From Flavobacteriales bacterium (lineage in GTDB: Bacteria > Bacteroidota > Bacteroidia > Flavobacteriales_F > PHOS-HE28), in assembly GCA_023957375.1 (NCBI GenBank), contig JAMLHB010000001.1:1404245-1468244 (forward strand): a DNA stretch of 64,000 bases, given 5' to 3'. Positions 1 to 64,000 of this stretch are shown piece by piece (position 1 is the first letter of the stretch; every line of letters begins with the position of its first letter). The notes below the pieces were generated by a model. It had not been told where the DNA came from. It searched no databases and worked only from the letters and a program-made list of their open reading frames with translations. The position numbers were made by a program, and so were the translations under genes.

Positions 1-341
1 ATGTCCAGCAGCACGTTCTCGCAACTGGGCTGCCACGGCGTGAACACGGTGCGGCCGAACAGCTCATGGCCCGTGGAGGCTTGGGCACGGTCACTTTCAT
101 GCAGCAGCAGCGCATGGTCGTACCGGTCCACCACGGCGGTGTTCACCAGCTTCTTCAACTCGGAGAAATCGATCACCATGCCGTCCTTGGGATGCCCCGG
201 TTCGTATCGCGGCGTGCCGGCCATCGTGACGTCCAGCACATAGGAATGGCCGTGGATGTTGGCGCACAGCCCGTCGTGGCAGCGCAGGGCATGGGCCATC
301 TCAAAGTGGAACCGCTTGGTGACGCGCACGGATTGCGCCAT
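1..341 (-). CDS. queD: 6-carboxytetrahydropterin synthase / PTPS family (QueD), C-terminus cut by window edge
   Basis: Reading the minus strand from an ATG at 341 gives 113 codons that run off the window. The N-terminus has the PTPS zinc site: H17 in FEMAHALRC, the Cys near position 26, and the HGHSY motif (about residues 30-34), followed by FSELK and DHALLL, as in QueD/6-pyruvoyl-tetrahydropterin synthases. QueD makes 6-carboxy-5,6,7,8-tetrahydropterin from 7,8-dihydroneopterin triphosphate for queuosine/7-deazaguanine synthesis in the cytoplasm. Only 5 bp separate it from the upstream tnaA stop, so it is probably the last-seen gene of that minus-strand run. The family call is secure; QueD rather than PTPS proper is inferred from bacterial context. 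Confidence 0.87.
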   Translation of the reverse strand, partial: MAQSVRVTKRFHFEMAHALRCHDGLCANIHGHSYVLDVTMAGTPRYEPGHPKDGMVIDFSELKKLVNTAVVDRYDHALLLHESDRAQASTGHELFGRTVFTPWQPSCENVLLD

Positions 342-346
342 GGTCT

Positions 347-1720
347 TCACAGGGTTTCGAAGTGGGCCGTAAAGTGACGAAGGAATTTTGGTTCCTTCAT
401 GATCTTCAAGCCCCTGGCCTTGTCCTTGCGCCGCATCACCTCTCCGAAGGCCTCGGCCACGTATTCGATGTGGCTTTGCGTGTACACCCGGCGTGGAATG
501 GCCAAGCGCACCAGTTCCATGCGGGCGGGTTTCAGCGAGCCGTCCTCGGCATAGGTGCCGAACATCACCGATCCGATCTCCACGCTGCGGATGCCGCCGA
601 TGCGGTACAGTTCGCACACCAGTGCCTGGCCCGGGTATTGTGCCGGAGGGATGTGCGGGTACAGCTTCTTTGCGTCGATGTATACGGCATGCCCGCCGAT
701 GGGCAGCATCAGGGGCACGCCCAGCTCCGTCAGGCGGTCACCCAGGAAAGCGGTGCTCTTGATCCGGTATTGGAGGTAGTGCGGGTCGAAGACCTCCTGC
801 AGGCCAATGGCGATGGCCTCCATGTCGCGCCCGGCCAAACCACCGTAAGTGGAAAAGCCTTCGGTGATGATGAGCAGGTTGGTGCACGCCTCGGCCAAGG
901 CAGCGTCCTTGAATGCAATGAATCCGCCGATGTTCGCGAAGGCGTCCTTCTTGGCGCTCATCACGGCCCCATCGGTGAGGGCGAACATGCGCTGCGCGAT
1001 CTCGCGGTAGGACAGGTTCTCCATGCCCTGTTCGCGGTGCTTCACGAAGTAGCTGTTCTCCGCTATTCGGCAGCAATCCAGCATCAGCAGCACGCCATGG
1101 TGCCTGCAGATGGAAGAGATCTCCTTGGCATTGGCCATGCTCACGGGCTGGCCACCGCCGCTGTTGTTGGTCACCGTGAGGATCACCGCGCCCACGTTGC
1201 CCTTGTGTTCCTTCAGCAGGCGCTCCAAGGCCGCCGTGTCCATGTTGCCCTTGAAGGGGTGCAGTAGCGCGGTGTCCTCGTTCTCCTTGATCGGGATGTC
1301 GATGGCGGTGGCGCCGGTGAACTCGATGTTGGCGCGCGTGGTATCGAAGTGCGTGTTGCTGATGAACACCTTTCCGGGTCCCCCGAGATGGCCGTAGACG
1401 ATGCGCTCCCCGGCACGCCCTTGATGGGTGGGCAGTATATGCTCCATGCCGGTAAGCTCCTGCACGGCTTGCTGCATGCGCTCCCAGGAACGCGAACCGG
1501 CATAGGCCTCATCGCCCTCCATTACCCCGGCCCATTGGTGGGCGCTCATGGCGCTGGTGCCGCTGTCGGTCATGAAGTCGATGATCACGTCCTTGGAGCG
1601 CAGCAGGAACGGGTTGTAATGTGCTTCCTTCAGGAACCGCACACGTTCCTCCTCGGTGCTCAGGCCGATGGGTTCCACGCTCTTGATGCGGAACGGCTCA
1701 ATGATGGTTTGAAACTGCAT
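347..1720 (-). CDS. tnaA: tryptophanase
   Basis: A 457-residue PLP enzyme of the beta-eliminating lyase family, which cleaves L-tryptophan to indole, pyruvate and ammonia in the cytoplasm. The PLP lysine lies in SAKKDAFANIGG. It is separated from the neighbouring tyrosine phenol-lyase by substrate-site residues: Asp in FDTTRA (E. coli TnaA Asp137), Ile in SVEIGS where TPL has Arg, and His in LRHFTA at the C-terminus (E. coli His463). The length matches the family (about 470). It starts 2 bp after the tpl stop (tpl ends at 1723), so the two are almost certainly one transcript. No TnaC-like leader peptide is visible because tpl fills the upstream DNA. Confidence 0.92.
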   Translation of the reverse strand: MQFQTIIEPFRIKSVEPIGLSTEEERVRFLKEAHYNPFLLRSKDVIIDFMTDSGTSAMSAHQWAGVMEGDEAYAGSRSWERMQQAVQELTGMEHILPTHQGRAGERIVYGHLGGPGKVFISNTHFDTTRANIEFTGATAIDIPIKENEDTALLHPFKGNMDTAALERLLKEHKGNVGAVILTVTNNSGGGQPVSMANAKEISSICRHHGVLLMLDCCRIAENSYFVKHREQGMENLSYREIAQRMFALTDGAVMSAKKDAFANIGGFIAFKDAALAEACTNLLIITEGFSTYGGLAGRDMEAIAIGLQEVFDPHYLQYRIKSTAFLGDRLTELGVPLMLPIGGHAVYIDAKKLYPHIPPAQYPGQALVCELYRIGGIRSVEIGSVMFGTYAEDGSLKPARMELVRLAIPRRVYTQSHIEYVAEAFGEVMRRKDKARGLKIMKEPKFLRHFTAHFETL

Positions 1721-1722
1721 GT

Positions 1723-3117
<1,395 letters not shown>

Positions 3118-3158
3118 TTAATGTGCTTGTGCAGGTTGATAAATGAAGGAGGGCGGTG

Positions 3159-4991
3159 TTATGCGGTCAGCGGTGCGGGCAGAAGCATGGCTCCCACCTC
3201 CTGGGCATGCCTGCGCAGGTCGTCGGTGAACCGTTCGATGCGCACCCGCGCCTGCCGCTGCAACTCGGGGGCCAGGTTTTCATAGTATTTGATCCCTTCC
3301 AGCAGGTTGGCCTTGAAGGTTTCGATGTAGCGTCGTTGCTTCTCGGTGGCGGCATGCTTCACCTGTTCAAACTCCCGGCGCAGGTAGTCCACGTAAAGCT
3401 TGAGTTCGTTGACGAACATGTGCGGCCGATCATTGGTGTTCAGCAACGAGGTGCGTCCGTATATGTGGTCCACCATGGTGCGCAATGGCACGATGCGGGA
3501 GAAGTTGGCCAGGTTGGGCCCCGGGCAAATGGCCACGGCCTCCAGTTTGTGCGCCGGGGTCATACCATCTTTGAGCAGGGCACTTGCGCCCAGCCCTTCG
3601 CACAGGCAATCCTTTTCGGTGATGCGGGCCGCCTCCTTGGCATAGGTTTCCGGATCGAGGTGCTGTTCCTTGAGCTGCTTGAGCTTGAGGTGCTGGTACT
3701 GGCGCGAGGCGGTACAGATGGGGATGTCCGTGAATTCGGTGTTGTTGGAGAGGAATTTCTTGTAGCAGGCACTTCCCGGCCTGTTTTTGGCGATGCGGGC
3801 TTTGCGCTGCGCCTCCGAGGTACTGGGCCTGAAGTTGTGGAACGGGATGCCCAAGGGCGAGGCCCAGCTCAGGTAGTAATCGTCCGGTTTGGCCTTGGAC
3901 AATTGCTCCAAGGTGTGCTCATCCACATTGGTGGCCTCGGGCACCAGGAGGAAAGGGCTTCCCCAGCCGGTAACGTCCACGTGGTAGTGGTTGCGCAGGA
4001 AGCGATCCTCCTCGGTGGTGCCGATGCCTCCCTGCACGGTGATGCGCGGCCGGTGCATTTCTTTGACCACGGGGCGCCCCGCACCGGCCAGTGCCGCATT
4101 GCACAGGGTATGCAACTCCTCGTTGAGGGCCTCGCGGCGCTCCATGAATTCCTGCAGGATCGGGCCCATGAGGATACCGTCGGTGGCAAAGGCGTGGCCG
4201 CCGCAGTTCAATCCGGATTCGATGCGGAACTCGGACACCGGGATCCCCTTCTTCGCGAGGATCTTCCCCTGGATGGCGGCCGAGCGGAGGTCGCTCACCT
4301 TGAGGATGATCTTCTTGCGGCACCGGCCTTCCGCATCCGGGAAGAAATCCGGGAAGGTGGCGATGTAGCTGTAGATGCGCGGGTTGTAGCCGGCACTGAG
4401 GACAATGGATGAATGCAGGTTGCTGAGCGCAAATCCCCGGAAGGCGGCCATGCCCTCGGCATACTCCATCGGCAAGGGCGTCACGCCGTCCTTGGCATAG
4501 GTCGTGCGGTCGATCTTGGCCATGATGTTCACATCGATGGCGCCCGGGGTGATGGATGCGTGCAACTTGGCGTCCAAGGCGGTGCGTTCCGGCCCGGTCT
4601 CCATGTTCATCATCCGCAGGTACTCACCTCGCAGCGGCGACCCGTCGGCGAGCATCAAGAAATACTTCGAACTGTCTGAACCTTCGGTAAACGGCTGTGC
4701 ACGCAGGGTTGCCACATTCCGCTCCACGATGCGTTGCACCAAGTTGAGATAGGCGGTAATGCGCTGGGCGCGGTGATCGATCTCCTTTTTGGGGATCTCC
4801 GTGTACGGTTCCCCTGCCAGCTTGCTGTGGTATTCGCGCATGCGCTCCACCAGTTCATCCTCGATGATGGAAATCACCGAGCTGATGCCGAAGTGGGCCA
4901 CTTTTACGGGGGTGTCGATGGTGTAGCCGAGGCCCATCACCGGTATGTGGAAACTGTGGACGGGCAGCGGCGCAGATAGGGTTTGGTGCAT
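3159..4991 (-). CDS. conserved hypothetical protein, possibly FMN-binding TIM barrel
   Basis: A 610-residue soluble protein with no signal peptide or membrane segment. I do not recognise it with confidence. The middle part holds glycine-rich strings, GLNCGGHAFATDGI (about residues 265-280), TVQGGIGTTEEDRFL (about 318-332) and VTGWGSPFLLVPEATN (about 339-355), reminiscent of nitronate-monooxygenase/PfaD-like FMN barrels; that is a weak resemblance only. A cysteine-containing stretch DCLCEGLG follows near 465, and the C-terminal 100 residues are helical and Arg/Lys/Glu rich. It begins the minus-strand run ahead of tpl and tnaA (53 bp gap), so a role linked to aromatic amino-acid breakdown is possible. 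Gene reality is supported by length, base composition and the absence of a competing frame. Confidence 0.7.
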   Translation of the reverse strand: MHQTLSAPLPVHSFHIPVMGLGYTIDTPVKVAHFGISSVISIIEDELVERMREYHSKLAGEPYTEIPKKEIDHRAQRITAYLNLVQRIVERNVATLRAQPFTEGSDSSKYFLMLADGSPLRGEYLRMMNMETGPERTALDAKLHASITPGAIDVNIMAKIDRTTYAKDGVTPLPMEYAEGMAAFRGFALSNLHSSIVLSAGYNPRIYSYIATFPDFFPDAEGRCRKKIILKVSDLRSAAIQGKILAKKGIPVSEFRIESGLNCGGHAFATDGILMGPILQEFMERREALNEELHTLCNAALAGAGRPVVKEMHRPRITVQGGIGTTEEDRFLRNHYHVDVTGWGSPFLLVPEATNVDEHTLEQLSKAKPDDYYLSWASPLGIPFHNFRPSTSEAQRKARIAKNRPGSACYKKFLSNNTEFTDIPICTASRQYQHLKLKQLKEQHLDPETYAKEAARITEKDCLCEGLGASALLKDGMTPAHKLEAVAICPGPNLANFSRIVPLRTMVDHIYGRTSLLNTNDRPHMFVNELKLYVDYLRREFEQVKHAATEKQRRYIETFKANLLEGIKYYENLAPELQRQARVRIERFTDDLRRHAQEVGAMLLPAPLTA

Positions 4992-5151
4992 GGGGGGCGA
5001 CAGCGGAAGCTTGCAGGCCCCGCCGGTTCATGATTCATGCAAAAGACGGCACCACCCCTCCCATCTTAACTGACCTTCATCAGGAAACGGGCTACCCTTC
5101 CAAGGCTGCGCGATAATGGATGGCTGCGCGCCTTCCCGGCGCCCGGGTTCT

Positions 5152-6722
5152 TCACCCCACATCCGCCGACCTCATCCGGCTTTGCGCGCGGTGGTCGCGG
5201 TTATAGTGGGCCCCTACGCTCACAGGTTCGGCAATGGCTTGGGCGCAAATGGCTTGGGCCACCCGCACCATGTTCCGCAATTCGAAGAGTTCCAAGGAGC
5301 GTTCACCGCCATCCCAAACCGCACCGGTGGCCAATTCCAGCTTCCGCAGCTCGTGGCTTGCGAGATGCAGCCCGGCATCATCCCGCACGATACCCACCTG
5401 CTCCATCATCAAGGTGCGGAGCCGATCGCGGAGGGTGGTTGTTTCCGTTGAGGGGGCGGTGATCCGGTACCGGTCCTTTTCAGGGGCGGAGGGCGGCAAT
5501 TCGCCGGTGGCGGGCAACAGGGCCACATGGGCAGCCGCATACCTGGGGATCACCAAGGCTTCCAGCAGGGAGTTGCTTGCTAGGCGATCGGCCCCGTGCA
5601 GGCCGCTGCCGGCGCACTCGCCCAGCGCATAGAGGCCCGGGAGTTCGGTACGTCCATCGCCGTCGGTGCATATGCCGCCGCAGAGGTAATGGGCGGCGGG
5701 CATTACCGGCAGTGGTGCATGCAGGGGATCCATGCCGATACTGCGGCAGTGCTCGAGGATCATGGGAAATTCCCGTTGGAACCGTTCCGGCCCGATGCGG
5801 GTGGTGTCCAACCACACATGGGGCACCTTGGCCGCCTGCATTTCGGCATGGATCGCGCGGGCCACGATGTTGCGCGGGGCAAGGTCGGCCATGGGATGCT
5901 TGCCCTCCATCAGGCGGCTTCCGTCGTGGCGCAGCAACACCGCGCCTGCCCCACGCACGGCCTCGCTGATCAGGAAGGTGGACGGCCGGTCCGGGGCATA
6001 CAGCGCCGTGGGGTGGAATTGCACAAAGGCCATGTCGCGCAAGGGCACGCCCGCCCGGATGGCCATGGCCACGCCCCCGCCGGTGGCACCGGGCGGGTTG
6101 GTGGTGTGGCGGTAGATCCGCCCGGCACCACCGGTGGCCAGCACCACCGCATCGGCGTGCAAGAGGCTTATGGTTCCCGTGGCCAGGTCCAAGGTGCGCA
6201 CGCCGCAGCAGCGGCGGCTTTCCCCTTCCCCATCGGTCAACAGGTCCATCACCAGGTGGGTGGTGTCCAGCTGGATGCCGGGCGTGCGCTTCACTTGCTC
6301 GAGCAGCACGCGGACCAGCTCGGCCCCGGTGCTGTCCCCCTTGTGCACCACGCGTGCCCTGCGGTGGCCTCCTTCACGTGCTGCTTCAAGCTGCCCCTGG
6401 CCGTCGGTATCGAAGCGGGCACCTTGTTCCAGCAGCTCACGGATGCAGGCGGGGCCCTCCCTCACCACGCGCTCCACCACGGCCGGGTCGCAACGGCCCG
6501 CTCCTACGGCCAAGGTGTCGTCGCGGTGCTGCTGCCAGGAATCAGCCGGATGGATCACTGCGGCCACGCCGCCCTGTGCCGCATGGGAGTTGCTCTGTTC
6601 CGGCACGGCCTTGGAGAGCATGGCGATGTGCGCGCCGCGCTGCCCTGCCAGGGCGTACAGGCGCAGTGCGAAGGCCATGCCGGCCACGCCACTGCCCACC
6701 ACCACCACCTCCAAGGGGCGAT

Positions 6723-6726
<4 letters not shown>
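5152..6726 (-). CDS. nadB: L-aspartate oxidase
   Basis: A 524-residue flavoenzyme oxidising L-aspartate to iminoaspartate, the first step of bacterial NAD synthesis. The start chosen is ATG at 6726, giving MNRPLEVVVVGSGVAG with the FAD-binding GxGxxG at residues 10-15; a longer frame upstream would overlap all of the nadA 3' end and is rejected. SNSHAAQGGVAAV and the fumarate-reductase-like HPTALY and HYLCGGI motifs follow. The start overlaps the nadA stop as ATGA (6723-6726), so NadA and NadB, which channel iminoaspartate, are translationally coupled. nadC is not in the window. Confidence 0.95.
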
Positions 6727-7697
<971 letters not shown>

Positions 7698-7782
7698 GGT
7701 TTTTACTTGTTCCGTTGATCCGGGTACCCCGGTTTGATTTTCCTGGATGGTGATCCGCCGTTCACGGTACCGGCTGGTTGAA

Positions 7783-7813
7783 CAAACGTACCGGCATCCG
7801 CAAGGTGATCAAT
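7783..7813 (-). promoter_or_regulatory. Bacteroidota-type promoter for nadA-nadB
   Basis: On the minus strand, TACGTTTG (7790-7783) matches the TAnnTTTG -7 box of the Bacteroidota primary sigma factor, and ATTG (7813-7810) lies exactly 19 bp upstream as a -33 element. Transcription would start near 7775 and reach the nadA ATG at 7697 after a leader of about 80 nt. Confidence 0.65.
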
Positions 7814-7870
7814 TGACCCGCGTCAGTCTTGTGTTTCGCCACCCGGTGGCCGAATGTTCCTCCGGCGTGT

Positions 7871-8329
7871 TCAATGGAAGTAGTTTCCGTAAGTGGCCAA
7901 GTAATTGGCCAGTTCATCGCGTTGGGCCTCCGAAGGCTCATTCCCCATCCCGTCCAGCATCTTGTGCACGGGGATCAGGTAGTTGTGCAATTGGTTGTGC
8001 GCTTCGCCCGTCATGGTGCACTTGGCAAAGATCTCCTTGAATTCCGCCTCGAGTTCCTCATGCAGCACGGGGGCATCACCGGTGGCGGGGTCGAACCCCG
8101 CCAGCAGGGCCTGCATGGCTGCGATGCCCTCGGTGGTTTCGGTATTCGCCGCCCACGTGTTGCCGTTGTCCAACTGCACGGCTTGTGCTTCGCTGCCGTG
8201 GTCGTGCACTTCCCCGGCCACTTCCTGTTCGCTGGCCTGTTCCGCATGGTCCTGTTCCGTTGCTGCGGGCCCGCAGGCGCCAAGCAGCAATGCCGAGACC
8301 AGGGTGAAGAAAAAAGATCGGGTATGCAT
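7871..8329 (-). CDS. hypothetical lipoprotein
   Basis: A 152-residue predicted lipoprotein. The N-terminus MHTRSFFFTLVSALLLGACG is a signal peptide with lipobox LGAC (Cys19). The mature part begins with an acidic, Glu/His/Gln-rich linker (about 20-55, including EVHDHGSE) and continues as a helical domain with scattered His and Asp/Glu (GEAHNQLHNYLIPVHKML, about 108-126), a pattern compatible with a small helical bundle. No family is recognised. It sits between nadA and a small membrane protein and is probably cotranscribed with the latter (36 bp gap). Confidence 0.72.
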   Translation of the reverse strand: MHTRSFFFTLVSALLLGACGPAATEQDHAEQASEQEVAGEVHDHGSEAQAVQLDNGNTWAANTETTEGIAAMQALLAGFDPATGDAPVLHEELEAEFKEIFAKCTMTGEAHNQLHNYLIPVHKMLDGMGNEPSEAQRDELANYLATYGNYFH

Positions 8330-8365
8330 GGGAAGGGAGGTAAGTGGTTGAAGAGGGGATATCCG

Positions 8366-8767
8366 TTATTGGGGCTGTTTCACGAAGTAACGTGCCGCGA
8401 AGTACAGCAGTACGGTAATTCCGAAGCGGAAGGGCAAAGCGATCATGGTGCGCTGTTCGTAGGCACCGCCCCCCTGCACGTGGAGGAAGAAGCCGATGGC
8501 CGCGATCAGCAGCAACGCGATGGCTGCCAACAGGGGTTTGTCCGCCCATGGGTGCATGCTGAACAAGCCTACCGCCGCAACCAGGTAGAGCACGGCCGCA
8601 AGCAGGTTCATCCAAAGCACCAGCAGTACCACGGCACCCGCTTGTTCCCGTGCACCACCGATGCCAAACAGCACCGATCCGCCCTTGAACAAGGTGAGCA
8701 GGCCAAAGAGCAGCAGCAGTACGGCCACCACTTTTGAACCATGTACCGGCTTGCGCTGTTCCACCAT
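8366..8767 (-). CDS. small integral membrane protein, four predicted TM helices
   Basis: A 133-residue hydrophobic protein with four likely membrane helices at about residues 12-34, 44-66, 75-95 and 108-127, and a basic N-terminus (MVEQRKPVHGSK). No conserved catalytic motif is visible and no family is recognised. Upstream of it on the same strand is the osmC-like gene, separated by a terminator, so this gene likely heads its own short unit with the lipoprotein at 7871-8329. Confidence 0.65.
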   Translation of the reverse strand: MVEQRKPVHGSKVVAVLLLLFGLLTLFKGGSVLFGIGGAREQAGAVVLLVLWMNLLAAVLYLVAAVGLFSMHPWADKPLLAAIALLLIAAIGFFLHVQGGGAYEQRTMIALPFRFGITVLLYFAARYFVKQPQ

Positions 8768-8796
8768 TGCAACACCAAAGATGGGCGCGGGGCAAG

Positions 8797-8820
8797 GGCT
8801 AAAACCTGACCCTTGTCAGG
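8797..8820 (-). terminator. intrinsic terminator after the OsmC-like gene
   Basis: The inverted repeat CCTGAC/GTCAGG (8805-8820, 4-nt loop) is followed on the minus strand by TTTTAGCCC, 31 bp after the OsmC-family stop codon. Confidence 0.6.
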
Positions 8821-8851
8821 AACATCCGCTGCCCAGTGCCTCCCGGCGCGC

Positions 8852-9301
8852 TCACGCCTCCACCAATGCGTTGTTGAAGACCTCCTTCCCGTTGTACACC
8901 ACCTCCCAGGTCACCGGCAGGGCCTTCTTCAGCATGTGGCTTACCCCGCATATTTCCTGCTGGGAGCGCTGCACCACGCTCAGTGCCGCTTCCTTGTGGG
9001 CGTCTTCCCCGTGCATCCGGTAGATCACGTGAACCTGGGTGTATGCGATGGGCGGCGCCTTGGTGAGTTCCCCGCTGACCGCCACGTCCAAATGGTCCAA
9101 CTGAATACCGGCCTTGCGGAGCAACGCTACCACGTCCATGCCCGTGCAGCCCGCCAGGGCCGAAAGCACAAAGGGTTTGGGAATGGACCCCAAGTCCTCG
9201 CCACCAGCCCGCTCCGGGGCGTCCATGATCACCGTGTGGCCGCCCACCAGTGCGTTGAATTGCATTTTCCCCATCCATTGGGCTTCCACTTCGTGCTTCA
9301 T
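8852..9301 (-). CDS. OsmC family protein (organic hydroperoxide/redox protein)
   Basis: A 149-residue OsmC/Ohr-fold protein. The start chosen is ATG at 9301 (MKHEVEAQWMGKMQF); the longer open frame adds 33 residues overlapping the divergent promoter and is not needed. The family core is visible: FVLSALAGCTGMDVVALLRK around residues 48-67 with the first conserved cysteine, and QEICGVSHML near residues 118-127 with the second. OsmC proteins reduce organic peroxides using the two cysteines. It is divergent from the TANGO2-like gene (125 bp between starts). Confidence 0.85.
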   Translation of the reverse strand: MKHEVEAQWMGKMQFNALVGGHTVIMDAPERAGGEDLGSIPKPFVLSALAGCTGMDVVALLRKAGIQLDHLDVAVSGELTKAPPIAYTQVHVIYRMHGEDAHKEAALSVVQRSQQEICGVSHMLKKALPVTWEVVYNGKEVFNNALVEA

Positions 9302-9414
9302 GTTTTGGCCGTTGTTGAATTGCCTGCTGTTGTTCCGGGTCCAAAATTGGCCCTGCCCAATGATCCAGGGCGTGAGCATTGTCACACCCGGCCACCCCAC
9401 CGCCCGGGCCCGGG

Positions 9415-9422
9415 TACCTTTG
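9415..9422 (+). promoter_or_regulatory. -7 box directly before a start codon (leaderless)
   Basis: TACCTTTG matches TAnnTTTG exactly and ends 4 bp before the ATG at 9427, which implies a leaderless or nearly leaderless transcript for the TANGO2-like gene. It also argues for this ATG over any upstream start. Confidence 0.55.
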
Positions 9423-9426
9423 GCGC

Positions 9427-10161
9427 ATGTGCCTGATCGCCCTGGCCTACATGGCCCATCCCCGCTTCCCGCTGATCGTGGCCGCCAACCGCGACGAGTT
9501 CATGGACCGCCCCACCGAACCGGCCCACTGGTGGAAGGATGCACCCGGCATTTTCGCGGGTCGCGACAAACGTGCCGGCGGCACCTGGATGGGCATCACC
9601 CGCCGTGGCCGCTTCGCCGCGATCACGAACTACCGGCAGATGCAGATGCAATTCCCCGCAGGACCCTCACGCGGGCAACTGGTGCGCGAGGCACTGGAAC
9701 ACGATATCGATCCCGGCAGTACCAACGTCTACGCCGGTTTCAACCTGATCTACGGCACTCTCGGGCAACTGCGCTACCACAACAACATCAACGGCGAGGA
9801 CTTCGCCCTCACTCCGGGCATCCACGGATTGAGCAACAGTTTGCTGAACGTACCCTGGCCCAAGGTGGTGAGGGCCAAGGCCCAACTCGCCCACTGGGTG
9901 CAACAGCCCGCCGGGCAACTGGTTGAAGGATTGTTCACCTTGTTGTCCGACGATACCCCGGCGCCGGATAACCAACTCCCGAACACCGGCCTGCCCTTGG
10001 AGGCCGAACGTGCCGCGTCGCCCATCCTGATCCGCACCTCCATTGGCTACGGCACCCGTTGCAGCACCGTGCTACTGGTGAATGCCAAGGACGAGGTGTT
10101 TTTTGAAGAGCGTGCGATGCCGGACGGAATGGCCGTGACGGAACGGTTCCCGATCGGCTGA
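9427..10161 (+). CDS. NRDE/TANGO2 family protein
   Basis: A 244-residue member of the NRDE (TANGO2) family, named for the conserved NRDE string seen here in VAANRDEFMDRPTEP (residues about 18-32). It starts with the typical MCLIALAY, in which Cys2 could become an N-terminal nucleophile as in Ntn hydrolases; this is a family feature rather than proven here. Other conserved elements are AGRDKRAGGTWMGI and the C-terminal YGTRCSTVLLV. The human homologue has been linked to haem or lipid handling; the bacterial role is not established. It converges on nrdJ across a strong two-way terminator. Confidence 0.88.
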   Translation: MCLIALAYMAHPRFPLIVAANRDEFMDRPTEPAHWWKDAPGIFAGRDKRAGGTWMGITRRGRFAAITNYRQMQMQFPAGPSRGQLVREALEHDIDPGSTNVYAGFNLIYGTLGQLRYHNNINGEDFALTPGIHGLSNSLLNVPWPKVVRAKAQLAHWVQQPAGQLVEGLFTLLSDDTPAPDNQLPNTGLPLEAERAASPILIRTSIGYGTRCSTVLLVNAKDEVFFEERAMPDGMAVTERFPIG

Positions 10162-10253
10162 ACAGGGGTCGTACGACCGCAGCTGGTTCCGCAGCCCATC
10201 CTGTGATCCCTCCGAGGGGGCCGCATCCGGTTCTTCCCCTATCCCGTTGAAAA

Positions 10254-10282
10254 GGGAAGGGCCGCATTTCGCGGCCCTTCCC
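10254..10282. terminator. bidirectional intrinsic terminator
   Basis: A perfect 12-bp stem, GGGAAGGGCCGC pairing with GCGGCCCTTCCC over a 5-nt loop, lies between the convergent TANGO2-like gene (stop 10161) and nrdJ (stop 10302). It has A-rich DNA on its left, serving as a U-tract for the minus direction. Confidence 0.75.
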
Positions 10283-10301
10283 CATCTGTTGTGCTCCTGC
10301 C

Positions 10302-12878
10302 CTACCCGCACTTGCTGCTTCCGCAGCTGCGGCACTTCAGGCAACCTTCTTCATAGTAGACGCCCTCGCTGTCGCCACAATCATTGCACCTACGGCCGCT
10401 GGCGCTGGTGCCATCAGGAATATACCGTGAAAGGGCACGTGCTACACCGTTCTTCCAGGTGTTCAGCGTGGCATCGTATAGGTTGAGGTTGACCACGGTA
10501 TCCACCACGTGGGGCACGGAAACGCCTTGGCGAAGCATGCCGCTGATGAGGATGGCGTAGTTCCAGTACTCCTTGTTGAAGCTGCGGCTGAGGCCCTGGA
10601 TGGTCACCCGGTAGTCGTCGCTGTCGGCGTATTGGAGATCGTAAATGTTCTTCTTGGCCTTGGCATCCTTGCGTTTGATCACCCAGCCCTTATTCACCCA
10701 GTTGGGCAGCTTGAACACGCCGTCCGCCTTGCCTGTGAAGATCTCGTAGGGCTTGCCGTCCAACAGGCCCACCACGGCGATCCACTGTTCCGTCTCGTTG
10801 TTGAACCGGATCACATCGGCCTCCAGCACCTCTGGGCGCTTGGCATGGGCGGGTGCCGCGGCCTCCTTCTTCTTCTCCCCGGTGGCCACCAGCACACCGC
10901 TGCGCGACCCGTCGCGGTATACGGTCACGCCTTTGAGGCCCATGTGCCAAGCCTCGAAGTAAATGCTGCCTACCAGTTCCGGTTCCACCGTGGAAGGCAG
11001 GTTGATGGTGCTGCTGATGCTGTGCGTGGTATACTTCTGCACGGCGGCCTGCAGGCGCAGGCGGTGGTGCCAATCAATGTCGGGCGCGGTGCTGTTGAAG
11101 TAGGGGCTTTCCTTCACGTCCTTCTTGCCCGATGCCTTCATCCAATCGGTGATGCGGGGGTGGTGCACGGTGAATTCCTCCCACTGGTCGCCCATGGCAT
11201 CGGTGAAGGTGACCTTTTCAGCGGGTGCGTTGGGGCCCAGCTTGCGACGGCGCGTGTAGCCCAGCATGTACACCGGCTCAATGCCGCTGCTGGTGCGGGT
11301 GAGCAGGCTGAGGGTGCCGGTGGGCGCCACGGTGCTGATGCTGATGTTGCGTCGGCCGTGCTTCATCATGCGGGCATGCAGTTCCGGCATTTCCCCCGCC
11401 AGCATGTTGCTGAACTCGGAGGTTGCTTCCACGGCCGGGTCGAAGGCTTGGAAGCCGCCCCGCTCAATGGCCAAGTCGATGCTGCTGTTGAATTCCGCCT
11501 CGCACTTGGTGCGCATGATGTGCTCGGCGGCCTCCACGGCAGCCGGGCTGTCGTACGCCAAGCCCAAGGCGGCCAAGGCGTCGGCCAGGCCGGTGAAGCC
11601 CAAGCCGGTGCGGCGGCCTTTGCGGCCCGTGTCACCCAGCAACTGCCAGGTTTCGCGCTCCACGCGCTTCACGGCATCGGGCTCGGGGTCGCTGTCGATC
11701 TTCTGCAGGATGCGTTCCACGGCCTCCAGCTCCAAGTCCACCAGATCGTCCATCAGGCGCTGGGCCTCATAGACGACCTTGGCCAGGCGGGCATGGTCGA
11801 ACTTGGCCTTGGCGGTGAAGGCGTCCTTGACGAAGGAGTAGAAGTTGATGGCGATCAAGCGGCAGCTATCCCCGCCCTGCATGGCGATCTCACCGCAGGG
11901 GTTGGTGCTTTCGTTGGCGAAGCCGGGGTAAATGGAGGAGGTGGAATACTTGTGCTGGCGGTCCCAGAAGATGATGCCGGGCTCGGCCGTGTTGTGCGCA
12001 CACTTCACCAAGGTGTTCCACAATTCACGCGCACGCACCGTCTTGGTCACCGAGGGGGTTTTGCTGTCGATGGGCCAGCGATGGGTGTAGTCGCCGTCCT
12101 CTTCCACGGCTTTGAGGAACTCGTCGCTCACGCGCACACTGATGTTGGCCCCGGTCACCTTGGTGAGGTCCTGCTTGATGGTGATGAACCGCTCCACGTC
12201 GGGGTGGGCGATGTCCATGGTGAGCATCAGGGCGCCGCGGCGTCCTTTTTGGGCCACTTCGCGCGTGGTGTTGCTGAAGCGCTCCATGAAGGAAACGGCG
12301 CCGGTGCTGGTGCGTGCGGCGTTGCTCACGGCGGCGCCTTCGGGCCGCAGGGTGCTCAGGTCGAAGCCCACGCCGCAGCGGCGCTTGAAGAGCTGGGCCA
12401 GTTGCTGGTCGTTGCGGAAGATGCCGCCGTAGCTGTCCACCGGTGCGGGGATCACCACGCAGTTGCTCAGCGAGGCCAAGCGGGTGTGGTCCCCCAGGGA
12501 AGCCATTACGCTGCCTTGGGGCACGATGTCGCGGAAGCCGTCGAAGAGCTGGAAAATGCCTTCCTCGTCCAAGGGATTGCGCTTCTGTCCATAGGTGGAC
12601 AGCAGCGCCCGCTTGTCGTCGGGCAGTGGCTTGTACGAGCGTTCGATGCGGGCGAATTCCCGCGCCATGCGCCAATGCGTGTCGGCGGGGGTCAGTTCCA
12701 CCAGTTCGCCCTGCTCGTTGCGCAAGGCGTACTTGTTCATCCAGGTGGTAGCGGCCAGCTCATCGTCATGGAAGTATTCAAGGGCGGCGGCCAGTACTTC
12801 CTCGGGGGTCAGGCGCGGCTTCACGGCAGGTGCGGAAGGCATTTGGGAAAGAGCTTCAAATAAGATGGCTTGTGGCAT
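10302..12878 (-). CDS. nrdJ: adenosylcobalamin-dependent (class II) ribonucleoside-diphosphate reductase
   Basis: An 858-residue class II ribonucleotide reductase. The barrel cysteines are visible: SLSNCVVIPAP near residue 137 and STNPCGEI near residue 327 (the N-x-C-x-E radical site). FERS-type loops (RRCGVGFDLSTLRP, TGLGFTGLADALAALGL) match the NrdJ family. The C-terminus carries a zinc-ribbon-like tail, CNDCGD then CLKCRSCGSSKCG, used for re-reduction of the active site. It makes dNDPs for DNA synthesis and depends on cobalamin rather than oxygen, which fits an organism living on nitrate. It stands alone; no cobalamin riboswitch consensus was seen in its 257-bp leader. Confidence 0.94.
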   Translation of the reverse strand: MPQAILFEALSQMPSAPAVKPRLTPEEVLAAALEYFHDDELAATTWMNKYALRNEQGELVELTPADTHWRMAREFARIERSYKPLPDDKRALLSTYGQKRNPLDEEGIFQLFDGFRDIVPQGSVMASLGDHTRLASLSNCVVIPAPVDSYGGIFRNDQQLAQLFKRRCGVGFDLSTLRPEGAAVSNAARTSTGAVSFMERFSNTTREVAQKGRRGALMLTMDIAHPDVERFITIKQDLTKVTGANISVRVSDEFLKAVEEDGDYTHRWPIDSKTPSVTKTVRARELWNTLVKCAHNTAEPGIIFWDRQHKYSTSSIYPGFANESTNPCGEIAMQGGDSCRLIAINFYSFVKDAFTAKAKFDHARLAKVVYEAQRLMDDLVDLELEAVERILQKIDSDPEPDAVKRVERETWQLLGDTGRKGRRTGLGFTGLADALAALGLAYDSPAAVEAAEHIMRTKCEAEFNSSIDLAIERGGFQAFDPAVEATSEFSNMLAGEMPELHARMMKHGRRNISISTVAPTGTLSLLTRTSSGIEPVYMLGYTRRRKLGPNAPAEKVTFTDAMGDQWEEFTVHHPRITDWMKASGKKDVKESPYFNSTAPDIDWHHRLRLQAAVQKYTTHSISSTINLPSTVEPELVGSIYFEAWHMGLKGVTVYRDGSRSGVLVATGEKKKEAAAPAHAKRPEVLEADVIRFNNETEQWIAVVGLLDGKPYEIFTGKADGVFKLPNWVNKGWVIKRKDAKAKKNIYDLQYADSDDYRVTIQGLSRSFNKEYWNYAILISGMLRQGVSVPHVVDTVVNLNLYDATLNTWKNGVARALSRYIPDGTSASGRRCNDCGDSEGVYYEEGCLKCRSCGSSKCG

Positions 12879-13056
12879 GGTGGTAAAATGGTCTGGTCCG
12901 GGGAGGCCAAAGCTCCTTCATTCATTCCATGATCGGGATCAATTTCACAGGGGATCATCCACAGCGTTATGAACGATCCGCCCAAGGCGATCATTCCCCG
13001 ATTGTTATGGCCGCAGAGGATGTTGATAACTGCGCCAGCCGGTCATCTCCTGAACA

Positions 13057-13084
13057 GCAAAGGCGCCACGATGGACGCCTTTGC
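13057..13084. terminator. hairpin between fasciclin gene and nrdJ
   Basis: A perfect 9-bp inverted repeat, GCAAAGGCG and CGCCTTTGC, with a 10-nt loop lies 52 bp after the fasciclin stop codon. It has no U-tract on either strand, so it could be a weak terminator or part of the nrdJ leader. The rest of 12879-13135 shows no other clear signal. Confidence 0.4.
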
Positions 13085-13135
13085 CGTCTTTCACCATGCC
13101 CTCAAGGATAAGGGCAATGGCACCTTCCGGTCCGA

Positions 13136-13693
13136 TCAGGGGGTGGGCAGGATCACCTTGTCGATCACGCACACCAGGCCGTTCGCTGCCTGTACGGTGG
13201 CCAGCACCTTGGCGCCATTGATGGTCACCTGGCCGTCCTTCACTTGAAACGTGGTGTTTCCACCGTTCACCATGCCAAGCACTTGCCCGTCCTTCATGTT
13301 TTCCGGTTTGTACACGCCCACGGCCACATGATATTGCAGGATGTCGATCAGGTCATCCTTCTTTTCCGGCTTCAACAGCCCATCGACGGTTCCTGCGGGC
13401 AACGATGCAAATGCCGCGTTGGTGGGCGCGTACACGGTAAAAGGCCCGGCGTTTGAAAGTGCGTCCACCAGTTCGGCGGCTTTCACGGCAGCAACCAAGG
13501 TGCTGTGGTCGGGCGAGGCTACGGCCACCTGCACCACGTTGCGCTGGGATTCATCATCCACCACGCCCGACTGGCCCGTAAGGGCTGAAGGGGAAGTAGC
13601 AGCCGAGGCTTGGGCATCGGTGTTTGGTGCGCCTTCGCTGCAAGCGCACAGCAGGGCAACTAAAAAGAGGGGGGCAATGTGCGTTGTTTTCAT
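13136..13693 (-). CDS. fasciclin (FAS1) domain lipoprotein
   Basis: A 185-residue lipoprotein: signal MKTTHIAPLFLVALLCAC with lipobox LCAC (Cys18), a Ser/Ala-rich linker to about residue 50, then one FAS1 domain (about 52-183). FAS1 H1 and H2 motifs are clear: TVYAPTNAAFASLP and the C-terminal NGLVCVIDKVILP, with YHVAVGVY between. FAS1 proteins mediate adhesion or cell-envelope interactions. It lies on the same strand downstream of nosY (233 bp gap) and may be an accessory of the nos region only by proximity. Confidence 0.86.
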   Translation of the reverse strand: MKTTHIAPLFLVALLCACSEGAPNTDAQASAATSPSALTGQSGVVDDESQRNVVQVAVASPDHSTLVAAVKAAELVDALSNAGPFTVYAPTNAAFASLPAGTVDGLLKPEKKDDLIDILQYHVAVGVYKPENMKDGQVLGMVNGGNTTFQVKDGQVTINGAKVLATVQAANGLVCVIDKVILPTP

Positions 13694-13888
13694 GTTGTGC
13701 GTATCGTTTGGATGGAATGTTCACGTTGGTGTGCATCACAAAAATCAACGTATGTCGGATTTCGGCAGTTGCATTTTCGCAGTTTTCCCATTGATTCTTA
13801 TCAGTACATGCATTCGCTGCCAGGAACGGCCACCTGCGGACAGGGGCGGCTTGCCTTTCCGATTCAGGGTAAATCGTGCAACACCACC

Positions 13889-13913
13889 TGCCGTCCCTGC
13901 AGGTGCGACGGCA
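13889..13913. terminator. hairpin downstream of nosY
   Basis: The 7-bp inverted repeat TGCCGTC/GACGGCA has an 11-nt loop and starts 14 bp after the nosY stop. It is GC-rich without a strong U-tract and is a candidate end of the nos transcript. Confidence 0.35.
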
Positions 13914-13926
13914 TGGTACGCGGAGC

Positions 13927-14694
13927 TCAGAAGTCCTTGCGGCTGAACGCCCGGAAGCCCAGCGCTGCAGGCACGGCCACCCAGGCCATAAGCGCAGCAA
14001 GTGCCAGGAGAATGCCGCGCGCGCTGCCGAAGAACTTCTCGTACACCGCGCCACTGTATCCCATCATGGCTGCCAGGTCCACCTTCAGCAGCACCATGAT
14101 GCGGCCCAGGTCGATCGGGTCCAATGCGGCCAACGGCACGATCAGGGGCTCGATGGGGTAATCGCTGAAGGCGAACATGACCCAGAGGAGGATCGCATCA
14201 TACACCAGCACAAAGAGGAACCAGACCACCAGGCCAAGGCCCACCCCCCGCGCTTTTTCCCGGTTGCGGATGGCGATCAGCGCACCGATGGCGGTAAACA
14301 CCAAGGTGAGCATGATGCAGGCCAGCAGCAGGGTGAGGGAAGCCCCGCCCGGGTGGAAGAGCATCAAGGGAATGCCGGCCCCCGCCAAGGCGCCCAGCAC
14401 CAATGCCGTGGCCAAGGCAAGTACCTGCCCGCCCAGGATCTTCGACCGGTGCAACGGTTGCACGGCCAACAGTTCCGTGAATTCCATGGCGTCATACAGG
14501 TACACGATGGAGAAGACCGAGGCCACTAACGGCACCAAGGCCAACAGCACTTGGGACAGGCTGAGCATGGCCTTTACGGGCTGGTCTTCCAACTGGAACA
14601 GGCCCAGGGTGATGGCCAGCAACAGCAACAACCATCCGCCCACAAACTTGTTGCGGGCCAGGTCGATCAAGGTGTATTTATAGACTTTCAACAT
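13927..14694 (-). CDS. nosY: NosY-type ABC transporter permease
   Basis: A 255-residue polytopic membrane protein with six likely helices, the permease of the NosDFY system needed to assemble the copper-sulfide CuZ site of nitrous oxide reductase. The start chosen is ATG at 14694 (MLKVYKYTLIDLARNKF), which resembles the cytoplasmic N-terminus of ABC-2 permeases and overlaps the nosF stop by 17 bp; the longer open frame would sit inside nosF. Conserved EFTELLAVQPLHRSKI follows the second helix. It is last in nosZ-unknown-nosL-D-F-Y. Confidence 0.88.
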   Translation of the reverse strand: MLKVYKYTLIDLARNKFVGGWLLLLLAITLGLFQLEDQPVKAMLSLSQVLLALVPLVASVFSIVYLYDAMEFTELLAVQPLHRSKILGGQVLALATALVLGALAGAGIPLMLFHPGGASLTLLLACIMLTLVFTAIGALIAIRNREKARGVGLGLVVWFLFVLVYDAILLWVMFAFSDYPIEPLIVPLAALDPIDLGRIMVLLKVDLAAMMGYSGAVYEKFFGSARGILLALAALMAWVAVPAALGFRAFSRKDF

Positions 14695-15415
14695 CAGCCG
14701 TCCGTTTGTGGGTGAGCATTGCGGGGATGGCCTTGGAGAGGCGCTGTTGCCCGGTAGCCTCAATGATTTCCTCAGGGGCCAGGAGGAATTGGAGCCGTCC
14801 TTCGTGCAGGTAGGCCACCCGGTCGGCCAAGGCTTCCACCTCCTCCATCAGGTGGCTGGTGATCAGCACGGTGCAGCCGTTTTGCTTGATCTTGCGCACG
14901 GCGGCGATCAGTGCCTCCGAGCTCAAGGGATCCAGGCCGGCCGTGGGCTCGTCCAGGATCAGCACACCGGGATCATAGCGGAAGGCCAGCACGGCGCTCA
15001 CCTTTTGGCGCTGTCCGCCCGAGAGCGTGCCTAAGCGTTTGTCCATCATCCGGTCCACGCCGAGTTCCCTGACCAAGGGGCCTTCGGTGCGGGGCGTGCC
15101 GCTGCGTCGGATGTCGTCCATCAGGTCGATCAGTTGGCCGATCTTCAGTTCGTTGGGGAAGCGCGTGATCTGTGGCATGTAGCCCACCTGGTGGCGGTAG
15201 GCCGGATCGGAGCCCACGCGCTGGCCGTTTACTTGGATGCTGCCGGTGGTGGCCCGCACCAGCCCCAGCAGGCACTTGATCATGGTGGTTTTTCCCGAGC
15301 CGTTGGGGCCGATCACGGATACCGCCTCGCCGGGCATGAAACGTGCACTGAAGTCGCGCAGCGCCCACAGCTTGCCGTAGCGCTTGCCGACTTGTTCAAA
15401 GACCAATCGATCCAT
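14678..15415 (-). CDS. nosF: NosF-type ABC transporter ATPase
   Basis: A 245-residue ABC ATPase with Walker A GPNGSGKTT (about residues 36-44), signature LSGGQRQK, Walker B VLILDEPTAGLDP and the H-loop ITSHLMEE. It is placed as NosF by its position between nosD and nosY. With NosY it powers maturation of periplasmic NosZ through NosD. The start at 15415 overlaps the nosD stop by 20 bp, and its own stop lies inside nosY, indicating translational coupling. Confidence 0.93.
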   Translation of the reverse strand: MDRLVFEQVGKRYGKLWALRDFSARFMPGEAVSVIGPNGSGKTTMIKCLLGLVRATTGSIQVNGQRVGSDPAYRHQVGYMPQITRFPNELKIGQLIDLMDDIRRSGTPRTEGPLVRELGVDRMMDKRLGTLSGGQRQKVSAVLAFRYDPGVLILDEPTAGLDPLSSEALIAAVRKIKQNGCTVLITSHLMEEVEALADRVAYLHEGRLQFLLAPEEIIEATGQQRLSKAIPAMLTHKRTADVESL

Positions 15416-16664
15416 GGGGGGATTTCATCAACGGTTTGGCATCCTCCAGTCCTTCCGGCGTCATGGAGGGGATCAGTCGCTCGGCCTGGTCGAGCAATTG
15501 GGTCAGCAGGCTACGCGAAAGAACGACGGCATAGGGCATGCGCTCGTTCACCAGGGCGAAGAGGCTCAAGGGCCGGAAGGGCACGTCGCCCGTGCCGTTG
15601 CGGTCCAGGTCGTAGCCCCGGTAGCGGTCCCAGTAATTACCGCTGAAGCTGTTGTACTTGGGGTCGCCGTTGGTGCTCAGGTCGAAGGTGTTGCCGGTGA
15701 AGCTGTTGGCTTCAAAATGGCAGGTCATTGAATTGGAGAACAGGCGAAGGGCCCAGCCGTTGCCTTGGAAGACATTGCCGATCACTTCCAACCGGTTGCA
15801 GCCGTCCAGCAGGATGGCCGTGGTGTTGTCGTTGAACTGGTTGCTGTCGATCACCGCGTCATTGATCTCCTTGAGGAGCAACCCGTACGAGCTGGCTCCC
15901 CGGTTGCGGATGAACTTGTTGCGGCGCATGTCCACTTCCTTGCTGTACATCACGGCCACCCCGGCTCCGTTGCCACTGAACGTATTGTCGGAATACGTAT
16001 CGCGGTGGCTGAACATGAAGTGCAGGCCGTACCGCGAGTTGCGCAGGCTCTTGTTGCGCCGGATGTGGCTATCGGTCACAAACTCGAAGTAGATGCCGTC
16101 GCGGTGGTCCTGTGATATGTTGTCCAGGATCTCGGCCCCGGCGCAGTGCCACAAATGGATGCCATTGCCCATTCGGGTTTCGGGCGCTTTCGGGTCGCCC
16201 AGCACCTGGTTGCGCTCGATCACTGTGTTGCGCGAGCTGGCCACATGAATGGCGAAGAAGCAGTGCTCCACAATGTTGTCGATGATGCTTACGCTATCGG
16301 CCTTGGTCACCTTGATGCCGGCGTTGTCGTTGATGTTGCTGACCAAGGTGCCGGTGATGCGGAATCCCCGGAGGGTGGTGCCCGGGGCGTTGATCACCAC
16401 CACGTCGCCTTGTTCGCCACCGTCGATCAGTGGCCTGCCCACCCCCACCAAGGCCAAGCGCCGGTCGATGGTGATGGTGCCCTCGCGGTACGTGCCGGCG
16501 AGCACGCGGATGGTATCGCCGTCCGCTGCCGAGGCCACGGCTACCGATATGCGCTTATTGGGGCCGGTGGCGTCCACCGTCCACGTGCGTGCCCCCAGCG
16601 GCCCGGCAGCCCATAGCAGCGGCAGTAGCGCGGCCACACGGCAGCAGGCTCGCAGCTTGTTCAT
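15396..16664 (-). CDS. nosD: NosD periplasmic copper-site maturation protein
   Basis: A 422-residue secreted right-handed beta-helix protein (CASH/parallel beta-helix repeats). ATG at 16664 overlaps the nosL stop as ATGA and gives a signal peptide ending near GARTWTVDA. Repeats rich in N/D/I are seen throughout (NNTVIERN-like turns, for example SIIDNIVEHCFFAIHVASS, FSGNGAGVAVMYSKEVDMRR). The C-terminus has the NosD-typical FSGNYWDRYRGYDLDRNG followed by PYAVVLSRS. It interacts with NosFY and delivers sulfur/copper for CuZ assembly in the periplasm. Confidence 0.92.
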   Translation of the reverse strand: MNKLRACCRVAALLPLLWAAGPLGARTWTVDATGPNKRISVAVASAADGDTIRVLAGTYREGTITIDRRLALVGVGRPLIDGGEQGDVVVINAPGTTLRGFRITGTLVSNINDNAGIKVTKADSVSIIDNIVEHCFFAIHVASSRNTVIERNQVLGDPKAPETRMGNGIHLWHCAGAEILDNISQDHRDGIYFEFVTDSHIRRNKSLRNSRYGLHFMFSHRDTYSDNTFSGNGAGVAVMYSKEVDMRRNKFIRNRGASSYGLLLKEINDAVIDSNQFNDNTTAILLDGCNRLEVIGNVFQGNGWALRLFSNSMTCHFEANSFTGNTFDLSTNGDPKYNSFSGNYWDRYRGYDLDRNGTGDVPFRPLSLFALVNERMPYAVVLSRSLLTQLLDQAERLIPSMTPEGLEDAKPLMKSPHGSIGL

Positions 16665-17104
16665 TCGTCGGTGAAGAGCTTTTTCACGGCCGGCCAATCC
16701 ATGGCTTCGCCGGGGAAGTGCTGCATGGCCTGCTTGCGGTCGCTATCGGTGCCGAACGCGGCCACGTTGCCCCGCATGGGACTTTTCAACGTTGGGGCGT
16801 GCAGGTAAAAGGCCTTGGTCGCATCGATCAGATTGCCCGGGTGGGCAAAGTCCGAAACATACCAACCGCCTACTTCCTGCTCCACCAAGTGCCCGTTGTG
16901 CCCCACGAAAGGCACCATGCACTCGGGCGCATCAAACACGTACGTGCGTCCCTTGGTGGTTTGGATGGCGGCACCGAATTTGGCATCCATCACGTTCATG
17001 CGGCAATGCGCACATTCGTCCGCGCCGTACTTGATCTCCGGTTGCCCCACCGAACAACTGCCCGCCAGGAACACCAGCGCGGCGGCAAGGATCCAATTCT
17101 TCAT
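16661..17104 (-). CDS. nosL: NosL copper-binding lipoprotein
   Basis: A 147-residue lipoprotein. ATG at 17104, overlapping the upstream stop as ATGA, gives MKNWILAAALVFLAGSC with lipobox AGSC. The Cu(I)-binding NosL signature is present: ECAHCRMNVMDAKFGA near residues 30-45, followed by VFDAPECMVPFV. NosL is the outer-membrane or periplasmic copper chaperone that supplies Cu for NosZ. The order nosZ-membrane protein-nosL-nosD-nosF-nosY is as in other Bacteroidota. Confidence 0.92.
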   Translation of the reverse strand: MKNWILAAALVFLAGSCSVGQPEIKYGADECAHCRMNVMDAKFGAAIQTTKGRTYVFDAPECMVPFVGHNGHLVEQEVGGWYVSDFAHPGNLIDATKAFYLHAPTLKSPMRGNVAAFGTDSDRKQAMQHFPGEAMDWPAVKKLFTDE

Positions 17105-17703
17105 TTCAACTGCTTTTTCAGCTTCATCCGGGAGGATCTCCTCCACTCAAACACAAACACCAGCACGGCCATGGTGATGCTGGCGAACAGCACGTAGCCC
17201 CCCACGTCAGGCATGGACCACGCCTCAAAGTTAAGCAGGGTTTTGTGGCCGAGCAGGGGCGGCTGATAGGCCATGCCCTCCACCTTGATGGCCGCGCGGG
17301 GATCCAGTTCGTGCCCGTAACGGTAACCCCACTGGTACATGTCCCACATGGCCCAGATCACGAAGGCCCCCAGCCCCATCAGCCAGCTGCCCAACGCCCA
17401 GCGCCTGCCGATGGCCGAGGCGAGGACGCCCCAGGCGAGCAGCAGGAAGATGGCGTACCGCATGATCTCGAACTCGGGGAACATCTCGTCGTGGATGGTG
17501 GCCATGCCGATGTAGTGGTTCAGGTTGTTGATCTGTTCCACGTTGCCGGTGAAGCTGTCGTGGAAGATCTGCAGTACGAGCCCCTCGGGGTACTGGGGCG
17601 CCCAGAGATCAATGCGCCAGATGGGCTGCACCAGCAATATGCCCAAAGCCAACGCCGCCAAGGCTACAATGATCCGCGAAAAGGTGCGCATAACCGGCTC
17701 CAT
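17101..17703 (-). CDS. nos-cluster integral membrane protein of unknown function
   Basis: A 200-residue membrane protein with about four helices (about residues 6-26, 83-102, 107-124 and 168-188) and a large, probably periplasmic, loop after the first helix containing NHYIGMATIHDEMFPEFE, with two His and several acidic residues. It lies between nosZ and nosL with an ATGA overlap to nosL, so it is part of the maturation operon. Proteins of this kind occur in clade II nos clusters; a metal-handling role is inference from the His/Met/acidic loop and position. ATG at 17691 is an alternative start. Confidence 0.75.
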   Translation of the reverse strand: MEPVMRTFSRIIVALAALALGILLVQPIWRIDLWAPQYPEGLVLQIFHDSFTGNVEQINNLNHYIGMATIHDEMFPEFEIMRYAIFLLLAWGVLASAIGRRWALGSWLMGLGAFVIWAMWDMYQWGYRYGHELDPRAAIKVEGMAYQPPLLGHKTLLNFEAWSMPDVGGYVLFASITMAVLVFVFEWRRSSRMKLKKQLK

Positions 17704-17860
17704 GATGATCCTTTGTGTTTTGTGTTGGTTTCGTGCTGAAAGTCACCGCCCTGTCCACCTTCCGGCCGTGCGCAATGTCACCGTTCCAAGTGCGGCTTCC
17801 CGGTGGGCATCCCTTGCGCTTCGGGGTTCTTCATTCACATCCTGCCGTAGTGAACGAAAC

Positions 17861-17900
17861 ACCCGGCCCTCGTCACCGGAAACCGATGCGGGGGCCGGGT
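17861..17900 (-). terminator. hairpin downstream of nosZ (terminator or attenuator)
   Basis: ACCCGGCCC (17861-17869) pairs with GGGCCGGGT (17892-17900), 26 bp beyond the nosZ stop on the minus strand, followed by GTTTCGTTC. The gap to the next gene is 222 bp. It would lower read-through into the maturation genes and set a high nosZ:nosLDFY ratio. Nothing else is seen in 17704-17860. Confidence 0.5.
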
Positions 17901-17925
17901 GCGTTCCGTTCATTTGTTCAAGTGG

Positions 17926-19914
17926 TCAAAGACCTGCGTCGGCAGATTTGGTGTTCCAGGTCAGGGGAATGTTGCTGCCTGCAGGCGACACGCGGATGTA
18001 GCCTTGCATCTCCTGGTGGAGGGCGCTGCAGAAGTCGGTGCAGTAGAAGGGCTTCACGCCTACGCTGGTGGGCACCCACTTCAGGGTCTGTGTTTCACCC
18101 GGCATGATGAGCAGTTCGGCGTTGGCCGCGCCCTTCACCGCGAAGCCGTGCGGAACGTCCCAGTCCTGCTCCAGGTTGGTGACGTGGAAGTACACCTCGT
18201 CGCCCATCTTCACGCCTTCGATGTTGTCCGGGGCGAAGTGTGAGCGGATGCAGGTCATGTAGATGTGCACCTTGTTGCCATCGCGCACCACCTTGGTTTC
18301 CTTTTCACCCTTGCTCACATACGGGTGCTTGTTGTCCTCGATCTTGAACAGTTTCACGGACTTGTCCTTGATCAGCTCCGCCGGAATGGCTTGGGCATAG
18401 TGGGGTTCGCCGATGGTGGGGTAGTCCAGCAACAGTTCCATCTTCGGGCCGTCGATGCTGAAGAGCTGGGCGGATTGCGACAGTTCGGGGCCGGTGGGCA
18501 GGTAGCGGTCCTTGGTGATCTTGTTGTAGGCGATCACGTACTTGCCCCAAGGCTTGGCACCGTCGCCGCCGGGCACGCAGAGGTGGCCGATGGAGTAGTA
18601 GGTGGGCACGCGGTCCACCACTTCCAAGGTTTGCACGTTCCACTTCACGATCTCGCTGCTCACGAACATGGAGCTGTAGGCGAAGCCGTTGTTGTCGAAC
18701 TCGGTATGCAGGGGTCCCAGGCCGGGCTTCTTCACTTCGCCGTGCAGCACGCTTTCGTACTTCAGCACGGGGATGCCGTCGAACTCACCCTCGAAATCCT
18801 TGGCCTCGATGGCCTTGATCATCTTGTCGAAGGAGAAGACGGGGATCAACGCGGCCAGCTTGCCGCTGCCCACGATGTATTGCCCGGTGGGGTCCACGTC
18901 GCAGCCGTGGGGGCTCTTGGGGCAGGGCATGAAGTAAAGCAGGTCCTTGAGCTCCTTGTGGTCCAATTGCAGCACCTGCTCCACCACCTCGCTGGTGGCC
19001 ATGTGGGTCTCGTCGCTGTAGTGGTTCATGAAGTGCTTGCCGGGCACCATCTTGCCCTTGCCTTCCTTGGCGTACTGTTCGGCCTTTTTCCAGTTCACGG
19101 CCATGATGAAGTCCTTGTCCCTCTGGCTGGCGTTCACCTCCAGCAGTTCATAGGCCTGCTCGGTGTTGTAGCAGCTGAAGAAGAACCATCCGTCGCTGGG
19201 GCCCTTGCCCGTGTGGCTCAGGTCGAAGTCCACCCCCGGCGCGGTGATCTGGAAGGCGATGCTCATCTTTCCCGTCTCGCGGTCCGGATGGATGAAGGTG
19301 ACGTTGCCCTTGAAGTTCTCCTTGTAGGTATTGATGGGCACATCGCGCTGGGCATCCCCGCCCATGGGCAGGCTGAAGCGGGTGCCGGCCACCACGTACT
19401 CGCTGTTGGGGGTGGTGAAGGGCGAACTGTGGTTGCCCGCGCTGTTGGGGATCTCGATGATCGTCTTGGTGCGGAAGGTCGTCAGGTCGATCAAGGCGAT
19501 GCGCGGGGTGTTGTTCCCGTTGATGAACATCCACTGGCCGTCGGCCACGCCGTTGGTCATGGAAGGCTCCACGTGGTGGGAGTCGTCCCAAGGGATGAAG
19601 CCGTGGGTAGTCATCAGCATGGGTTTGGTCTCCTCGCTATACCCCCAACCCTTCTCGGGATCTACGGAAAACACCGGGATGTTGCGCAGCATGCGTCCGC
19701 TCGGAAGTCCGTACACGGACATTTGGCCGTTGAACCCGCCGCTAACGAAGTTGTAGAATTCATCATACTTCCCCGGTGGCACGTAGACCTTCGAGGCCGC
19801 ATCGCCGGTAACGGCGCTCTTGGTGTTGGCCGGCTTGCAGCCTTGGGCCAAGGGAAGTGCGATGCCGGCTGCTAAAAGCAGGGGCAACGCGGTGATCACG
19901 GTGGTCCTTTTCAT
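17926..19914 (-). CDS. nosZ: nitrous oxide reductase, clade II (Sec/lipoprotein type)
   Basis: A 662-residue copper enzyme reducing N2O to N2. The signal MKRTTVITALPLLLAAGIAL has no twin arginine and ends at a Cys (LAQGC), so export is by Sec and the protein is probably lipid-anchored, a clade II trait. CuZ histidines are seen in DDSHHVEPS, SPHGCDVDP and LHTEFDNNG regions. The CuA site is intact at the C-terminus: HFAPDNIEG, then FYCTDFCSALHQEMQGY (about 625-641) with both Cys, His and Met. Electrons probably come from the adjacent cytochrome c lipoprotein, whose gene ends 52 bp upstream. Confidence 0.96.
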   Translation of the reverse strand: MKRTTVITALPLLLAAGIALPLAQGCKPANTKSAVTGDAASKVYVPPGKYDEFYNFVSGGFNGQMSVYGLPSGRMLRNIPVFSVDPEKGWGYSEETKPMLMTTHGFIPWDDSHHVEPSMTNGVADGQWMFINGNNTPRIALIDLTTFRTKTIIEIPNSAGNHSSPFTTPNSEYVVAGTRFSLPMGGDAQRDVPINTYKENFKGNVTFIHPDRETGKMSIAFQITAPGVDFDLSHTGKGPSDGWFFFSCYNTEQAYELLEVNASQRDKDFIMAVNWKKAEQYAKEGKGKMVPGKHFMNHYSDETHMATSEVVEQVLQLDHKELKDLLYFMPCPKSPHGCDVDPTGQYIVGSGKLAALIPVFSFDKMIKAIEAKDFEGEFDGIPVLKYESVLHGEVKKPGLGPLHTEFDNNGFAYSSMFVSSEIVKWNVQTLEVVDRVPTYYSIGHLCVPGGDGAKPWGKYVIAYNKITKDRYLPTGPELSQSAQLFSIDGPKMELLLDYPTIGEPHYAQAIPAELIKDKSVKLFKIEDNKHPYVSKGEKETKVVRDGNKVHIYMTCIRSHFAPDNIEGVKMGDEVYFHVTNLEQDWDVPHGFAVKGAANAELLIMPGETQTLKWVPTSVGVKPFYCTDFCSALHQEMQGYIRVSPAGSNIPLTWNTKSADAGL

Positions 19915-19966
19915 TGAGAAGGTGGTTGGTTGGTTGTTGGTTCTGTTCTTGGGTCTGGGCCGAAGC

Positions 19967-20443
19967 TTACAGCGTACGCATGAACTCGAGCACGTCCAGT
20001 GCTTCGTCCTTGGTCAGGTTTTGGTTGGGCATGCGCACCAAGCATTCCTCCAGCATGGCTTGCGCCTCGGGGTCGGTTTCCAGCATGGCGTCCGTGTGCA
20101 GGATCATGTTCATGATCCACTCCGGCTTCCGCTGGTCCAGGATCCCCTTCCAGCCTGGCCCCACCACGCGGTTGGAGCCCAGGGTATGGCAGGCTTGGCA
20201 CTTCACTTCGTAGATCTCCTTTCCTTTGGCCACCTTCCCCTGGTCAATGGTTTCGGCAAACTTCACTTGGTCGGCGGTGATCAGGTCGGCATTGGGCGCT
20301 GCAGGTGCGGCGGCCTCGGGCGCGGTGTTCGTACCAGCGGCCTGGTCGGTGCCTTCACCTCCGCCGCACGCCACCATCAGGGCTACTGCCGTGGAAAGTC
20401 CCAATCCTTTGAGCATGTTCATGCGGAGCGTTCTCGTCTTCAT
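19967..20443 (-). CDS. monohaem cytochrome c lipoprotein, likely NosZ electron donor
   Basis: A 158-residue lipoprotein. ATG at 20443 (MKTRTLRMNMLKGLGL) gives a signal peptide with lipobox MVAC and an Ala/Pro/Thr-rich linker to about residue 48. The cytochrome domain has one haem site CQACH, followed by NRVVGPGWKGI and the C-terminal Met-ligand segment RMPNQNLTKDEALDVL. It precedes nosZ on the same strand and is paralogous to the cytochrome at 21915-22397. A role as periplasmic donor to NosZ is inferred from linkage. Confidence 0.88.
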   Translation of the reverse strand: MKTRTLRMNMLKGLGLSTAVALMVACGGGEGTDQAAGTNTAPEAAAPAAPNADLITADQVKFAETIDQGKVAKGKEIYEVKCQACHTLGSNRVVGPGWKGILDQRKPEWIMNMILHTDAMLETDPEAQAMLEECLVRMPNQNLTKDEALDVLEFMRTL

Positions 20444-20484
20444 CGATAGTCCTTGTTTTTCGGGTTCAAAATTCGTTGCCGTGG

Positions 20485-20530
20485 CGAAGATAGGTTTGAC
20501 CATGGTCAGGCTGCCGGGTGAGATTGATCA
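20485..20530 (-). promoter_or_regulatory. putative Crp/Fnr-type operator and -7 box for cytochrome c-nosZ
   Basis: On the minus strand TATCTTCG (20492-20485) resembles the TAnnTTTG -7 box. Upstream are TGATCAATCTCA (20530-20519), an Fnr-like TGAT-N4-NTCA dyad centred roughly 45 bp before the likely start, and a perfect palindrome TGACCATGGTCA (20497-20508). Both lie between the divergent cytochrome c and COX1-like genes, so they could act on both. Confidence 0.5.
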
Positions 20531-20570
20531 GCCCGCCCCATAAGCGGTTTATCCTGACCTTTGGCCCTGG

Positions 20571-21794
20571 ATGCACCGCTGGTTCAACATCGCCCTGATC
20601 AACCTTGGGATCGCCGGTATCATTGGGTGCGTGTTGCGGTCCATGTATATCTGGGAAATTCCCTTCTTCCGCTTCAAGGCCCTGCTGAACGCCCACTCGC
20701 ACGTGGCCATGCTGGGCTGGGCCTTCATTGCCATGGTGGTCTTCCTGCTGCGCGATCAAACGGGCAAGGGTCCGTCCCGTTTCAGCTTTGCGTTGCTGCT
20801 GGTGGCCCAAGTGGCCGTTACCGGCATGTTGGTGGGTTTCCCGGTGCAGAGCTACGGCGCGTTCACCATTACGGTCTCCGTGTTGCACATGCTGGTGAGC
20901 TACGTGCTCTGCTTCCAGGTTTGGAAGGCCACGGACAGTTGGCGCGCAAACGGCAGCCGTCTGTTGGCCCGTCTGGCCGTGATCTCCATGGTGGTCTCCA
21001 CGTTGGGAACATGGGGCATGGGCCTGATCGTATCCTCGGGCGGTTTCGGTACCGAGCTCTACTACTGGTCCATCCAGTTTTACCTGCACTTCCAGCTCAA
21101 CGGCTGGTTCTGGTTCGGGGCCCTGGCCCTGTGGAGCCGCTGGGCGGAAACCCATGGCGCCCGCCACGTGATGGACCGGTTCACCATCCGCCTGTGGGTG
21201 GCCTCGGTGGTGCTCACGTTCGCGCTGGCCATTGCCTGGAGCGAAAAGCACTGGTTCGTGTACGCCACCAACTCCATCGGGGTGATCCTGCAATTCTGGG
21301 CGGGCTGGCGCACGGCCAAGGCCATCCTGGGGGCGCAACGCATGCTGCACGACAAGGCCCCGCTGTGGGCGTGGCGCTGCGTGACCTACGCGCTGGTGGC
21401 CATGGGCCTGAAGGTGGTGATGCAGGCGGCCGTGGCCATCCCCGAACTGGCCCTCATGGCCTTTACGGTGCGCAACTTCACCGTGGGGTTCATCCACCTG
21501 AGCACCTTGGGCGGCATCACCATGATGCTCTTCGCCATGGCCTTGCTCAAAGGCTGGTTTGTCAGCACCTCGTTCGTGGCCCGGGCCGGTCTGTCCATCT
21601 TCACCACCGGGTTTCTGCTGCACGAGGCAGTGCTCTTCCTGCAGGGCGCTATGTTCTGGTTCGGCTTCGGCATGATGCCCGGCTACTATTGGATCATGCT
21701 GCTCGTGTCGGTCCCGCTGCCATTGGGCATCTTCATTCTCATGGCCCACTCGCGCGCAACCCGGAAGAAGGCCCTTGCATTGGCACGTGCCTAA
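20571..21794 (+). CDS. haem-copper oxidase subunit I-like membrane protein
   Basis: A 407-residue protein with about 12 hydrophobic segments. NAHSHVAMLGWAF (about residues 40-52) and the later HFQLNGWFWFGALAL (about 172-186) resemble the haem-binding helices of cytochrome oxidase subunit I/NorB-like proteins, and FIHLSTLGGIT adds a further His. It is shorter than real COX1 (usually over 450 residues), and I cannot trace the full CuB ligand set, so it may bind haem without being an oxidase. It is divergent from the nosZ operon and convergent with a second cytochrome c gene. A function in quinol-to-cytochrome electron transfer or NO handling is inference. Confidence 0.7.
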   Translation: MHRWFNIALINLGIAGIIGCVLRSMYIWEIPFFRFKALLNAHSHVAMLGWAFIAMVVFLLRDQTGKGPSRFSFALLLVAQVAVTGMLVGFPVQSYGAFTITVSVLHMLVSYVLCFQVWKATDSWRANGSRLLARLAVISMVVSTLGTWGMGLIVSSGGFGTELYYWSIQFYLHFQLNGWFWFGALALWSRWAETHGARHVMDRFTIRLWVASVVLTFALAIAWSEKHWFVYATNSIGVILQFWAGWRTAKAILGAQRMLHDKAPLWAWRCVTYALVAMGLKVVMQAAVAIPELALMAFTVRNFTVGFIHLSTLGGITMMLFAMALLKGWFVSTSFVARAGLSIFTTGFLLHEAVLFLQGAMFWFGFGMMPGYYWIMLLVSVPLPLGIFILMAHSRATRKKALALARA

Positions 21795-21861
21795 CGGCTC
21801 CGGCCCTCGGTAGCACTGCTGCCTTCTGGAGGAAGCACAACTTGCCAGGGTAGGCAAAAAG

Positions 21862-21889
21862 CAGGGGCTGCCCAATTGGACAGCCCCTG
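21862..21889. terminator. bidirectional intrinsic terminator
   Basis: CAGGGGCTG pairs with CAGCCCCTG around an AATT-centred loop, followed by TTATT on the plus strand and TTTTT on the minus strand. It separates the convergent COX1-like gene (stop 21794) and cytochrome c gene (stop 21915). Confidence 0.75.
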
Positions 21890-21914
21890 TTATTGCAATT
21901 GGGCAATGGTTGGC

Positions 21915-22397
21915 TTAGAGCGAACGGATCAGCTCCAGCATGGCGCGGGCCTGGTCCTTGGTGAGCTCTTGGTCGGGCATCACCGTGCCGGTTTCCTCCA
22001 CCAGTTGCTGCGCGGCAGGGTCGTTTTCCACCATCCACTGGGTGTGCAGCATCATGTTCATGATCCACTCGGGGGTGCGCTCCTTCATCACGCCCTTCCA
22101 ACCGGGACCCACCACCTTCTCCTCGGTCAGTCCGTGGCACACGTGGCACTTGGCATCGAAGATCTTCTTCGCCTCGGTGATCATGCCCTGGTCGATCTGG
22201 TCGCCCAAGGTGATGTCGCTGGCCTTGATGAAATCAGCGGGATATTCCACGGTGGCCGGCGCAGCGGTTTCCGCCGGTGCGGCAGGGGCTGCGGGCGTGG
22301 TGGCCTCGGCAGGTGCCGGGCTGGTGGCGCCACCCCCGCAGGAGGCCAGCAAAAAGGCGATGCCCACGGGCATCATCAGGGTCTTGGTGATCTTCAT
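21915..22397 (-). CDS. monohaem cytochrome c lipoprotein, paralogue of 19967-20443
   Basis: A 160-residue lipoprotein. ATG at 22397 (MKITKTLMMPVGIAFLLASC) gives a lipobox LASC and an Ala/Pro/Thr linker to about residue 50. The haem site is CHVCH, followed by EKVVGPGWKGV and TVMPDQELTKDQARAML, matching the nosZ-linked paralogue motif for motif (VGPGWKG, PEWIMNM, LTKD). An ATG at 22409 is an alternative start. It forms its own unit, divergent from the E1 fusion gene. Confidence 0.87.
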   Translation of the reverse strand: MKITKTLMMPVGIAFLLASCGGGATSPAPAEATTPAAPAAPAETAAPATVEYPADFIKASDITLGDQIDQGMITEAKKIFDAKCHVCHGLTEEKVVGPGWKGVMKERTPEWIMNMMLHTQWMVENDPAAQQLVEETGTVMPDQELTKDQARAMLELIRSL

Positions 22398-22647
22398 TGT
22401 GTTGCACATAGTTTGGATGTTACGATGGTTGTTCCGGGCATTTTTCCCGCCGCGAAGTTCCATCTTTTCCGCTTCATGTGGAAAAATCTTTTCGGGATCG
22501 TCACTCTTCCGCCATGTTCGGGGCGCTACCGTGCATGCGTGCGCCCGGCCCCGGCCTAAGCTCTCCCCATTGCGCTCCAGGCACCTTGCCGGCAACAGAT
22601 CCCGGGCTTCACCCTACCTTCGCAACGTAACGCATTCCAATCCGCTT

Positions 22648-25032
22648 ATGCCCGCTTCACACACCACACGCACGGACGAACCCATCACCATCGGCGAGCT
22701 CAAGAACGAGATCCTGAAGGACTACGCCTTGGTATGCCTCAGCCGTGAAGCCAGCCTGCTGGGCCGCAAGGAGGTGCTCAACGGGAAAGCCAAGTTCGGC
22801 ATCTTCGGCGACGGCAAGGAACTGGCACAGGTGTGCATGGCCAAACAGTTCCGCCATGGCGATTGGCGCAGCGGCTACTACCGCGACCAAACCTTCATGT
22901 TCGCCATCGGCGAGCTCACCGTGCAACAATGGTTCGCACAGCTGTATGCCCATGCCGACGTACAGGCCGAACCCTCCAGCGCCGGGCGCCAAATGAACGG
23001 CCACTACGCCACGCGCAGCATAGACGCCAATGGCAACTGGAAAGACCTGATGGCACAGTACAATTCCAGCCCGGACATGTCGCCCACCGCCGGCCAGATG
23101 CCGCGCCTGCTGGGCCTGGCGCAGGCCAGCAAGCTCTTCCGCAACAACCAGGCCCTGCACAGCCACGCCCATTTGAGCGACCATGGCAACGAGGTGGCCT
23201 TCGGCACCATTGGCGACGCCAGCACCAGTGAAGGATTGTTCTGGGAAGCCATCAATGCAGCGGGCGTCCTGCAGGTACCCATGGCCGTGAGCGTATGGGA
23301 CGACGGGTGGGGCATCAGCGTGGGCAAGGAATACCAGACCACCAAGGGCAGCATCAGCACCTTGCTCAAGGGATTCGAAAAGCAGGAAGGCACCAACGGC
23401 CTGCGCTTGTACAAGGTGAAGGGCTGGGATTACGCCGCGCTGAACAAGACCTACGAGCAGGCCATCGCCCGCTGCCGCGAGGAACAGGTACCCTGCGTGG
23501 TGCATGTGGAAGAGCTCACCCAGCCACAGGGCCACAGCACCAGCGGCAGCCACGAACGCTATAAGAGCAAGGAACTGTTGGAGTGGTACAAGACCGCCGA
23601 CTGCATCGTACGCTTCCGCGAATTCATCCTCGCCTTCAAGCCGGGCGGCAATCCCATCGCCACCGCCGATGAGCTGGACGCCCTCCAGGCACAGGCCAAG
23701 GCGGATGCAAGAGCCGCGCAAAAAGCGGCATGGGCCGCCTTTACGGGCCCCATCGAGGCCGAACGCAAGGAAGTGCTCCACCTGCTCGACGGGATACGGT
23801 CGGACCTGGCCCAACAACTGGCCGGCGAACTGCGCAACACCATCAACCCCGAGCGCCGAGACGTGCTTTCCTGCGCACGGCGCGCCCTCACCGCGGCCAT
23901 AGCCGATGGCGCGGAGGCCGGCGAACTCAAGGCCTGGGTGCAACAAGCCCTGGCCGACAATGCCGAACGGTATGGCAGCCACCTGTACAGCCAAAGCGCA
24001 AAGAGCTGCCTGAACGTGGCGGAAGTGCCCGTGCAGTACGCGGGGGATGAGGAAGTGGACGGCCGCATCATCATCCGCGACAACTTTGCGGCGCTCTTCG
24101 AAAAGGAACCGCTGCTGCTCACCTTCGGCGAGGATACCGGCAAGATCGGCGACGTGAACCAAGGCTTGGAGGGCCTGCAGGCCCGCTTTGGCGAACTGCG
24201 CATCAGCGATGCCGGCATCCGCGAAGCCACCATCATCGGCCAGGGCATCGGTTTGGCCTTGCGCGGGTTGCGCCCCGTGGCGGAGATCCAGTACTTGGAC
24301 TACCTGCTCTTTGGCCTGCAGGGCATGAGCGACGACCTGGCCACCATGCTTTGGCGCACCAAGGGCGGCCAAAAATGCCCCCTGATCGTGCGTACCCGCG
24401 GCCATCGGCTGGAAGGCGTGTGGCACAGTGGCAGCCCCATGGGAACCATCATCAACAGCCTGCGCGGCATGGTGGTGTGCGTGCCGCGCAACATGCAGCA
24501 GGCCGCCGGCATGTACAACACGCTCCTCCAAAGCGACGACCCCGCCTTGGTGATCGAATGCCTCAACGGATACCGCAGCAAGGAACGCCTGCCGGCCAAC
24601 CTCGGCGAATTCACCGTGCCCATCGGCATCCCCGAAGTGGTGCGCAAAGGCAGTGACCTCACGCTGGTGAGCTATGGCAGCACCTTCACCGTGTGCCAGC
24701 ACGCCGCAGACCGCCTGGCCGAGCTTGGCATCAGCGTGGAGCTGATCGATGCGCGCACCCTCCTCCCCTTCGACCGCGAGCACCGCATCGTGGAAAGCCT
24801 GCAAAAGACCAGCCGCCTGTTAGTGGTGGACGAGGATGTACCCGGTGGCGCCAGTGCCTACATCCTGCAGCAGGTCCTCCAAGAGCAAAACGGCTATCGC
24901 TGGCTGGATGAAGCCCCAGCCACGCTCACGGCAAAGCCGCACCGCCCCGCGTACGGTACCGATGGCGACTACTTCAGCAAGCCCGCCGTGGAGGATGTGG
25001 TGGAAAAGGTGTTGGGGATGGTGCGGGAGTGA
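22648..25032 (+). CDS. 2-oxoacid dehydrogenase E1, fused alpha and beta subunits
   Basis: A 794-residue thiamine-diphosphate enzyme. Residues about 1-400 are the E1 alpha part (GDGKELAQVCMAKQF, HLSDHGNEVAFGTIGDAS, TSEGLFWEAINAAGVLQVP, then a VWDDGWGIS Mg/ThDP segment); about 450-794 are the E1 beta part (LLTFGEDTG, REATIIGQGIGLALRGLRP, TRGHRLEGVWHSG, LLVVDEDVPGGASA). It decarboxylates a branched-chain 2-oxoacid or pyruvate and passes the acyl group to lipoyl-E2. The fused form is known in Bacteroidota. The start is ATG at 22648; the open frame continues far upstream through the cytochrome promoter region and is not used. Substrate is unsettled. Confidence 0.92.
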   Translation: MPASHTTRTDEPITIGELKNEILKDYALVCLSREASLLGRKEVLNGKAKFGIFGDGKELAQVCMAKQFRHGDWRSGYYRDQTFMFAIGELTVQQWFAQLYAHADVQAEPSSAGRQMNGHYATRSIDANGNWKDLMAQYNSSPDMSPTAGQMPRLLGLAQASKLFRNNQALHSHAHLSDHGNEVAFGTIGDASTSEGLFWEAINAAGVLQVPMAVSVWDDGWGISVGKEYQTTKGSISTLLKGFEKQEGTNGLRLYKVKGWDYAALNKTYEQAIARCREEQVPCVVHVEELTQPQGHSTSGSHERYKSKELLEWYKTADCIVRFREFILAFKPGGNPIATADELDALQAQAKADARAAQKAAWAAFTGPIEAERKEVLHLLDGIRSDLAQQLAGELRNTINPERRDVLSCARRALTAAIADGAEAGELKAWVQQALADNAERYGSHLYSQSAKSCLNVAEVPVQYAGDEEVDGRIIIRDNFAALFEKEPLLLTFGEDTGKIGDVNQGLEGLQARFGELRISDAGIREATIIGQGIGLALRGLRPVAEIQYLDYLLFGLQGMSDDLATMLWRTKGGQKCPLIVRTRGHRLEGVWHSGSPMGTIINSLRGMVVCVPRNMQQAAGMYNTLLQSDDPALVIECLNGYRSKERLPANLGEFTVPIGIPEVVRKGSDLTLVSYGSTFTVCQHAADRLAELGISVELIDARTLLPFDREHRIVESLQKTSRLLVVDEDVPGGASAYILQQVLQEQNGYRWLDEAPATLTAKPHRPAYGTDGDYFSKPAVEDVVEKVLGMVRE

Positions 25033-25075
25033 ATGCTGCTTGCACCCGCACCCGTCCCGGCGAATGTTTACCCGC

Positions 25076-25083
25076 TATTTTTG
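25076..25083 (+). promoter_or_regulatory. -7 box directly before a GTG start
   Basis: TATTTTTG fits TAnnTTTG and ends 4 bp before GTG 25088, the same spacing as at 9415-9427, suggesting a leaderless transcript for the unknown/PIN pair. Confidence 0.5.
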
Positions 25084-25087
25084 ATCC

Positions 25088-25864
25088 GTGGAGAAGACGG
25101 GTACCATAAAAATCAAAATTGAGGGTGGGACTGAAGCTGTGCGGCTCACCCCTGATTCGTTCGATGTCCGTGACCTAAAGGAACTGCTCACACGTGTGGA
25201 AGACCTGCTGTTCCCGGTTGAACGAAGGGACAGGCCCCTGATCGGATATCGGAACGAAGAGGGTTCCGTACTGAACATTTTCACCACGGCCATGCAGACC
25301 GTGATCGCGTTTAATGCCGTGCTCGGCCAGGTACAGCAACAGCAGAGCATCGACTTCCTCGAAGTTAGGACCGCTGCGGCCATTGAGGCCATGCAGCTGG
25401 ATGCCATAAAGAGAGGTTGGAACTTCACCTTGTCATCCAGTCTTCCGGACAGCGGCACATTGGTGATCAACCGAGAGACTTCGTTCAAGCGGACGGATGA
25501 TGTTTGGATGGAGGTGGAGCTTTATTTGTACGGAGAAGTGGTCGATGCCGGCGGAAAAGAAAAGGCGAACATCCATGTTGCGGTGCCCAAGCAAGGCGTT
25601 TTCATCGTTCAAACACCGAGGAAGACCATTGCTGAACTGAAGGAGAGCATCATCTATAAGCAGTATGGCCTGCGCGTTTTGGGAAAACAGAACATGTCCA
25701 CGGGGGAAGTGGACCGGAACTCCGTCCAATTCCTGGAATTGATCGATCACCAAGCCCGGTTCGACAAGGACTACTTGAACCAGCTCAGGAAGAAAGCTGC
25801 ACCCTGGATCAAGGGCATTGACCCCGATGCCTGGTTGAACGAGATCCGTGGAACCGATGCTTAA
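25088..25864 (+). CDS. hypothetical protein, partner of PIN-domain gene
   Basis: A 258-residue soluble protein starting at GTG 25088. The N-terminal 30 residues look like beta strands (GTIKIKIEGGTEAVRL), followed by a helical LKELLTRVEDLLFP, the conserved-looking LIGYRNEEGSVLNIFTT (about 50-66), and an alternating strand region with FTLSSSLPDSGTLVINRE and MEVELYLYGEVVD. No known family is recognised. The last 8 bp overlap the start of the PIN gene (ATGCTTAA), a coupling typical of functional pairs such as toxin-antitoxin or effector-regulator modules, though it is larger than most antitoxins. Codon use and GC are a little lower than its neighbours, hinting at transfer. Confidence 0.75.
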   Translation: MEKTGTIKIKIEGGTEAVRLTPDSFDVRDLKELLTRVEDLLFPVERRDRPLIGYRNEEGSVLNIFTTAMQTVIAFNAVLGQVQQQQSIDFLEVRTAAAIEAMQLDAIKRGWNFTLSSSLPDSGTLVINRETSFKRTDDVWMEVELYLYGEVVDAGGKEKANIHVAVPKQGVFIVQTPRKTIAELKESIIYKQYGLRVLGKQNMSTGEVDRNSVQFLELIDHQARFDKDYLNQLRKKAAPWIKGIDPDAWLNEIRGTDA

Positions 25865-26342
25865 GGGCGTGCTGTTGGACACCAGCTTTTTCCTGAGGTT
25901 TCTGAACGAAGCTGATCCGCTTTTCCGGAACGCAGACAGCTACTTCAAATACTTCGTGGACCACGAAACACCAATGTACCTGTCCACGATCTCGGTGGCG
26001 GAATTCTGCGTGGGCGGCACGATCGATCAATTGCCGCTGAAATACATGCGGATGCTGCCGTTCAACGTGGATCACGCCATAAGGGCCGGTGCATTCCGTG
26101 CGGCTTTCCGCGGTCATCCTGCTGCTCCGGGCGAGCGCGTCGTCATCACCAACGACACCAAGCTGTTCGCCCAAGCCGACACCACACCGGAGATTTCCCA
26201 TTTCCTCACCTCCGACGATGGATGCGGAAAGAATTTGGAACAATTGAAAGCGGCCGGAGCTTCACCCAAATTTGATGTCCTTTCCATCCGCAAGCCTTTG
26301 CACGATGTGTTGGGCGAGTTGGACTTCCCGGACCAATCATAA
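25857..26342 (+). CDS. PIN-like domain protein (putative nuclease)
   Basis: A 161-residue protein with a PIN-like arrangement of acidic residues: D8 in VLLDTSFF, E49 in ISVAEFCVGG, and D100/D108 in VITNDTKLFAQAD. PIN domains are metal-dependent RNases, often VapC-type toxins. ATG 25857 overlaps the stop of the upstream partner by 8 bp, so the two are coupled. The C-terminal 50 residues (after TSDDGCGKN) extend past a usual VapC of about 130 residues. Catalytic activity and the antitoxin role of the partner are inferred. Confidence 0.72.
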   Translation: MLKGVLLDTSFFLRFLNEADPLFRNADSYFKYFVDHETPMYLSTISVAEFCVGGTIDQLPLKYMRMLPFNVDHAIRAGAFRAAFRGHPAAPGERVVITNDTKLFAQADTTPEISHFLTSDDGCGKNLEQLKAAGASPKFDVLSIRKPLHDVLGELDFPDQS

Positions 26343-26529
26343 GATCCTTGGTGCCCATGATGCCGACTCCAACCGTTAGATCAGGGAGAGGCAGAAACCC
26401 GACCGAAACGGCGAGCCACCGAGAAGATCCTCGGATCATGGATGTCCCTGATATGTGCCGTAGACACCCGAAACCCCGCGCCAGCGCCCGAGCTTTCCGC
26501 TAGTGCGTAACGGTTTGAAAAACCCCAAA

Positions 26530-26812
26530 GCCCGCGCTCGCGCATTTCGCGAGTGCGTGCCAAGAATAAGGGCCTCTGGCCTGTCTTTTTCCAGAACGAA
26601 CCATGTCCATCACTCTCCCTATCCTCCCCATAGCCCGCGCTCGCGTTTTTCGCGAGTGCGTACCACGCATAGGCCTCTGGCCTGTCTCTTTCCAGAACGA
26701 ACCATGTCCATCACCCCCCAAGCCCGCGCTCGCGTTTTTCGCGAGTGCGCAAACATCCTAAGGCCTCTGGCCTGTCCCCACCCGGAACTTGCAATGCCCA
26801 TCATCCTCCCCA
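26530..26812. repeat. three tandem ~90-bp repeats containing a palindrome and a gene-start copy
   Basis: Three units begin near 26530, 26633 and 26720. Each carries CCCGCGCTCGCG-spacer-CGCGAGTGCG (a palindrome), then AGGCCTCTGGCCTGTC, then a short stretch ending in an ATG followed by codons for MSITLP or, in the last unit, the real start MPIILP of the acetyltransferase gene. A fourth, degenerate copy lies near 26475-26510. The palindrome recurs in reverse orientation at 47434-47460. The rest of 26343-26530 shows nothing else. Confidence 0.85.
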
Positions 26813-27324
26813 TACCTTCCATGGCTGGCACCACCACCGCCCGCCTCATCTTCCGCCATCCGGTATTGGAGGACCACACCTGGTGGATGGAATACATGAA
26901 CAACGCCGAAGCCATCCGCTTCATGCCCTTCACCTTGGGAAGTATGGCGGACTGCACAGGCTTCATACAGCGTTCGTTGGACCGCATCGCGCGCGATGGC
27001 TCCTGCCTGAACGTGATCAGCGATCGCGCCACCAACAAACCATTGGGCATGGTGGGCCTGTTGACGCAGGAAGTGGACGGCATCGCGGAACTGGAGATCG
27101 GCTACCACCTGTTGCCTTCGGCATGGGGCCAAGGCTATGCCACCGAAGCCGCGAAGGCGTGCTTGGCCTTCGCCCGCGAACACCAACTGGCCCCTTCGGT
27201 GATCTCGCTCATTGACCACGACAACCAAAAGAGCCAGGCCGTGGCCAGGCGCAACGGCATGGCCTTCGAGAAAAACACCGTGCACCGCGGTATTCCGGCC
27301 ATGGTGTTCCGGGCTTGGCTGTAG
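26794..27324 (+). CDS. GNAT family N-acetyltransferase (RimJ/RimL type)
   Basis: A 176-residue GNAT. ARLIFRHPVLEDHTWW opens the domain, ELEIGYHLLPSAWGQGYATEA (about 92-112) is the acetyl-CoA-binding V/A motif with the Q/R-x-x-G-x-G/A loop as WGQGYAT, and NQKSQAVARRNGMAFE is the conserved C-terminal helix. Proteins of this type acetylate amino groups of ribosomal proteins or small molecules. The ATG at 26794 is favoured because the upstream repeats duplicate exactly this start; ATG 26821 (MAGTTTARL) is an alternative. It is followed 17 bp later by a SnoaL-like gene. Confidence 0.85.
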   Translation: MPIILPIPSMAGTTTARLIFRHPVLEDHTWWMEYMNNAEAIRFMPFTLGSMADCTGFIQRSLDRIARDGSCLNVISDRATNKPLGMVGLLTQEVDGIAELEIGYHLLPSAWGQGYATEAAKACLAFAREHQLAPSVISLIDHDNQKSQAVARRNGMAFEKNTVHRGIPAMVFRAWL

Positions 27325-27341
27325 ATCGTTCCTTTGCGCCG

Positions 27342-27704
27342 ATGGCAGGAACCGCTCTTCTTCAGCTGGCACGCACCTGGATCGCGGCCTTCAATGCGCA
27401 CGACCTGGACGCCTTGCTTGCATTGTACCACGGCAATGCGCGGCATTTCAGCCCCAAACTGCTGGCCCGAAGACCTGAAACCCATGGCCTGGTCCAGGGC
27501 AAGGAAGCCCTGCGGGATTGGTGGGCCGATGCATTCCAACGGCTGCCCTCCCTGCATTATGAACTGATCAACCTGATCGCCGATGGGGAGGCGGTATTCA
27601 TGGAATACGTCCGCCACGTGGATGGCGAGGATGACCTGCGCGTGGGCGAGGTGCTGGAAGTCCGCCATGGCCTGATCACGGCGTCGCGCGTATACCACGG
27701 CTGA
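27342..27704 (+). CDS. SnoaL-like / NTF2-fold protein
   Basis: A 120-residue small alpha+beta protein. WIAAFNAHDLDALLALYH at residues 11-28 is the classic N-terminal helix of SnoaL/NTF2-like proteins, followed by GKEALRDWWADAF and a strand-rich C-terminal half ending in HGLITASRVYHG. The family includes polyketide cyclases, isomerases and many binding proteins without known substrate. The start at ATG 27342 avoids a 9-residue extension. It follows the GNAT gene by 17 bp and converges with the beta-helix gene across 8 bp. Confidence 0.8.
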   Translation: MAGTALLQLARTWIAAFNAHDLDALLALYHGNARHFSPKLLARRPETHGLVQGKEALRDWWADAFQRLPSLHYELINLIADGEAVFMEYVRHVDGEDDLRVGEVLEVRHGLITASRVYHG

Positions 27705-27712
27705 CCGCGCGC

Positions 27713-28840
27713 TCACATCGACTTGCGCTGCACCTGCACATAGGGCAATTGCAGGATGGAATTGCCCCGCAGCGGGTCCACCATGCGCATAAAGCCGGCC
27801 CGGTTCCCGGCCACTTTCCGGCCGTCCAGTTCCATCTCGCTTGGTGCCCCCGCAATGGTGATCCTCGGCGCATTGATCCGCGTGCCGATCCAAAATGCCT
27901 TGTTCCACCACCCGATGTCGGTGAGGTTCACCTGACCCATGGTGTACAGCAGCACCGGCGCCTCGGAAATGGGCGCGTTCCAGTACACGTTCTCCAAGTT
28001 CACCACGGCCTTTACCGGCATGTTCACATAGATGGAGGCCTTGCGCACCTGATGCTCCACATGGAAGCCGGAGAGCATGAACGACTTCACCACCGGGTTG
28101 GACGCCGGCCGGCTTTCGTCGCCGTCCATGGTGGCGCTCAGAAAAAGATCGTAGTCCGCCGCTTCGCCCTCCGACACACAGTCCGTCATGCGCACCCCGT
28201 TGCTGTTGAGAATGGTGAAGGCGGCCGTGGTGGTCTTGTGGCAGTACACGCGGCATTGCTCCAGCACGCTGCTGTTGCACTGGCTGTTGATGCCCGTGGC
28301 CCCCTTCCAATCGCCCTGGCGCAGCACGATGCCCTTGTTCCGGGGATGGGTCACCCGTATGTTCCGCAGGCGGGCCAAGAGGCAAAAGCGCAGATCGATG
28401 GCCGCCTCGGTCTGGCCGGACAGGTTCAGGTTGTCCATCACGCTGCCGAACGAGCTCTTGAAGTCGATGGCCTTGCGCCCCCCTCTGATGTCCGCGAAAT
28501 CCTTGATCACGTACCGGTAGGTCGCCATCAGCATGGCCTGCTTCATGTCGGCCACTTCGGCATTGGTGAACCCGTTGGAGTTGGGGCCCAAGGTCAGCTT
28601 GCAGCCCCGGCCGTCGATCACCAGCATGGTTCGGGGCGGAAGCAGGATATCGCCCTCGCTGTGGTAGCTGTCCGCAGCGGAGAACACCACCGAAGTAGCG
28701 TCCTTGGGCAAGCGGGAGAACCATACGCCCACATCTCCTTTGGCCGGCACCACGTATTCGGTGGCCATCACCGGGGCGGCACCAGCCAACCATGCGGCCC
28801 CCAGCACGGCACACAGGCACCGCAACGATCGGATCATCAT
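27713..28840 (-). CDS. secreted right-handed beta-helix-like protein
   Basis: A 375-residue protein with signal peptide (hydrophobic residues about 8-24, ending VMATEY). PAKGDVGVWFSRLP and LLPPRTMLVIDGRGCKL resemble the N-terminal cap of pectate-lyase-like beta helices, and the body has repeated short strands with N/G/D turns (VMDNLNLSGQTEAAIDLRF, LENVYWNAPISEAP). No catalytic set is recognised and there is no T9SS sorting domain, so it is probably periplasmic or surface-attached by other means. The start is the second of two consecutive ATGs or the first; both give the same signal peptide. Confidence 0.7.
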   Translation of the reverse strand: MMIRSLRCLCAVLGAAWLAGAAPVMATEYVVPAKGDVGVWFSRLPKDATSVVFSAADSYHSEGDILLPPRTMLVIDGRGCKLTLGPNSNGFTNAEVADMKQAMLMATYRYVIKDFADIRGGRKAIDFKSSFGSVMDNLNLSGQTEAAIDLRFCLLARLRNIRVTHPRNKGIVLRQGDWKGATGINSQCNSSVLEQCRVYCHKTTTAAFTILNSNGVRMTDCVSEGEAADYDLFLSATMDGDESRPASNPVVKSFMLSGFHVEHQVRKASIYVNMPVKAVVNLENVYWNAPISEAPVLLYTMGQVNLTDIGWWNKAFWIGTRINAPRITIAGAPSEMELDGRKVAGNRAGFMRMVDPLRGNSILQLPYVQVQRKSM

Positions 28841-28912
28841 GCCGCCAAGCTACGCAACACGCGTGCCGCACGCCCCTGCCCCGCGCTGCCCACCGCGTAC
28901 CTTGCAGCCCGC

Positions 28913-29470
28913 ATGCGCCCGGTGTTCCTGCCCATCCCACGCATCGCCACGCAGCGGCTGTTGCTGCGGGAGCTGGAGGACGCGGACGCACCCGCCGTGC
29001 TCCGCCTGCGGTCGGATCCCGCCTTGATGCGCTTCATTCCCAAGCCGCTGTTCAGCCAGCAGGAAGAAGCCTCGGGGATGATCAGCGAATTCCACCAAGC
29101 GGCATCGGTGGGCGAGGCCATCCTGTGGGGCATCACCGTGCGTGGCACGGAGGGTGTGGCGGGCTATATCGGCTTTTGGCGCATCATGCGCGAACGCCGG
29201 GCCGCCGAGCTTGGCTATGCCCTGCACCCCGACCTGTGGGGCCAAGGCTTGGCCACCGAAGCCGTGGCTGCCGTGGTGGCCCATGGCTTTGCACAGATCG
29301 GGCTGCAAACGGCCGAAGCCCAGGTAACGCCCGAAAACGCCGCCTCCATCCACGTGCTGGAACGGAACGGGTTCGTCTTCCAAGGGGAGGTGCCGGCGGA
29401 TGCTGCCTTGGGCGGGCCTTGGAAGCACGCCCTGCTCTACTCCAAAACCGCTGCAGACCGGGATCGATGA
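28913..29470 (+). CDS. GNAT family N-acetyltransferase
   Basis: A 185-residue GNAT of the RimJ/RimL type: ATQRLLLRELEDADAPAV at the N-terminus, AELGYALHPDLWGQGLATEAV (about 98-118) for acetyl-CoA binding, and TPENAASIHVLERNGFVFQG near the C-terminus. It lies divergent from the beta-helix gene with 72 bp between starts, and TACCTTGC (28899-28906) just before the ATG is a plausible -7 box. It is unrelated in detail to the GNAT at 26794. The substrate is unknown. Confidence 0.86.
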   Translation: MRPVFLPIPRIATQRLLLRELEDADAPAVLRLRSDPALMRFIPKPLFSQQEEASGMISEFHQAASVGEAILWGITVRGTEGVAGYIGFWRIMRERRAAELGYALHPDLWGQGLATEAVAAVVAHGFAQIGLQTAEAQVTPENAASIHVLERNGFVFQGEVPADAALGGPWKHALLYSKTAADRDR

Positions 29471-29603
29471 GGCAGTTCCATCCACCATGCCCGCCGCACC
29501 AGGCCACGGGTTCCCGTCTAACTTCGCAACCTCCCGGGCGCGCGGCCACTAGGCATTGCACAATCGTTGCCGGCATAGCCCCCAAAACGCTCCCTTCATC
29601 GCC

Positions 29604-30161
29604 ATGCGGACCCTGTTGCTACTGATCATTTTTAGCTTGGGCCATGCCGCCGCAGGCCAAGTGATGCCCCGCATGGAATTCGCGCTCAGCCTCTCCCCTT
29701 CCACGGACGGCCAGCTTTTCTGCCTCTTCTTGGTGAAGGTGAAGGAAGGACAGGTGCTGGAGAGCCGGCCTTTGACACGGGCCAACTTCATCCGCCAAGC
29801 CCAAGGCCGCGCGTTCAGCCCCGCCAATCCCGATGCCGAAGACCTCTTTCGCAAGTTTAGGGTCGAGGCGTGCACCCTGCCGCCCGACAGCGCGGCCATG
29901 GGCTTCCTCACCGATTGCTCCACCTTGGACGACCTGTGGAAATTGCGGTACTGGGAATACCCGCAAAAATTGGACGCGGGCCAACGGGCGGCCAAAGGCT
30001 GGAGCGAGAAACCTCTGTCCCCCAGCCCACGGCAAATGGAAATGCTCAATTGCTACGGCCTGCAATACACCACCGGATTGATCATCGGTGCGGAAGTTTT
30101 CCATCTGCTGCACGACATGGGCAATAGCCAGTGGGTGAACCAATACCGCGGCGGGTCATGA
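29604..30161 (+). CDS. hypothetical secreted protein
   Basis: A 185-residue protein with a signal peptide MRTLLLLIIFSLGHAAAGQ. The mature part is soluble, rich in Leu/Pro, with SLSPSTDGQLFCLFLVKVKEGQVLESRP and LTDCSTLDDLWKLRYWEYP, and three cysteines. No family is recognised. Its stop overlaps the start of meaB as ATGA (30158-30161), so it shares a transcript with meaB, though no functional link is evident. Confidence 0.65.
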   Translation: MRTLLLLIIFSLGHAAAGQVMPRMEFALSLSPSTDGQLFCLFLVKVKEGQVLESRPLTRANFIRQAQGRAFSPANPDAEDLFRKFRVEACTLPPDSAAMGFLTDCSTLDDLWKLRYWEYPQKLDAGQRAAKGWSEKPLSPSPRQMEMLNCYGLQYTTGLIIGAEVFHLLHDMGNSQWVNQYRGGS

Positions 30162-31144
30162 GCGGCATGGCGCACGAGAGCCTGCTGCGGGACCTTCGCC
30201 ACGGCGATCGCGTCGCGTTGGCAAGGGCCATCACCCTGGTGGAAAGCACCCGCTCCGCCGACCGCGATGCCGCCACCGCATTGATACGTGCCACACTGCA
30301 AAATCCCGGCAGCTCCGCTCGTATCGGCATCACCGGCATCCCCGGCGTGGGCAAAAGCACCTTGATCGATGCCCTGGGCAGCCATTTGATCGGGCAGGGC
30401 CGGCGCGTGGCCGTGCTGGCCGTGGACCCCAGCAGCACCCGTGGGGGAGGCAGCATCCTGGGGGACAAGACCCGCATGGAACGGCTGGCCGGCGAGGAAC
30501 ACGCCTTTATCCGCCCCACCCCCAGCGGCGGAACCTTGGGCGGTGTGGCCCGCCGCACGCGCGAAGCCATGATCCTGTGCGAAGCCGCCGGGTACGACCG
30601 CATCCTGATCGAAACCGTGGGCGTGGGCCAAAGCGAAGCCGCCGTGGATCAACTGACCGACCTCAACCTGCTGCTGGCCATCGGCGGCACGGGCGACAGC
30701 CTGCAAGGGATCAAGCGCGGCATCATGGAGGTGGCCGATCTGATCGCCATCAACAAAACCGACGGCGACAACGAGCAGCGCAATCAACGCGCCTCCATGG
30801 ACCTGCGCCAGGCCATCGCCTTGCTGCCGCCCAGGGAAAGCGGGCACCGGCCCGAGGTGGTGCTCTGCTCGGCCACCACCGGCATGGGGATTTCCAGGCT
30901 GGCGGATGCGCTGGAAGGCATCATCGCGCGCGACACCGGAAGCGGGCACCGGGACCTGCGGCGCCAGGGACAGGCCCGGTGGTGGATGCGCAGCGCCATC
31001 GAAGAGGCGTTGATCGACGGTTTCTTCCGGGATGAACGGGTGCGCCGCATGCTGCCGGCCATGGAAGAGCGCGTCAATGAGGGCCTGATCAGCCCGTTCG
31101 ATGCAGCGGATGAACTGCTCAAGCAGTACCGGCGCAGCGCGTAA
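30158..31144 (+). CDS. meaB: methylmalonyl-CoA mutase-associated GTPase MeaB/ArgK
   Basis: A 328-residue G3E-type GTPase. Walker A is GIPGVGKST (about residues 57-65), followed by AVDPSSTRGGGSILGDKTRM, ETVGVGQSE and the G4-like INKTDGDN. MeaB protects and reloads the adenosylcobalamin cofactor of methylmalonyl-CoA mutase. The mutase is not in the window, but the B12-dependent nrdJ shows that the cell uses cobalamin. ATG 30158 overlaps the previous stop. The next 676 bp are gene-free. Confidence 0.95.
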   Translation: MSGMAHESLLRDLRHGDRVALARAITLVESTRSADRDAATALIRATLQNPGSSARIGITGIPGVGKSTLIDALGSHLIGQGRRVAVLAVDPSSTRGGGSILGDKTRMERLAGEEHAFIRPTPSGGTLGGVARRTREAMILCEAAGYDRILIETVGVGQSEAAVDQLTDLNLLLAIGGTGDSLQGIKRGIMEVADLIAINKTDGDNEQRNQRASMDLRQAIALLPPRESGHRPEVVLCSATTGMGISRLADALEGIIARDTGSGHRDLRRQGQARWWMRSAIEEALIDGFFRDERVRRMLPAMEERVNEGLISPFDAADELLKQYRRSA

Positions 31145-31276
31145 GCCGGGCACCGGGCTTTATACCAATTGGATATCCAATATCCATTGACGTCCGGGAT
31201 AAGCATCGGCATAGGTCGGAACGCCCTGCCCTGTATGGAAATGGATGGGGCGTGCAACGAAGCTCCCTTGGTCTGG

Positions 31277-31458
31277 AACACCGGCTGCGACACCCTCCGG
31301 GGTCGAATACCATGTGGTGGGCAAATGCTACAAGCTGTGACCCCTCCGGGGTCAAGAACCCAGCGTCAACAAAGGGGCCTGACCCCAGAGGGGTCAAAGC
31401 TTATAGACTAACAGGCCCGTGTGCGCGCCGACCCCGGAGGGTGTCGCAGCTGGTGTTG
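31277..31458. repeat. long nested palindrome I (about 182 bp)
   Basis: Two pairs of arms share one centre (31367.5). The outer arms are 31284-31305 (GCTGCGACACCCTCCGGGGT and following) and 31430-31451, extended outward by AACACC/GGTGTT. The inner arms are 31328-31353 (CTACAAGCTGTGACCCCTCC and following) and 31382-31407. The inner arms each contain their own GACCCC-N-GGGGTC dyad. It lies in the spacer between convergent genes. Confidence 0.8.
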
Positions 31459-31628
31459 GGATGTTGTCCCGGACGCCAGTGATCCAATATCAGCCGATCT
31501 GCTTGCTCTTTTTCCGCGTGGCTTCTCCGTGCCATGCCTTCCGTAGGCACCGCTACGCAACGCCCGTCGCGGATCGCCCTACGAAAAAACAGCTACGCAT
31601 TTTTGGCCGGAATTGAATGTCCCATTGG

Positions 31629-31804
31629 TATTACCCGGATTATGCAGCAGGGTTCGTTGCGAGGGTCGAAATCACAATGGCAGCGCGGGTTTCACCGAGA
31701 AGGAATAGCACAAGCTATTGTGCCGAGGGGAAAACCGGAGAAGCGTACGCTGCCGCAGTGATTTCGGGCCGTAGTAGAAATCCTGCTGCATATTCCGGGT
31801 ATTA
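31629..31804. mobile_element. MITE-like nested palindrome II (about 171-176 bp)
   Basis: The element folds on itself around 31715.5-31716: TTACCCGGATTATGCAGCAG (31631-31650) against the 3' arm ending at 31801, then GAAATCAC/GTGATTTC (31668-31675, 31758-31765), GGCAGCG/CGCTGCC, GGGTTT/AAAACC and an apical GCACAA-GCTA-TTGTGC (31708-31723). TATTA occurs at both edges (31629-31633, 31800-31804), a possible target duplication. No transposase is encoded. Apart from this, palindrome I and an AT-richer stretch at 31459-31628, nothing is seen in 31145-31820. Confidence 0.65.
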
Positions 31805-31820
31805 GCACCCGTTCGGGACC

Positions 31821-32360
31821 TCAGAACAACCTGCGCACTTCCTCTTTTAGCACGCCGATGGCCTGCTGGGTGGGCAGGTGCGTCAACCGGCCGGCCGTTT
31901 CAAACACCCGCTGGCTGAGGGCCGTGCCATTGGCCCCCTCGGGAAGGCCTTCGGCCGCGATGTTGATGATGCGGGCCGTTTCCTCCTTGGCCATCTTCAC
32001 CTGCTCCCATGCACGTTCGCTGACATAGATCTGCTGGGTGACGTTATGCTCAAACTCCTCACGCACGGTGGCCAACAGCTCGGCATGCAGCGAGCGGGAG
32101 GTCATGTTGGCCTTGTGCACACGGAACACCAAGGCACCGGGCGAAATGCGCTCCAGGAAGAGGATCAGGCGCTCGTACGCCTGCAAGCGAAGCGGCAAGG
32201 TGTGCTTGCGGTCCTCCCGCTTGGCATCAGCCAACAATTCCACGTTCTGCTGCCGCGAACGCGATCCGAGGAACTGGCGCAGCAGGTAAAAGGCCGTGAG
32301 GAACACCACCACCGAAGGGAGCAGGGCCAACAGCACTTGGAAGAATTGATCGCCGGACAT
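31821..32360 (-). CDS. hypothetical membrane-anchored protein
   Basis: A 179-residue protein starting at ATG 32360 (MSGDQFFQVLLALLPSVVVF) with one N-terminal membrane helix (about 6-28), then a charged, helical cytoplasmic domain: SRSRQQNVELLADAKREDRK, ERLILFLERISPGALVFRVH and AWEQVKMAKEETARIINIAA. This layout (short anchor plus helical domain) is seen in uncharacterised Bacteroidota proteins; no catalytic motif is apparent. It is divergent from the aminotransferase gene (117 bp between starts). Confidence 0.7.
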   Translation of the reverse strand: MSGDQFFQVLLALLPSVVVFLTAFYLLRQFLGSRSRQQNVELLADAKREDRKHTLPLRLQAYERLILFLERISPGALVFRVHKANMTSRSLHAELLATVREEFEHNVTQQIYVSERAWEQVKMAKEETARIINIAAEGLPEGANGTALSQRVFETAGRLTHLPTQQAIGVLKEEVRRLF

Positions 32361-32477
32361 GCACTGTGATTTGCCCGCGAAGATCGGGACTAAGTGCGGA
32401 TCACGGGCTGCCCGGCACAAGGCGGCATCCCTGGCAAGGGCTAATTTCGCGACTTCCAAGCATCCGAACAACCCATT

Positions 32478-33662
32478 ATGCACCTATCCCCCGTCGTCAG
32501 TTCCATGTCCGAATCGGCCACCTTGCGCATGGCGCAACGCAGCCGTGAAATGCGCGCTGCCGGCCACGACATCGTGGACCTGAGCCTCGGCGAGCCCGAC
32601 CAGGACCCGCCCGCCTTCGCCATGGAAGCCGCGCAAAAGGCCATTGCCGAAAACAAGTGGAACAAGTATCCGCCCGTGATGGGATACATGGACCTACGCG
32701 CCGCCATCAGCACCAAATTCAAGCGCGACAACGGCTTGGAGTACGCCGCTGAGCAAGTGATGGTGAGCACCGGCGCCAAGCAGGCCATCATGAACGTGAT
32801 CCTCTCCCTGGTAGGCCCCGGCGACGAGGTGGTGATCCCGGCGCCGTTCTGGGTGAGCTATGCCGAGCAGGTGCGCTTTGCCGGTGGCACCCCGGTGATC
32901 GTGCACAGCACCTTGGAGGAGGACTACAAGCCGCCCATCGCGCGCATCGCCGAAGCCATTACCCCCCGCACCCGCGTGTTGCTCTACAGTTCGCCCACCA
33001 ACCCCAGCGGCTCGGTGCTCACCCAAGCGGAGCTGGAAGAACTCGCTGCCGTGGTGCTGAAATGGCCCGGCTTGATGGTGATCAGCGACGAGATCTACGA
33101 ACACATCGTCTTCAGCGGCACGCATCGCTCCATCGGCACCTTGCCCGGCATGCTGGAACGCACCATCACCGTCAACGGCATCTCCAAGGCCTTCGCCCTC
33201 ACCGGCTGGCGCATCGGCTACATCGGTGCCCCCAAGTGGGTGGTGCAGGCCGCCAACAAAGTGCAGGGCCAATTCACGAGCGGAGCCAACGGCATTGCCC
33301 AGCGCGTGGCCAAAGCCTGCGTAGAGGCCGACCCCGCGCTGATCGCCGGCCTGCGCACCGATTTCCTGCGGCGACGCGACCTGGTGCTCAACGGCCTGGC
33401 CCAAGTACCCGGCTGGCGCTGCAACAAGCCCCAGGGCGCCTTCTATGTGCTGCCCGACGTGAGCAGCAGCTTAGTGGGCAACCTGCGCACCAGCGCCGAC
33501 CTTTCCATGCACCTGCTGGAAAATGCCGGCGTCAGCCTGGTGGAAGGCGATGCCTTCGGGGCACCCAACACCCTGCGGCTGAGCTATGCCACCGGAGATG
33601 CCCTGCTCACCGAGGCCATCAACCGAATTGCCAAGGCCGTGGCCGCACTGGCAAGCAATTGA
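32478..33662 (+). CDS. class I pyridoxal-phosphate aminotransferase (aspartate aminotransferase type)
   Basis: A 394-residue fold-type I PLP enzyme. Features in order: DLSLGEPDQDPP near residue 34, TGAKQAIMNV, PTNPSGSVLT (Asn for the cofactor), ISDEIYEHIVF (Asp), SKAFALTGWRIGY (Schiff-base Lys) and the C-terminal LRLSYAT with the substrate-carboxylate Arg. This matches the thermophile-type Iγ aspartate aminotransferases, which transfer the amino group of Asp/Glu to 2-oxoacids. It starts a plus-strand run with the heptose kinase, menG and porT. Confidence 0.92.
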   Translation: MHLSPVVSSMSESATLRMAQRSREMRAAGHDIVDLSLGEPDQDPPAFAMEAAQKAIAENKWNKYPPVMGYMDLRAAISTKFKRDNGLEYAAEQVMVSTGAKQAIMNVILSLVGPGDEVVIPAPFWVSYAEQVRFAGGTPVIVHSTLEEDYKPPIARIAEAITPRTRVLLYSSPTNPSGSVLTQAELEELAAVVLKWPGLMVISDEIYEHIVFSGTHRSIGTLPGMLERTITVNGISKAFALTGWRIGYIGAPKWVVQAANKVQGQFTSGANGIAQRVAKACVEADPALIAGLRTDFLRRRDLVLNGLAQVPGWRCNKPQGAFYVLPDVSSSLVGNLRTSADLSMHLLENAGVSLVEGDAFGAPNTLRLSYATGDALLTEAINRIAKAVAALASN

Positions 33663-33670
33663 TCAAGGCC

Positions 33671-34666
33671 ATGCAACCCAAGGAGATCCTCCAACGGTTC
33701 GGAAACACTACCGCCATGGTGGTAGGCGATGTGATGGTGGACGCCTACCTCTGGGGCCGCGTGGACCGCATCAGCCCGGAAGCGCCCGTGCCCGTTGTGC
33801 AGGTGACCCGGCGCAGTGCACGCCTTGGCGGTGCCGCCAACGTGGCGCTCAACCTCCGCGCCTTGGGCGCCACCGCCGTGGTGGCAGGCATCACCGGGCG
33901 TGACAACCATGCCGCCGACCTCCAACGGATCTTCGCCGAACAAGGCCTTGCACCCGGTGGGCTCTTCCCCGTGCAAGACCGACCCACCACCGTGAAAACC
34001 CGCGTGATCAGCGGCAGCCAGCACGTGGTGCGCGTGGACGAGGAAGCCGACCACGACCTGCCCGGCCCCGTACAGGAAGCCTTTCTCCGCCATTGCATCG
34101 AGCTGCTGCGCAACACCGCCCCGGTCGTGCTCATCTTCGAGGACTACGACAAGGGCGCCCTCTCGCCTGGTGTGATCGCCGGCCTGATCGCCGAAGCACA
34201 CCGCTTAGGCATCCCTGTTTCCGTGGACCCCAAGCGGCGGCATTTCTTCGATTACCGCGAAGTGGACCTCTTCAAGCCCAACCTGAAGGAATTGCGCGAA
34301 GGGCTGAAGGTGGATTTGCCTCCCGGCAACATGGACCTGCTGCGCGGCGCCGTGCAGATGCTCGAAGCGCGACTGGCGAACAAAGCCTCGCTGATCACCC
34401 TGAGCGAACATGGCATGTATGCCCATGGCAACGGTTCCGAAACGATCCTGCCGGCCCACCGCAGAAAGATCTCCGATGTTAGCGGCGCAGGTGATACGGT
34501 GATCTCCGTGGCCTCGCTGTGCTTAGCCTTGGGGCTGCCCCTGCCACAGATCGCCGCCTGGGCCAACCTGGCCGGCGGGCTGGTCTGCGAGCATGTGGGC
34601 GTGGTGCCCGTGGAACCTGCGGCCCTGCTGGCCGAGGCCGAACGCCTTGACCTCGGCAACGGATGA
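33671..34666 (+). CDS. D-glycero-beta-D-manno-heptose-7-phosphate kinase (RfaE1/HldE N-domain type)
   Basis: A 331-residue PfkB-family sugar kinase. MVVGDVMVDAYLWGRVDRIS with EAPVPVVQV near the N-terminus is typical of HldE domain I, GGAANVALNLRALGA follows, and the anion-hole/catalytic DVSGAGDTVI lies near residue 275. It lacks the cytidylyltransferase domain of the bifunctional enzyme, so it is the stand-alone type used for ADP-heptose synthesis for lipopolysaccharide. It starts 8 bp after the aminotransferase stop and overlaps menG as ATGA. Confidence 0.85.
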   Translation: MQPKEILQRFGNTTAMVVGDVMVDAYLWGRVDRISPEAPVPVVQVTRRSARLGGAANVALNLRALGATAVVAGITGRDNHAADLQRIFAEQGLAPGGLFPVQDRPTTVKTRVISGSQHVVRVDEEADHDLPGPVQEAFLRHCIELLRNTAPVVLIFEDYDKGALSPGVIAGLIAEAHRLGIPVSVDPKRRHFFDYREVDLFKPNLKELREGLKVDLPPGNMDLLRGAVQMLEARLANKASLITLSEHGMYAHGNGSETILPAHRRKISDVSGAGDTVISVASLCLALGLPLPQIAAWANLAGGLVCEHVGVVPVEPAALLAEAERLDLGNG

Positions 34667-35385
34667 GCACGACCGTGAAGCCATACGCGGCCGAAGGCTC
34701 CAAGCGCGACCAGGTGGAACACATGTTCGACCGGATCTCTCCCAAATACGACCTGCTCAACCGCTTCCTTTCCCTGGGAACCGACCAGAACTGGCGCCGC
34801 AAAGTGATCCGTGCCGTGGGCCTCGAACCGGTGGACAAGCTGCTCGATGTGGCCACCGGCACCGCCGACCTGGCCATCATGGGCAGCAAGGTGGCCAAGC
34901 ACGTCACCGGTGCCGACATCTCCGCGGGCATGCTGGCGCACGGGCGCACCAAAATGGCCCAGGCCGGATTGGCGGACCGCATCCAATTGGTGCAGGCCGA
35001 TGCCGCCGATCTTCCCTTTCCGGACGGCACCTTCGATGCCATCACCATTGCATTCGGCGTGCGCAACTTCGAAGACCTGCACGGCGGCATACGCGGCATG
35101 GCCCGCGTGCTCCGCCCAGGCGGAAGGCTCTTCGTGCTGGAGTTCAGCAAGCCGCAACTTACTCCCTTCAAGCAGCTCTTCCGCTTCTACTTCCACCGCG
35201 TGATGCCGCTGATCGGGCGCATGGTAAGCAAGGATGACGCGGCCTACGCGTATCTGCCCGCCAGCGTTGACGCCTTTCCGCAGGGCGCGGAATTCGAGGA
35301 AATCCTGCGCAACTGCGGTTTGAACGAGGTGCAATCGCGCAAGCTCACCTTCGGCGTGGCCACCTTGTACCAAGCCAGAAAATGA
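34663..35385 (+). CDS. menG: demethylmenaquinone methyltransferase (UbiE/MenG)
   Basis: A 240-residue SAM methyltransferase. The family markers are FDRISPKYDLLNRFLSLG, the SAM motif DVATGTADLAI (about 63-73), DAITIAFGVRNFEDL and RVLRPGGRLFVLEFSKP. It methylates demethylmenaquinone to menaquinone, the quinone that would feed the nitrate reductase in this window. ATG 34663 overlaps the kinase stop as ATGA. In Bacteroidota it is commonly followed by porT, as here. Confidence 0.94.
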   Translation: MSTTVKPYAAEGSKRDQVEHMFDRISPKYDLLNRFLSLGTDQNWRRKVIRAVGLEPVDKLLDVATGTADLAIMGSKVAKHVTGADISAGMLAHGRTKMAQAGLADRIQLVQADAADLPFPDGTFDAITIAFGVRNFEDLHGGIRGMARVLRPGGRLFVLEFSKPQLTPFKQLFRFYFHRVMPLIGRMVSKDDAAYAYLPASVDAFPQGAEFEEILRNCGLNEVQSRKLTFGVATLYQARK

Positions 35386-35426
35386 GCCCGCGCACGAATT
35401 GGCCGCTACTTTCGTTCGTTCACCCG

Positions 35427-36158
35427 ATGCGCTGCCCAAGTCCAAAGGCCCTCCTCGCTAGTTTCCTGCTGGTCGCCACCATGGGCACCGCCCATGCGCA
35501 ACGCGGCGGAGTGAAGGTGGAGAACTTGCCCAACTTCGACCTGCACCGCTTCCACTTCGGTTTCCTGCTCAGCTACAACACGGCCGACTTCCACCTGCGG
35601 CTCAACCCTGACGCACCCTTCGCGGATTCCCTCCTGGTGCTGGACCATGTGAAACAGCCCGGATTCAACCTGGGCATTGTGGCCTCGCTGAACATGACCG
35701 ACAACCTCAGCCTGCGCTTCCTGCCCACGCTGGCCTTCGAGGACCGCATCCTGAAGTACAGCTTCCGCAAGCCCGACGGAAAGACGGCGAACTTCCAAAA
35801 ACCCATCGAAAGCACCTACCTGGAATTCCCCTTGTTGCTGAAATTCCGCAGTGACCGCATCAACAATTTCGCCGTGTACCTCATCGGCGGAGGCAAGTTC
35901 GGCATAGACATGGCCAGTAAGAAGGACGTGGACAATGCGCTGGACGAGGACATCGTGGTGAAGCTTTCCAAATACGACTACAGCGCCGAAGTCGGTGGCG
36001 GTGTGGACATGTTCCTGCCTTACTTCAAGTTCGGCATTGAATTGAAGACCGGCATCGGCATCCCCAATGTGCTGGTGGATGATGCCACGCGCTTCAGCAA
36101 TCCCATCCAAAGCCTGCGCACCAAGACGTACGTGCTGACGTTCACGTTCGAGGGGTGA
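35427..36158 (+). CDS. porT: PorT-like type IX secretion/gliding outer-membrane protein
   Basis: A 243-residue secreted beta-barrel-like protein. The signal MRCPSPKALLASFLLVATMG ends at AHAQ, and the mature start has VENLPNFDLHRFHFGFLLSYN, a hallmark of PorT. The rest is alternating strands ending in aromatic residues (YLEFPLLLKFRS, YVLTFTFEG at the C-terminus). PorT is part of the type IX secretion system in the outer membrane, consistent with the T9SS-sorted proteins nearby. ATG 35427 is chosen because TACTTTCG (35407-35414) just before it looks like a -7 box; ATG 35382, overlapping the menG stop as ATGA, would add 15 residues. Confidence 0.8.
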   Translation: MRCPSPKALLASFLLVATMGTAHAQRGGVKVENLPNFDLHRFHFGFLLSYNTADFHLRLNPDAPFADSLLVLDHVKQPGFNLGIVASLNMTDNLSLRFLPTLAFEDRILKYSFRKPDGKTANFQKPIESTYLEFPLLLKFRSDRINNFAVYLIGGGKFGIDMASKKDVDNALDEDIVVKLSKYDYSAEVGGGVDMFLPYFKFGIELKTGIGIPNVLVDDATRFSNPIQSLRTKTYVLTFTFEG

Positions 36159-36164
36159 GGCGCG

Positions 36165-36261
36165 GTTGTCAGTTGTCAGTTGTCAGTTGTCGGTTGTCAG
36201 TTGTCAGTGGCGCACGTCAGGAAATTCCGCCGAACACCTGACAACAAACAACTGACAACTC
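36165..36261. repeat. GTTGTCA tandem array with inverted counterpart
   Basis: Six 7-bp units (GTTGTCA, one GTTGTCG) run from 36165 to 36206, followed by a spacer with GTCAGG...CCTGAC and the inverse AACTGACAACT ending near 36261. The whole can form a hairpin between porT and the FAD dehydrogenase. Confidence 0.85.
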
Positions 36262-36275
36262 TTCCCCAGAGCCCC

Positions 36276-37805
36276 ATGAACCGCACCGTGGACATCGCAC
36301 TGCCGCCGCGCGAGGCCGCCGACCCGGTGCTGGTCCGTGAAGCCGCAGCGGAAGCCTGTGGGCTGCCTGCGAAGCAGGTTCTCGGCGCCCGCATCCTGAA
36401 GCGCTCCATTGATGCGCGGAGCAAGCAGCCCTTGGTGCGCCTGCGGGTGGAGGTCTCCACCGAAACCGGATTTCCGGAACCGGTGGGCATGCCACCCGAG
36501 CTGCCTGATGTGCGCCAAGGAAAGCCCGTGATCATCGTAGGTTGCGGACCGGCGGGGCTGTTCGCCGCCTTGGGCTGCATCCGCCGCGGCCTGCGGCCCA
36601 TCCTGCTGGAGCGCGGTAAGGACGTGCGCGCGCGCCGCCGCGACCTGGCCGCCATCAACCGCGACCACCTCGTGGACCCCGACAGCAACTACTGCTTCGG
36701 CGAAGGCGGCGCGGGCACTTACAGCGACGGCAAGCTCTACACCCGCAGCGACAAGCGCGGCGACGTGAAAGCCGTGCTGGAGACTTTCGTCGCTTTTGGT
36801 GCCTCACCGGACATCCTGATCGATGCGCACCCGCACATCGGCACCAACAAGCTGCCGAAGATCATCACCGCCATGCGCGAGGCGATCGAAGGCGCTGGCG
36901 GCGAAGTGCGCTTCAACACCCGCATGGCGGACCTGCTGGTGAAGGACGGCGCGGTGCATGGCATACGCACCGCCCAGGGCCATGAGGTGCTGGCCACCGC
37001 CGTGGTACTGGCCACGGGCCACAGTGCCCGCGACATCTTCGAACTGCTCCATGCCAAGGGCATCGCCATCGAGGCCAAGCCCTTCGCCATGGGCGTGCGC
37101 ATCGAGCATCCGCAGGAAGTGATCGACCGCATCCGCTACCACTGCAACGTGCGCGACCCCTACCTGCCGCCCGCCAGCTACAACGTGGTGCAGCAGGTGG
37201 ACGGCCGCGGCGTGTACAGCTTCTGCATGTGCCCCGGCGGCATCATTGCACCGTGCGCCACCGCTCCCGGCGAGGTGGTCACCAACGGCTGGAGCCCCAG
37301 CAAGCGCAACAACCCTTACGCCAACAGCGGCATCGTGGTGGCCGTGGACCCGACCGCCAACAGCAGCGATCCGCTCGCCGCCTTGCGCTTCCAGCAGCGC
37401 ACCGAACAGGCCGCCTGGCGCGTCGGCGGCCAGCGCCAGAGCGCTCCTGCCCAGCGCATGGAGGACTTCATCCGCAAGCAGGCCAGCAGGGACCTGCCGC
37501 CATGCAGCTATCCGCCGGGCATCGTGCCCGCCATGTTGGATGAGGTGCTGCCCCATGAAGTAGCCTCGCGGCTGCGCGGAGGGCTGAAGGCCTTCGGCGA
37601 AAAGATGCGCGGCTACCGCACCAACGAGGCCGTGCTCGTTGCGGTGGAATCACGCACCAGTTCACCGGTGCGCATTCCGCGCGATCCGCAAACCCTGCAA
37701 CACCCGCAGGTGCGCGGGCTGTTTCCCTGCGCGGAGGGGGCAGGCTATGCCGGTGGCATCGTGAGCGCGGCGATGGACGGACTGCGCGTGGCCGGGGTGA
37801 TCTGA
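36276..37805 (+). CDS. FAD-dependent dehydrogenase (BFD/GlpD-like, uncharacterised family)
   Basis: A 509-residue flavoprotein. Residues 1-80 form a small N-terminal domain; the FAD dinucleotide fold begins at VIIVGCGPAGLFAALGC (about 86-102), followed by ERGKDVRARRRDL, NYCFGEGGAGTYSDGKLYTR, a second GHSARDIFELLH region, and the C-terminal FAD-contact FPCAEGAGYAGGIVSAAMDG. This fits the bacterial 'NAD(FAD)-utilising dehydrogenase' family with unknown substrate. ATG 36276 is used; the open frame upstream crosses the tandem repeat. The last 187 bp are repeated as an orphan fragment at 47465-47651. Confidence 0.88.
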   Translation: MNRTVDIALPPREAADPVLVREAAAEACGLPAKQVLGARILKRSIDARSKQPLVRLRVEVSTETGFPEPVGMPPELPDVRQGKPVIIVGCGPAGLFAALGCIRRGLRPILLERGKDVRARRRDLAAINRDHLVDPDSNYCFGEGGAGTYSDGKLYTRSDKRGDVKAVLETFVAFGASPDILIDAHPHIGTNKLPKIITAMREAIEGAGGEVRFNTRMADLLVKDGAVHGIRTAQGHEVLATAVVLATGHSARDIFELLHAKGIAIEAKPFAMGVRIEHPQEVIDRIRYHCNVRDPYLPPASYNVVQQVDGRGVYSFCMCPGGIIAPCATAPGEVVTNGWSPSKRNNPYANSGIVVAVDPTANSSDPLAALRFQQRTEQAAWRVGGQRQSAPAQRMEDFIRKQASRDLPPCSYPPGIVPAMLDEVLPHEVASRLRGGLKAFGEKMRGYRTNEAVLVAVESRTSSPVRIPRDPQTLQHPQVRGLFPCAEGAGYAGGIVSAAMDGLRVAGVI

Positions 37806-37824
37806 AAAGGCCTTCCCGGGAAAC

Positions 37825-37864
37825 GGAAGCACCCGTCCGGAAACCTGTCCGCACGGGCGCTTCC
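37825..37864. terminator. hairpin between FAD dehydrogenase and the T9SS array
   Basis: GGAAGC-A-CCCGT pairs with ACGGG-C-GCTTCC across a 16-nt loop. It lies between convergent stop codons (37805 plus, 37881 minus) and can serve both. Confidence 0.55.
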
Positions 37865-37880
37865 CTTCCGGAATATCGCC

Positions 37881-40070
37881 TCACTTCACTTTCACCGCGC
37901 GCTGCACCACCACGGCGCCGTCCAATAGGTAGGTGCAGAAGTAGGTGCCCGCCGCAAGCTTGCCGGTGTTCCATTGGTAGGTGTAGGCTCCGGGCTCCGC
38001 CTCCTCTTCGCGCAACGTGCCCATGGGCTTGCCGTCGCTGGTGCTTATGGAAAGGCTCACCTTGCCCGCCCGTGGCACATAGTACTCCAGCTTGGTGAGG
38101 TCCGACACCGGGTTGGGAATGATGAGCAGATGCTGTTCCTTCACCTCCCCAGTGGCCGGTGCGGCCTTCAATTCGCCATTGCCGCCAGGAGCCATGCCGG
38201 GGTTGGCGGCGCAACATTGGGCAAGTTGTACCTGAAGGGCTGCGATCTGCTGCTGTTGTGCTTGGAAACCAGCGACCAGCAAGGGGATCAGGCCCTGGTA
38301 GTTCACCGCCTTGATGTCCATTTCCGGATAAACCTCCTCACCGGTGGAGTCCAGTTCAGCAGGCATGATGGAGGCCACCACCAACTCAGGGAGCGTGGCC
38401 TCCACTTCCTGCGCAACGAAGCCGAATTGTTCACCCGCGGGCAGGCCAAAGCGCTGCCGCGCCGCCGGGCTGTATTGGTATCGCCTTGGGACCAATGCTT
38501 CGAGCTTGGCCAGCACATCAACATCCTGCAAGCTTCCCACGCCGGTCTTAATGGAGGCATCCGAATAAGTGTAGTACTGGGCCGCCATCATGTAGTTCGT
38601 GGCACGCACCTTCCCTTGGAAATATCCTGCCCAGCTGTTCGTATCCACCGTGGCGGAACCGAACACGCCGTAGTTGATCAAACCACCCGAGGCCATCGCC
38701 CTTACCCCGTAATTCACCGCCCCGTTCTTCGCTTCGGCGTTCACGCCGTACGCCTGTGCCACGTCAGCCCCATTGTTCAAACCCATGAATGTGCCGCCAT
38801 ACAAAAAGGTCACATGCCCACTTGTTGCAGATGCCGCCCCCGCCACACCCTGGCTGGCCTTCAGGTAGAGGTTCTGGCTGGTACTGCTCGATCCATATAT
38901 GCCGCGGGAGAGCTCGTCATCGGGCGGGCCCGGTTGCGCCTTCCCTGCATTGTCCACTCTTCCCCATACCGCGTTGGCGTATTTCAGTTCCGATCCACTG
39001 CCGGGATCGGGTATCACATAGCTGTACATCCCATTGGTCCAGCCCGCGCCATTGGTCCTGAGTTCCATGCGCAATCCGCCTAGGGCCGGGCCGTCCAACT
39101 GGGAATGGCGGATATCCAATTTGTACTGCGGCGGGTTCATCCCGATGCCGATCTTCCAGCTCCTGTCCGGGCAGGTGCCGTTCGACCCCACGGGCTGATA
39201 TGCGGTAAGGAGGTTGGTACCTGAGGAGTTCCAATAGCAATTGGTGGTGGTGGAGGGCGGCAAATGCCTCCACTTCACTACGCCCGTGTTGTCCACCACC
39301 ATGTATTGGTCCAAGGTGTTCGCCTCCGGGTCAGTAGGCAATTGCCGGATGCGTACTCTGCCCGTGCGCACATCCAGCCGTTCGGTGGGGTCATCGCCGC
39401 CCGCGAAGAAATCGCCGATGCCCACGTTGATGAAATCGCGCTCGTCAGGGTAAAGGCGCATGCCCTCAAGGCCCTCCCTGGAATTCATGCCGGTAGTGGC
39501 CGTGCTGGTATAGCTGCTGGTGAACAGGAAGCGCATGCGGTCGCCCTTCCAATTGCCGGGATTGTCACTCCATTGGATCACCATGTCGGTCTCTCCGGTA
39601 CCGCCCTCGCCCCGGTACTTCTGCCCGATATAGCTCTGGTCCGTATTGCCCGTATAGGAGATGCCATTCTTCATCCAGGGACGAAAACCCAGTTCCTCCC
39701 CATTGCCCGTGGTGCCTCCTTCGGCAAGGTGAAGCCGACTGAACGGACCCTTCACCTGCGAGAGGAACCCGTTGTCCGGTGTGATCAGCGTGAAGCCGTC
39801 CGCTGGGATGTTCGTGAAGCCGTTGAGCAACGAATAGGTCATCTTCGGGTTGATCTGCGCTCGGAAGCTCCCGCTCGTGTGGAACTCGATCGGGTAGATG
39901 CCGTCGTGCCGGATCTGCAGCGGAACGGTGGTGGTGTTGTCCCAGCCCACGTAATCCGAGCCCGGGAGGCTTGGGTTGTTGAACGGCGTACTCACCTGTG
40001 CCTGTCCGTTCTGAAAGATGAACAGGCCCATGGCCAGCAGCGCTGGCCGGAAAAATACTTTCGCTTTCAT
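37881..40070 (-). CDS. protein A1: secreted protein with S74-type intramolecular chaperone and T9SS sorting domain
   Basis: A 729-residue protein, the only full-length member of the 'A' family in the array. ATG 40070 gives a signal ending NGQAQ. The N-terminal part (about 25-260) has GWDNTTTVPLQIRHDG, ADGFTLITPDNGFLSQ and FSRLHLAEGGT, shared with the truncated A2-A4. The middle resembles tail-fibre-like stalks; SDASIKTGVGSL through GFVAQEVEATLPELV and LIPLLVAGFQ (about 515-610) is a peptidase S74/intramolecular chaperone region, and PNPVSDLTKLEYYVPRAG to the end is a T9SS type A sorting domain. It is likely exposed on the cell surface or released. It follows B1 by 41 bp, filled by a hairpin. 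Confidence 0.88.
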   Translation of the reverse strand: MKAKVFFRPALLAMGLFIFQNGQAQVSTPFNNPSLPGSDYVGWDNTTTVPLQIRHDGIYPIEFHTSGSFRAQINPKMTYSLLNGFTNIPADGFTLITPDNGFLSQVKGPFSRLHLAEGGTTGNGEELGFRPWMKNGISYTGNTDQSYIGQKYRGEGGTGETDMVIQWSDNPGNWKGDRMRFLFTSSYTSTATTGMNSREGLEGMRLYPDERDFINVGIGDFFAGGDDPTERLDVRTGRVRIRQLPTDPEANTLDQYMVVDNTGVVKWRHLPPSTTTNCYWNSSGTNLLTAYQPVGSNGTCPDRSWKIGIGMNPPQYKLDIRHSQLDGPALGGLRMELRTNGAGWTNGMYSYVIPDPGSGSELKYANAVWGRVDNAGKAQPGPPDDELSRGIYGSSSTSQNLYLKASQGVAGAASATSGHVTFLYGGTFMGLNNGADVAQAYGVNAEAKNGAVNYGVRAMASGGLINYGVFGSATVDTNSWAGYFQGKVRATNYMMAAQYYTYSDASIKTGVGSLQDVDVLAKLEALVPRRYQYSPAARQRFGLPAGEQFGFVAQEVEATLPELVVASIMPAELDSTGEEVYPEMDIKAVNYQGLIPLLVAGFQAQQQQIAALQVQLAQCCAANPGMAPGGNGELKAAPATGEVKEQHLLIIPNPVSDLTKLEYYVPRAGKVSLSISTSDGKPMGTLREEEAEPGAYTYQWNTGKLAAGTYFCTYLLDGAVVVQRAVKVK

Positions 40071-40102
40071 GGTCTTTCGTGTTTGTTGGTTTCCGAAAGA
40101 CC
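40071..40102 (-). ncRNA. conserved intercistronic hairpin, B1-A1 junction
   Basis: On the minus strand GGTCTTTCG and CGAAAGACC form a perfect 9-bp stem ending directly before the A1 ATG. Related hairpins stand before A3 and A4 with paired changes in the stem. Confidence 0.6.
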
Positions 40103-40111
40103 GGACCGTTG

Positions 40112-41119
40112 CTATTCGGTCAACACGAACTTGAACGACTGACGCTTCCTTGTTCCTTCCACGTGCAACACATACGTGCCGCGTGCCCAATGCTCCACAT
40201 CCAAGCTCAAGCGATCACCCGCGGAGACCCCTTTCCATACATTTCGCCCCACCAGGTCACGGATTCTCACCAAAGTTCCCGGTTTCAATCCCCCTACAGT
40301 AATCCGATGCTGGGCCGGGTTCGGATATAGCCTCACCACTTCGGCCCAACGATCGGGCACGCCCACGGCAAGCGGGCAGCCATCCGGGTCCATCGACACA
40401 CATACGTTGTCGATCACCATGTATCCTTGGGGAAGCCAATTGTAGTTGGCGAAGTGCAGTGTGTCCGTACTGGCATTGTCGAAGGCATTGCCCAACATCA
40501 CATACCTGTAAGCACTGTCCGCCACGAAGCTGCCGCTCACCAAAGTCCAGCCCACCGTGTCGGTGATGATCGATGGGGAGTACACATGGGCGTAGTTCAG
40601 GGGCGGAGGGTACGGATCGCCCAACTCCCATTGCCGAGGCTGCGTGGTGAAGATCATCCCGATGCCACTGGTGGCCACCCAGACTTGTGGTTGAGGTCCC
40701 CCAAATCCAGGACTCGTATAGAAGCTGGCATAGTACCGTACCCCCACCACCAATGGTTCCAGCAATTTGACCATGAAGTACTCGCGCACTTCTGGAAATT
40801 CCCTGTAGGTAATCACCCCAGCGTAGCACTCCCCATCCTGGGGATACTGGAATACCCAATAACTGAGTGGAGAGCCATTGAAGGACCCGTATGGCAGGCA
40901 ACTCACGAAGTGGTCCGGTGTTCCACTAGCGGAGAACCAGCCCAAGGGGCCATCGTCCGGGTAGTACACATCGTTGAACACCCGGCAGGTGTCATATTCT
41001 TCGAAGGAGTGGTTCGGCACGAGGTTTTGTGCTTCGCAGCATGGGGCGGCAACGAACAGCGAACAGCATACCGCCAGGAAGGCCGCACACCGTTCACCGT
41101 TCACCGCCAAGGGAGACAT
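40112..41119 (-). CDS. protein B1: secreted protein with T9SS sorting domain
   Basis: A 335-residue protein. ATG 41119 gives a signal peptide (hydrophobic FLAVCCSLFVAA, ending EAQ). The mature start NLVPNHSFEEYDTC is a common opening of a jelly-roll/carbohydrate-binding-like domain in Bacteroidota, with DTVGWTLVSGSFVADSAYRY later. LYPNPAQHRITVGGLKPG to the C-terminus (FKFVLTE) is a T9SS type A sorting domain. It is the first of four paralogues B1-B4, each upstream of an A gene. Ligand and role are unknown. Confidence 0.86.
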   Translation of the reverse strand: MSPLAVNGERCAAFLAVCCSLFVAAPCCEAQNLVPNHSFEEYDTCRVFNDVYYPDDGPLGWFSASGTPDHFVSCLPYGSFNGSPLSYWVFQYPQDGECYAGVITYREFPEVREYFMVKLLEPLVVGVRYYASFYTSPGFGGPQPQVWVATSGIGMIFTTQPRQWELGDPYPPPLNYAHVYSPSIITDTVGWTLVSGSFVADSAYRYVMLGNAFDNASTDTLHFANYNWLPQGYMVIDNVCVSMDPDGCPLAVGVPDRWAEVVRLYPNPAQHRITVGGLKPGTLVRIRDLVGRNVWKGVSAGDRLSLDVEHWARGTYVLHVEGTRKRQSFKFVLTE

Positions 41120-41339
41120 CGTTCCGTCGTTCGTTCGTGTTGACCGGTTTTGCATCGATCCGGTCAAAAACTGCCGCTGGAGATAATGCCCGCTCGCCGC
41201 GCGGCGTTGTCGGGGGCATGCCAGGGGTGGGGTCCGGTGGCCACGGTGGCGGGGCTTACTTGGCTTGGGCCAGCGCCGTACCTTTGTTCAGCTTTTGTTC
41301 ATCTTACTTTCCGGTTTGGTGGGACATGAGCGACACAGG

Positions 41340-41363
41340 CCCTCGGTGTTAGCGCACCGGGGG
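41340..41363. terminator. hairpin in the B1 upstream spacer
   Basis: CCCTCGGTG pairs with CACCGGGGG (one G-U) over six nt, without a clear U-tract. It lies between the B1 start and the first module; the rest of 41120-41392 shows no other signal. Confidence 0.4.
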
Positions 41364-41392
41364 CTTTATCGTTGGGGCAACACCATGCCGTG

Positions 41393-41578
41393 TTACCTTG
41401 TGGACTTTTGAAAATTGTGTGGCCTGTTGGCCTGTTGGCCTGTTGGCCTGTTGGCCTGTTGGCCTGTTGGCCTGTTGGCTGAGGCCCCTAAAGCCTGGCC
41501 GTCCTTTGAGTGCCTCAGGGCGTCGGTTGGTGAAACGCGTAAGCCAAGCACGATGTTCCTGTGGAATTGCGCGTTCAT
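41393..41578 (-). CDS. mini-ORF, module copy 1 (MNAQ family)
   Basis: A possible 61-residue protein starting MNAQFHRN. TACATTCG on the minus strand (a -7-like box) lies 7 bp before the ATG. The C-terminal part is encoded by the 8-bp tandem repeat and reads ANRPTGQQ twice. Two other module copies hold ORFs with the same MNAQ start, the same upstream sequence and repeat-coded tails. Real expression is uncertain; length and tail differ in every copy. Confidence 0.25.
   Translation of the reverse strand: MNAQFHRNIVLGLRVSPTDALRHSKDGQALGASANRPTGQQANRPTGQQANRPHNFQKSTR
41421..41476. repeat. 8-bp tandem repeat, seven copies
   Basis: GGCCTGTT occurs seven times without a break, followed by GGCTGAGG. 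The unit is not a multiple of three, so slippage would shift any reading frame across it. The same unit recurs at 45384-45420. Confidence 0.95.
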
Positions 41579-41642
41579 GATGGAACGAATGTAACGGAAT
41601 TTATGTGGAAAACATGGGTGGTTGATAAGTCATGCCAGCTGG

Positions 41643-41691
41643 GCGCAGGGTCCGCTATGGATCGGAGATTTTGGTTGGCGAGACCCTGCGC
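41643..41691 (-). ncRNA. module hairpin, copy 1
   Basis: GCGCAGGGTC and GACCCTGCGC form a perfect 10-bp stem around a 29-nt loop. The stem starts at the module boundary (CTCGCGCAGG on the minus strand), directly after the A2 stop codon. Copies 2 and 3 keep the stem; copy 3 has a compensatory pair. Confidence 0.6.
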
Positions 41692-41696
41692 GAGGA

Positions 41697-42245
41697 TCAA
41701 AAGATGAAGCGCATGCGGTCGCCCTTCCAATTGCCGGGATTGTCACTCCATTGGATCACCATGTCGGTCTCTCCGGTACCGCCCTCGCCCCGGCACTTCT
41801 GCCCGATATAGCTCTGGTCCGTATTGCCCGTAAAGGTGATGCCATTGCGCTGCCACGGCCGGTAGCCCCATTGTTCAGCATTACCGTATGTGCCTCCTTC
41901 GGCCAGGTGCAGCCTGCTGAAAGGGCCTCGCGGCGCTTGGCCTAGGAAGCCGTCATCCGGCGTAATCAGCGTGAAGCCGTCCGCAGGGATGTTCGGGAAG
42001 GAGTTCAGCGAGGGATAGGCCATCCTCGGGTTGATCCGCGCACGGAACAGGTTCGCCGTGCTGAAGTCGATCGGCTGGTTGGCTACCGTTTTCAGCAAAA
42101 GCGGGACTGTGCTCCCTGCGGCGGCACCGAGGTATTCTCCTCCACTTATCCCGTTACCACCGGTGTTCCAATCCGGGGTTTGAGCGCTCACGTGGAGCAC
42201 CATTCCATAGGCTGCGATACAGCCCAATATGCTTGTCGTTCTCAT
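41697..42245 (-). pseudogene. protein A2, truncated A-family copy
   Basis: A 182-residue remnant of the A1 type: signal MRTTSILGCIAAYG...SAQ, then NIPADGFTLITPDDGFLGQ, GPFSRLHLAEGGTYGN, and GETDMVIQWSDNPGNWKGD, ending at RMRFIF with a stop where A1 continues RMRFLFTSS. The stalk, S74 chaperone and T9SS sorting domain are missing. The break coincides with the start of module copy 1 (CTCGCGCAGG), so the module interrupted or replaced the 3' part. It could still be secreted to the periplasm but should not be anchored by T9SS. It follows B2 by 35 bp, without the hairpin seen before A1, A3 and A4. Confidence 0.75.
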
Positions 42246-42280
42246 TGGTTTTGTTCATTGATGAGTTGAACTTTCCGATG

Positions 42281-43303
42281 CTACCGCATCACCACGAAAC
42301 GAACATGCTTCACTCCCTTGTCCTTTAATCTGAGCACGTACTCCCCGAGCGGCCATTCCCGCACTGGGATGATCAGCAAGTCACCTGAGCACACACCATC
42401 ATGCACCAACCTTCCGGTGGCATCGTACACCTGCCATTGAGTTCCGTCATCAACGCGCACATGCAACATGTCCGCGACCGGGTTCGGCCAAGTACATCCT
42501 GCCAATGGTACTGGATCAGCTATGGCACTCGTGAATGAGCACCCCTGCCCGGCCCTTGTCACGCAAACGCCATCCACGAAGTAGTAGGCGCCTAAGGAGT
42601 TGCCCGGTATTATGTGCACAGTATCTGTCAGCCCATCGCTGAAGAAATTGCCCAGCACCATATACTGGTAGGCACTGTCCGCCACCAAACTTCCGCTCAC
42701 CAAGGTCCAGTTGGCCGTATCACTGATCACGGAGGTGCTATGCAGGTGCGCATGGTTCCTCAAGCCAAATGCGGGCTGATCGGTATCCGTCCATACGTTC
42801 GGCTGCATGGTGAAGAGCATGCCCATGTTGTTGCACGCCCAAGTAGGTGCCCAATAGCTGCCTCCGAAGGCCACATTGGTGTAGAAGCTGAGATTGTATG
42901 TCTCACCCACCTCCAATGGCTCCAAAAGCTGACAACCGACATATTCCCGAAAAGGCTGATTCAAGCCCACCGAACCATAGGTGTACATGCCAATGTACGC
43001 ACCTCCATCAAAGGCATATTGGAACCCAAAACCATTCAAGGGAACACCCACGAGGCTATCCATGCCGGTACCCGGCACGCAGGTATTGAAGTATTCGGGT
43101 GATTGGCTCCATTTCTCCCAAAAGAGGGGCTTCGCCCCTTCTTGAAAGCCAATGGTGTATGGGCAGGTGTCCGTCAGTTCGAAGCTCGGGTTGGGCACCA
43201 AATTCTGTGCTTCGCAGCGCGAGGAAGCAGCAAACAGCGAACAGCACAGGGCAAGCAGTAAGCCCGCCCTGTACCATCCACCGTTCGTTGTAGAGAGAAG
43301 CAT
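42281..43303 (-). CDS. protein B2: secreted protein with T9SS-like C-terminus
   Basis: A 340-residue B-family member. ATG 43303 gives a signal (AGLLLALCCSLFAAS, ending EAQ). NLVPNPSFELTDTCPY opens the mature protein, TANWTLVSGSLVADSAYQY follows, and the C-terminus has CTWPNPVADMLHVRVDDG, then EWPLGEYVLRLKD, a T9SS type A-like sorting domain. It is the most divergent of the four B proteins. The A2 remnant is 35 bp downstream. Confidence 0.84.
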   Translation of the reverse strand: MLLSTTNGGWYRAGLLLALCCSLFAASSRCEAQNLVPNPSFELTDTCPYTIGFQEGAKPLFWEKWSQSPEYFNTCVPGTGMDSLVGVPLNGFGFQYAFDGGAYIGMYTYGSVGLNQPFREYVGCQLLEPLEVGETYNLSFYTNVAFGGSYWAPTWACNNMGMLFTMQPNVWTDTDQPAFGLRNHAHLHSTSVISDTANWTLVSGSLVADSAYQYMVLGNFFSDGLTDTVHIIPGNSLGAYYFVDGVCVTRAGQGCSFTSAIADPVPLAGCTWPNPVADMLHVRVDDGTQWQVYDATGRLVHDGVCSGDLLIIPVREWPLGEYVLRLKDKGVKHVRFVVMR

Positions 43304-43421
43304 TGTTCGTTGTTCGTTCGTGATGCACCGTTCGACACCGCCCAAGGTAGCATCGTTCCGGTCAAGAGCCCTGTTTGTCTTTCAGTGCCGCCGTGCGTTC
43401 GGGCTTGCGCCGCAGCACCCA

Positions 43422-43446
43422 AGAAAAGACGCCATCGGTGGGCGTC
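43422..43446 (-). terminator. intrinsic terminator after A3
   Basis: On the minus strand GACGCC-loop-GGCGTC is followed by TTTTCTT, 18 bp past the A3 stop codon. The truncated A3 gene thus ends in a good terminator rather than a module. Confidence 0.65.
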
Positions 43447-43463
43447 GCGCTGCCTACTATGCT

Positions 43464-44048
43464 TCAGCAACGCAGATCTATTATACCACCCCGGTCCAAG
43501 GCCGTACAGTTGCCGCCCACGGACCGGGGTTGTCGCAAGCGTTGCTTATCGCTCCACTGGATCACAAAGTCCGTGTTGTCATCCCCGGCGTACTTCTGGC
43601 CGATGTAGCTCTGGTCCGTGTTGCCGGTGAAGGTGATGCCATTGCGTTGCCAAGGCCGGTAGCCCCACTGCTCCGCATTTCCCGTGGTGCCTCTTTCCGC
43701 CAAGTGCAAGCGGCTGAAGGGGCCTCGCGGCGCTTGGCCCAGGAAGCCGTTGTCCGGGGTGATCAGCGTGAAGCCGTCCGCCGGGATGTTCGTGAAGGAG
43801 TTCAGCGAGGGATAGGTCATCCTCGGGTTGATCCGCGCACGGAAGCTCTGGCTTGTCCAAAAGTCAATTGGCCAACTGCCGTCATGGCGCACCTGAAGCG
43901 GGAAGTTGTTGGCCGGGTTAGCATCCCAGCCCAAGAAATTGGTTGTGATTCCATTGTTGCCAAGCACTGAAGCTTGACCAGCCAAGCGGCCAGCCGTCAA
44001 CACCAAGGCACCCATCACCAGGTACTTCAGTTTGTCCTTCGTTCTCAT
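43464..44048 (-). pseudogene. protein A3, truncated A-family copy
   Basis: A 194-residue remnant. ATG 44048 (MRTKDKLKYLVMGALVLTAG) gives a signal ending AGQA; the shared region runs through GWDANPANNFPLQVRHDG, ADGFTLITPDNGFLGQ and FSRLHLAERGT to DFVIQWSDK, after which the sequence departs (QRLRQPRSVGG) and stops. The stalk, S74 and sorting domains are absent. Unlike A2 and A4 there is no module at the break, but a terminator follows. It is preceded by the conserved B-A hairpin. Confidence 0.75.
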
Positions 44049-44081
44049 GTCCTTTCGTGTTTGTTGGTTTACTGAAAGGAC
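44049..44081 (-). ncRNA. conserved intercistronic hairpin, B3-A3 junction
   Basis: Minus-strand GTCCTTTC and GAAAGGAC form an 8-bp stem directly before the A3 ATG. Compared with the A1 hairpin, one base is added on each side so that pairing is kept. Confidence 0.6.
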
Positions 44082-44097
44082 CGGAACGATGCCTCTC

Positions 44098-45108
44098 CTA
44101 TTCAGCCAATACGAACTTGTGCATCTCCAACCGGCCGTGGTAGCGCAGGCACAGCGCATACGCCCCGCGCGCCCAGTTCCCAACATGCAGGACCCAACTA
44201 CCGCCTGTCACCCTTCCTTGCCACACCAATCGCCCCAACGCGTCCAGCACCTGCGCTTCAGCTCCGTCGCGGTGCTCCACCACCAACAGGTCCCGTACCG
44301 GGTTCGGGAACAAGATGGGGGCTGTCGCTCCGTTGACCCCGATTCCCTGTGCTCGTTCACAACCGTTGGGATCGAGCGACACGCATACCGCATCAACCAA
44401 GGTGTATCCCCATGGATACCATGGGAACACGGAACTTGGGTCCGCAAAGTGCAGCGTATCGGTGAGGGCGTTGCTGAAGAACTGGCCGATCATCACGTAC
44501 TGGTAGGCGCTGTCCGCCACAAAGCTGCCGCTCACCAGGGTCCAGCCCACTGTATCCGCGAGTATCTGCGGATAGAGAATGTGCGCATGGTTGGGCGGTG
44601 CGGGATAGGGGTCGCCCCAAATCCAAGGGCGGTCCTGCATGGTGAAGAGCATGCCCACCTTGTCATTGGCCAGCCAGATCTGCGGGTATTCGGCATTGCC
44701 ACCGAATGCCGCGTTGGCCCTGAAACTGCAGTAATAGGTCTGTCCTATTACCATGGGCTCCAGCAGGGGTGCCTGGATCCATTCCCTTTGCTCGTCCATA
44801 CCATTCTGATGGTACGTGAGTATGCCGGCACAAGAAGCCCCTTCAAATGGTTCCTGAAAGGTGAGGAAATTCATGGGCAAGCCCTCAAAATTCCCATAAG
44901 GCAAACAACTCTGAAAATAATCAGGGGTTCCATTGGCGCTGTGCCACTGGAGGGGGCCATAAAGGCCGAAGTCAGCTTGCACACAGGAGTCGGATTCCTC
45001 GAACCCCGGGTTGGGCACCAAGTTTTGGGCCACGGCCAAAGCAGGGGCAAGTACGCCGATCAGGGCTACTGCCGCATACCGGAAGAACCGCGTACCATTC
45101 AGGCACAT
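44098..45108 (-). CDS. protein B3: secreted protein with T9SS sorting domain
   Basis: A 336-residue B-family member. ATG 45108 gives a signal ending LAVAQ. NLVPNPGFEESDSC opens the mature domain; FGGNAEYPQIWLANDKVGML and DTVGWTLVSGSFVADSAYQY follow, and ILFPNPVRDLLVVEHRDG to MHKFVLAE is the T9SS type A sorting domain. It is very similar to B4 along its whole length, indicating a recent duplication. The upstream region also matches that of B4 (CATGCATGTCTTCCC and GGCGGCCGGGAG). Confidence 0.86.
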   Translation of the reverse strand: MCLNGTRFFRYAAVALIGVLAPALAVAQNLVPNPGFEESDSCVQADFGLYGPLQWHSANGTPDYFQSCLPYGNFEGLPMNFLTFQEPFEGASCAGILTYHQNGMDEQREWIQAPLLEPMVIGQTYYCSFRANAAFGGNAEYPQIWLANDKVGMLFTMQDRPWIWGDPYPAPPNHAHILYPQILADTVGWTLVSGSFVADSAYQYVMIGQFFSNALTDTLHFADPSSVFPWYPWGYTLVDAVCVSLDPNGCERAQGIGVNGATAPILFPNPVRDLLVVEHRDGAEAQVLDALGRLVWQGRVTGGSWVLHVGNWARGAYALCLRYHGRLEMHKFVLAE

Positions 45109-45380
45109 GTCGCTGTTGTTGTTCGTATTGGCCGGAGGCATCGCTCCGGTCCGTGAAAGTTACAATGCAACGCGCAACAAGCGCGCATGCATGTCTTCCC
45201 GTGCGGCGGCCGGGAGGGGCCGGGGCGATCAAATCTTCATCACCCCGCGCTCAGGTGGAGCGCGCCTATCTATGGAATGGTGGTGCAACTTCCATGGCGG
45301 AAAGCATTGAAAGTTGTTGAAAACGAAAACGCCGCAGCCTCACGGCCACGGCGAATGCAACTACCTTGTAGGGTTCGAAA

Positions 45381-45470
45381 CTACCTGTTGGCCTGTTGGC
45401 CTGTTGGCCTGTTGGCCTGTGGCGCAACGCGCAAGGCAAGCAAAGAGGGTATGGAAAATTGCGCGTTCAT
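45381..45470 (-). CDS. mini-ORF, module copy 2 (MNAQ family)
   Basis: A possible 29-residue product starting MNAQFSIP and ending in the repeat-coded QANRPTGQQANR. It is in frame with the A4 remnant, so it could also be read as the tail of a fusion. TATATTCG lies just upstream as a weak -7 box. Low confidence as a gene. Confidence 0.2.
   Translation of the reverse strand: MNAQFSIPSLLALRVAPQANRPTGQQANR
45384..45420. repeat. 8-bp tandem repeat, about 4.6 copies
   Basis: The same GGCCTGTT unit as at 41421-41476 but with fewer copies, showing copy-number difference between duplicated modules. The 45142-45380 spacer upstream of B3 otherwise shares segments with 46870-47080. Confidence 0.95.
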
Positions 45471-45535
45471 GCTGGAACGAATATAACGGAATTTATTCGG
45501 GATGATAGCGGTGATGGATAAGTAATGGGATCTGG

Positions 45536-45584
45536 GCGCAGGGTCCGCCATGGGTCGGAGATCCTGCTTGGCGAGACCCTGCGC
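45536..45584 (-). ncRNA. module hairpin, copy 2
   Basis: GCGCAGGGTC and GACCCTGCGC form the same 10-bp stem as copy 1, with a loop of different sequence. The module edge (CTCGCGCAGG) directly follows the A4 remnant. Confidence 0.6.
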
Positions 45585-45588
45585 GAGT

Positions 45589-45737
45589 AGTAAGTTGTTG
45601 GTCACCGTGTTATCCCAACCAAGGAAATCGGTGGAAGCGCCGCTGTTACCCAGCCAAGTGACTTGTCCCTGTGCATGGCTCGCGCTCAGCACCAATGCAC
45701 CCCATACAAGGTGCCTGAATTTTGTTGTTGTAAACAT
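45589..45737 (-). pseudogene. protein A4, N-terminal fragment
   Basis: Only about 50 codons of the A family remain: ATG 45737, MFTTTKFRHLVWGALVLSAS, signal end GQV, then STDFLGWDNTVTNNLL, corresponding to residues about 1-50 of A1. The frame then enters module copy 2 and stops at 45381. It is the shortest A remnant, again cut exactly at CTCGCGCAGG. It is preceded by the B-A hairpin and lies 45 bp after B4. Confidence 0.75.
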
Positions 45738-45770
45738 GGCCTTTCGTGTTTGTAGTTCTTCGAAAGGACC
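45738..45770 (-). ncRNA. conserved intercistronic hairpin, B4-A4 junction
   Basis: Minus-strand GGTCCTTTCG and CGAAAGGCC pair with one bulged T directly before the A4 ATG, resembling those before A1 and A3. Confidence 0.5.
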
Positions 45771-45782
45771 AGAACGATGCTT

Positions 45783-46811
45783 CTATTCCGCCAAAACGAA
45801 CTTGTGTACTTCCGCGCGCCCACGCCACTCAAGGCGCAGCACATACGTGCTCCGCGCCCATGCCCCAACGGGCAATACCCACCGATCACTTCCCACCACA
45901 CCTTGCCAGATCACTCGCCCCACAGCATCCATGGCCACCAGCCGTGCCCCTTTCCGCCCACCTACTACCAATTGGTCGTATGCCGGGTTGGGGAATAGCG
46001 CCGGTCCACCCGGAAATTCCTCACTTACCCCTTGTCCCAGATCACATCCATCCGGGTTAGGCGATACACACACCGCATCGATCAAGGTGTAGCCGCGGGG
46101 AGCCCATGGGAAGACCGAGTTCGGGTCCGCGAAGTGCAGCGTATCCGTCAAGGCATTGCTGAAGAACTGCCCGATCATCACGTACTGGTAGGCGCTATCC
46201 GCCACGAAGCTGCCGCTCACCAGGGTCCAGCTCACCGTATCCGCGAGGATCTGCGGATATTGGATGTGCGTATGATCGGGCGGCACCGGGTAGGGATCAC
46301 CCCAAGCCCACGGGCGGTCCTGCATGGTAAAGAGCATGCCCACCTTGTCACTGGCCAACCAGATCTGCGGATACTGGGCATTGCCGCCGAAGGCAGCATT
46401 CGCACGGAAGCTGCAGTAGTAGGTCTGCCCCACTACCAAGGGTTCCAGCAAAGGAGCCATGATCCATTCACGGTATTCGGCGGAACCATTCTGATGGTAC
46501 GTGAACATCCCTGCGCACGAGGAACCCTCGAATGGCTCTTGGAAAGTGATGAAATTCATGGGCAACCCGAAGGCACTACCATACGGCAAACAGCTCTGCA
46601 AGTGATCCGGGGTCCCATTGGCGCTATGCCAATAGAGAGGGCCATCCACTCCAAAGCCAGCTTCTGAGCAGGAGTCCGCCTCTTCGAACCCCGGATTGGG
46701 TACCAGGTTCTGGGCAAGAAGGGGTAAGGCGCAAGGAGCAAGGCACAAGACGAACAGCGCGCGTTGCATCGCCGTCCTCCATGCCTTGCTCCTATTGCCC
46801 GTCGTGGTCAT
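45783..46811 (-). CDS. protein B4: secreted protein with T9SS sorting domain
   Basis: A 342-residue B-family member, closest to B3. ATG 46811 gives a signal ending LPLLAQ; ATG 46769 (MQRALFVLCLAPCALPLLAQ) gives a more compact one. NLVPNPGFEEADSC, FGGNAQYPQIWLASDKVGML, DTVSWTLVSGSFVADSAYQY and ALFPNPAYDQLVVGGRKG to the C-terminal EVHKFVLAE mark the same domains as in B3. It is the first gene in the direction of transcription of the array. Confidence 0.86.
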   Translation of the reverse strand: MTTTGNRSKAWRTAMQRALFVLCLAPCALPLLAQNLVPNPGFEEADSCSEAGFGVDGPLYWHSANGTPDHLQSCLPYGSAFGLPMNFITFQEPFEGSSCAGMFTYHQNGSAEYREWIMAPLLEPLVVGQTYYCSFRANAAFGGNAQYPQIWLASDKVGMLFTMQDRPWAWGDPYPVPPDHTHIQYPQILADTVSWTLVSGSFVADSAYQYVMIGQFFSNALTDTLHFADPNSVFPWAPRGYTLIDAVCVSPNPDGCDLGQGVSEEFPGGPALFPNPAYDQLVVGGRKGARLVAMDAVGRVIWQGVVGSDRWVLPVGAWARSTYVLRLEWRGRAEVHKFVLAE

Positions 46812-47076
46812 TGTTCGTCGTTCGTATCGGCCGGAAGCATCGCTCCGGTCCGTTAATGTACAATGCACGGCGCAAGAAGCACGCATGCATGTCTTCCCTT
46901 GCGGCGGCCGGGAGTGGCCGGTGGTCTTCAAGCCACCACCATGGTACACGACCATGGTACCTGTGCGTGGTCAGGTGGTACTTGCTCCATGGCAAATTGG
47001 ATTGGAAGTTGTGGAAAACAAAAACGCCGCAACCAATGGGCCACGGACAATGCCAGTACCTTGTTCAACTGAAAAA

Positions 47077-47271
47077 TTACCTGTGGCCTGTGGCCTGTGG
47101 CCTGTGGCCTGTGGCCTGTGGCCTGTGGCCTGTGGCCTGTGGCCTGTGGCCTGTGGCCTGTGGCCTGTGGCCTGTGGCCTGTGGCCTGTGGCCCTCTGGC
47201 CCTCTGAGCCCGCCGAAGGGCGGCGCAACGCGCAAGCCAAGCAAGGAGGCTATGTGCAATTGCGCGTTCAT
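47077..47271 (-). CDS. mini-ORF, module copy 3 (MNAQ family)
   Basis: A possible 64-residue product starting MNAQLHIA with a C-terminal tail ATGHRPQ repeated by the 7-bp array. TACATTCG stands before the ATG as in copy 1. Because the tail is low-complexity and copy dependent, coding status is doubtful. Confidence 0.25.
   Translation of the reverse strand: MNAQLHIASLLGLRVAPPFGGLRGPEGHRPQATGHRPQATGHRPQATGHRPQATGHRPQATGHR
47081..47192. repeat. 7-bp tandem repeat, sixteen copies
   Basis: CTGTGGC repeats sixteen times, then degrades into CCCTCTGG units. It is the counterpart of the 8-bp GGCCTGTT repeats of the other modules with one T lost per unit. Confidence 0.95.
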
Positions 47272-47327
47272 GATGGAACGAATGTAATGAAATTTATAGA
47301 GTGTGATGGCAATGTGGATAAGTCGTG

Positions 47328-47376
47328 GCGCAGGATCCGCGAAGAGCCGGAGGTTCCAGTTGGCGAGATCCTGCGC
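47328..47376 (-). ncRNA. module hairpin, copy 3 with compensatory change
   Basis: GCGCAGGATC and GATCCTGCGC form a 10-bp stem. Relative to copies 1 and 2 (GGGTC/GACCC) the third-from-inside pair changed on both sides, so pairing is conserved. In 47377-47433 nothing further is seen. Confidence 0.6.
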
Positions 47377-47433
47377 GAGGGTTGAATGGAAATGCGGCAT
47401 TTTTGGGAACCGCCGGAGGCGAACCGAACGTAC

Positions 47434-47460
47434 CGCACTCGCGAAAAACGCGAGCGCGGG
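47434..47460. repeat. dispersed palindrome (REP-like), inverse of the 26.5-kb repeats
   Basis: CGCACTCGCGAAAAACGCGA and seven further bases are the exact reverse complement of the palindrome in the 26530-26750 repeats. It sits 4 bp before the orphan FAD-dehydrogenase fragment. Confidence 0.8.
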
Positions 47461-47464
47461 CATG

Positions 47465-47651
47465 GGCTACCGTACCAACGAGGCCGTGCTCGTTGCGGTG
47501 GAATCACGCACCAGTTCACCGGTGCGCATTCCGCGCGATCCGCAAACCCTGCAACACCCGCAGGTGCGCGGGCTGTTTCCCTGCGCGGAGGGGGCAGGCT
47601 ATGCCGGTGGCATCGTGAGCGCGGCGATGGACGGACTGCGCGTGGCCGGGG
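47465..47651 (+). pseudogene. orphan 3' fragment of the FAD dehydrogenase gene
   Basis: A 187-bp copy of 37611-37797 with a single mismatch (C37619/T47473). It encodes GYRTNEAVLVAVESRTSSP to DGLRVAG, the C-terminal 62 residues of the FAD dehydrogenase, then diverges into ACVA and a stop. It lacks the FAD-binding domain and cannot be functional. It is in the same orientation as the intact gene and 9,854 bp from it, bounding the T9SS array. Confidence 0.9.
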
Positions 47652-47686
47652 CGTGCGTGGCGTGAAGTTCTTTGGCCCGGTAGCGT

Positions 47687-48373
47687 TCAGAACGAACAAT
47701 CCGATAGTTTGCACAACTGGTCCATGTCCTTGATGCGCACCTTCTTCCCCACCAAGGCAATGGTGCCCTCCGCTTGCAGGTCGCTCAGGGTGCGCACCAC
47801 GGATTCATAGGTGCTGTTGGCCAGTGCGGCCATTTCCTTGCGGGTGATGGTGTGGACCAGGAGGGTCTTATCCTTGGGGTCGAAACCAAAGACATCGGCA
47901 TTGATCCGCAGTGCCAGGGCCACACGGCTTTTCACCGTCATGCTTGCGAAGTTCTTCCGCAGTTGTTCCGAGCGCGCCATCTCCTCGGCCAGAAAAAGGG
48001 TGAAGTGATAACAGAACAGGGCATTGGCCCGAAGCATGTCCTCGAACACACCGATGGGCAGAATGTTGATGGTGGCGGGCGAAATAGCCACGGCGCTCAC
48101 CGGGAAGGTGCGGTTCCTGCGCAAACCCCTATGACCCAGCGCAAAGCCGTCCTTGGCTAAGCGCAGGATCACTTCCACATCCTGCGAGAAGTTGGTGAAC
48201 ACCTTCACCCTCCCGTGCCCGATCATGTACATGTTCTCGCACTTCTGGCCCTCTTTGAAGATGGTCTCTCCGGCCTTGAAGGACAAGGTGCTGGTTTGGG
48301 AGCGGGCCAGGGCCTGCCATTCGGGGGTGCAGTATGCTTTGAAGAGTGCGAGCAGGTCGCCGTGTGCAGCCAT
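47687..48373 (-). CDS. Crp/Fnr family transcriptional regulator
   Basis: A 228-residue regulator: cNMP-binding-like jelly roll (about 20-130; FKAGETIFKEGQKCENMYMI, GHGRVKVF), a long dimer helix (LAEEMARSEQLRKNFASM) and a C-terminal winged HTH with ITRKEMAALANSTYESVVRTL. It lacks the N-terminal cysteine cluster of Fnr, so it may sense NO by haem (Dnr-like) or another signal. It lies at the end of the nar cluster, 30 bp after moaA, and is the prime candidate to bind the TGAT-N4-(A/C)TCA sites found upstream of the nar, narK and nosZ units. The start is ATG 48373 (MAAHGDLLAL). Confidence 0.88.
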   Translation of the reverse strand: MAAHGDLLALFKAYCTPEWQALARSQTSTLSFKAGETIFKEGQKCENMYMIGHGRVKVFTNFSQDVEVILRLAKDGFALGHRGLRRNRTFPVSAVAISPATINILPIGVFEDMLRANALFCYHFTLFLAEEMARSEQLRKNFASMTVKSRVALALRINADVFGFDPKDKTLLVHTITRKEMAALANSTYESVVRTLSDLQAEGTIALVGKKVRIKDMDQLCKLSDCSF

Positions 48374-48403
48374 GCGGAAGAAATAGGGCCGCAAAGTTCG
48401 GGC

Positions 48404-49405
48404 TCAGCCGCCAATGGCCACCATGCTGCGGTTCGCGCCATGCAGCGCGGGGTCGGAGAGCTTCTCGAAGCTGTCCATGCCGCCGCGCACCGCCTGCTTC
48501 TTCAGCACGGATGCGGAGATCAGCGGCCGGATGTCCCGGCCGCTGCGCAATTCGGCCAGCAGGTCGGTCTCCGTTCTTCCAAAAAGGCAGTTCTTCAGTT
48601 TGCCGTCGGCGGTGAGGCGGATGCGGTTGCAGGTGCCGCAGAACGGGTTGGTCACCGAACTGATGATGGCGAAGGTGCCCGCGCCGCCGGTGAGGCGGTA
48701 GTTGCGCGCGGTGTCGTTGGGGCGGTCCGTCAGGCGCTCGTATCCCGATGCACCGAAGCGCTCCGTGGCACGGGCCAGGATCTCCGCCTCGGAAACGCCC
48801 TTGCCCCATTCCCAGCGGTTGCCGTTGAAGGGCATGTATTCAATGAAGCGCACGTGCACCGGCTCATGGCGGCTCCATTCCATGAAGTCGGTGACCTCAT
48901 CATCGTTGATGCCGCGCATCACCACCATGTTCACTTTCACGTGGAAGCCTTCCTCCTGGAGCAATCGAATGTTGGCGGTGGTGCGGGCAAAGGGATCGCG
49001 CCGCGAGATGCTGCGCATGCGGTCCGCCCGCAGCGAATCGAGGCTCACGTTCACCGCGCGCAGCCCTGCTTCCTGAAAGACTCCGACGAACTCGTCCACC
49101 AGCACCCCGTTGGTGGTGATGGCCAGTTCCACCGGCAGGCGGCCCAGGTCCCGAATGATGTGGGCGGCATCCTTGCGCACCAAGGGTTCGCCGCCGGTAA
49201 GGCGGATCTTCTTCACGCCCATGTCCGTGAAGGTGCGGGCAATGGCCAGCACTTCCTCCGTGCGCATGAACTGGTCCCGGGGCCGCAGCACGATGCCTTC
49301 CGCCGGCATGCAGTACACGCACCGCAGGTTGCAGCGCTCGGTCAGCGAGATCCGCAGGTAGTCATGCCTGCGGCCGAAGCGGTCGGTAAGGGCTGTGTTC
49401 TCCAC
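48404..49405 (-). CDS. moaA: GTP 3',8-cyclase MoaA (molybdenum cofactor)
   Basis: A 333-residue radical SAM enzyme: CNLRCVYC (about 25-32) binds the SAM cluster, LTGGEPLVRKD follows, and the C-terminal cluster is FCGTCNRIRLTADGKLKNCL. The C-terminal GG is intact (AIGG). It makes the first pterin intermediate of molybdopterin, the cofactor needed by NarG in the same cluster. Other moa/moe genes are outside the window. Confidence 0.95.
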   Translation of the reverse strand: MENTALTDRFGRRHDYLRISLTERCNLRCVYCMPAEGIVLRPRDQFMRTEEVLAIARTFTDMGVKKIRLTGGEPLVRKDAAHIIRDLGRLPVELAITTNGVLVDEFVGVFQEAGLRAVNVSLDSLRADRMRSISRRDPFARTTANIRLLQEEGFHVKVNMVVMRGINDDEVTDFMEWSRHEPVHVRFIEYMPFNGNRWEWGKGVSEAEILARATERFGASGYERLTDRPNDTARNYRLTGGAGTFAIISSVTNPFCGTCNRIRLTADGKLKNCLFGRTETDLLAELRSGRDIRPLISASVLKKQAVRGGMDSFEKLSDPALHGANRSMVAIGG

Positions 49406-49429
49406 GGGCGGCGTGTTGGTGGAACCCGG

Positions 49430-50134
49430 TCAGTTGCGGGCCAACGCGTCGAGCTCCTCCGCGCCGATCAGCTTCTGGGCCAGGGGGAACACCACGTGGT
49501 CTTCGCGGTAGATGTGCAGGCGGATCAGCTCCACCAGCTCGCGGGCATTGTTGAAGGCCACTTGGAAGGCAAACCCGCGCGAACGCTCATCGGGCAGGCG
49601 CGCGGCTAAGCCGAGGATGTTGAAGGCGAGCGCGCTGAGCTGGATGAACTTCACGTGGTCGTCCTCCATCATGTCCACTGCCGTGGTGGGCGGCTTGCTT
49701 TCGCTGTGTTCCCCTGATTCGATCAAGCGTTCGTGCAGCAGCGGGAACAACTGGCGCTCTTCGCGCTGGTTGTGGGCGAAGAGGTCTTCCTCATAGAAGG
49801 TGAAGAACTCCCGCAGGGCGTCGTTGATCTCGTCGTTCAGCTTGAACCCGGCCTCGTGGTAGGCCAGCATGGCCTTCTCAAAACGGTCCAGCACTTCGCG
49901 CGCACGCTCATGCTCGCGCATGTACTGCACCAGCATCGGATGCGTCACTTTCACCTCCTTGGCCTCGGGCACATTGGCCTCGTAAGTGCCGGGCGGCTCC
50001 ATGGGGGAGAGCTCCGCCACGCCGGTTTCCTTTTCCACGTTCCGTGTGATCGGGTCCTCTTCCTTGAGCTTGGTCCGGAAGGCCCGTTCCTCCTGCCCTA
50101 CCCGTTTGCCGGTCTTGGTGTCAATGATCTTCAT
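49430..50134 (-). CDS. hemerythrin-domain protein
   Basis: A 234-residue soluble protein. The first 60 residues are a charged leader (MKIIDTKTGKRVGQEE), then a hemerythrin-type four-helix bundle: MREHERAREVL (about 73-83), EEDLFAHNQREERQLFPLLHE (two His and Glu, about 114-134), MMEDDHVKFIQ and LIRLHIYREDHVVFPLAQ (C-terminal His pair). Such non-haem diiron domains bind O2 or NO or protect against nitrosative stress. It sits between narI and moaA on the same strand, which suggests a role in NO or O2 protection or sensing for nitrate reductase. Confidence 0.88.
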   Translation of the reverse strand: MKIIDTKTGKRVGQEERAFRTKLKEEDPITRNVEKETGVAELSPMEPPGTYEANVPEAKEVKVTHPMLVQYMREHERAREVLDRFEKAMLAYHEAGFKLNDEINDALREFFTFYEEDLFAHNQREERQLFPLLHERLIESGEHSESKPPTTAVDMMEDDHVKFIQLSALAFNILGLAARLPDERSRGFAFQVAFNNARELVELIRLHIYREDHVVFPLAQKLIGAEELDALARN

Positions 50135-50162
50135 GGTTCATGGTGTTGGTCCCCGCTGCTCC

Positions 50163-51131
50163 TCAATTGTTGCGCGACTTCACGCCGGGATAGTAGCTGC
50201 CCGAACTGCGGATCGAGCGGCGGCCCCAGTTCCAGATCACCAATTGGTACCCGCGCCACAGGTAGTCGATCGGCGCCACTAAGAAGTGCATGAAGCGCGT
50301 GAAGGGCACGATGGCGATGATGGAGAAGGCGGAGATGATGTGGACCTGGATGAGCCAAGGCATGGCGCTCACGGCGGCGATGTCCGGGTTCAGTGCGAAG
50401 AGCGAGCGCAGGTAGGGCGTTACGCTGGAAGCGAACCAGGAGGATCCCCAGCGCACAAAGAAGGCCACGCCCAGCCCGCTGATGATCTGGGTGAGCAGCA
50501 CGGTGTACACCAGCATGTCCATGCGGTTGCTCACCACCAGCACGCGCTTGTTGCCCAGCCTGCGGCGGATGAGCAGGAGCAGCCCCAGCAGCGTGCCCAA
50601 GGCAAAAGCGAAGGAGCTGTACTCTAGGATGAGCAACCGCACCGGGGTGCCGTTCCAGGCCAGCACCGTACGGGGGAACAGGAAGGCGATGAGGTGGCCG
50701 AAAAAGAGCACCAGCAGGCCCCAGTGGAAGGGCTGGCTGCCCCAGAACAGTTTCTTGCGCTCCAGAAATTCCGAGGAAAGCGAGCTCACCTGGAAGCCCC
50801 GGCTGCGGTACCTGTAGATGGTGCCGATGAAGAAGATGGCCATGGCCACGTAGGGCAGCGCCACGAACATCAGGGTGTTGAGCATGCCCCACTGGGCCTC
50901 CAGCCCCACCTTCAGCAGGTATACCAAGGCACCTGCGGCCGCCAGCATCAGCAGCAGCACCATGCTGAAGTTGACGGGCGACGGGCGTTGCACGCTGTGC
51001 AGCTCGCGGATGAGCATCTTGGCGCGGGAGGCCATGTAGATGGCGACCACCAGCACGACCAGCGTGATCGCCACCAACCAGGTGACAATGGAGCCGGCGG
51101 AAAACAAGGCGTTGACCTCAAGCAACATCAT
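50163..51131 (-). CDS. narI: respiratory nitrate reductase gamma subunit (NarI)
   Basis: A 322-residue membrane protein with six or more helices and the haem b histidines: FHWGLLVLFFGHLIAF (two His, about 140-155) and VHIISAFSIIAIVPFTRFMHF (two His, about 268-288). It oxidises menaquinol and passes electrons to NarH. It is longer than E. coli NarI (225), with an extra N-terminal membrane segment. ATG 51131 overlaps the narJ stop as ATGA. Confidence 0.9.
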   Translation of the reverse strand: MMLLEVNALFSAGSIVTWLVAITLVVLVVAIYMASRAKMLIRELHSVQRPSPVNFSMVLLLMLAAAGALVYLLKVGLEAQWGMLNTLMFVALPYVAMAIFFIGTIYRYRSRGFQVSSLSSEFLERKKLFWGSQPFHWGLLVLFFGHLIAFLFPRTVLAWNGTPVRLLILEYSSFAFALGTLLGLLLLIRRRLGNKRVLVVSNRMDMLVYTVLLTQIISGLGVAFFVRWGSSWFASSVTPYLRSLFALNPDIAAVSAMPWLIQVHIISAFSIIAIVPFTRFMHFLVAPIDYLWRGYQLVIWNWGRRSIRSSGSYYPGVKSRNN

Positions 51132-51840
51132 GGTGTCATGGTTTTGATCTGTGGGGAATGGGGAACCTTGCAGGTGCCGCAATCGGAGGCTGGAGCGGCT
51201 GCCCGCAACGGGTCTTGGCCGGCGGGCTTGTACACATCCATGGGCACTTCCTCAAAATCGCGCCCGAACATCTGCACGAGCGCCAGCAACGCATAGTGGT
51301 ACACGTTGATGTTCGTTTCCTCCGGCATGATGAGGGCCTTGTGCTTGCGGCGCAGCATGTTGTTGCGCAGCTTGGTCTTCTCCGTGCCGAACTCGGCCAT
51401 CATCTTGCGCAGGGCGGGCATCATTACGCGGCCGGCCATTTCCGCGCGGAAGACCTCATCGCGCAGCAGCGGGAGCAGGGTGAGCATGTTCACCAGGTTG
51501 TCCGGCAGTTCCTCGCCGCAGTCGTTGCCCGCCAAGGATTGCTCCTGCTTCATGTTCACCAGGAACTCGCCGCGCTTGTAGTCTTCGCCGAAGATCACGA
51601 AGCCGATGTCCAGGTAGCAGATGGCCTGCACGTGGAACGTGCGCGAGAACACTTCCTCCACATGGTGCGCGGGGGTGGTTTCCACCCATTGCACGAAGGG
51701 TGCGAGCGTTTCCGCTGCTTCAGGGTACTGCGCCAGCAGCATGCCGTTCACGGCTTCCACCCGGTGGCGGAAATCAGGACCGGGGTAGCGGAAGAGCTCC
51801 GCTGCCAGGGCGTACTGTCCGTATGGCCGTGCGCTGCCCA

Positions 51841-51841
<1 letters not shown>
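51128..51841 (-). CDS. narJ: nitrate reductase assembly chaperone NarJ
   Basis: A 237-residue cytoplasmic chaperone of the NarJ/TorD type that inserts the Mo cofactor into NarG. LAAELFRYPGPDFRHRVEAV at the N-terminus and EEVFSRTFHVQAICYLDIGF with EFLVNMKQEQ match the family, and the C-terminal Cys-containing tail ASDCGTCKV is unusual. ATG 51841 shares one base with the narH stop (TGATG). Confidence 0.86.
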
Positions 51842-53334
<1,493 letters not shown>

Positions 53335-53421
53335 GGTTCTGGCTGTTTGCTTGGTGGCTTCGGGCCTGTTCCGATCGTCGTTGTGCTCCGTTGTTCTTGG
53401 TTCCCGTTCCGTGCGGGGGTG

Positions 53422-56400
53422 TCAGAATTCCACTTTTTCCATTTTCCGCACCAGCACGTGGGTGTCGCGGTTGGCGCCCACGGGGCCCCAGTAGTTGAAG
53501 TGGAAGCTGAACTGGCCGTAGCCGCCCACCATCAGGCTGGGCTTGAGGTGCACGCGGGTGAAGCTGTTGTGGCCCCCGGCCCTGCGGCCGCCGCGTTCCT
53601 GGCTCTTGGGCACGGTGTAGGTGCGCTCCGGCGAGTGGTACACGATGCACACACCGCGCGGGATGCGCGAGCTGACGCAGGCCCGGGTGCAGTACACGCC
53701 GTGGTCGTTGTACACCTCCACCCAGTCGTTGTCCTTGATGCCCAGGTCGGCGGCGTCCTTCTCGCTCATCCAGCAGGGTTCCATGCCGCGGCTCAGGGTG
53801 AGCATGCGCAGGGTGTCGCCGTAGGTGCTGTGGATGTGCCACTTGCCGTGGGGCGTAAGGCAGTTGAGCATGCGGGCCTTGCCGTCGTTCACGGTCATGC
53901 GGATGTCACCATAGACCTGCGGCAGTGGCGAGGGCTTGTAGGTGGGCAGGTGCTCGCCGAACATGATGTAACCGTCGTGGTCCATGTAGATGTGCTGGCG
54001 GCCGGTGAGCGTGCGCCAAGGAACCAAGCGGTCCACCTGGAAGGTGTAGGCGGCGTAGGCGCGCCCGTCGTTCATCAGGCCGCTCCACACGGCGGAGGTG
54101 TTGTAGCGGTGCGGGCGCGTTTGCAGGTCCTTGTAGTCGATGTGCACGGCCTGCAGGCCTTCGGCCAGGTCGGCCAGCACCAGCCCGGTCTTCTTCTCCA
54201 GGAACTGGTAGCCGCGCATGTTGAGCTTGCCGTTGGTGAGCGTGCTCAGCTTCAGCACCGCGTCGCAGGCTTCCACATCCTCGCGCAGCGACGGGTATTC
54301 CTTGCCGTTCACCACCTGCACGTGGCTTTTCTTCTCCAGCATCTCCTCATACACGTCGGCGCAGTCGTACTTCACGCCGTGCGCGCCCAGGCCCTGCTTG
54401 GCCACGCCTTCGCCCAGGGTGATGTACTTGTTGTAGATCTGCGTGTAGTCGCGGTCCAGCACCACGATCTTGTGCATGGTCTTGCCGGGGATGGGCTCAC
54501 ACTCGCCCTTGCTCCAGTCCTGCAGTTTGGGCTGGGTGATCTCGTCGGGGCTGTCGTGCGAAAGGGCCACGTTCACGATGTCCGTCACCGGCGTGGGGAA
54601 ATGGACCTGGGCCAGTTCGCTCACCTTCTTGGCGATGGCCTGGAAGATCTGCCAGTCGGTCTTGGCTTCCCACACCGGCGGGATGGCTTCGCTCAGCGGA
54701 TGGATGAACGAGTGCATGTCCGTGCTGTTGAGGTCGGCCTTTTCGTACCACGAGGCCGTGGGCAGCACGATGTCGGAGTACAGCGCCGAGGTGTCCATGC
54801 GGAAGTTGATGTCCACCACCAGGTCCATCTTGCCGCTGGGCGACTTCTCGCGGTACTTGATGTCGGTGACATATTCACCGGCCACCTCGTTGGCGATGTC
54901 GTTGTGGTGCGTGCCGAGGTAGTGGTTCAGCATGTACTCGTGGCCCTTGGCCGAGCTCATCAGGGCGTTGCCGCGCCAGATGAACCAGTTGCGCGGGAAG
55001 TTGATGGGGTCGTCCGGGTCGGCCACGGAGTACTCCAGTTCCTTGTTCTTGAGCTGGCGCACCACGTAGTCGCGGATGTCCGCTTCGGTCTGCGCCCCTT
55101 CCTTGCGGGCGTCGCGCGCGATGTCCAAGTTGCTCTTGTTGTACTGCGGAAAGAAGGGCATCCAGCCGTTGCGCACGGACATGAGTACCCAATCCGCGGA
55201 ATGTTTGCGCGCCAGCGGCACGGCATCGTTCGGCACGCTGTTGTAATCCGCCTGGTTGTTGTCGTAGCGCCACTGGCTGCTGTTGATGTAATGCCAGATG
55301 GGGGCCTGCTGCAGGCGCGGCACGGTGCCGTGGTCCTTGCCGCTCATGATGGTGCCCCAGCTGTCCACCGGCGCCAGCTTCTCCTGGCCCACGTAGTGGT
55401 TCATGCCGCCGCCGTTGCGGCCGTTGCAGCCGGTGAGCATCTGCGCCATGATGGCGGCGCGGTACATCAGGTTGCCGTGGAACCAGTGGTTGATGGCCGC
55501 GCCCACGATCACCATGCAGCGGCCCTTGGTGGCCTCGGCGGTGCCGGCCCATTCGCGGGCGAACTTGATGGCCGTGGTGCGGCCGATGCCCGTGAAGATC
55601 TCCTGCCAGGCCGGGGTGTAGGCGGCGTTCTTGTCGTCGTAGTTGGCGGGGTACTCCCCTTCCAGGCCGCGGCCCACGCCGTACTGGCCCATGGTGATGT
55701 CGTAGATGGTGGCCACGGGCACGCGCTCGCCGTCCACCGTGGTGATGTAGCGCACGGGCACGCCGCGCTTGGCCAGGTGCTGGTGGCCGTAGTCCAGGAA
55801 TTCCACTTGCAGCACCTCGTCGCGCTTTTGCAGGAAGGTAAGCTCCGGGTCGTAGCCGCGGTGGTCGGTGCCGTTCTCGTACTTCAGGTTCCAGTTGCCG
55901 GGCTGTTCATCCCAGCGGAAGCCCATGGTGCCCTTGGGCGTCACTAAGCCGCCGGTGGCGGAATCGTACATGAGGAACTTCCAATCGCCGTTGGTGACGT
56001 CCTTGTATTCGTGGACCTCCTTGGCGCGCATCAGTTTGCCCGGCGCGTAGTGGTCGCCTTTTTTGTCCAGGCGCACCAGGAAGGGTGAATCCGTGTAGCG
56101 CTTCACGTAGTCCATGAAGTAGGGCGTCTGCTTGTCGGCGTGCCATTCCTTGAGGATCACATGGGTGACGGCCATCCAGAAGGCGCCGTCGGAGCCGGCG
56201 TGCGCGGGGATCCACTGGTCGGCGTGCTTGGCCACCATGCTGAAGTCGGGCGACATCACCACGGTCTTCGAGCCGTTGTGCCGTGCTTCGCTGAAGAAGT
56301 GGATGTCGGGCGTGCGCGTCATGCCCAGGTTGGCACCCATGCTCACGATGAACTTGGAGTTGTACCAGTCGGCACTCTCGCACACGTCGGTCTGCTCGCC

Positions 56401-57048
56401 CCAAACTTCCGGGAAGGCGCAAGGCAGGTCGCAGTACCAATCATAGAAGCTCAGGTTCACGCCACCCATCAACTGCAGGTAGCGCGCGCCGGAGGCGTAG
56501 CTCAGCATGCTCATGGCCGGGATGGGCGAGAAGCCGATGATGCGGTCCGGACCGTACTTCTTCACGGTGTACAGGTTGGCGGCGGAGATCAGCTCCAGCA
56601 CCTCGTCCCAATGCACGCGCCGGAAGCCGCCCTTGCCGCGCGCCCACTGGTAGCGGCTGCGCTTCTCGGGGTTGTTCTGGAGGTTCTCCCAAGCTTTCAC
56701 CGGATCGCCGCCCGCCTTTTGCTTCTCCTCGCGGAAGAGGTCCAGCAGGGCGCCGCGCATCAACGGATACTTCACGCGGATCGGGCTGTACAGGTACCAG
56801 GAATAGGAGATGCCCCGCTGGCAGCCCCGGGGCTCATACGGCGGCAGGCCCTCCTCCAGCAGCGGATAGTCCAGCGCCTGCATTTCCCACACCACGATGC
56901 CGTCCTTCACGTGGATGTTCCACGAGCAGCCGCCCGTGCAGTTCACGCCGTGGGTGCTGCGCACCACTTTGTCGTACTGCCAGCGGTTGCGGTAGAACTC
57001 CTCCCACTTCCGGGTCTTGGGTGAAATGATGTCCTCGATCCAGCTCAT
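53422..57048 (-). CDS. narG: respiratory nitrate reductase alpha subunit (NarG)
   Basis: A 1208-residue molybdopterin oxidoreductase. [19 protein letters not shown] (about 33-51) is the FS0 cluster with His as first ligand; [19 protein letters not shown] (about 214-232) contains the Mo-ligating Asp, and [20 protein letters not shown] follows. The length matches E. coli NarG (1247), and there is no cleaved TAT signal, so the subunit is cytoplasmic and membrane-bound through NarI. It reduces nitrate to nitrite. It is second in the cytochrome c-narGHJI transcript. Confidence 0.97.
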
Positions 57049-57087
57049 GGCTTTGCTTGTTAGGTGTTCCCTGGTCTCCGTTCTGGT

Positions 57088-57951
57088 TCAAATGGTGCGC
57101 AGTTGGCGCGCGTCGATCTCGTACCGCACGGACTTACGCAGGCGGCGGGCCCATACCAGCGCCACCCCGAGCAGGATGACCACCAGGCCAATGAAGCCCC
57201 AGCCCAACATGGCGTTCTTGCCACCCGCTTCCGCAGTTGCGGTGTTCTTGTCCGCATGCACCAGGAAGGCGGTGAGCGCATGGATCTCTTTCTCCGAGAG
57301 TGCCGTGGGGCCATTGTAGGCGGCGGCCATCGCCGGGAACGGCGGGGCGCCCAGGATGCCCACGATGCCCTGATCACCGATGCGGCCCGCCACATGCGTA
57401 AGGTCCTTGGCCAAAAGGCCGCCGGGGATCATTCCGGCATCCGAAACATGGTGGCAGGAAACGCAGGAAGGCCCGCCACCGGAGGTGCGGTGCTGGAACA
57501 AGGCGCGGCCTTGTTCCACGTCGGCCTCGGTAAAGACCATGGGTGCAGGAGGCGGTGGCGGTGGCGCTGCACTTGCCGAGGCTGCTGGTTTGCCGAAGCC
57601 GCCCAAGTAGCCCAGCACGGCCGTCAGCTCCGCGTCGGTCAGCGGGAAGTCGGGCATCGGGGTCTTGTTGAATTCCTCGAACAAGGCCACGGCCGCCGGA
57701 TCGCCGGACTTGATCACGCTCTGGGAGCTCCGGATGAATTTGCGCAACCATTCATCGGACTGCTTTTCGGTGACACCGGTGAGGTCGGGCCCCACGAGCC
57801 GCTTGCCGATCATGTGGCACGCGGTGCAGTTCTGCTTGAAGATCGCCGCACCGTCCTGTGCCATGGTTCCGGATGCGGTCAGCAGGGTGATGGCCCCCGC
57901 GATGTACAGCGTTTTTGCGTTCCTCATTCCTGCAAGTTTGATGGCTTTCAT
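57088..57951 (-). CDS. dihaem cytochrome c with C-terminal membrane anchor
   Basis: A 287-residue exported protein: a signal peptide (residues about 1-32, or from ATG 57927), a cytochrome c domain with CTACH (about 42-46), a Pro/Ala linker (SASAAPPPPPPAP, about 124-137), a second with CVSCH (about 160-165) and a C-terminal helix (about 245-268). It heads the nar operon, 39 bp before narG, comparable to NarC-type cytochromes. A role as additional electron outlet or in coupling to periplasmic nitrite/N2O reduction is inferred. The Crp/Fnr-like site at 58044 lies upstream. Confidence 0.88.
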   Translation of the reverse strand: MKAIKLAGMRNAKTLYIAGAITLLTASGTMAQDGAAIFKQNCTACHMIGKRLVGPDLTGVTEKQSDEWLRKFIRSSQSVIKSGDPAAVALFEEFNKTPMPDFPLTDAELTAVLGYLGGFGKPAASASAAPPPPPPAPMVFTEADVEQGRALFQHRTSGGGPSCVSCHHVSDAGMIPGGLLAKDLTHVAGRIGDQGIVGILGAPPFPAMAAAYNGPTALSEKEIHALTAFLVHADKNTATAEAGGKNAMLGWGFIGLVVILLGVALVWARRLRKSVRYEIDARQLRTI

Positions 57952-58013
57952 CCCAGCGCGGCTGTCGGATCGGCAATCCCATCAGGTTATGTGACCTCCT
58001 CCCCAGCCGACGG

Positions 58014-58055
58014 CAATACTATGCTTTGCCGTCTACTATTTTATGATTTAGATCA
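58014..58055 (-). promoter_or_regulatory. Crp/Fnr-like operator and -7 box of the cytochrome c-nar operon
   Basis: TGATTTAGATCA (58044-58055), read as TGATCTAAATCA on the minus strand, is a TGAT-N4-ATCA dyad. TAGTATTG (58021-58014) is a good -7 box, which puts the dyad at about -42, the class II activator position. The rest of 57952-58377 shows a charged, AT-richer intergenic stretch with no other clear element besides the 58341 box. Confidence 0.55.
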
Positions 58056-58340
58056 CTTTATACCAATTCTAAACTATGACACTATGCTTCTTCTCCGGCT
58101 CCCCGTCCCCAACGCCGGATTTGCCGCTCCCGGTCAACCGTTGATGGCCGAGTCGCACATCTCCGGGTCCACAAGGTCCATCACTGCATGGATTACTCAG
58201 ACGGTGATGAAGAAGTGGTGTCGAGGTAGTTCTTGCGTTGAAGGGTGAAAGAGTGCAAGCGTGCGAGGGACGCGGTTTTCGCCTTCGCACCCTTTCACTC
58301 TCCGGCAAATGCACCGACCGGATCCTCGGCACCGCCTCAG

Positions 58341-58348
58341 TAACTTTG
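58341..58348 (+). promoter_or_regulatory. -7 box upstream of the MORN-repeat gene
   Basis: TAACTTTG matches TAnnTTTG, 29 bp before ATG 58378. No TTG is found at the usual -33 distance. Confidence 0.4.
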
Positions 58349-58377
58349 GTCCGGCACCATGCGATGTGCGCTGAACC

Positions 58378-58779
58378 ATGTCCGCCTTCCACTATAACAG
58401 TCGGCACAAGATGGTCACCTTGGCCTTGGTGATCGTTGCCGCCGCCCTCGGTTTTTATCTGAACCAGCGGGAGCAGCCCACCTTCGACAATGGGCAGGTA
58501 AAACGCACCGGAAGCATGGTGGACGGGCGAAACCACGGGCGATGGACCTGGTACTACCCCAACGGCCGCAAGAAGATGGAAGGTGATTTTCAAGGAGGCA
58601 AACGCACGGGCCGCTGGGTCACGTTCGCGGACAACGGCGACACGCTCACGGTGTCCATGTACCGCAATGACAAGCTAAACGGTCCGCACACGGAATACGG
58701 ACCCGGCGGACATCCGGCACGTGTGGTCACCTATGTGGACGATCGGCCCGCCACGACCTCGGGCACCTCTTCCCGGTAA
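58378..58779 (+). CDS. membrane-anchored MORN-repeat protein
   Basis: A 133-residue protein with an N-terminal membrane helix (about 12-28) and MORN-type repeats: DGRNHGRWTWYYPNGRKKME, GDFQGGKRTGRWVTFADNGD and YRNDKLNGPHTEYGPGGH. MORN repeats of this YwqK-like kind occur in many Bacteroidota surface or antitoxin-like proteins with unknown partners. It is encoded between the divergent nar operon and narK. A function in nitrate respiration is not implied. Confidence 0.72.
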   Translation: MSAFHYNSRHKMVTLALVIVAAALGFYLNQREQPTFDNGQVKRTGSMVDGRNHGRWTWYYPNGRKKMEGDFQGGKRTGRWVTFADNGDTLTVSMYRNDKLNGPHTEYGPGGHPARVVTYVDDRPATTSGTSSR

Positions 58780-58985
58780 GGTTCAAGCAACCGGCCCCTG
58801 CCGTTCCCATCCCGATGGTTCCAGCAATACCGTAGCGGGGTTGCTCCCCGGATCACTGGTACCATCAAGCCGGCACGTGCGGCGCAGCACCGATCCCCTT
58901 CCACCCAGGTTGTTCCTGCCTTGGGCCATCCGCAGTTCCCCCTTTCATTCAACACAATCAAGTTGTTCGTCTATTTTCTCTTTTA

Positions 58986-58997
58986 TGATTTTACTCA
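58986..58997 (+). promoter_or_regulatory. Crp/Fnr-like operator upstream of narK
   Basis: TGATTTTACTCA is a TGAT-N4-CTCA half-conserved dyad whose left flank TTATGATTT is identical to that of the nar-operon site. It lies 98 bp before the narK ATG. The rest of 58780-59094 is an untranslated AT-rich leader without an obvious exact -7 box. Confidence 0.45.
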
Positions 58998-59094
58998 TTT
59001 CTTGTATTGTCCTTTATCCGTCTTTTGGCCCAAGAACAGGGGCCCTCATACTGCCTGCCCCACCCAGCAATTCGTACCCACACTCCCCGCGCAT

Positions 59095-60597
59095 ATGGAA
59101 CAGGCCACCGGAACTTCCCACCGCATGCTGTTGCTGAGCGCCTTGGCGTTCACGGTCTGCATTGCCGCTTGGCTGATCAACGGCGTGCTGGTCACTTACC
59201 TCACCAACAACGGCCTCTTCAATTGGACCCCGGTGGAAACGGGCTGGTTGTTGGGCGTACCTGTGCTTGTGGGTTCGGTGATGCGCCTGCCGGTGGGCCT
59301 GCTCACCGATCGGTTCGGTGGCAAGTGGGTGATGATCGCCGTGCTGCTGTTCAGTGCAATCCCCTTGTTCCTTCTTTCCTGGGCGAACAGCTACGGGACC
59401 TTCTTAGGCCTGAGCTTCGCCTTCGGCCTGGCCGGAAGCACGTTTTCGGCAGGCGTGGCCTATGTGGTGCTGTGGTATCCCAAGGCAAAAAAGGGCACTG
59501 CCATGGGCATCTTCGCTGCGGGCAACGTGGGCGCCGCCCTCACCACTTTCTTCGCGCCCCGCCTGCTGGTGCAACTGACCAACGGCAACACGGACCTGGA
59601 GGGCTGGCGCACCCTGCCGCAACTGTACGCCGGGGTGTTGGTAGTGATGGCGGTCATCCTGCTGGTGTTCGCCAAGAACAAGGTGCCCGAAGCAGTGAAA
59701 ACCTTTGGCCAACGCATCAAGCCGTTGAAGGAAACAAGGGTGTGGCGGTTCGGCCTGTACTACTTCTTTGCCTACGGCAGCTTCGTGAGCCTCTCCCAAT
59801 GGTTGATCCCGTACTACGTGAACGTGTACACGCTCTCGATCGTGAGCGCGGGGATGATGACCACGGTGTTCAACCTGCCAGCCGGGCTGCTGCGCATCGT
59901 GGGTGGCATCCTGTCGGACAAGTTCGGCGCGCGCATCGTGCTTTACTGGATGTTCGGCGTGTGCTTAGTGGGCCTGTTGTTCCTGTTGCCGCCGCGTGTG
60001 GAGCTTCAAACGCCCGGCAGGGGTATCCTCGCCTCCCGGTCGGGCATGGTGGAATCCATCACCGAGCGCGAGATCCTGGTGGTCGACGAGGCTGATCCAC
60101 AAGCCCGCATTTCCTACGCCCTGACGACCAATGAGCAGATGGACATCCGCTTCGGGCTCCATCATGATGATGAGGGATTCATGCCGATGCCCACCACTTC
60201 GGTGAAGCAACTGCCCCAGGTGCGTGTGGGTGATCGTGTGGCCAAGGGCGAACTGCTGGCCAAGGGTACCACGCACATCTACTTCCAAGCCAACCGGTGG
60301 ATCTTCACCGTGCTGGTCTTCCTCATCGGCGCCGCGATGGGCATTGGCGGTGCGGCAGTGTACAAGCACATCTCCACCTATTTCCCCGACGAGGTCGGCA
60401 CCGTTGGCGGCATCGTCGGCGTGGTGGGCGGCCTGGGCGGCTTCTTCGGCCCTATCCTCTTCGGTTACCTGCTGGATGCCACCGGGGTGTGGACCACCTG
60501 CTGGGCACTCCTGTTCGTGGTGGCCGCAGTGGCGCTGGTCTGGATGCGCATCACCGTGAACCGAATGGACCGTGCGTTAACGGGGCCCTCCACCTAA
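59095..60597 (+). CDS. narK: NarK-type nitrate/nitrite transporter with inserted soluble domain
   Basis: A 500-residue MFS transporter. The NarK nitrate signature GLAGSTFSAGVAYVVLWYP is near residues 105-123 and AAGNVGAALTTFFAP follows; the second signature GGIVGVVGGLGGFFGPILFG is near 440-459. An unusual soluble stretch of about 100 residues (about 303-402) separates membrane helices, with TPGRGILASRSGMVESITER and VRVGDRVAKGELLAKG, the latter resembling a lipoyl/biotinyl-like beta-turn. The transporter imports nitrate and/or exports nitrite. ATG 59095 is used; the upstream open frame crosses the operator. Confidence 0.9.
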   Translation: MEQATGTSHRMLLLSALAFTVCIAAWLINGVLVTYLTNNGLFNWTPVETGWLLGVPVLVGSVMRLPVGLLTDRFGGKWVMIAVLLFSAIPLFLLSWANSYGTFLGLSFAFGLAGSTFSAGVAYVVLWYPKAKKGTAMGIFAAGNVGAALTTFFAPRLLVQLTNGNTDLEGWRTLPQLYAGVLVVMAVILLVFAKNKVPEAVKTFGQRIKPLKETRVWRFGLYYFFAYGSFVSLSQWLIPYYVNVYTLSIVSAGMMTTVFNLPAGLLRIVGGILSDKFGARIVLYWMFGVCLVGLLFLLPPRVELQTPGRGILASRSGMVESITEREILVVDEADPQARISYALTTNEQMDIRFGLHHDDEGFMPMPTTSVKQLPQVRVGDRVAKGELLAKGTTHIYFQANRWIFTVLVFLIGAAMGIGGAAVYKHISTYFPDEVGTVGGIVGVVGGLGGFFGPILFGYLLDATGVWTTCWALLFVVAAVALVWMRITVNRMDRALTGPST

Positions 60598-60640
60598 CAA
60601 TGCCCGGCAAGTACATCCCCCTCGTAAAGCGCCACACCGG

Positions 60641-61681
60641 ATGAAGCAACGCCTGAAACACGCTGTCCGCGACCTGTCACCGGCCTATTTCGCCATGGTG
60701 ATGGCCACCGGGGTGGTGAGCAGCGCTGCCTTCTTCCTGGGCATGAAGGCGATCGCCTACGGCTTGTTCGTGGCCAATATTTTCTTCTATGCCGTGCTGT
60801 CCGTCTTGGCCGTGACCCGGCTGCTTTGGTTTCCGGGAAAGGTGCTGGAAGACCTGTTGGACCACCTCCGGGGCATGGGTTTCTTTACCGCACCCACGGC
60901 CACTGCGGTACTTGGTGCCCAATTCATCCTGCTTGAGGAGGAATACCCTGTGGCCATGGTGCTCTGGGTGATCGCCCTGCTGCTGTGGACGGTGGTCACC
61001 TACACCGTGTTCACCAACCTGACCATCAAGGGTGAAAAACCCGCCTTCTCCGATGGGATCAACGGAGCTTGGTTGTTGTCGGTGGTATCCACGCAGAGCT
61101 TGGCCGTGTTGAGCGCAAAACTCTCAATGCACTATCCGGAATTGCGGCTCATCCTCAACTTTTTCGGCTTCGCCATGTGGCTGTGGGGCGGCATGCTCTA
61201 CATCTGGATGATCTCCCTGATCTTCTACCGCTACAATTTCTTCAAGTTCAACCCCGGCGACCTCACCCCGCCCTACTGGATCAACATGGGGGCCATGGCC
61301 ATTTCCACGCTGGCCGGTTCGCTGCTGATCCTCAACACGCCGCACGCCCCCTTCCTGCTGTCCACACTTCCCTTCCTCAAGGGCTTCACCATCTTCTATT
61401 GGGTTACCGGTACCTGGTGGATCCCCATGCTCTTTATCCTGGCCATTTGGCGGCATGGCTACAAACGCTTCCCGCTCACCTATGATCCGCTCTATTGGGG
61501 AGCGGTGTTCCCCTTGGGCATGTACACCGCGGCCACCTTTGAGATGGCCCAGGCGATGGAGCTTGAATTCCTCTTGCCCATCCCCCGGGTGTTCATCTAC
61601 ATCGCCATGGCCGCATGGGCCGCCACGTTCTATGGGTTCCTGCGCTCACTGGTGCGCAACGTGCTGATGGGCCGGCATTGA
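60641..61681 (+). CDS. TDT/SLAC1-family transporter (tellurite-resistance/dicarboxylate type)
   Basis: A 346-residue protein with ten predicted membrane helices, in the TDT (TehA/SLAC1) family: PAYFAMVMATGVVSSAAFFLG at the N-terminus, PTATAVLGAQFILLEEEYP, and PLYWGAVFPLGMYTAATFEM near residue 290, all TehA-like. Family members conduct anions or dicarboxylates. Located 43 bp after narK and in the same direction, it may move nitrate or nitrite, but the substrate is unproven. Confidence 0.82.
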   Translation: MKQRLKHAVRDLSPAYFAMVMATGVVSSAAFFLGMKAIAYGLFVANIFFYAVLSVLAVTRLLWFPGKVLEDLLDHLRGMGFFTAPTATAVLGAQFILLEEEYPVAMVLWVIALLLWTVVTYTVFTNLTIKGEKPAFSDGINGAWLLSVVSTQSLAVLSAKLSMHYPELRLILNFFGFAMWLWGGMLYIWMISLIFYRYNFFKFNPGDLTPPYWINMGAMAISTLAGSLLILNTPHAPFLLSTLPFLKGFTIFYWVTGTWWIPMLFILAIWRHGYKRFPLTYDPLYWGAVFPLGMYTAATFEMAQAMELEFLLPIPRVFIYIAMAAWAATFYGFLRSLVRNVLMGRH

Positions 61682-61731
61682 CCCCCGCCCGTGCCCTATC
61701 ACGGCCTTGGGCGACGGCTACCGCCCTCCGA

Positions 61732-62211
61732 TCAAGGCAGTTCGAACCTTGTTTCCCAAGCGGTACCGGAGGCCAAGTTCTCCACCTTCACCAGCATGAA
61801 CTCATCCTTGCCCTCGCGCAGGATGGAGCGCGTACGCACGATGTTGCCACCCTCGCGGCCCTCCACGGCACCGCCTTCGATCCGGTCGCCAATGCGCGGA
61901 AGGAAGGGGAAGCGCAGGGTGAGCGCCTCGTCCTCGCTCCGCACCAACCGTATCGCTTCCTGAAAAATGACCTCCTCGAACTTGCCGAAGGCCACCTCTT
62001 CGTTCATCTCGTCCAACGCCTTGCTGTCCAGCTTGGACAGCCACTGCTTGAACGCGGCCAAGGCCACCTCCCTCAGGTCGTCGCGCAGGTAGGCGGGGAA
62101 GGGCGAGCGCACGTGGCCGTGGTCGGCGAACCAATAGGTAAAAGCTTGTTGGGCCATGCTGCTTTCGCGCAACTGGTCCATGGTAATGGTGCTGTTGTCG
62201 GGTCTCTTCAT
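61732..62211 (-). CDS. hypothetical protein
   Basis: A 159-residue soluble protein beginning at ATG 62211 (MKRPDNSTITMDQLRESSM). It has a helical N-terminal half (FPAYLRDDLREVALAAFKQW, LSKLDSKALDEMNEEVAFGKF) and a strand-rich C-terminal half ending WETRFELP. No family is recognised. It is 63 bp upstream of the SpoU methyltransferase stop on the same strand (next gene in the minus direction is upstream at 63033). Confidence 0.65.
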   Translation of the reverse strand: MKRPDNSTITMDQLRESSMAQQAFTYWFADHGHVRSPFPAYLRDDLREVALAAFKQWLSKLDSKALDEMNEEVAFGKFEEVIFQEAIRLVRSEDEALTLRFPFLPRIGDRIEGGAVEGREGGNIVRTRSILREGKDEFMLVKVENLASGTAWETRFELP

Positions 62212-62274
62212 ACGGAACGCCCGGCTGGGGCGGCACCAAAGTACAAGGCGTGCCTGCACACGGCCTGACGGATA

Positions 62275-63033
62275 TCAAGCACCTTGTCCCCGGCCACCGC
62301 CTTGCCGTGCGAATTCCATGCACAATGCAGCCGCAGCTGCCGCCACGTTCAACGATTCCGCCCCGCCGAAGGCCGGAATGGCGATGGAGCGGCCCGGGCC
62401 TTCACGCACTGTCTTGGACAGTCCGTGCGATTCACTGCCCAGCACCAGCACGGCCGGACGGGCAAGCTTCTCCTTGAACACATTGGCACCGGAGGCTTCG
62501 GCCTTGTACACATGGGCGCCGTGTTGGGCCACCTCCGCCAGTGCGGCGCCAAGATCACCGTATACCACGGGTACCCGAAAGATGGACCCCATGCTGGCTT
62601 GCACGCATTTGGGGTTCCACACCTCCACGCTTTCCGGCGAACACCACAATTGCGCGGCACCGAACCAATCGGCTATGCGCAACAAGGTGCCCATGTTCCC
62701 CGGGTCGGAAACGCCATCCACCGCCAGCAGGAAGGCCTCCCTCCCATGCGTTGCAGCCCGTACCGGCCGGGGTTTGCGCACCACGGCCACCACTTCGTTG
62801 CCCTGCTCAAAGGTGCCCATTCGCTCCAAGTCCTTGGCCGGCACCACCCGGGCACCGGGCAAGTTCATTTCACGGGCCACCGCCTCGGCGGCGAATAGCT
62901 CCGCCAATTCATGGCCGGAAGCCAGCAGCTCGGCGATCAGTTTGCGGCCCTGCACCAGGAACACCCCCTGCGCCTCACGCTCCTGGCGCCGGTGCAAGGC
63001 ACGCACCCGCTTGACGTGGGCCCCTCCGCTCAT
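62275..63033 (-). CDS. TrmH/SpoU-family RNA 2'-O-methyltransferase
   Basis: A 252-residue SPOUT methyltransferase. An N-terminal substrate-binding part (about 1-90, QGRKLIAELLASGHEL) precedes the trefoil-knot domain: VDGVSDPGNMGTLLRIADWF (motif 1), NPKCVQASMGSIFRVPV (motif 2, knot) and LVLGSESHGLS with PAFGGAESLNVAAAAAAL (motif 3). It methylates the ribose of a tRNA or rRNA base using SAM. It is divergent from tamL (77 bp between starts), a pairing often seen in Bacteroidota. Confidence 0.92.
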   Translation of the reverse strand: MSGGAHVKRVRALHRRQEREAQGVFLVQGRKLIAELLASGHELAELFAAEAVAREMNLPGARVVPAKDLERMGTFEQGNEVVAVVRKPRPVRAATHGREAFLLAVDGVSDPGNMGTLLRIADWFGAAQLWCSPESVEVWNPKCVQASMGSIFRVPVVYGDLGAALAEVAQHGAHVYKAEASGANVFKEKLARPAVLVLGSESHGLSKTVREGPGRSIAIPAFGGAESLNVAAAAAALCMEFARQGGGRGQGA

Positions 63034-63110
63034 TTGCCGAATATCTTCGCCCGCCGTGGCATGGTCTTTTCAAGGATGGCCGCGCAAAATAGCCCACCGG
63101 CAGCCTTCAC

Positions 63111-64000
63111 GTGCGCTTCATACGCCTCCATATCCCCCTGGCGGTCCTGATGACCGGTGCGCTGGCCGCCTGCAACCCCACCAAGCGGGTGCCGCAGGGT
63201 GAATACCTGCTGGTGCGCAACATCGTGGAGTCCAATGCCACCGGCCTCAGCAGCGATGAACTGAGGTCCATCATCAAGCAAAAGCCCAACAACAAGGTGC
63301 TGGGCCAGCGGCTCTATTTGCATTTCTACAACCTCAGCGACCCGGAAAAGACGACCCGGCTGAAGGCGAGGTCCGATTCGCTTTGCGCGGTGCGCCGAAC
63401 GGAGGAAGCCCTGAAGCTGCATGCAAAGAACGCCAAGCGCACCGCGCGCGGAAAGGAGCCCAAAAAGGCCCGGGACAAGGAATGTCCGCGTACCATCCGC
63501 GTTTGGTTGCGCGAGGATGTGGGCGAGGCACCGGTGATCCTGGACAGCTCGCTGACGGCCCGCAGCGTGCAGCAGCTCAAGCTGTACCTCAACAAGGAGG
63601 GGTACTTCAACGCCGAAGTAACGGACACCGTTTACCTCAACCGCACCAAGCTGTTCTCTTCCCGGCGCGGCCGCCCGTTCAAGCAACCCAAGGCCGAGGT
63701 GGAATACCGCATCAACGCAGGAAGGCCGTACACGATCTGCACGTCCAACTGGTTCGTTGACGACCCGAAGATCGACAGCTTGGTGGCAGCTTCCATGCCT
63801 GCTTCACTGCTGGCCCCCGGCATGCGTTTCGATGCCGACGTGCTGGACAAGGAACGCAGCCGCATCACCGGGCTGTTGCGCCAACATGGCTATCTGTACT
63901 TCACCCGCGACCTGCTGCAGTACGCTGCGGACACCACGGCGGGCAACCATGAGGTGGACCTGCAGCTCCGGTTTGAGCGGCCCTTGGCCAAAGGGCGGCG
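63111..64000 (+). CDS. tamL: TamL-type BamA-family outer-membrane lipoprotein, C-terminus beyond window
   Basis: At least 296 residues, running off the window. GTG 63111 gives a lipoprotein signal (LMTGALAAC lipobox, Cys at residue about 21), as in the lipid-anchored TamL variant of Bacteroidota rather than standard BamA. NPTKRVPQGEYLLVRNIVES starts the first POTRA; SVQQLKLYLNKEGYFNAEVT and VEYRINAGRPYTI are later POTRA-like strands. The C-terminal beta-barrel is not in the window. An ATG at 63150 would lose the lipobox. It assembles outer-membrane proteins together with a TamB-like partner. Confidence 0.83.
   Translation, partial: MRFIRLHIPLAVLMTGALAACNPTKRVPQGEYLLVRNIVESNATGLSSDELRSIIKQKPNNKVLGQRLYLHFYNLSDPEKTTRLKARSDSLCAVRRTEEALKLHAKNAKRTARGKEPKKARDKECPRTIRVWLREDVGEAPVILDSSLTARSVQQLKLYLNKEGYFNAEVTDTVYLNRTKLFSSRRGRPFKQPKAEVEYRINAGRPYTICTSNWFVDDPKIDSLVAASMPASLLAPGMRFDADVLDKERSRITGLLRQHGYLYFTRDLLQYAADTTAGNHEVDLQLRFERPLAKGR

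Follow-up and report, generated by a model that had tools for sequence, protein, structure and literature searches.

The locus described here raises the question of what kind of element has been repeated three times on the minus strand of the window, the whole stretch of 64,000 nucleotides that was analysed. In a first-pass annotation of this DNA, three copies of a module made of a hairpin, a mini-ORF and a VNTR had been described, and a structured RNA, a mobile hairpin element or a small-peptide cassette had been considered. All three modules have been recovered at the positions listed below. On the minus strand, their order is hairpin, TACATTCGTTCCATCATGAACGCGCAA and VNTR, and eight modules are present in the own genome, with others found in relatives. 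The modules are far beyond chance, because BLAST within the own genome gave E-values down to 1e-61, the window copies score 67-78 bits with the covariance model, and the DNA-fold z-scores of the three window hairpins range from -4.5 to -5.1. Each module consists of two separable parts, namely the hairpin and the MNAQ block with its VNTR. The hairpins are:

41643 to 41695, minus strand: REP-like hairpin, copy 1, with a 12-bp stem, one bulged T and a 22-nt loop (CM R1 77.7 bits, DNA fold z -5.1)
45536 to 45588, minus strand: REP-like hairpin, copy 2 (CM R1 72.9 bits, DNA fold z -4.9)
47328 to 47380, minus strand: REP-like hairpin, copy 3, with a GGATC/GATCC stem (CM R1 66.7 bits, DNA fold z -4.5)

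The stem is shared by the copies as had been reported, with a length of 12 bp and a one-nucleotide bulge instead of 10 bp, and the letters given as CCATC in copy 2 read CCAGC. A covariance-model search for further copies, which had been suggested as a check, was positive, with 44 own-genome matches at E<=0.001. These hairpins occur alone, in tandem arrays or beside RAYT genes, and 27 of 31 sites lie outside predicted genes, compared with 33% of random positions. Differing loops and spacers around a preserved stem had been taken as a sign of selection on structure. This argument is not supported: the loop does not vary freely, as two blocks within it, CGCCAAC and CTCCGA, are conserved, and double changes are found in only 2 of the 12 stem pairs among 39 family members. 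The GGATC/GATCC change in copy 3 is a true compensatory pair; the small number of double changes indicates that the hairpin element is kept mainly by its sequence. Copy 2 of the hairpin lies where a gene-B paralog is truncated. Three other readings were dropped: a DnaA box at TTATCCACA in copy 3, which is not kept in copies 1 and 2; an attC/integron origin of the tandem hairpins, in which no attC-type GTTRRRY core was seen by eye; and a CRISPR, for which the 57-bp spacing is too tight for spacers.

The proposal of a mobile hairpin element is supported for the hairpin part, which is REP-like and linked to RAYT genes, and not for the rest of the module. Hairpins flank 17 of the 19 loci of the RAYT subfamily, often as inverted pairs, and essentially none of 11 distant Y1 loci. 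The own-genome RAYT at C3:236772 is flanked by the short hairpin form, and the long form adjoins the RAYTs of genomes G023 and G042. The RAYTs match NF047646/PF01797, and NF047646 is the best model, although a score of 62.9 bits does not reach its cut-off of 80 bits. Most of the RAYTs keep the HUH and Tyr motifs, with a spacing of 81 aa as counted in the own-genome RAYT. This nearly equals the median of 82 given for RAYT subclass 2.6, which is found mostly in Bacteroidetes and is associated with 'atypical' structures (PMC6006769, PMC3733652, PMC3116915). As in known REP/RAYT systems, the hairpin is a short imperfect palindrome with a bulge and many extragenic copies (PMC6006769, PMC3733652, PMC3116915), arranged in tandem and inverted groups and, in inverted orientation, found on either side of an HUH-Y1 RAYT gene. 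It differs from canonical REPs in the long conserved loop of its 53-nt form and in its 5' foot, which is [CG]TC[CG], whereas the canonical GT[AG]G is absent; because of this foot it is termed an atypical REP and not a canonical one. Taken together with the leader model developed below, the hairpin is probably a non-autonomous, atypical REP, similar in kind to those next to the RAYT (TnpA-REP) genes of the genus.

The second part of the module, the MNAQ block with its VNTR, is the upstream segment of a secreted (T9SS-type) gene family. In the own genome, all eight modules lie upstream and on the same strand of members of the LVPNPSFE family, which counts 10 members. The window contains the following leaders, repeats and genes:

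41393 to 41578, minus strand: leader ORF MNAQFHRNIV..., copy 1, 61 aa, running through the VNTR
45381 to 45470, minus strand: leader ORF MNAQFSIPSL..., copy 2, 29 aa, with a stop directly after the VNTR
47077 to 47271, minus strand: leader ORF MNAQLHIASL..., copy 3, 64 aa, with a stop directly after the VNTR
41420 to 41479, minus strand: VNTR, copy 1, 8 bp x 7.5
45384 to 45420, minus strand: VNTR, copy 2, 8 bp x 4.6
47080 to 47193, minus strand: VNTR, copy 3, 7 bp x 16.3
40112 to 41167, minus strand: gene of the secreted LVPNPSFE family, downstream of copy 1, with a T9SS sorting domain that scores above cut-off
44098 to 45141, minus strand: gene of the secreted LVPNPSFE family, downstream of copy 2, with a sorting domain that scores below cut-off
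45783 to 46955, minus strand: gene of the secreted LVPNPSFE family, downstream of copy 3, with a tail recognised as sorting-type by eye only

The idea of a small-peptide cassette holds for the form, that is, a promoter-like box, an ATG and an ORF through the repeats, and not for the peptide, whose sequence is not conserved. The ATG and the first 4-5 codons are nearly invariant in about 22 copies; the frame is not kept, with a stop at codon 5 or 6 in two copies, frame-shifting indels in four and mixed frames at the end of the VNTR. At L109, a ninth family member, there is no REP and the leader is unrelated, and the layout is the same: TATATTCG-ATGAAC-(GCGCAGA)n-ACAAGGTAG-terminator. The layout is likewise kept in G037. 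The block is not a conserved peptide, nor is it an RNA with covariation, and the conservation of layout and frame pattern without that of the peptide points to a regulatory leader.

VNTRs are found in the upstream kilobase of 28 of 69 family members, compared with 8 in a control set of 497 kb. The period is 7 or 8 in all 43 arrays and never a multiple of 3; since in a 400-kb sample of the own genome most background VNTRs with at least about 3.5 copies likewise have units of 7-8 bp, the period alone is no proof of a frame effect. The repeat units are unrelated between loci, yet they occupy the same position across the genus. After the repeats, one frame closes at once and two pass the usual position of the terminator in 15 of 22 non-redundant loci, compared with a mean of 3.3 and a maximum of 9 in 400 shuffles and with 0/22 on the reverse strand; because the loci are related to one another, p-values are too small. 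As sequenced, about 14 of 25 loci use the closed frame, a weak excess over one third that does not count as evidence.

The repeats are flanked by conserved signals. Throughout the genus, a TAnnTTCG box and an ATG precede the 7/8-bp repeats, which are followed by a TAnnTTGY box in the opposite direction and, in many cases, by a terminator. In the window, these are:

41586 to 41593, minus strand: promoter-like -7 box TACATTCG, copy 1, fitting TAnnTTYG
45478 to 45485, minus strand: promoter-like -7 box TATATTCG, copy 2, fitting TAnnTTYG
47279 to 47286, minus strand: promoter-like -7 box TACATTCG, copy 3, fitting TAnnTTYG
41394 to 41401, plus strand: opposing TAnnTTGY box (TACCTTGT), copy 1, facing the VNTR
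45362 to 45369, plus strand: opposing TAnnTTGY box (TACCTTGT), copy 2
47057 to 47064, plus strand: opposing TAnnTTGY box (TACCTTGT), copy 3
41338 to 41365, plus strand: terminator-like hairpin, copy 1, with its T-run on this opposite strand
45330 to 45353, minus strand: intrinsic terminator, copy 2, attenuator candidate
47027 to 47046, minus strand: intrinsic terminator, copy 3, attenuator candidate

TAnnTTYG is enriched before genes in the own genome, and in most loci the box and ATG typically lie about 40-55 nt before the VNTR. A sense terminator, usually about 24-36 nt past the VNTR, is present in 10 of 22 non-redundant loci (0.2 in shuffles); these loci, which include window copies 2 and 3, form class A. 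In class B, about half of the loci and including copy 1, the T-run is on the opposite strand or there is no clear terminator.

These observations argue that each module probably combines an atypical REP upstream with a phase-variable leader of the secreted-protein gene that follows, and we infer that the VNTR may tune expression of this gene by slippage. RNA would start at the TAnnTTCG box, and the short ORF would be translated from the ATG into the VNTR, where slippage of 7- or 8-bp units would shift the frame in which the ribosome exits the repeats. In one frame, the ribosome would meet a stop no more than about 28 nt further on, short of the terminator, and transcription would end (off); in the other two, it would cross the terminator hairpin, termination would be prevented and the gene would be transcribed (on). 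Copies 2 and 3 as sequenced would be in the off frame. The opposing TAnnTTGY box may add antisense RNA, and copy 1 and the other class B loci, without a sense T-run, may work differently. A broader and more tentative proposal is that dozens of independent leader switches could control the secreted-protein family across this genus of Flavobacteriales, with position, 7-8 bp period, opposed boxes and frame design kept and the repeat sequence replaced. Under this proposal, arrays would have to be born repeatedly at the same spot.

An alternative that we regard as rather unlikely, while giving it more weight than the others, is that the boxes are face-to-face promoters and that the VNTR is a variable spacer between sense TAnnTTCG and antisense TAnnTTGY, acting by transcription collision or antisense RNA and not by frame. 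In 27 of 41 loci, an opposite-strand TAnnTTGY lies close to the edge of the VNTR, typically at 13-19 nt, and a sense one is found in none, against a background of about 0.012 per 60 nt. The motif equals SM5, mapped in Flavobacterium psychrophilum (PMC9723704), and class B loci carry terminators on the TAnnTTGY strand. However, this mechanism accounts neither for the sense terminators found in class A nor for the pattern of one closed and two open frames where the VNTR ends, most copies show no evident -33 element, and SM5 was mapped in another genus.

Somewhat less probable again is a neutral origin, in which the modules are duplicated 5' regions of paralogous genes, the repeats slippage-prone leftovers without function and the REP a passenger. 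The modules do accompany gene-family duplicates, some are at the same locus in different species, the leader peptides decay and similar repeats occur elsewhere in the genome. Against this origin, unrelated repeat units are seen at the same site in 28 of 69 family members, between boxes conserved on both sides and with a non-random frame pattern. A conserved functional MNAQ... peptide, for which the nearly invariant first codons speak, is already largely refuted by the early stops, the indels, the mixed frames and the unrelated leader at L109, and is very improbable. The same low probability applies to the reading in which the strong, significant hairpin and the conserved block together make up a riboswitch or another structured non-coding RNA: the two are separable, with hairpins alone, in tandem or beside RAYTs and the MNAQ block without a hairpin at L050 and L051, which contradicts this reading, and the claim of covariation is not upheld, as covariation is weak, an Rfam search of the window gave no family match at gathering score, and a possible second stem, AACGCGCAA/TTGCGCGTT, was rejected because its 3' arm decays without compensation.

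If the phase-variable leader model is true, leader-peptide attenuation that randomly switches secreted proteins on and off would be an established mode of control in a Bacteroidota genus that is uncultured; such switching has so far been proven for streptococcal pili. It would provide a single switch in numerous natural versions, whose repeat units turn over at a fixed place, so that the birth and death of contingency repeats would be directly testable. In addition, a REP-RAYT family with a different foot offers material on how RAYTs recognise their targets.

In a literature search, no report of phase-variable leader-peptide attenuation for T9SS cargo was found. The phase-variable leader-peptide attenuator of Streptococcus gallolyticus pil1 has been proven experimentally. 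The pil1/pil3 leaders share with the predicted leaders described here a promoter, a short leader ORF with frame-shifting tandem repeats, followed soon after by a terminator (here in the class A loci), alternative frames that stop before or beyond the terminator position, and a surface or secreted gene downstream (PMC3894217). They differ in their 5-bp GCAGA unit, compared with units of 7-8 bp that vary by locus; here, moreover, there are many loci per genome throughout a genus, a Bacteroidota-type promoter box is combined with an opposing TAnnTTGY box, and no more than about half of the loci have an unambiguous sense terminator. The contingency loci of Haemophilus influenzae also tie unstable short repeats to surface or secreted products and, as far as the account in PMC2651432 goes, the frame-shifting repeats there lie inside the gene, whereas here they are placed in a separate upstream leader.

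The three modules described by the first-pass annotation are real, and all lie on the minus strand. In each, a hairpin is followed by about 45 variable bases, the conserved block GTTACATTCGTTCCATCATGAACGCGCAA, the start of a short ORF (MNAQ, after its first residues) and a tandem repeat (VNTR). The modules and the neighbouring gene B, of which the window holds paralogs, are arranged as follows:

About 41393-41695, minus strand: module copy 1
41697-42245: gene B
43464-44186: gene B
About 45381-45588, minus strand: module copy 2
45600-45738, minus strand: cut-short gene-B paralog, ending at the hairpin of copy 2
About 47077-47380, minus strand: module copy 3

Using a 168-base consensus, eight full copies as well as hairpin-only copies were found in the own genome (3.83 Mb, 4 contigs), and module copies were found in 13 of the 45 genus genomes, the own genome counted, with one genome sampled per species. 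The module-bearing relatives are Flavobacteriales MAGs. Hairpins are also found singly and in arrays, tandem or alternating, and at two loci (L050 and L051) the MNAQ block stands without a hairpin. The module is therefore a composite of two separable parts and not a single element.

Across 39 copies, the hairpin has the consensus [CG]TC[CG]-CGCAGGGTC-T/A-CGC-loop-GCG-GACCCTGCG, with a 12-bp stem in which one base is bulged and 95.5% of the stem cells are paired. Covariation had been claimed for this stem, but both sides change in only 2 of the 12 pairs, and its conservation is therefore dominated by sequence. A covariance model of the hairpin (R1), a check suggested earlier, does find further hairpins: it matches 44 sites in the own genome, and 31 of the 45 genomes have at least one match. 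Outside the genes predicted by codon usage lie 27 of 31 hairpins; of random positions, 67% are inside genes.

Nine Y1_Tnp genes are present in the own genome. One RAYT transposase subfamily (PF01797; best model NF047646, below cut-off) occurs in many genus genomes, and 17 of its 19 loci have adjoining hairpins, commonly no more than ~150 bp away and in many cases forming an inverted pair, while 11 more distant Y1 loci gave one weak, far-off match. The 53-nt hairpin form, as in the window, adjoins the RAYTs of two relatives (G023 and G042), and the own-genome RAYT (C3:236772) carries a 34-nt form. Hairpin and RAYT constitute a REP-RAYT system. The hairpins lack the canonical GT[AG]G foot and are therefore named atypical REPs. 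RAYTs with atypical structures form subclass 2.6, mostly from Bacteroidetes, and the HUH-Tyr spacing counted here, 81 residues, is close to the subclass median of 82 (PMC6006769).

Two different hairpins alternate every ~129 bp at G042:C191:2200-3296 (L056), resembling the BIMEs of other bacteria. REP hairpins also lie within a glycosyltransferase gene, seemingly one and the same in two species (G000:C2:111624, L010, and G042:C246, L061:440-546), apparently leaving the reading frame unbroken in L061. A second palindromic repeat, CGCACTCGCGAAAAACGCGAGCGCGGGCAT, adjoins copy 3 (window 47425-47465), occurs in a 101-bp tandem duplication (window 26523-26714) and accompanies modules of relatives (L033, L035, L055); it is probably a further REP-like family.

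The copy 1 block, from the REP to ~41280, shares 94.6% identity over 424 bases with a block at C1:166096, amid flanking genes that are unrelated or distantly related (~22% protein identity downstream), so such blocks are moved or converted from locus to locus, and the REP forms one of their edges. At other module loci the neighbours are kept across species, so inheritance is mostly vertical. At C3:441374 the module copy directly borders a LuxR-type regulator gene whose 5' part is seemingly lost (L005:1657-1900), and the orthologous G042 locus (L030) likewise has a remnant.

The MNAQ ORF was rejected as a conserved peptide; two copies have TAA as their fifth or sixth codon, and L030, L034, L043 and L045 carry indels. 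The position of the MNAQ-VNTR part is constant, and each of the eight own-genome modules lies upstream of a same-strand gene whose mature N-terminus resembles QNLVPNPSFE. The gene that follows copy 1 has a significant T9SS sorting domain (31.1 bits to TIGR04183, against a cut-off of 23); the domain is weak after copy 2 and undetected by domain search after copy 3. This secreted LVPNPSFE family has 10 members in the own genome. The member at window 42281-43345 has no module, and the member at C1:1299380 (L109) lacks a REP and its leader is unrelated, but its parts follow the order of the modules: TATATTCG, ATGAAC, (GCGCAGA)8.9, ACAAGGTAG, terminator, gene. In the relative G037 this locus lacks a REP and reads TACATTCG, ATGAACGCG, (GGACCGCT)32, ACAAGGTAG, gene. 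Copy 3 contains a perfect DnaA-box-like TTATCCACA (window 47313-47321, minus strand), which copies 1 and 2 do not retain.

Among 69 upstream regions of the family across the genus, picked by protein and not by module, 28 contain repeats with at least three exact copies, of many unrelated units and mostly 370-570 bases upstream of the mature N-terminus; the control sequence, from the own genome and RAYT loci only, has 8 repeats in 497 kb. The period is 7 or 8 in 43 of 43 arrays (all examined loci with at least three copies). Tandem repeats of the 7-bp unit GTTGTCA occur at other sites (window 36165-36208; G000:C1:1289926-1289994), and 7-8 bp periods seem favoured across the own genome generally. 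Of 204 genes, 11 are preceded by TAnnTTYG at most 25 bases from the ATG, against none of 204 internal controls, and the motif is therefore credible as a -7 box; the F. psychrophilum sigma-A consensus is TAnnTTTG (PMC9723704).

Beyond the repeats, TAnnTTGY, which equals the F. psychrophilum motif SM5, faces them on the opposite strand in 27 of 41 loci, typically 13-19 bases off the repeat edge (background 0.012 per 60 bases), and is absent from the sense strand of the same interval in these 41 loci. Of the 22 non-redundant loci, 15 have a single frame that closes within 28 bases and two that remain open for 90 bases or more; the mean over shuffles is 3.3 and the maximum 9, the same stretch read on its reverse strand gives 0 of 22, and random positions in these regions give 19%. 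A sense terminator, starting generally ~24-36 bases past the repeats, is found in 10 of 22 against 0.2 in shuffles; because the loci are interrelated, p-values are optimistic. Copies 2 and 3 belong to the loci with such a terminator (class A). Copy 1, whose hairpin T-run is on the other strand, is class B, which also includes loci with no clear terminator. In class B loci (window 41280-41368, plus strand) the TACCTTTG box is kept, and a strong terminator, oriented against the gene, follows ~60 bases on, possibly giving a short RNA of ~80 nt.

Under the proposed model, slippage of the 7-8 bp units would alter the reading frame, so that a ribosome halting ahead of the terminator would mean off and one overrunning it would mean on. 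The model predicts that, in their sequenced state, copies 2 and 3 are off and L008, L035, L055 and L109 on. The opposing TAnnTTGY box may add antisense control, which in class B may be the main control. In the S. gallolyticus pil1 leader, gain or loss of 5-bp repeats places the leader stop either ahead of a terminator or past it, which switches the pilus genes (PMC3894217). Class A leaders have the same anatomy and, beyond that anatomy, we infer that they work like the pil1 switch.
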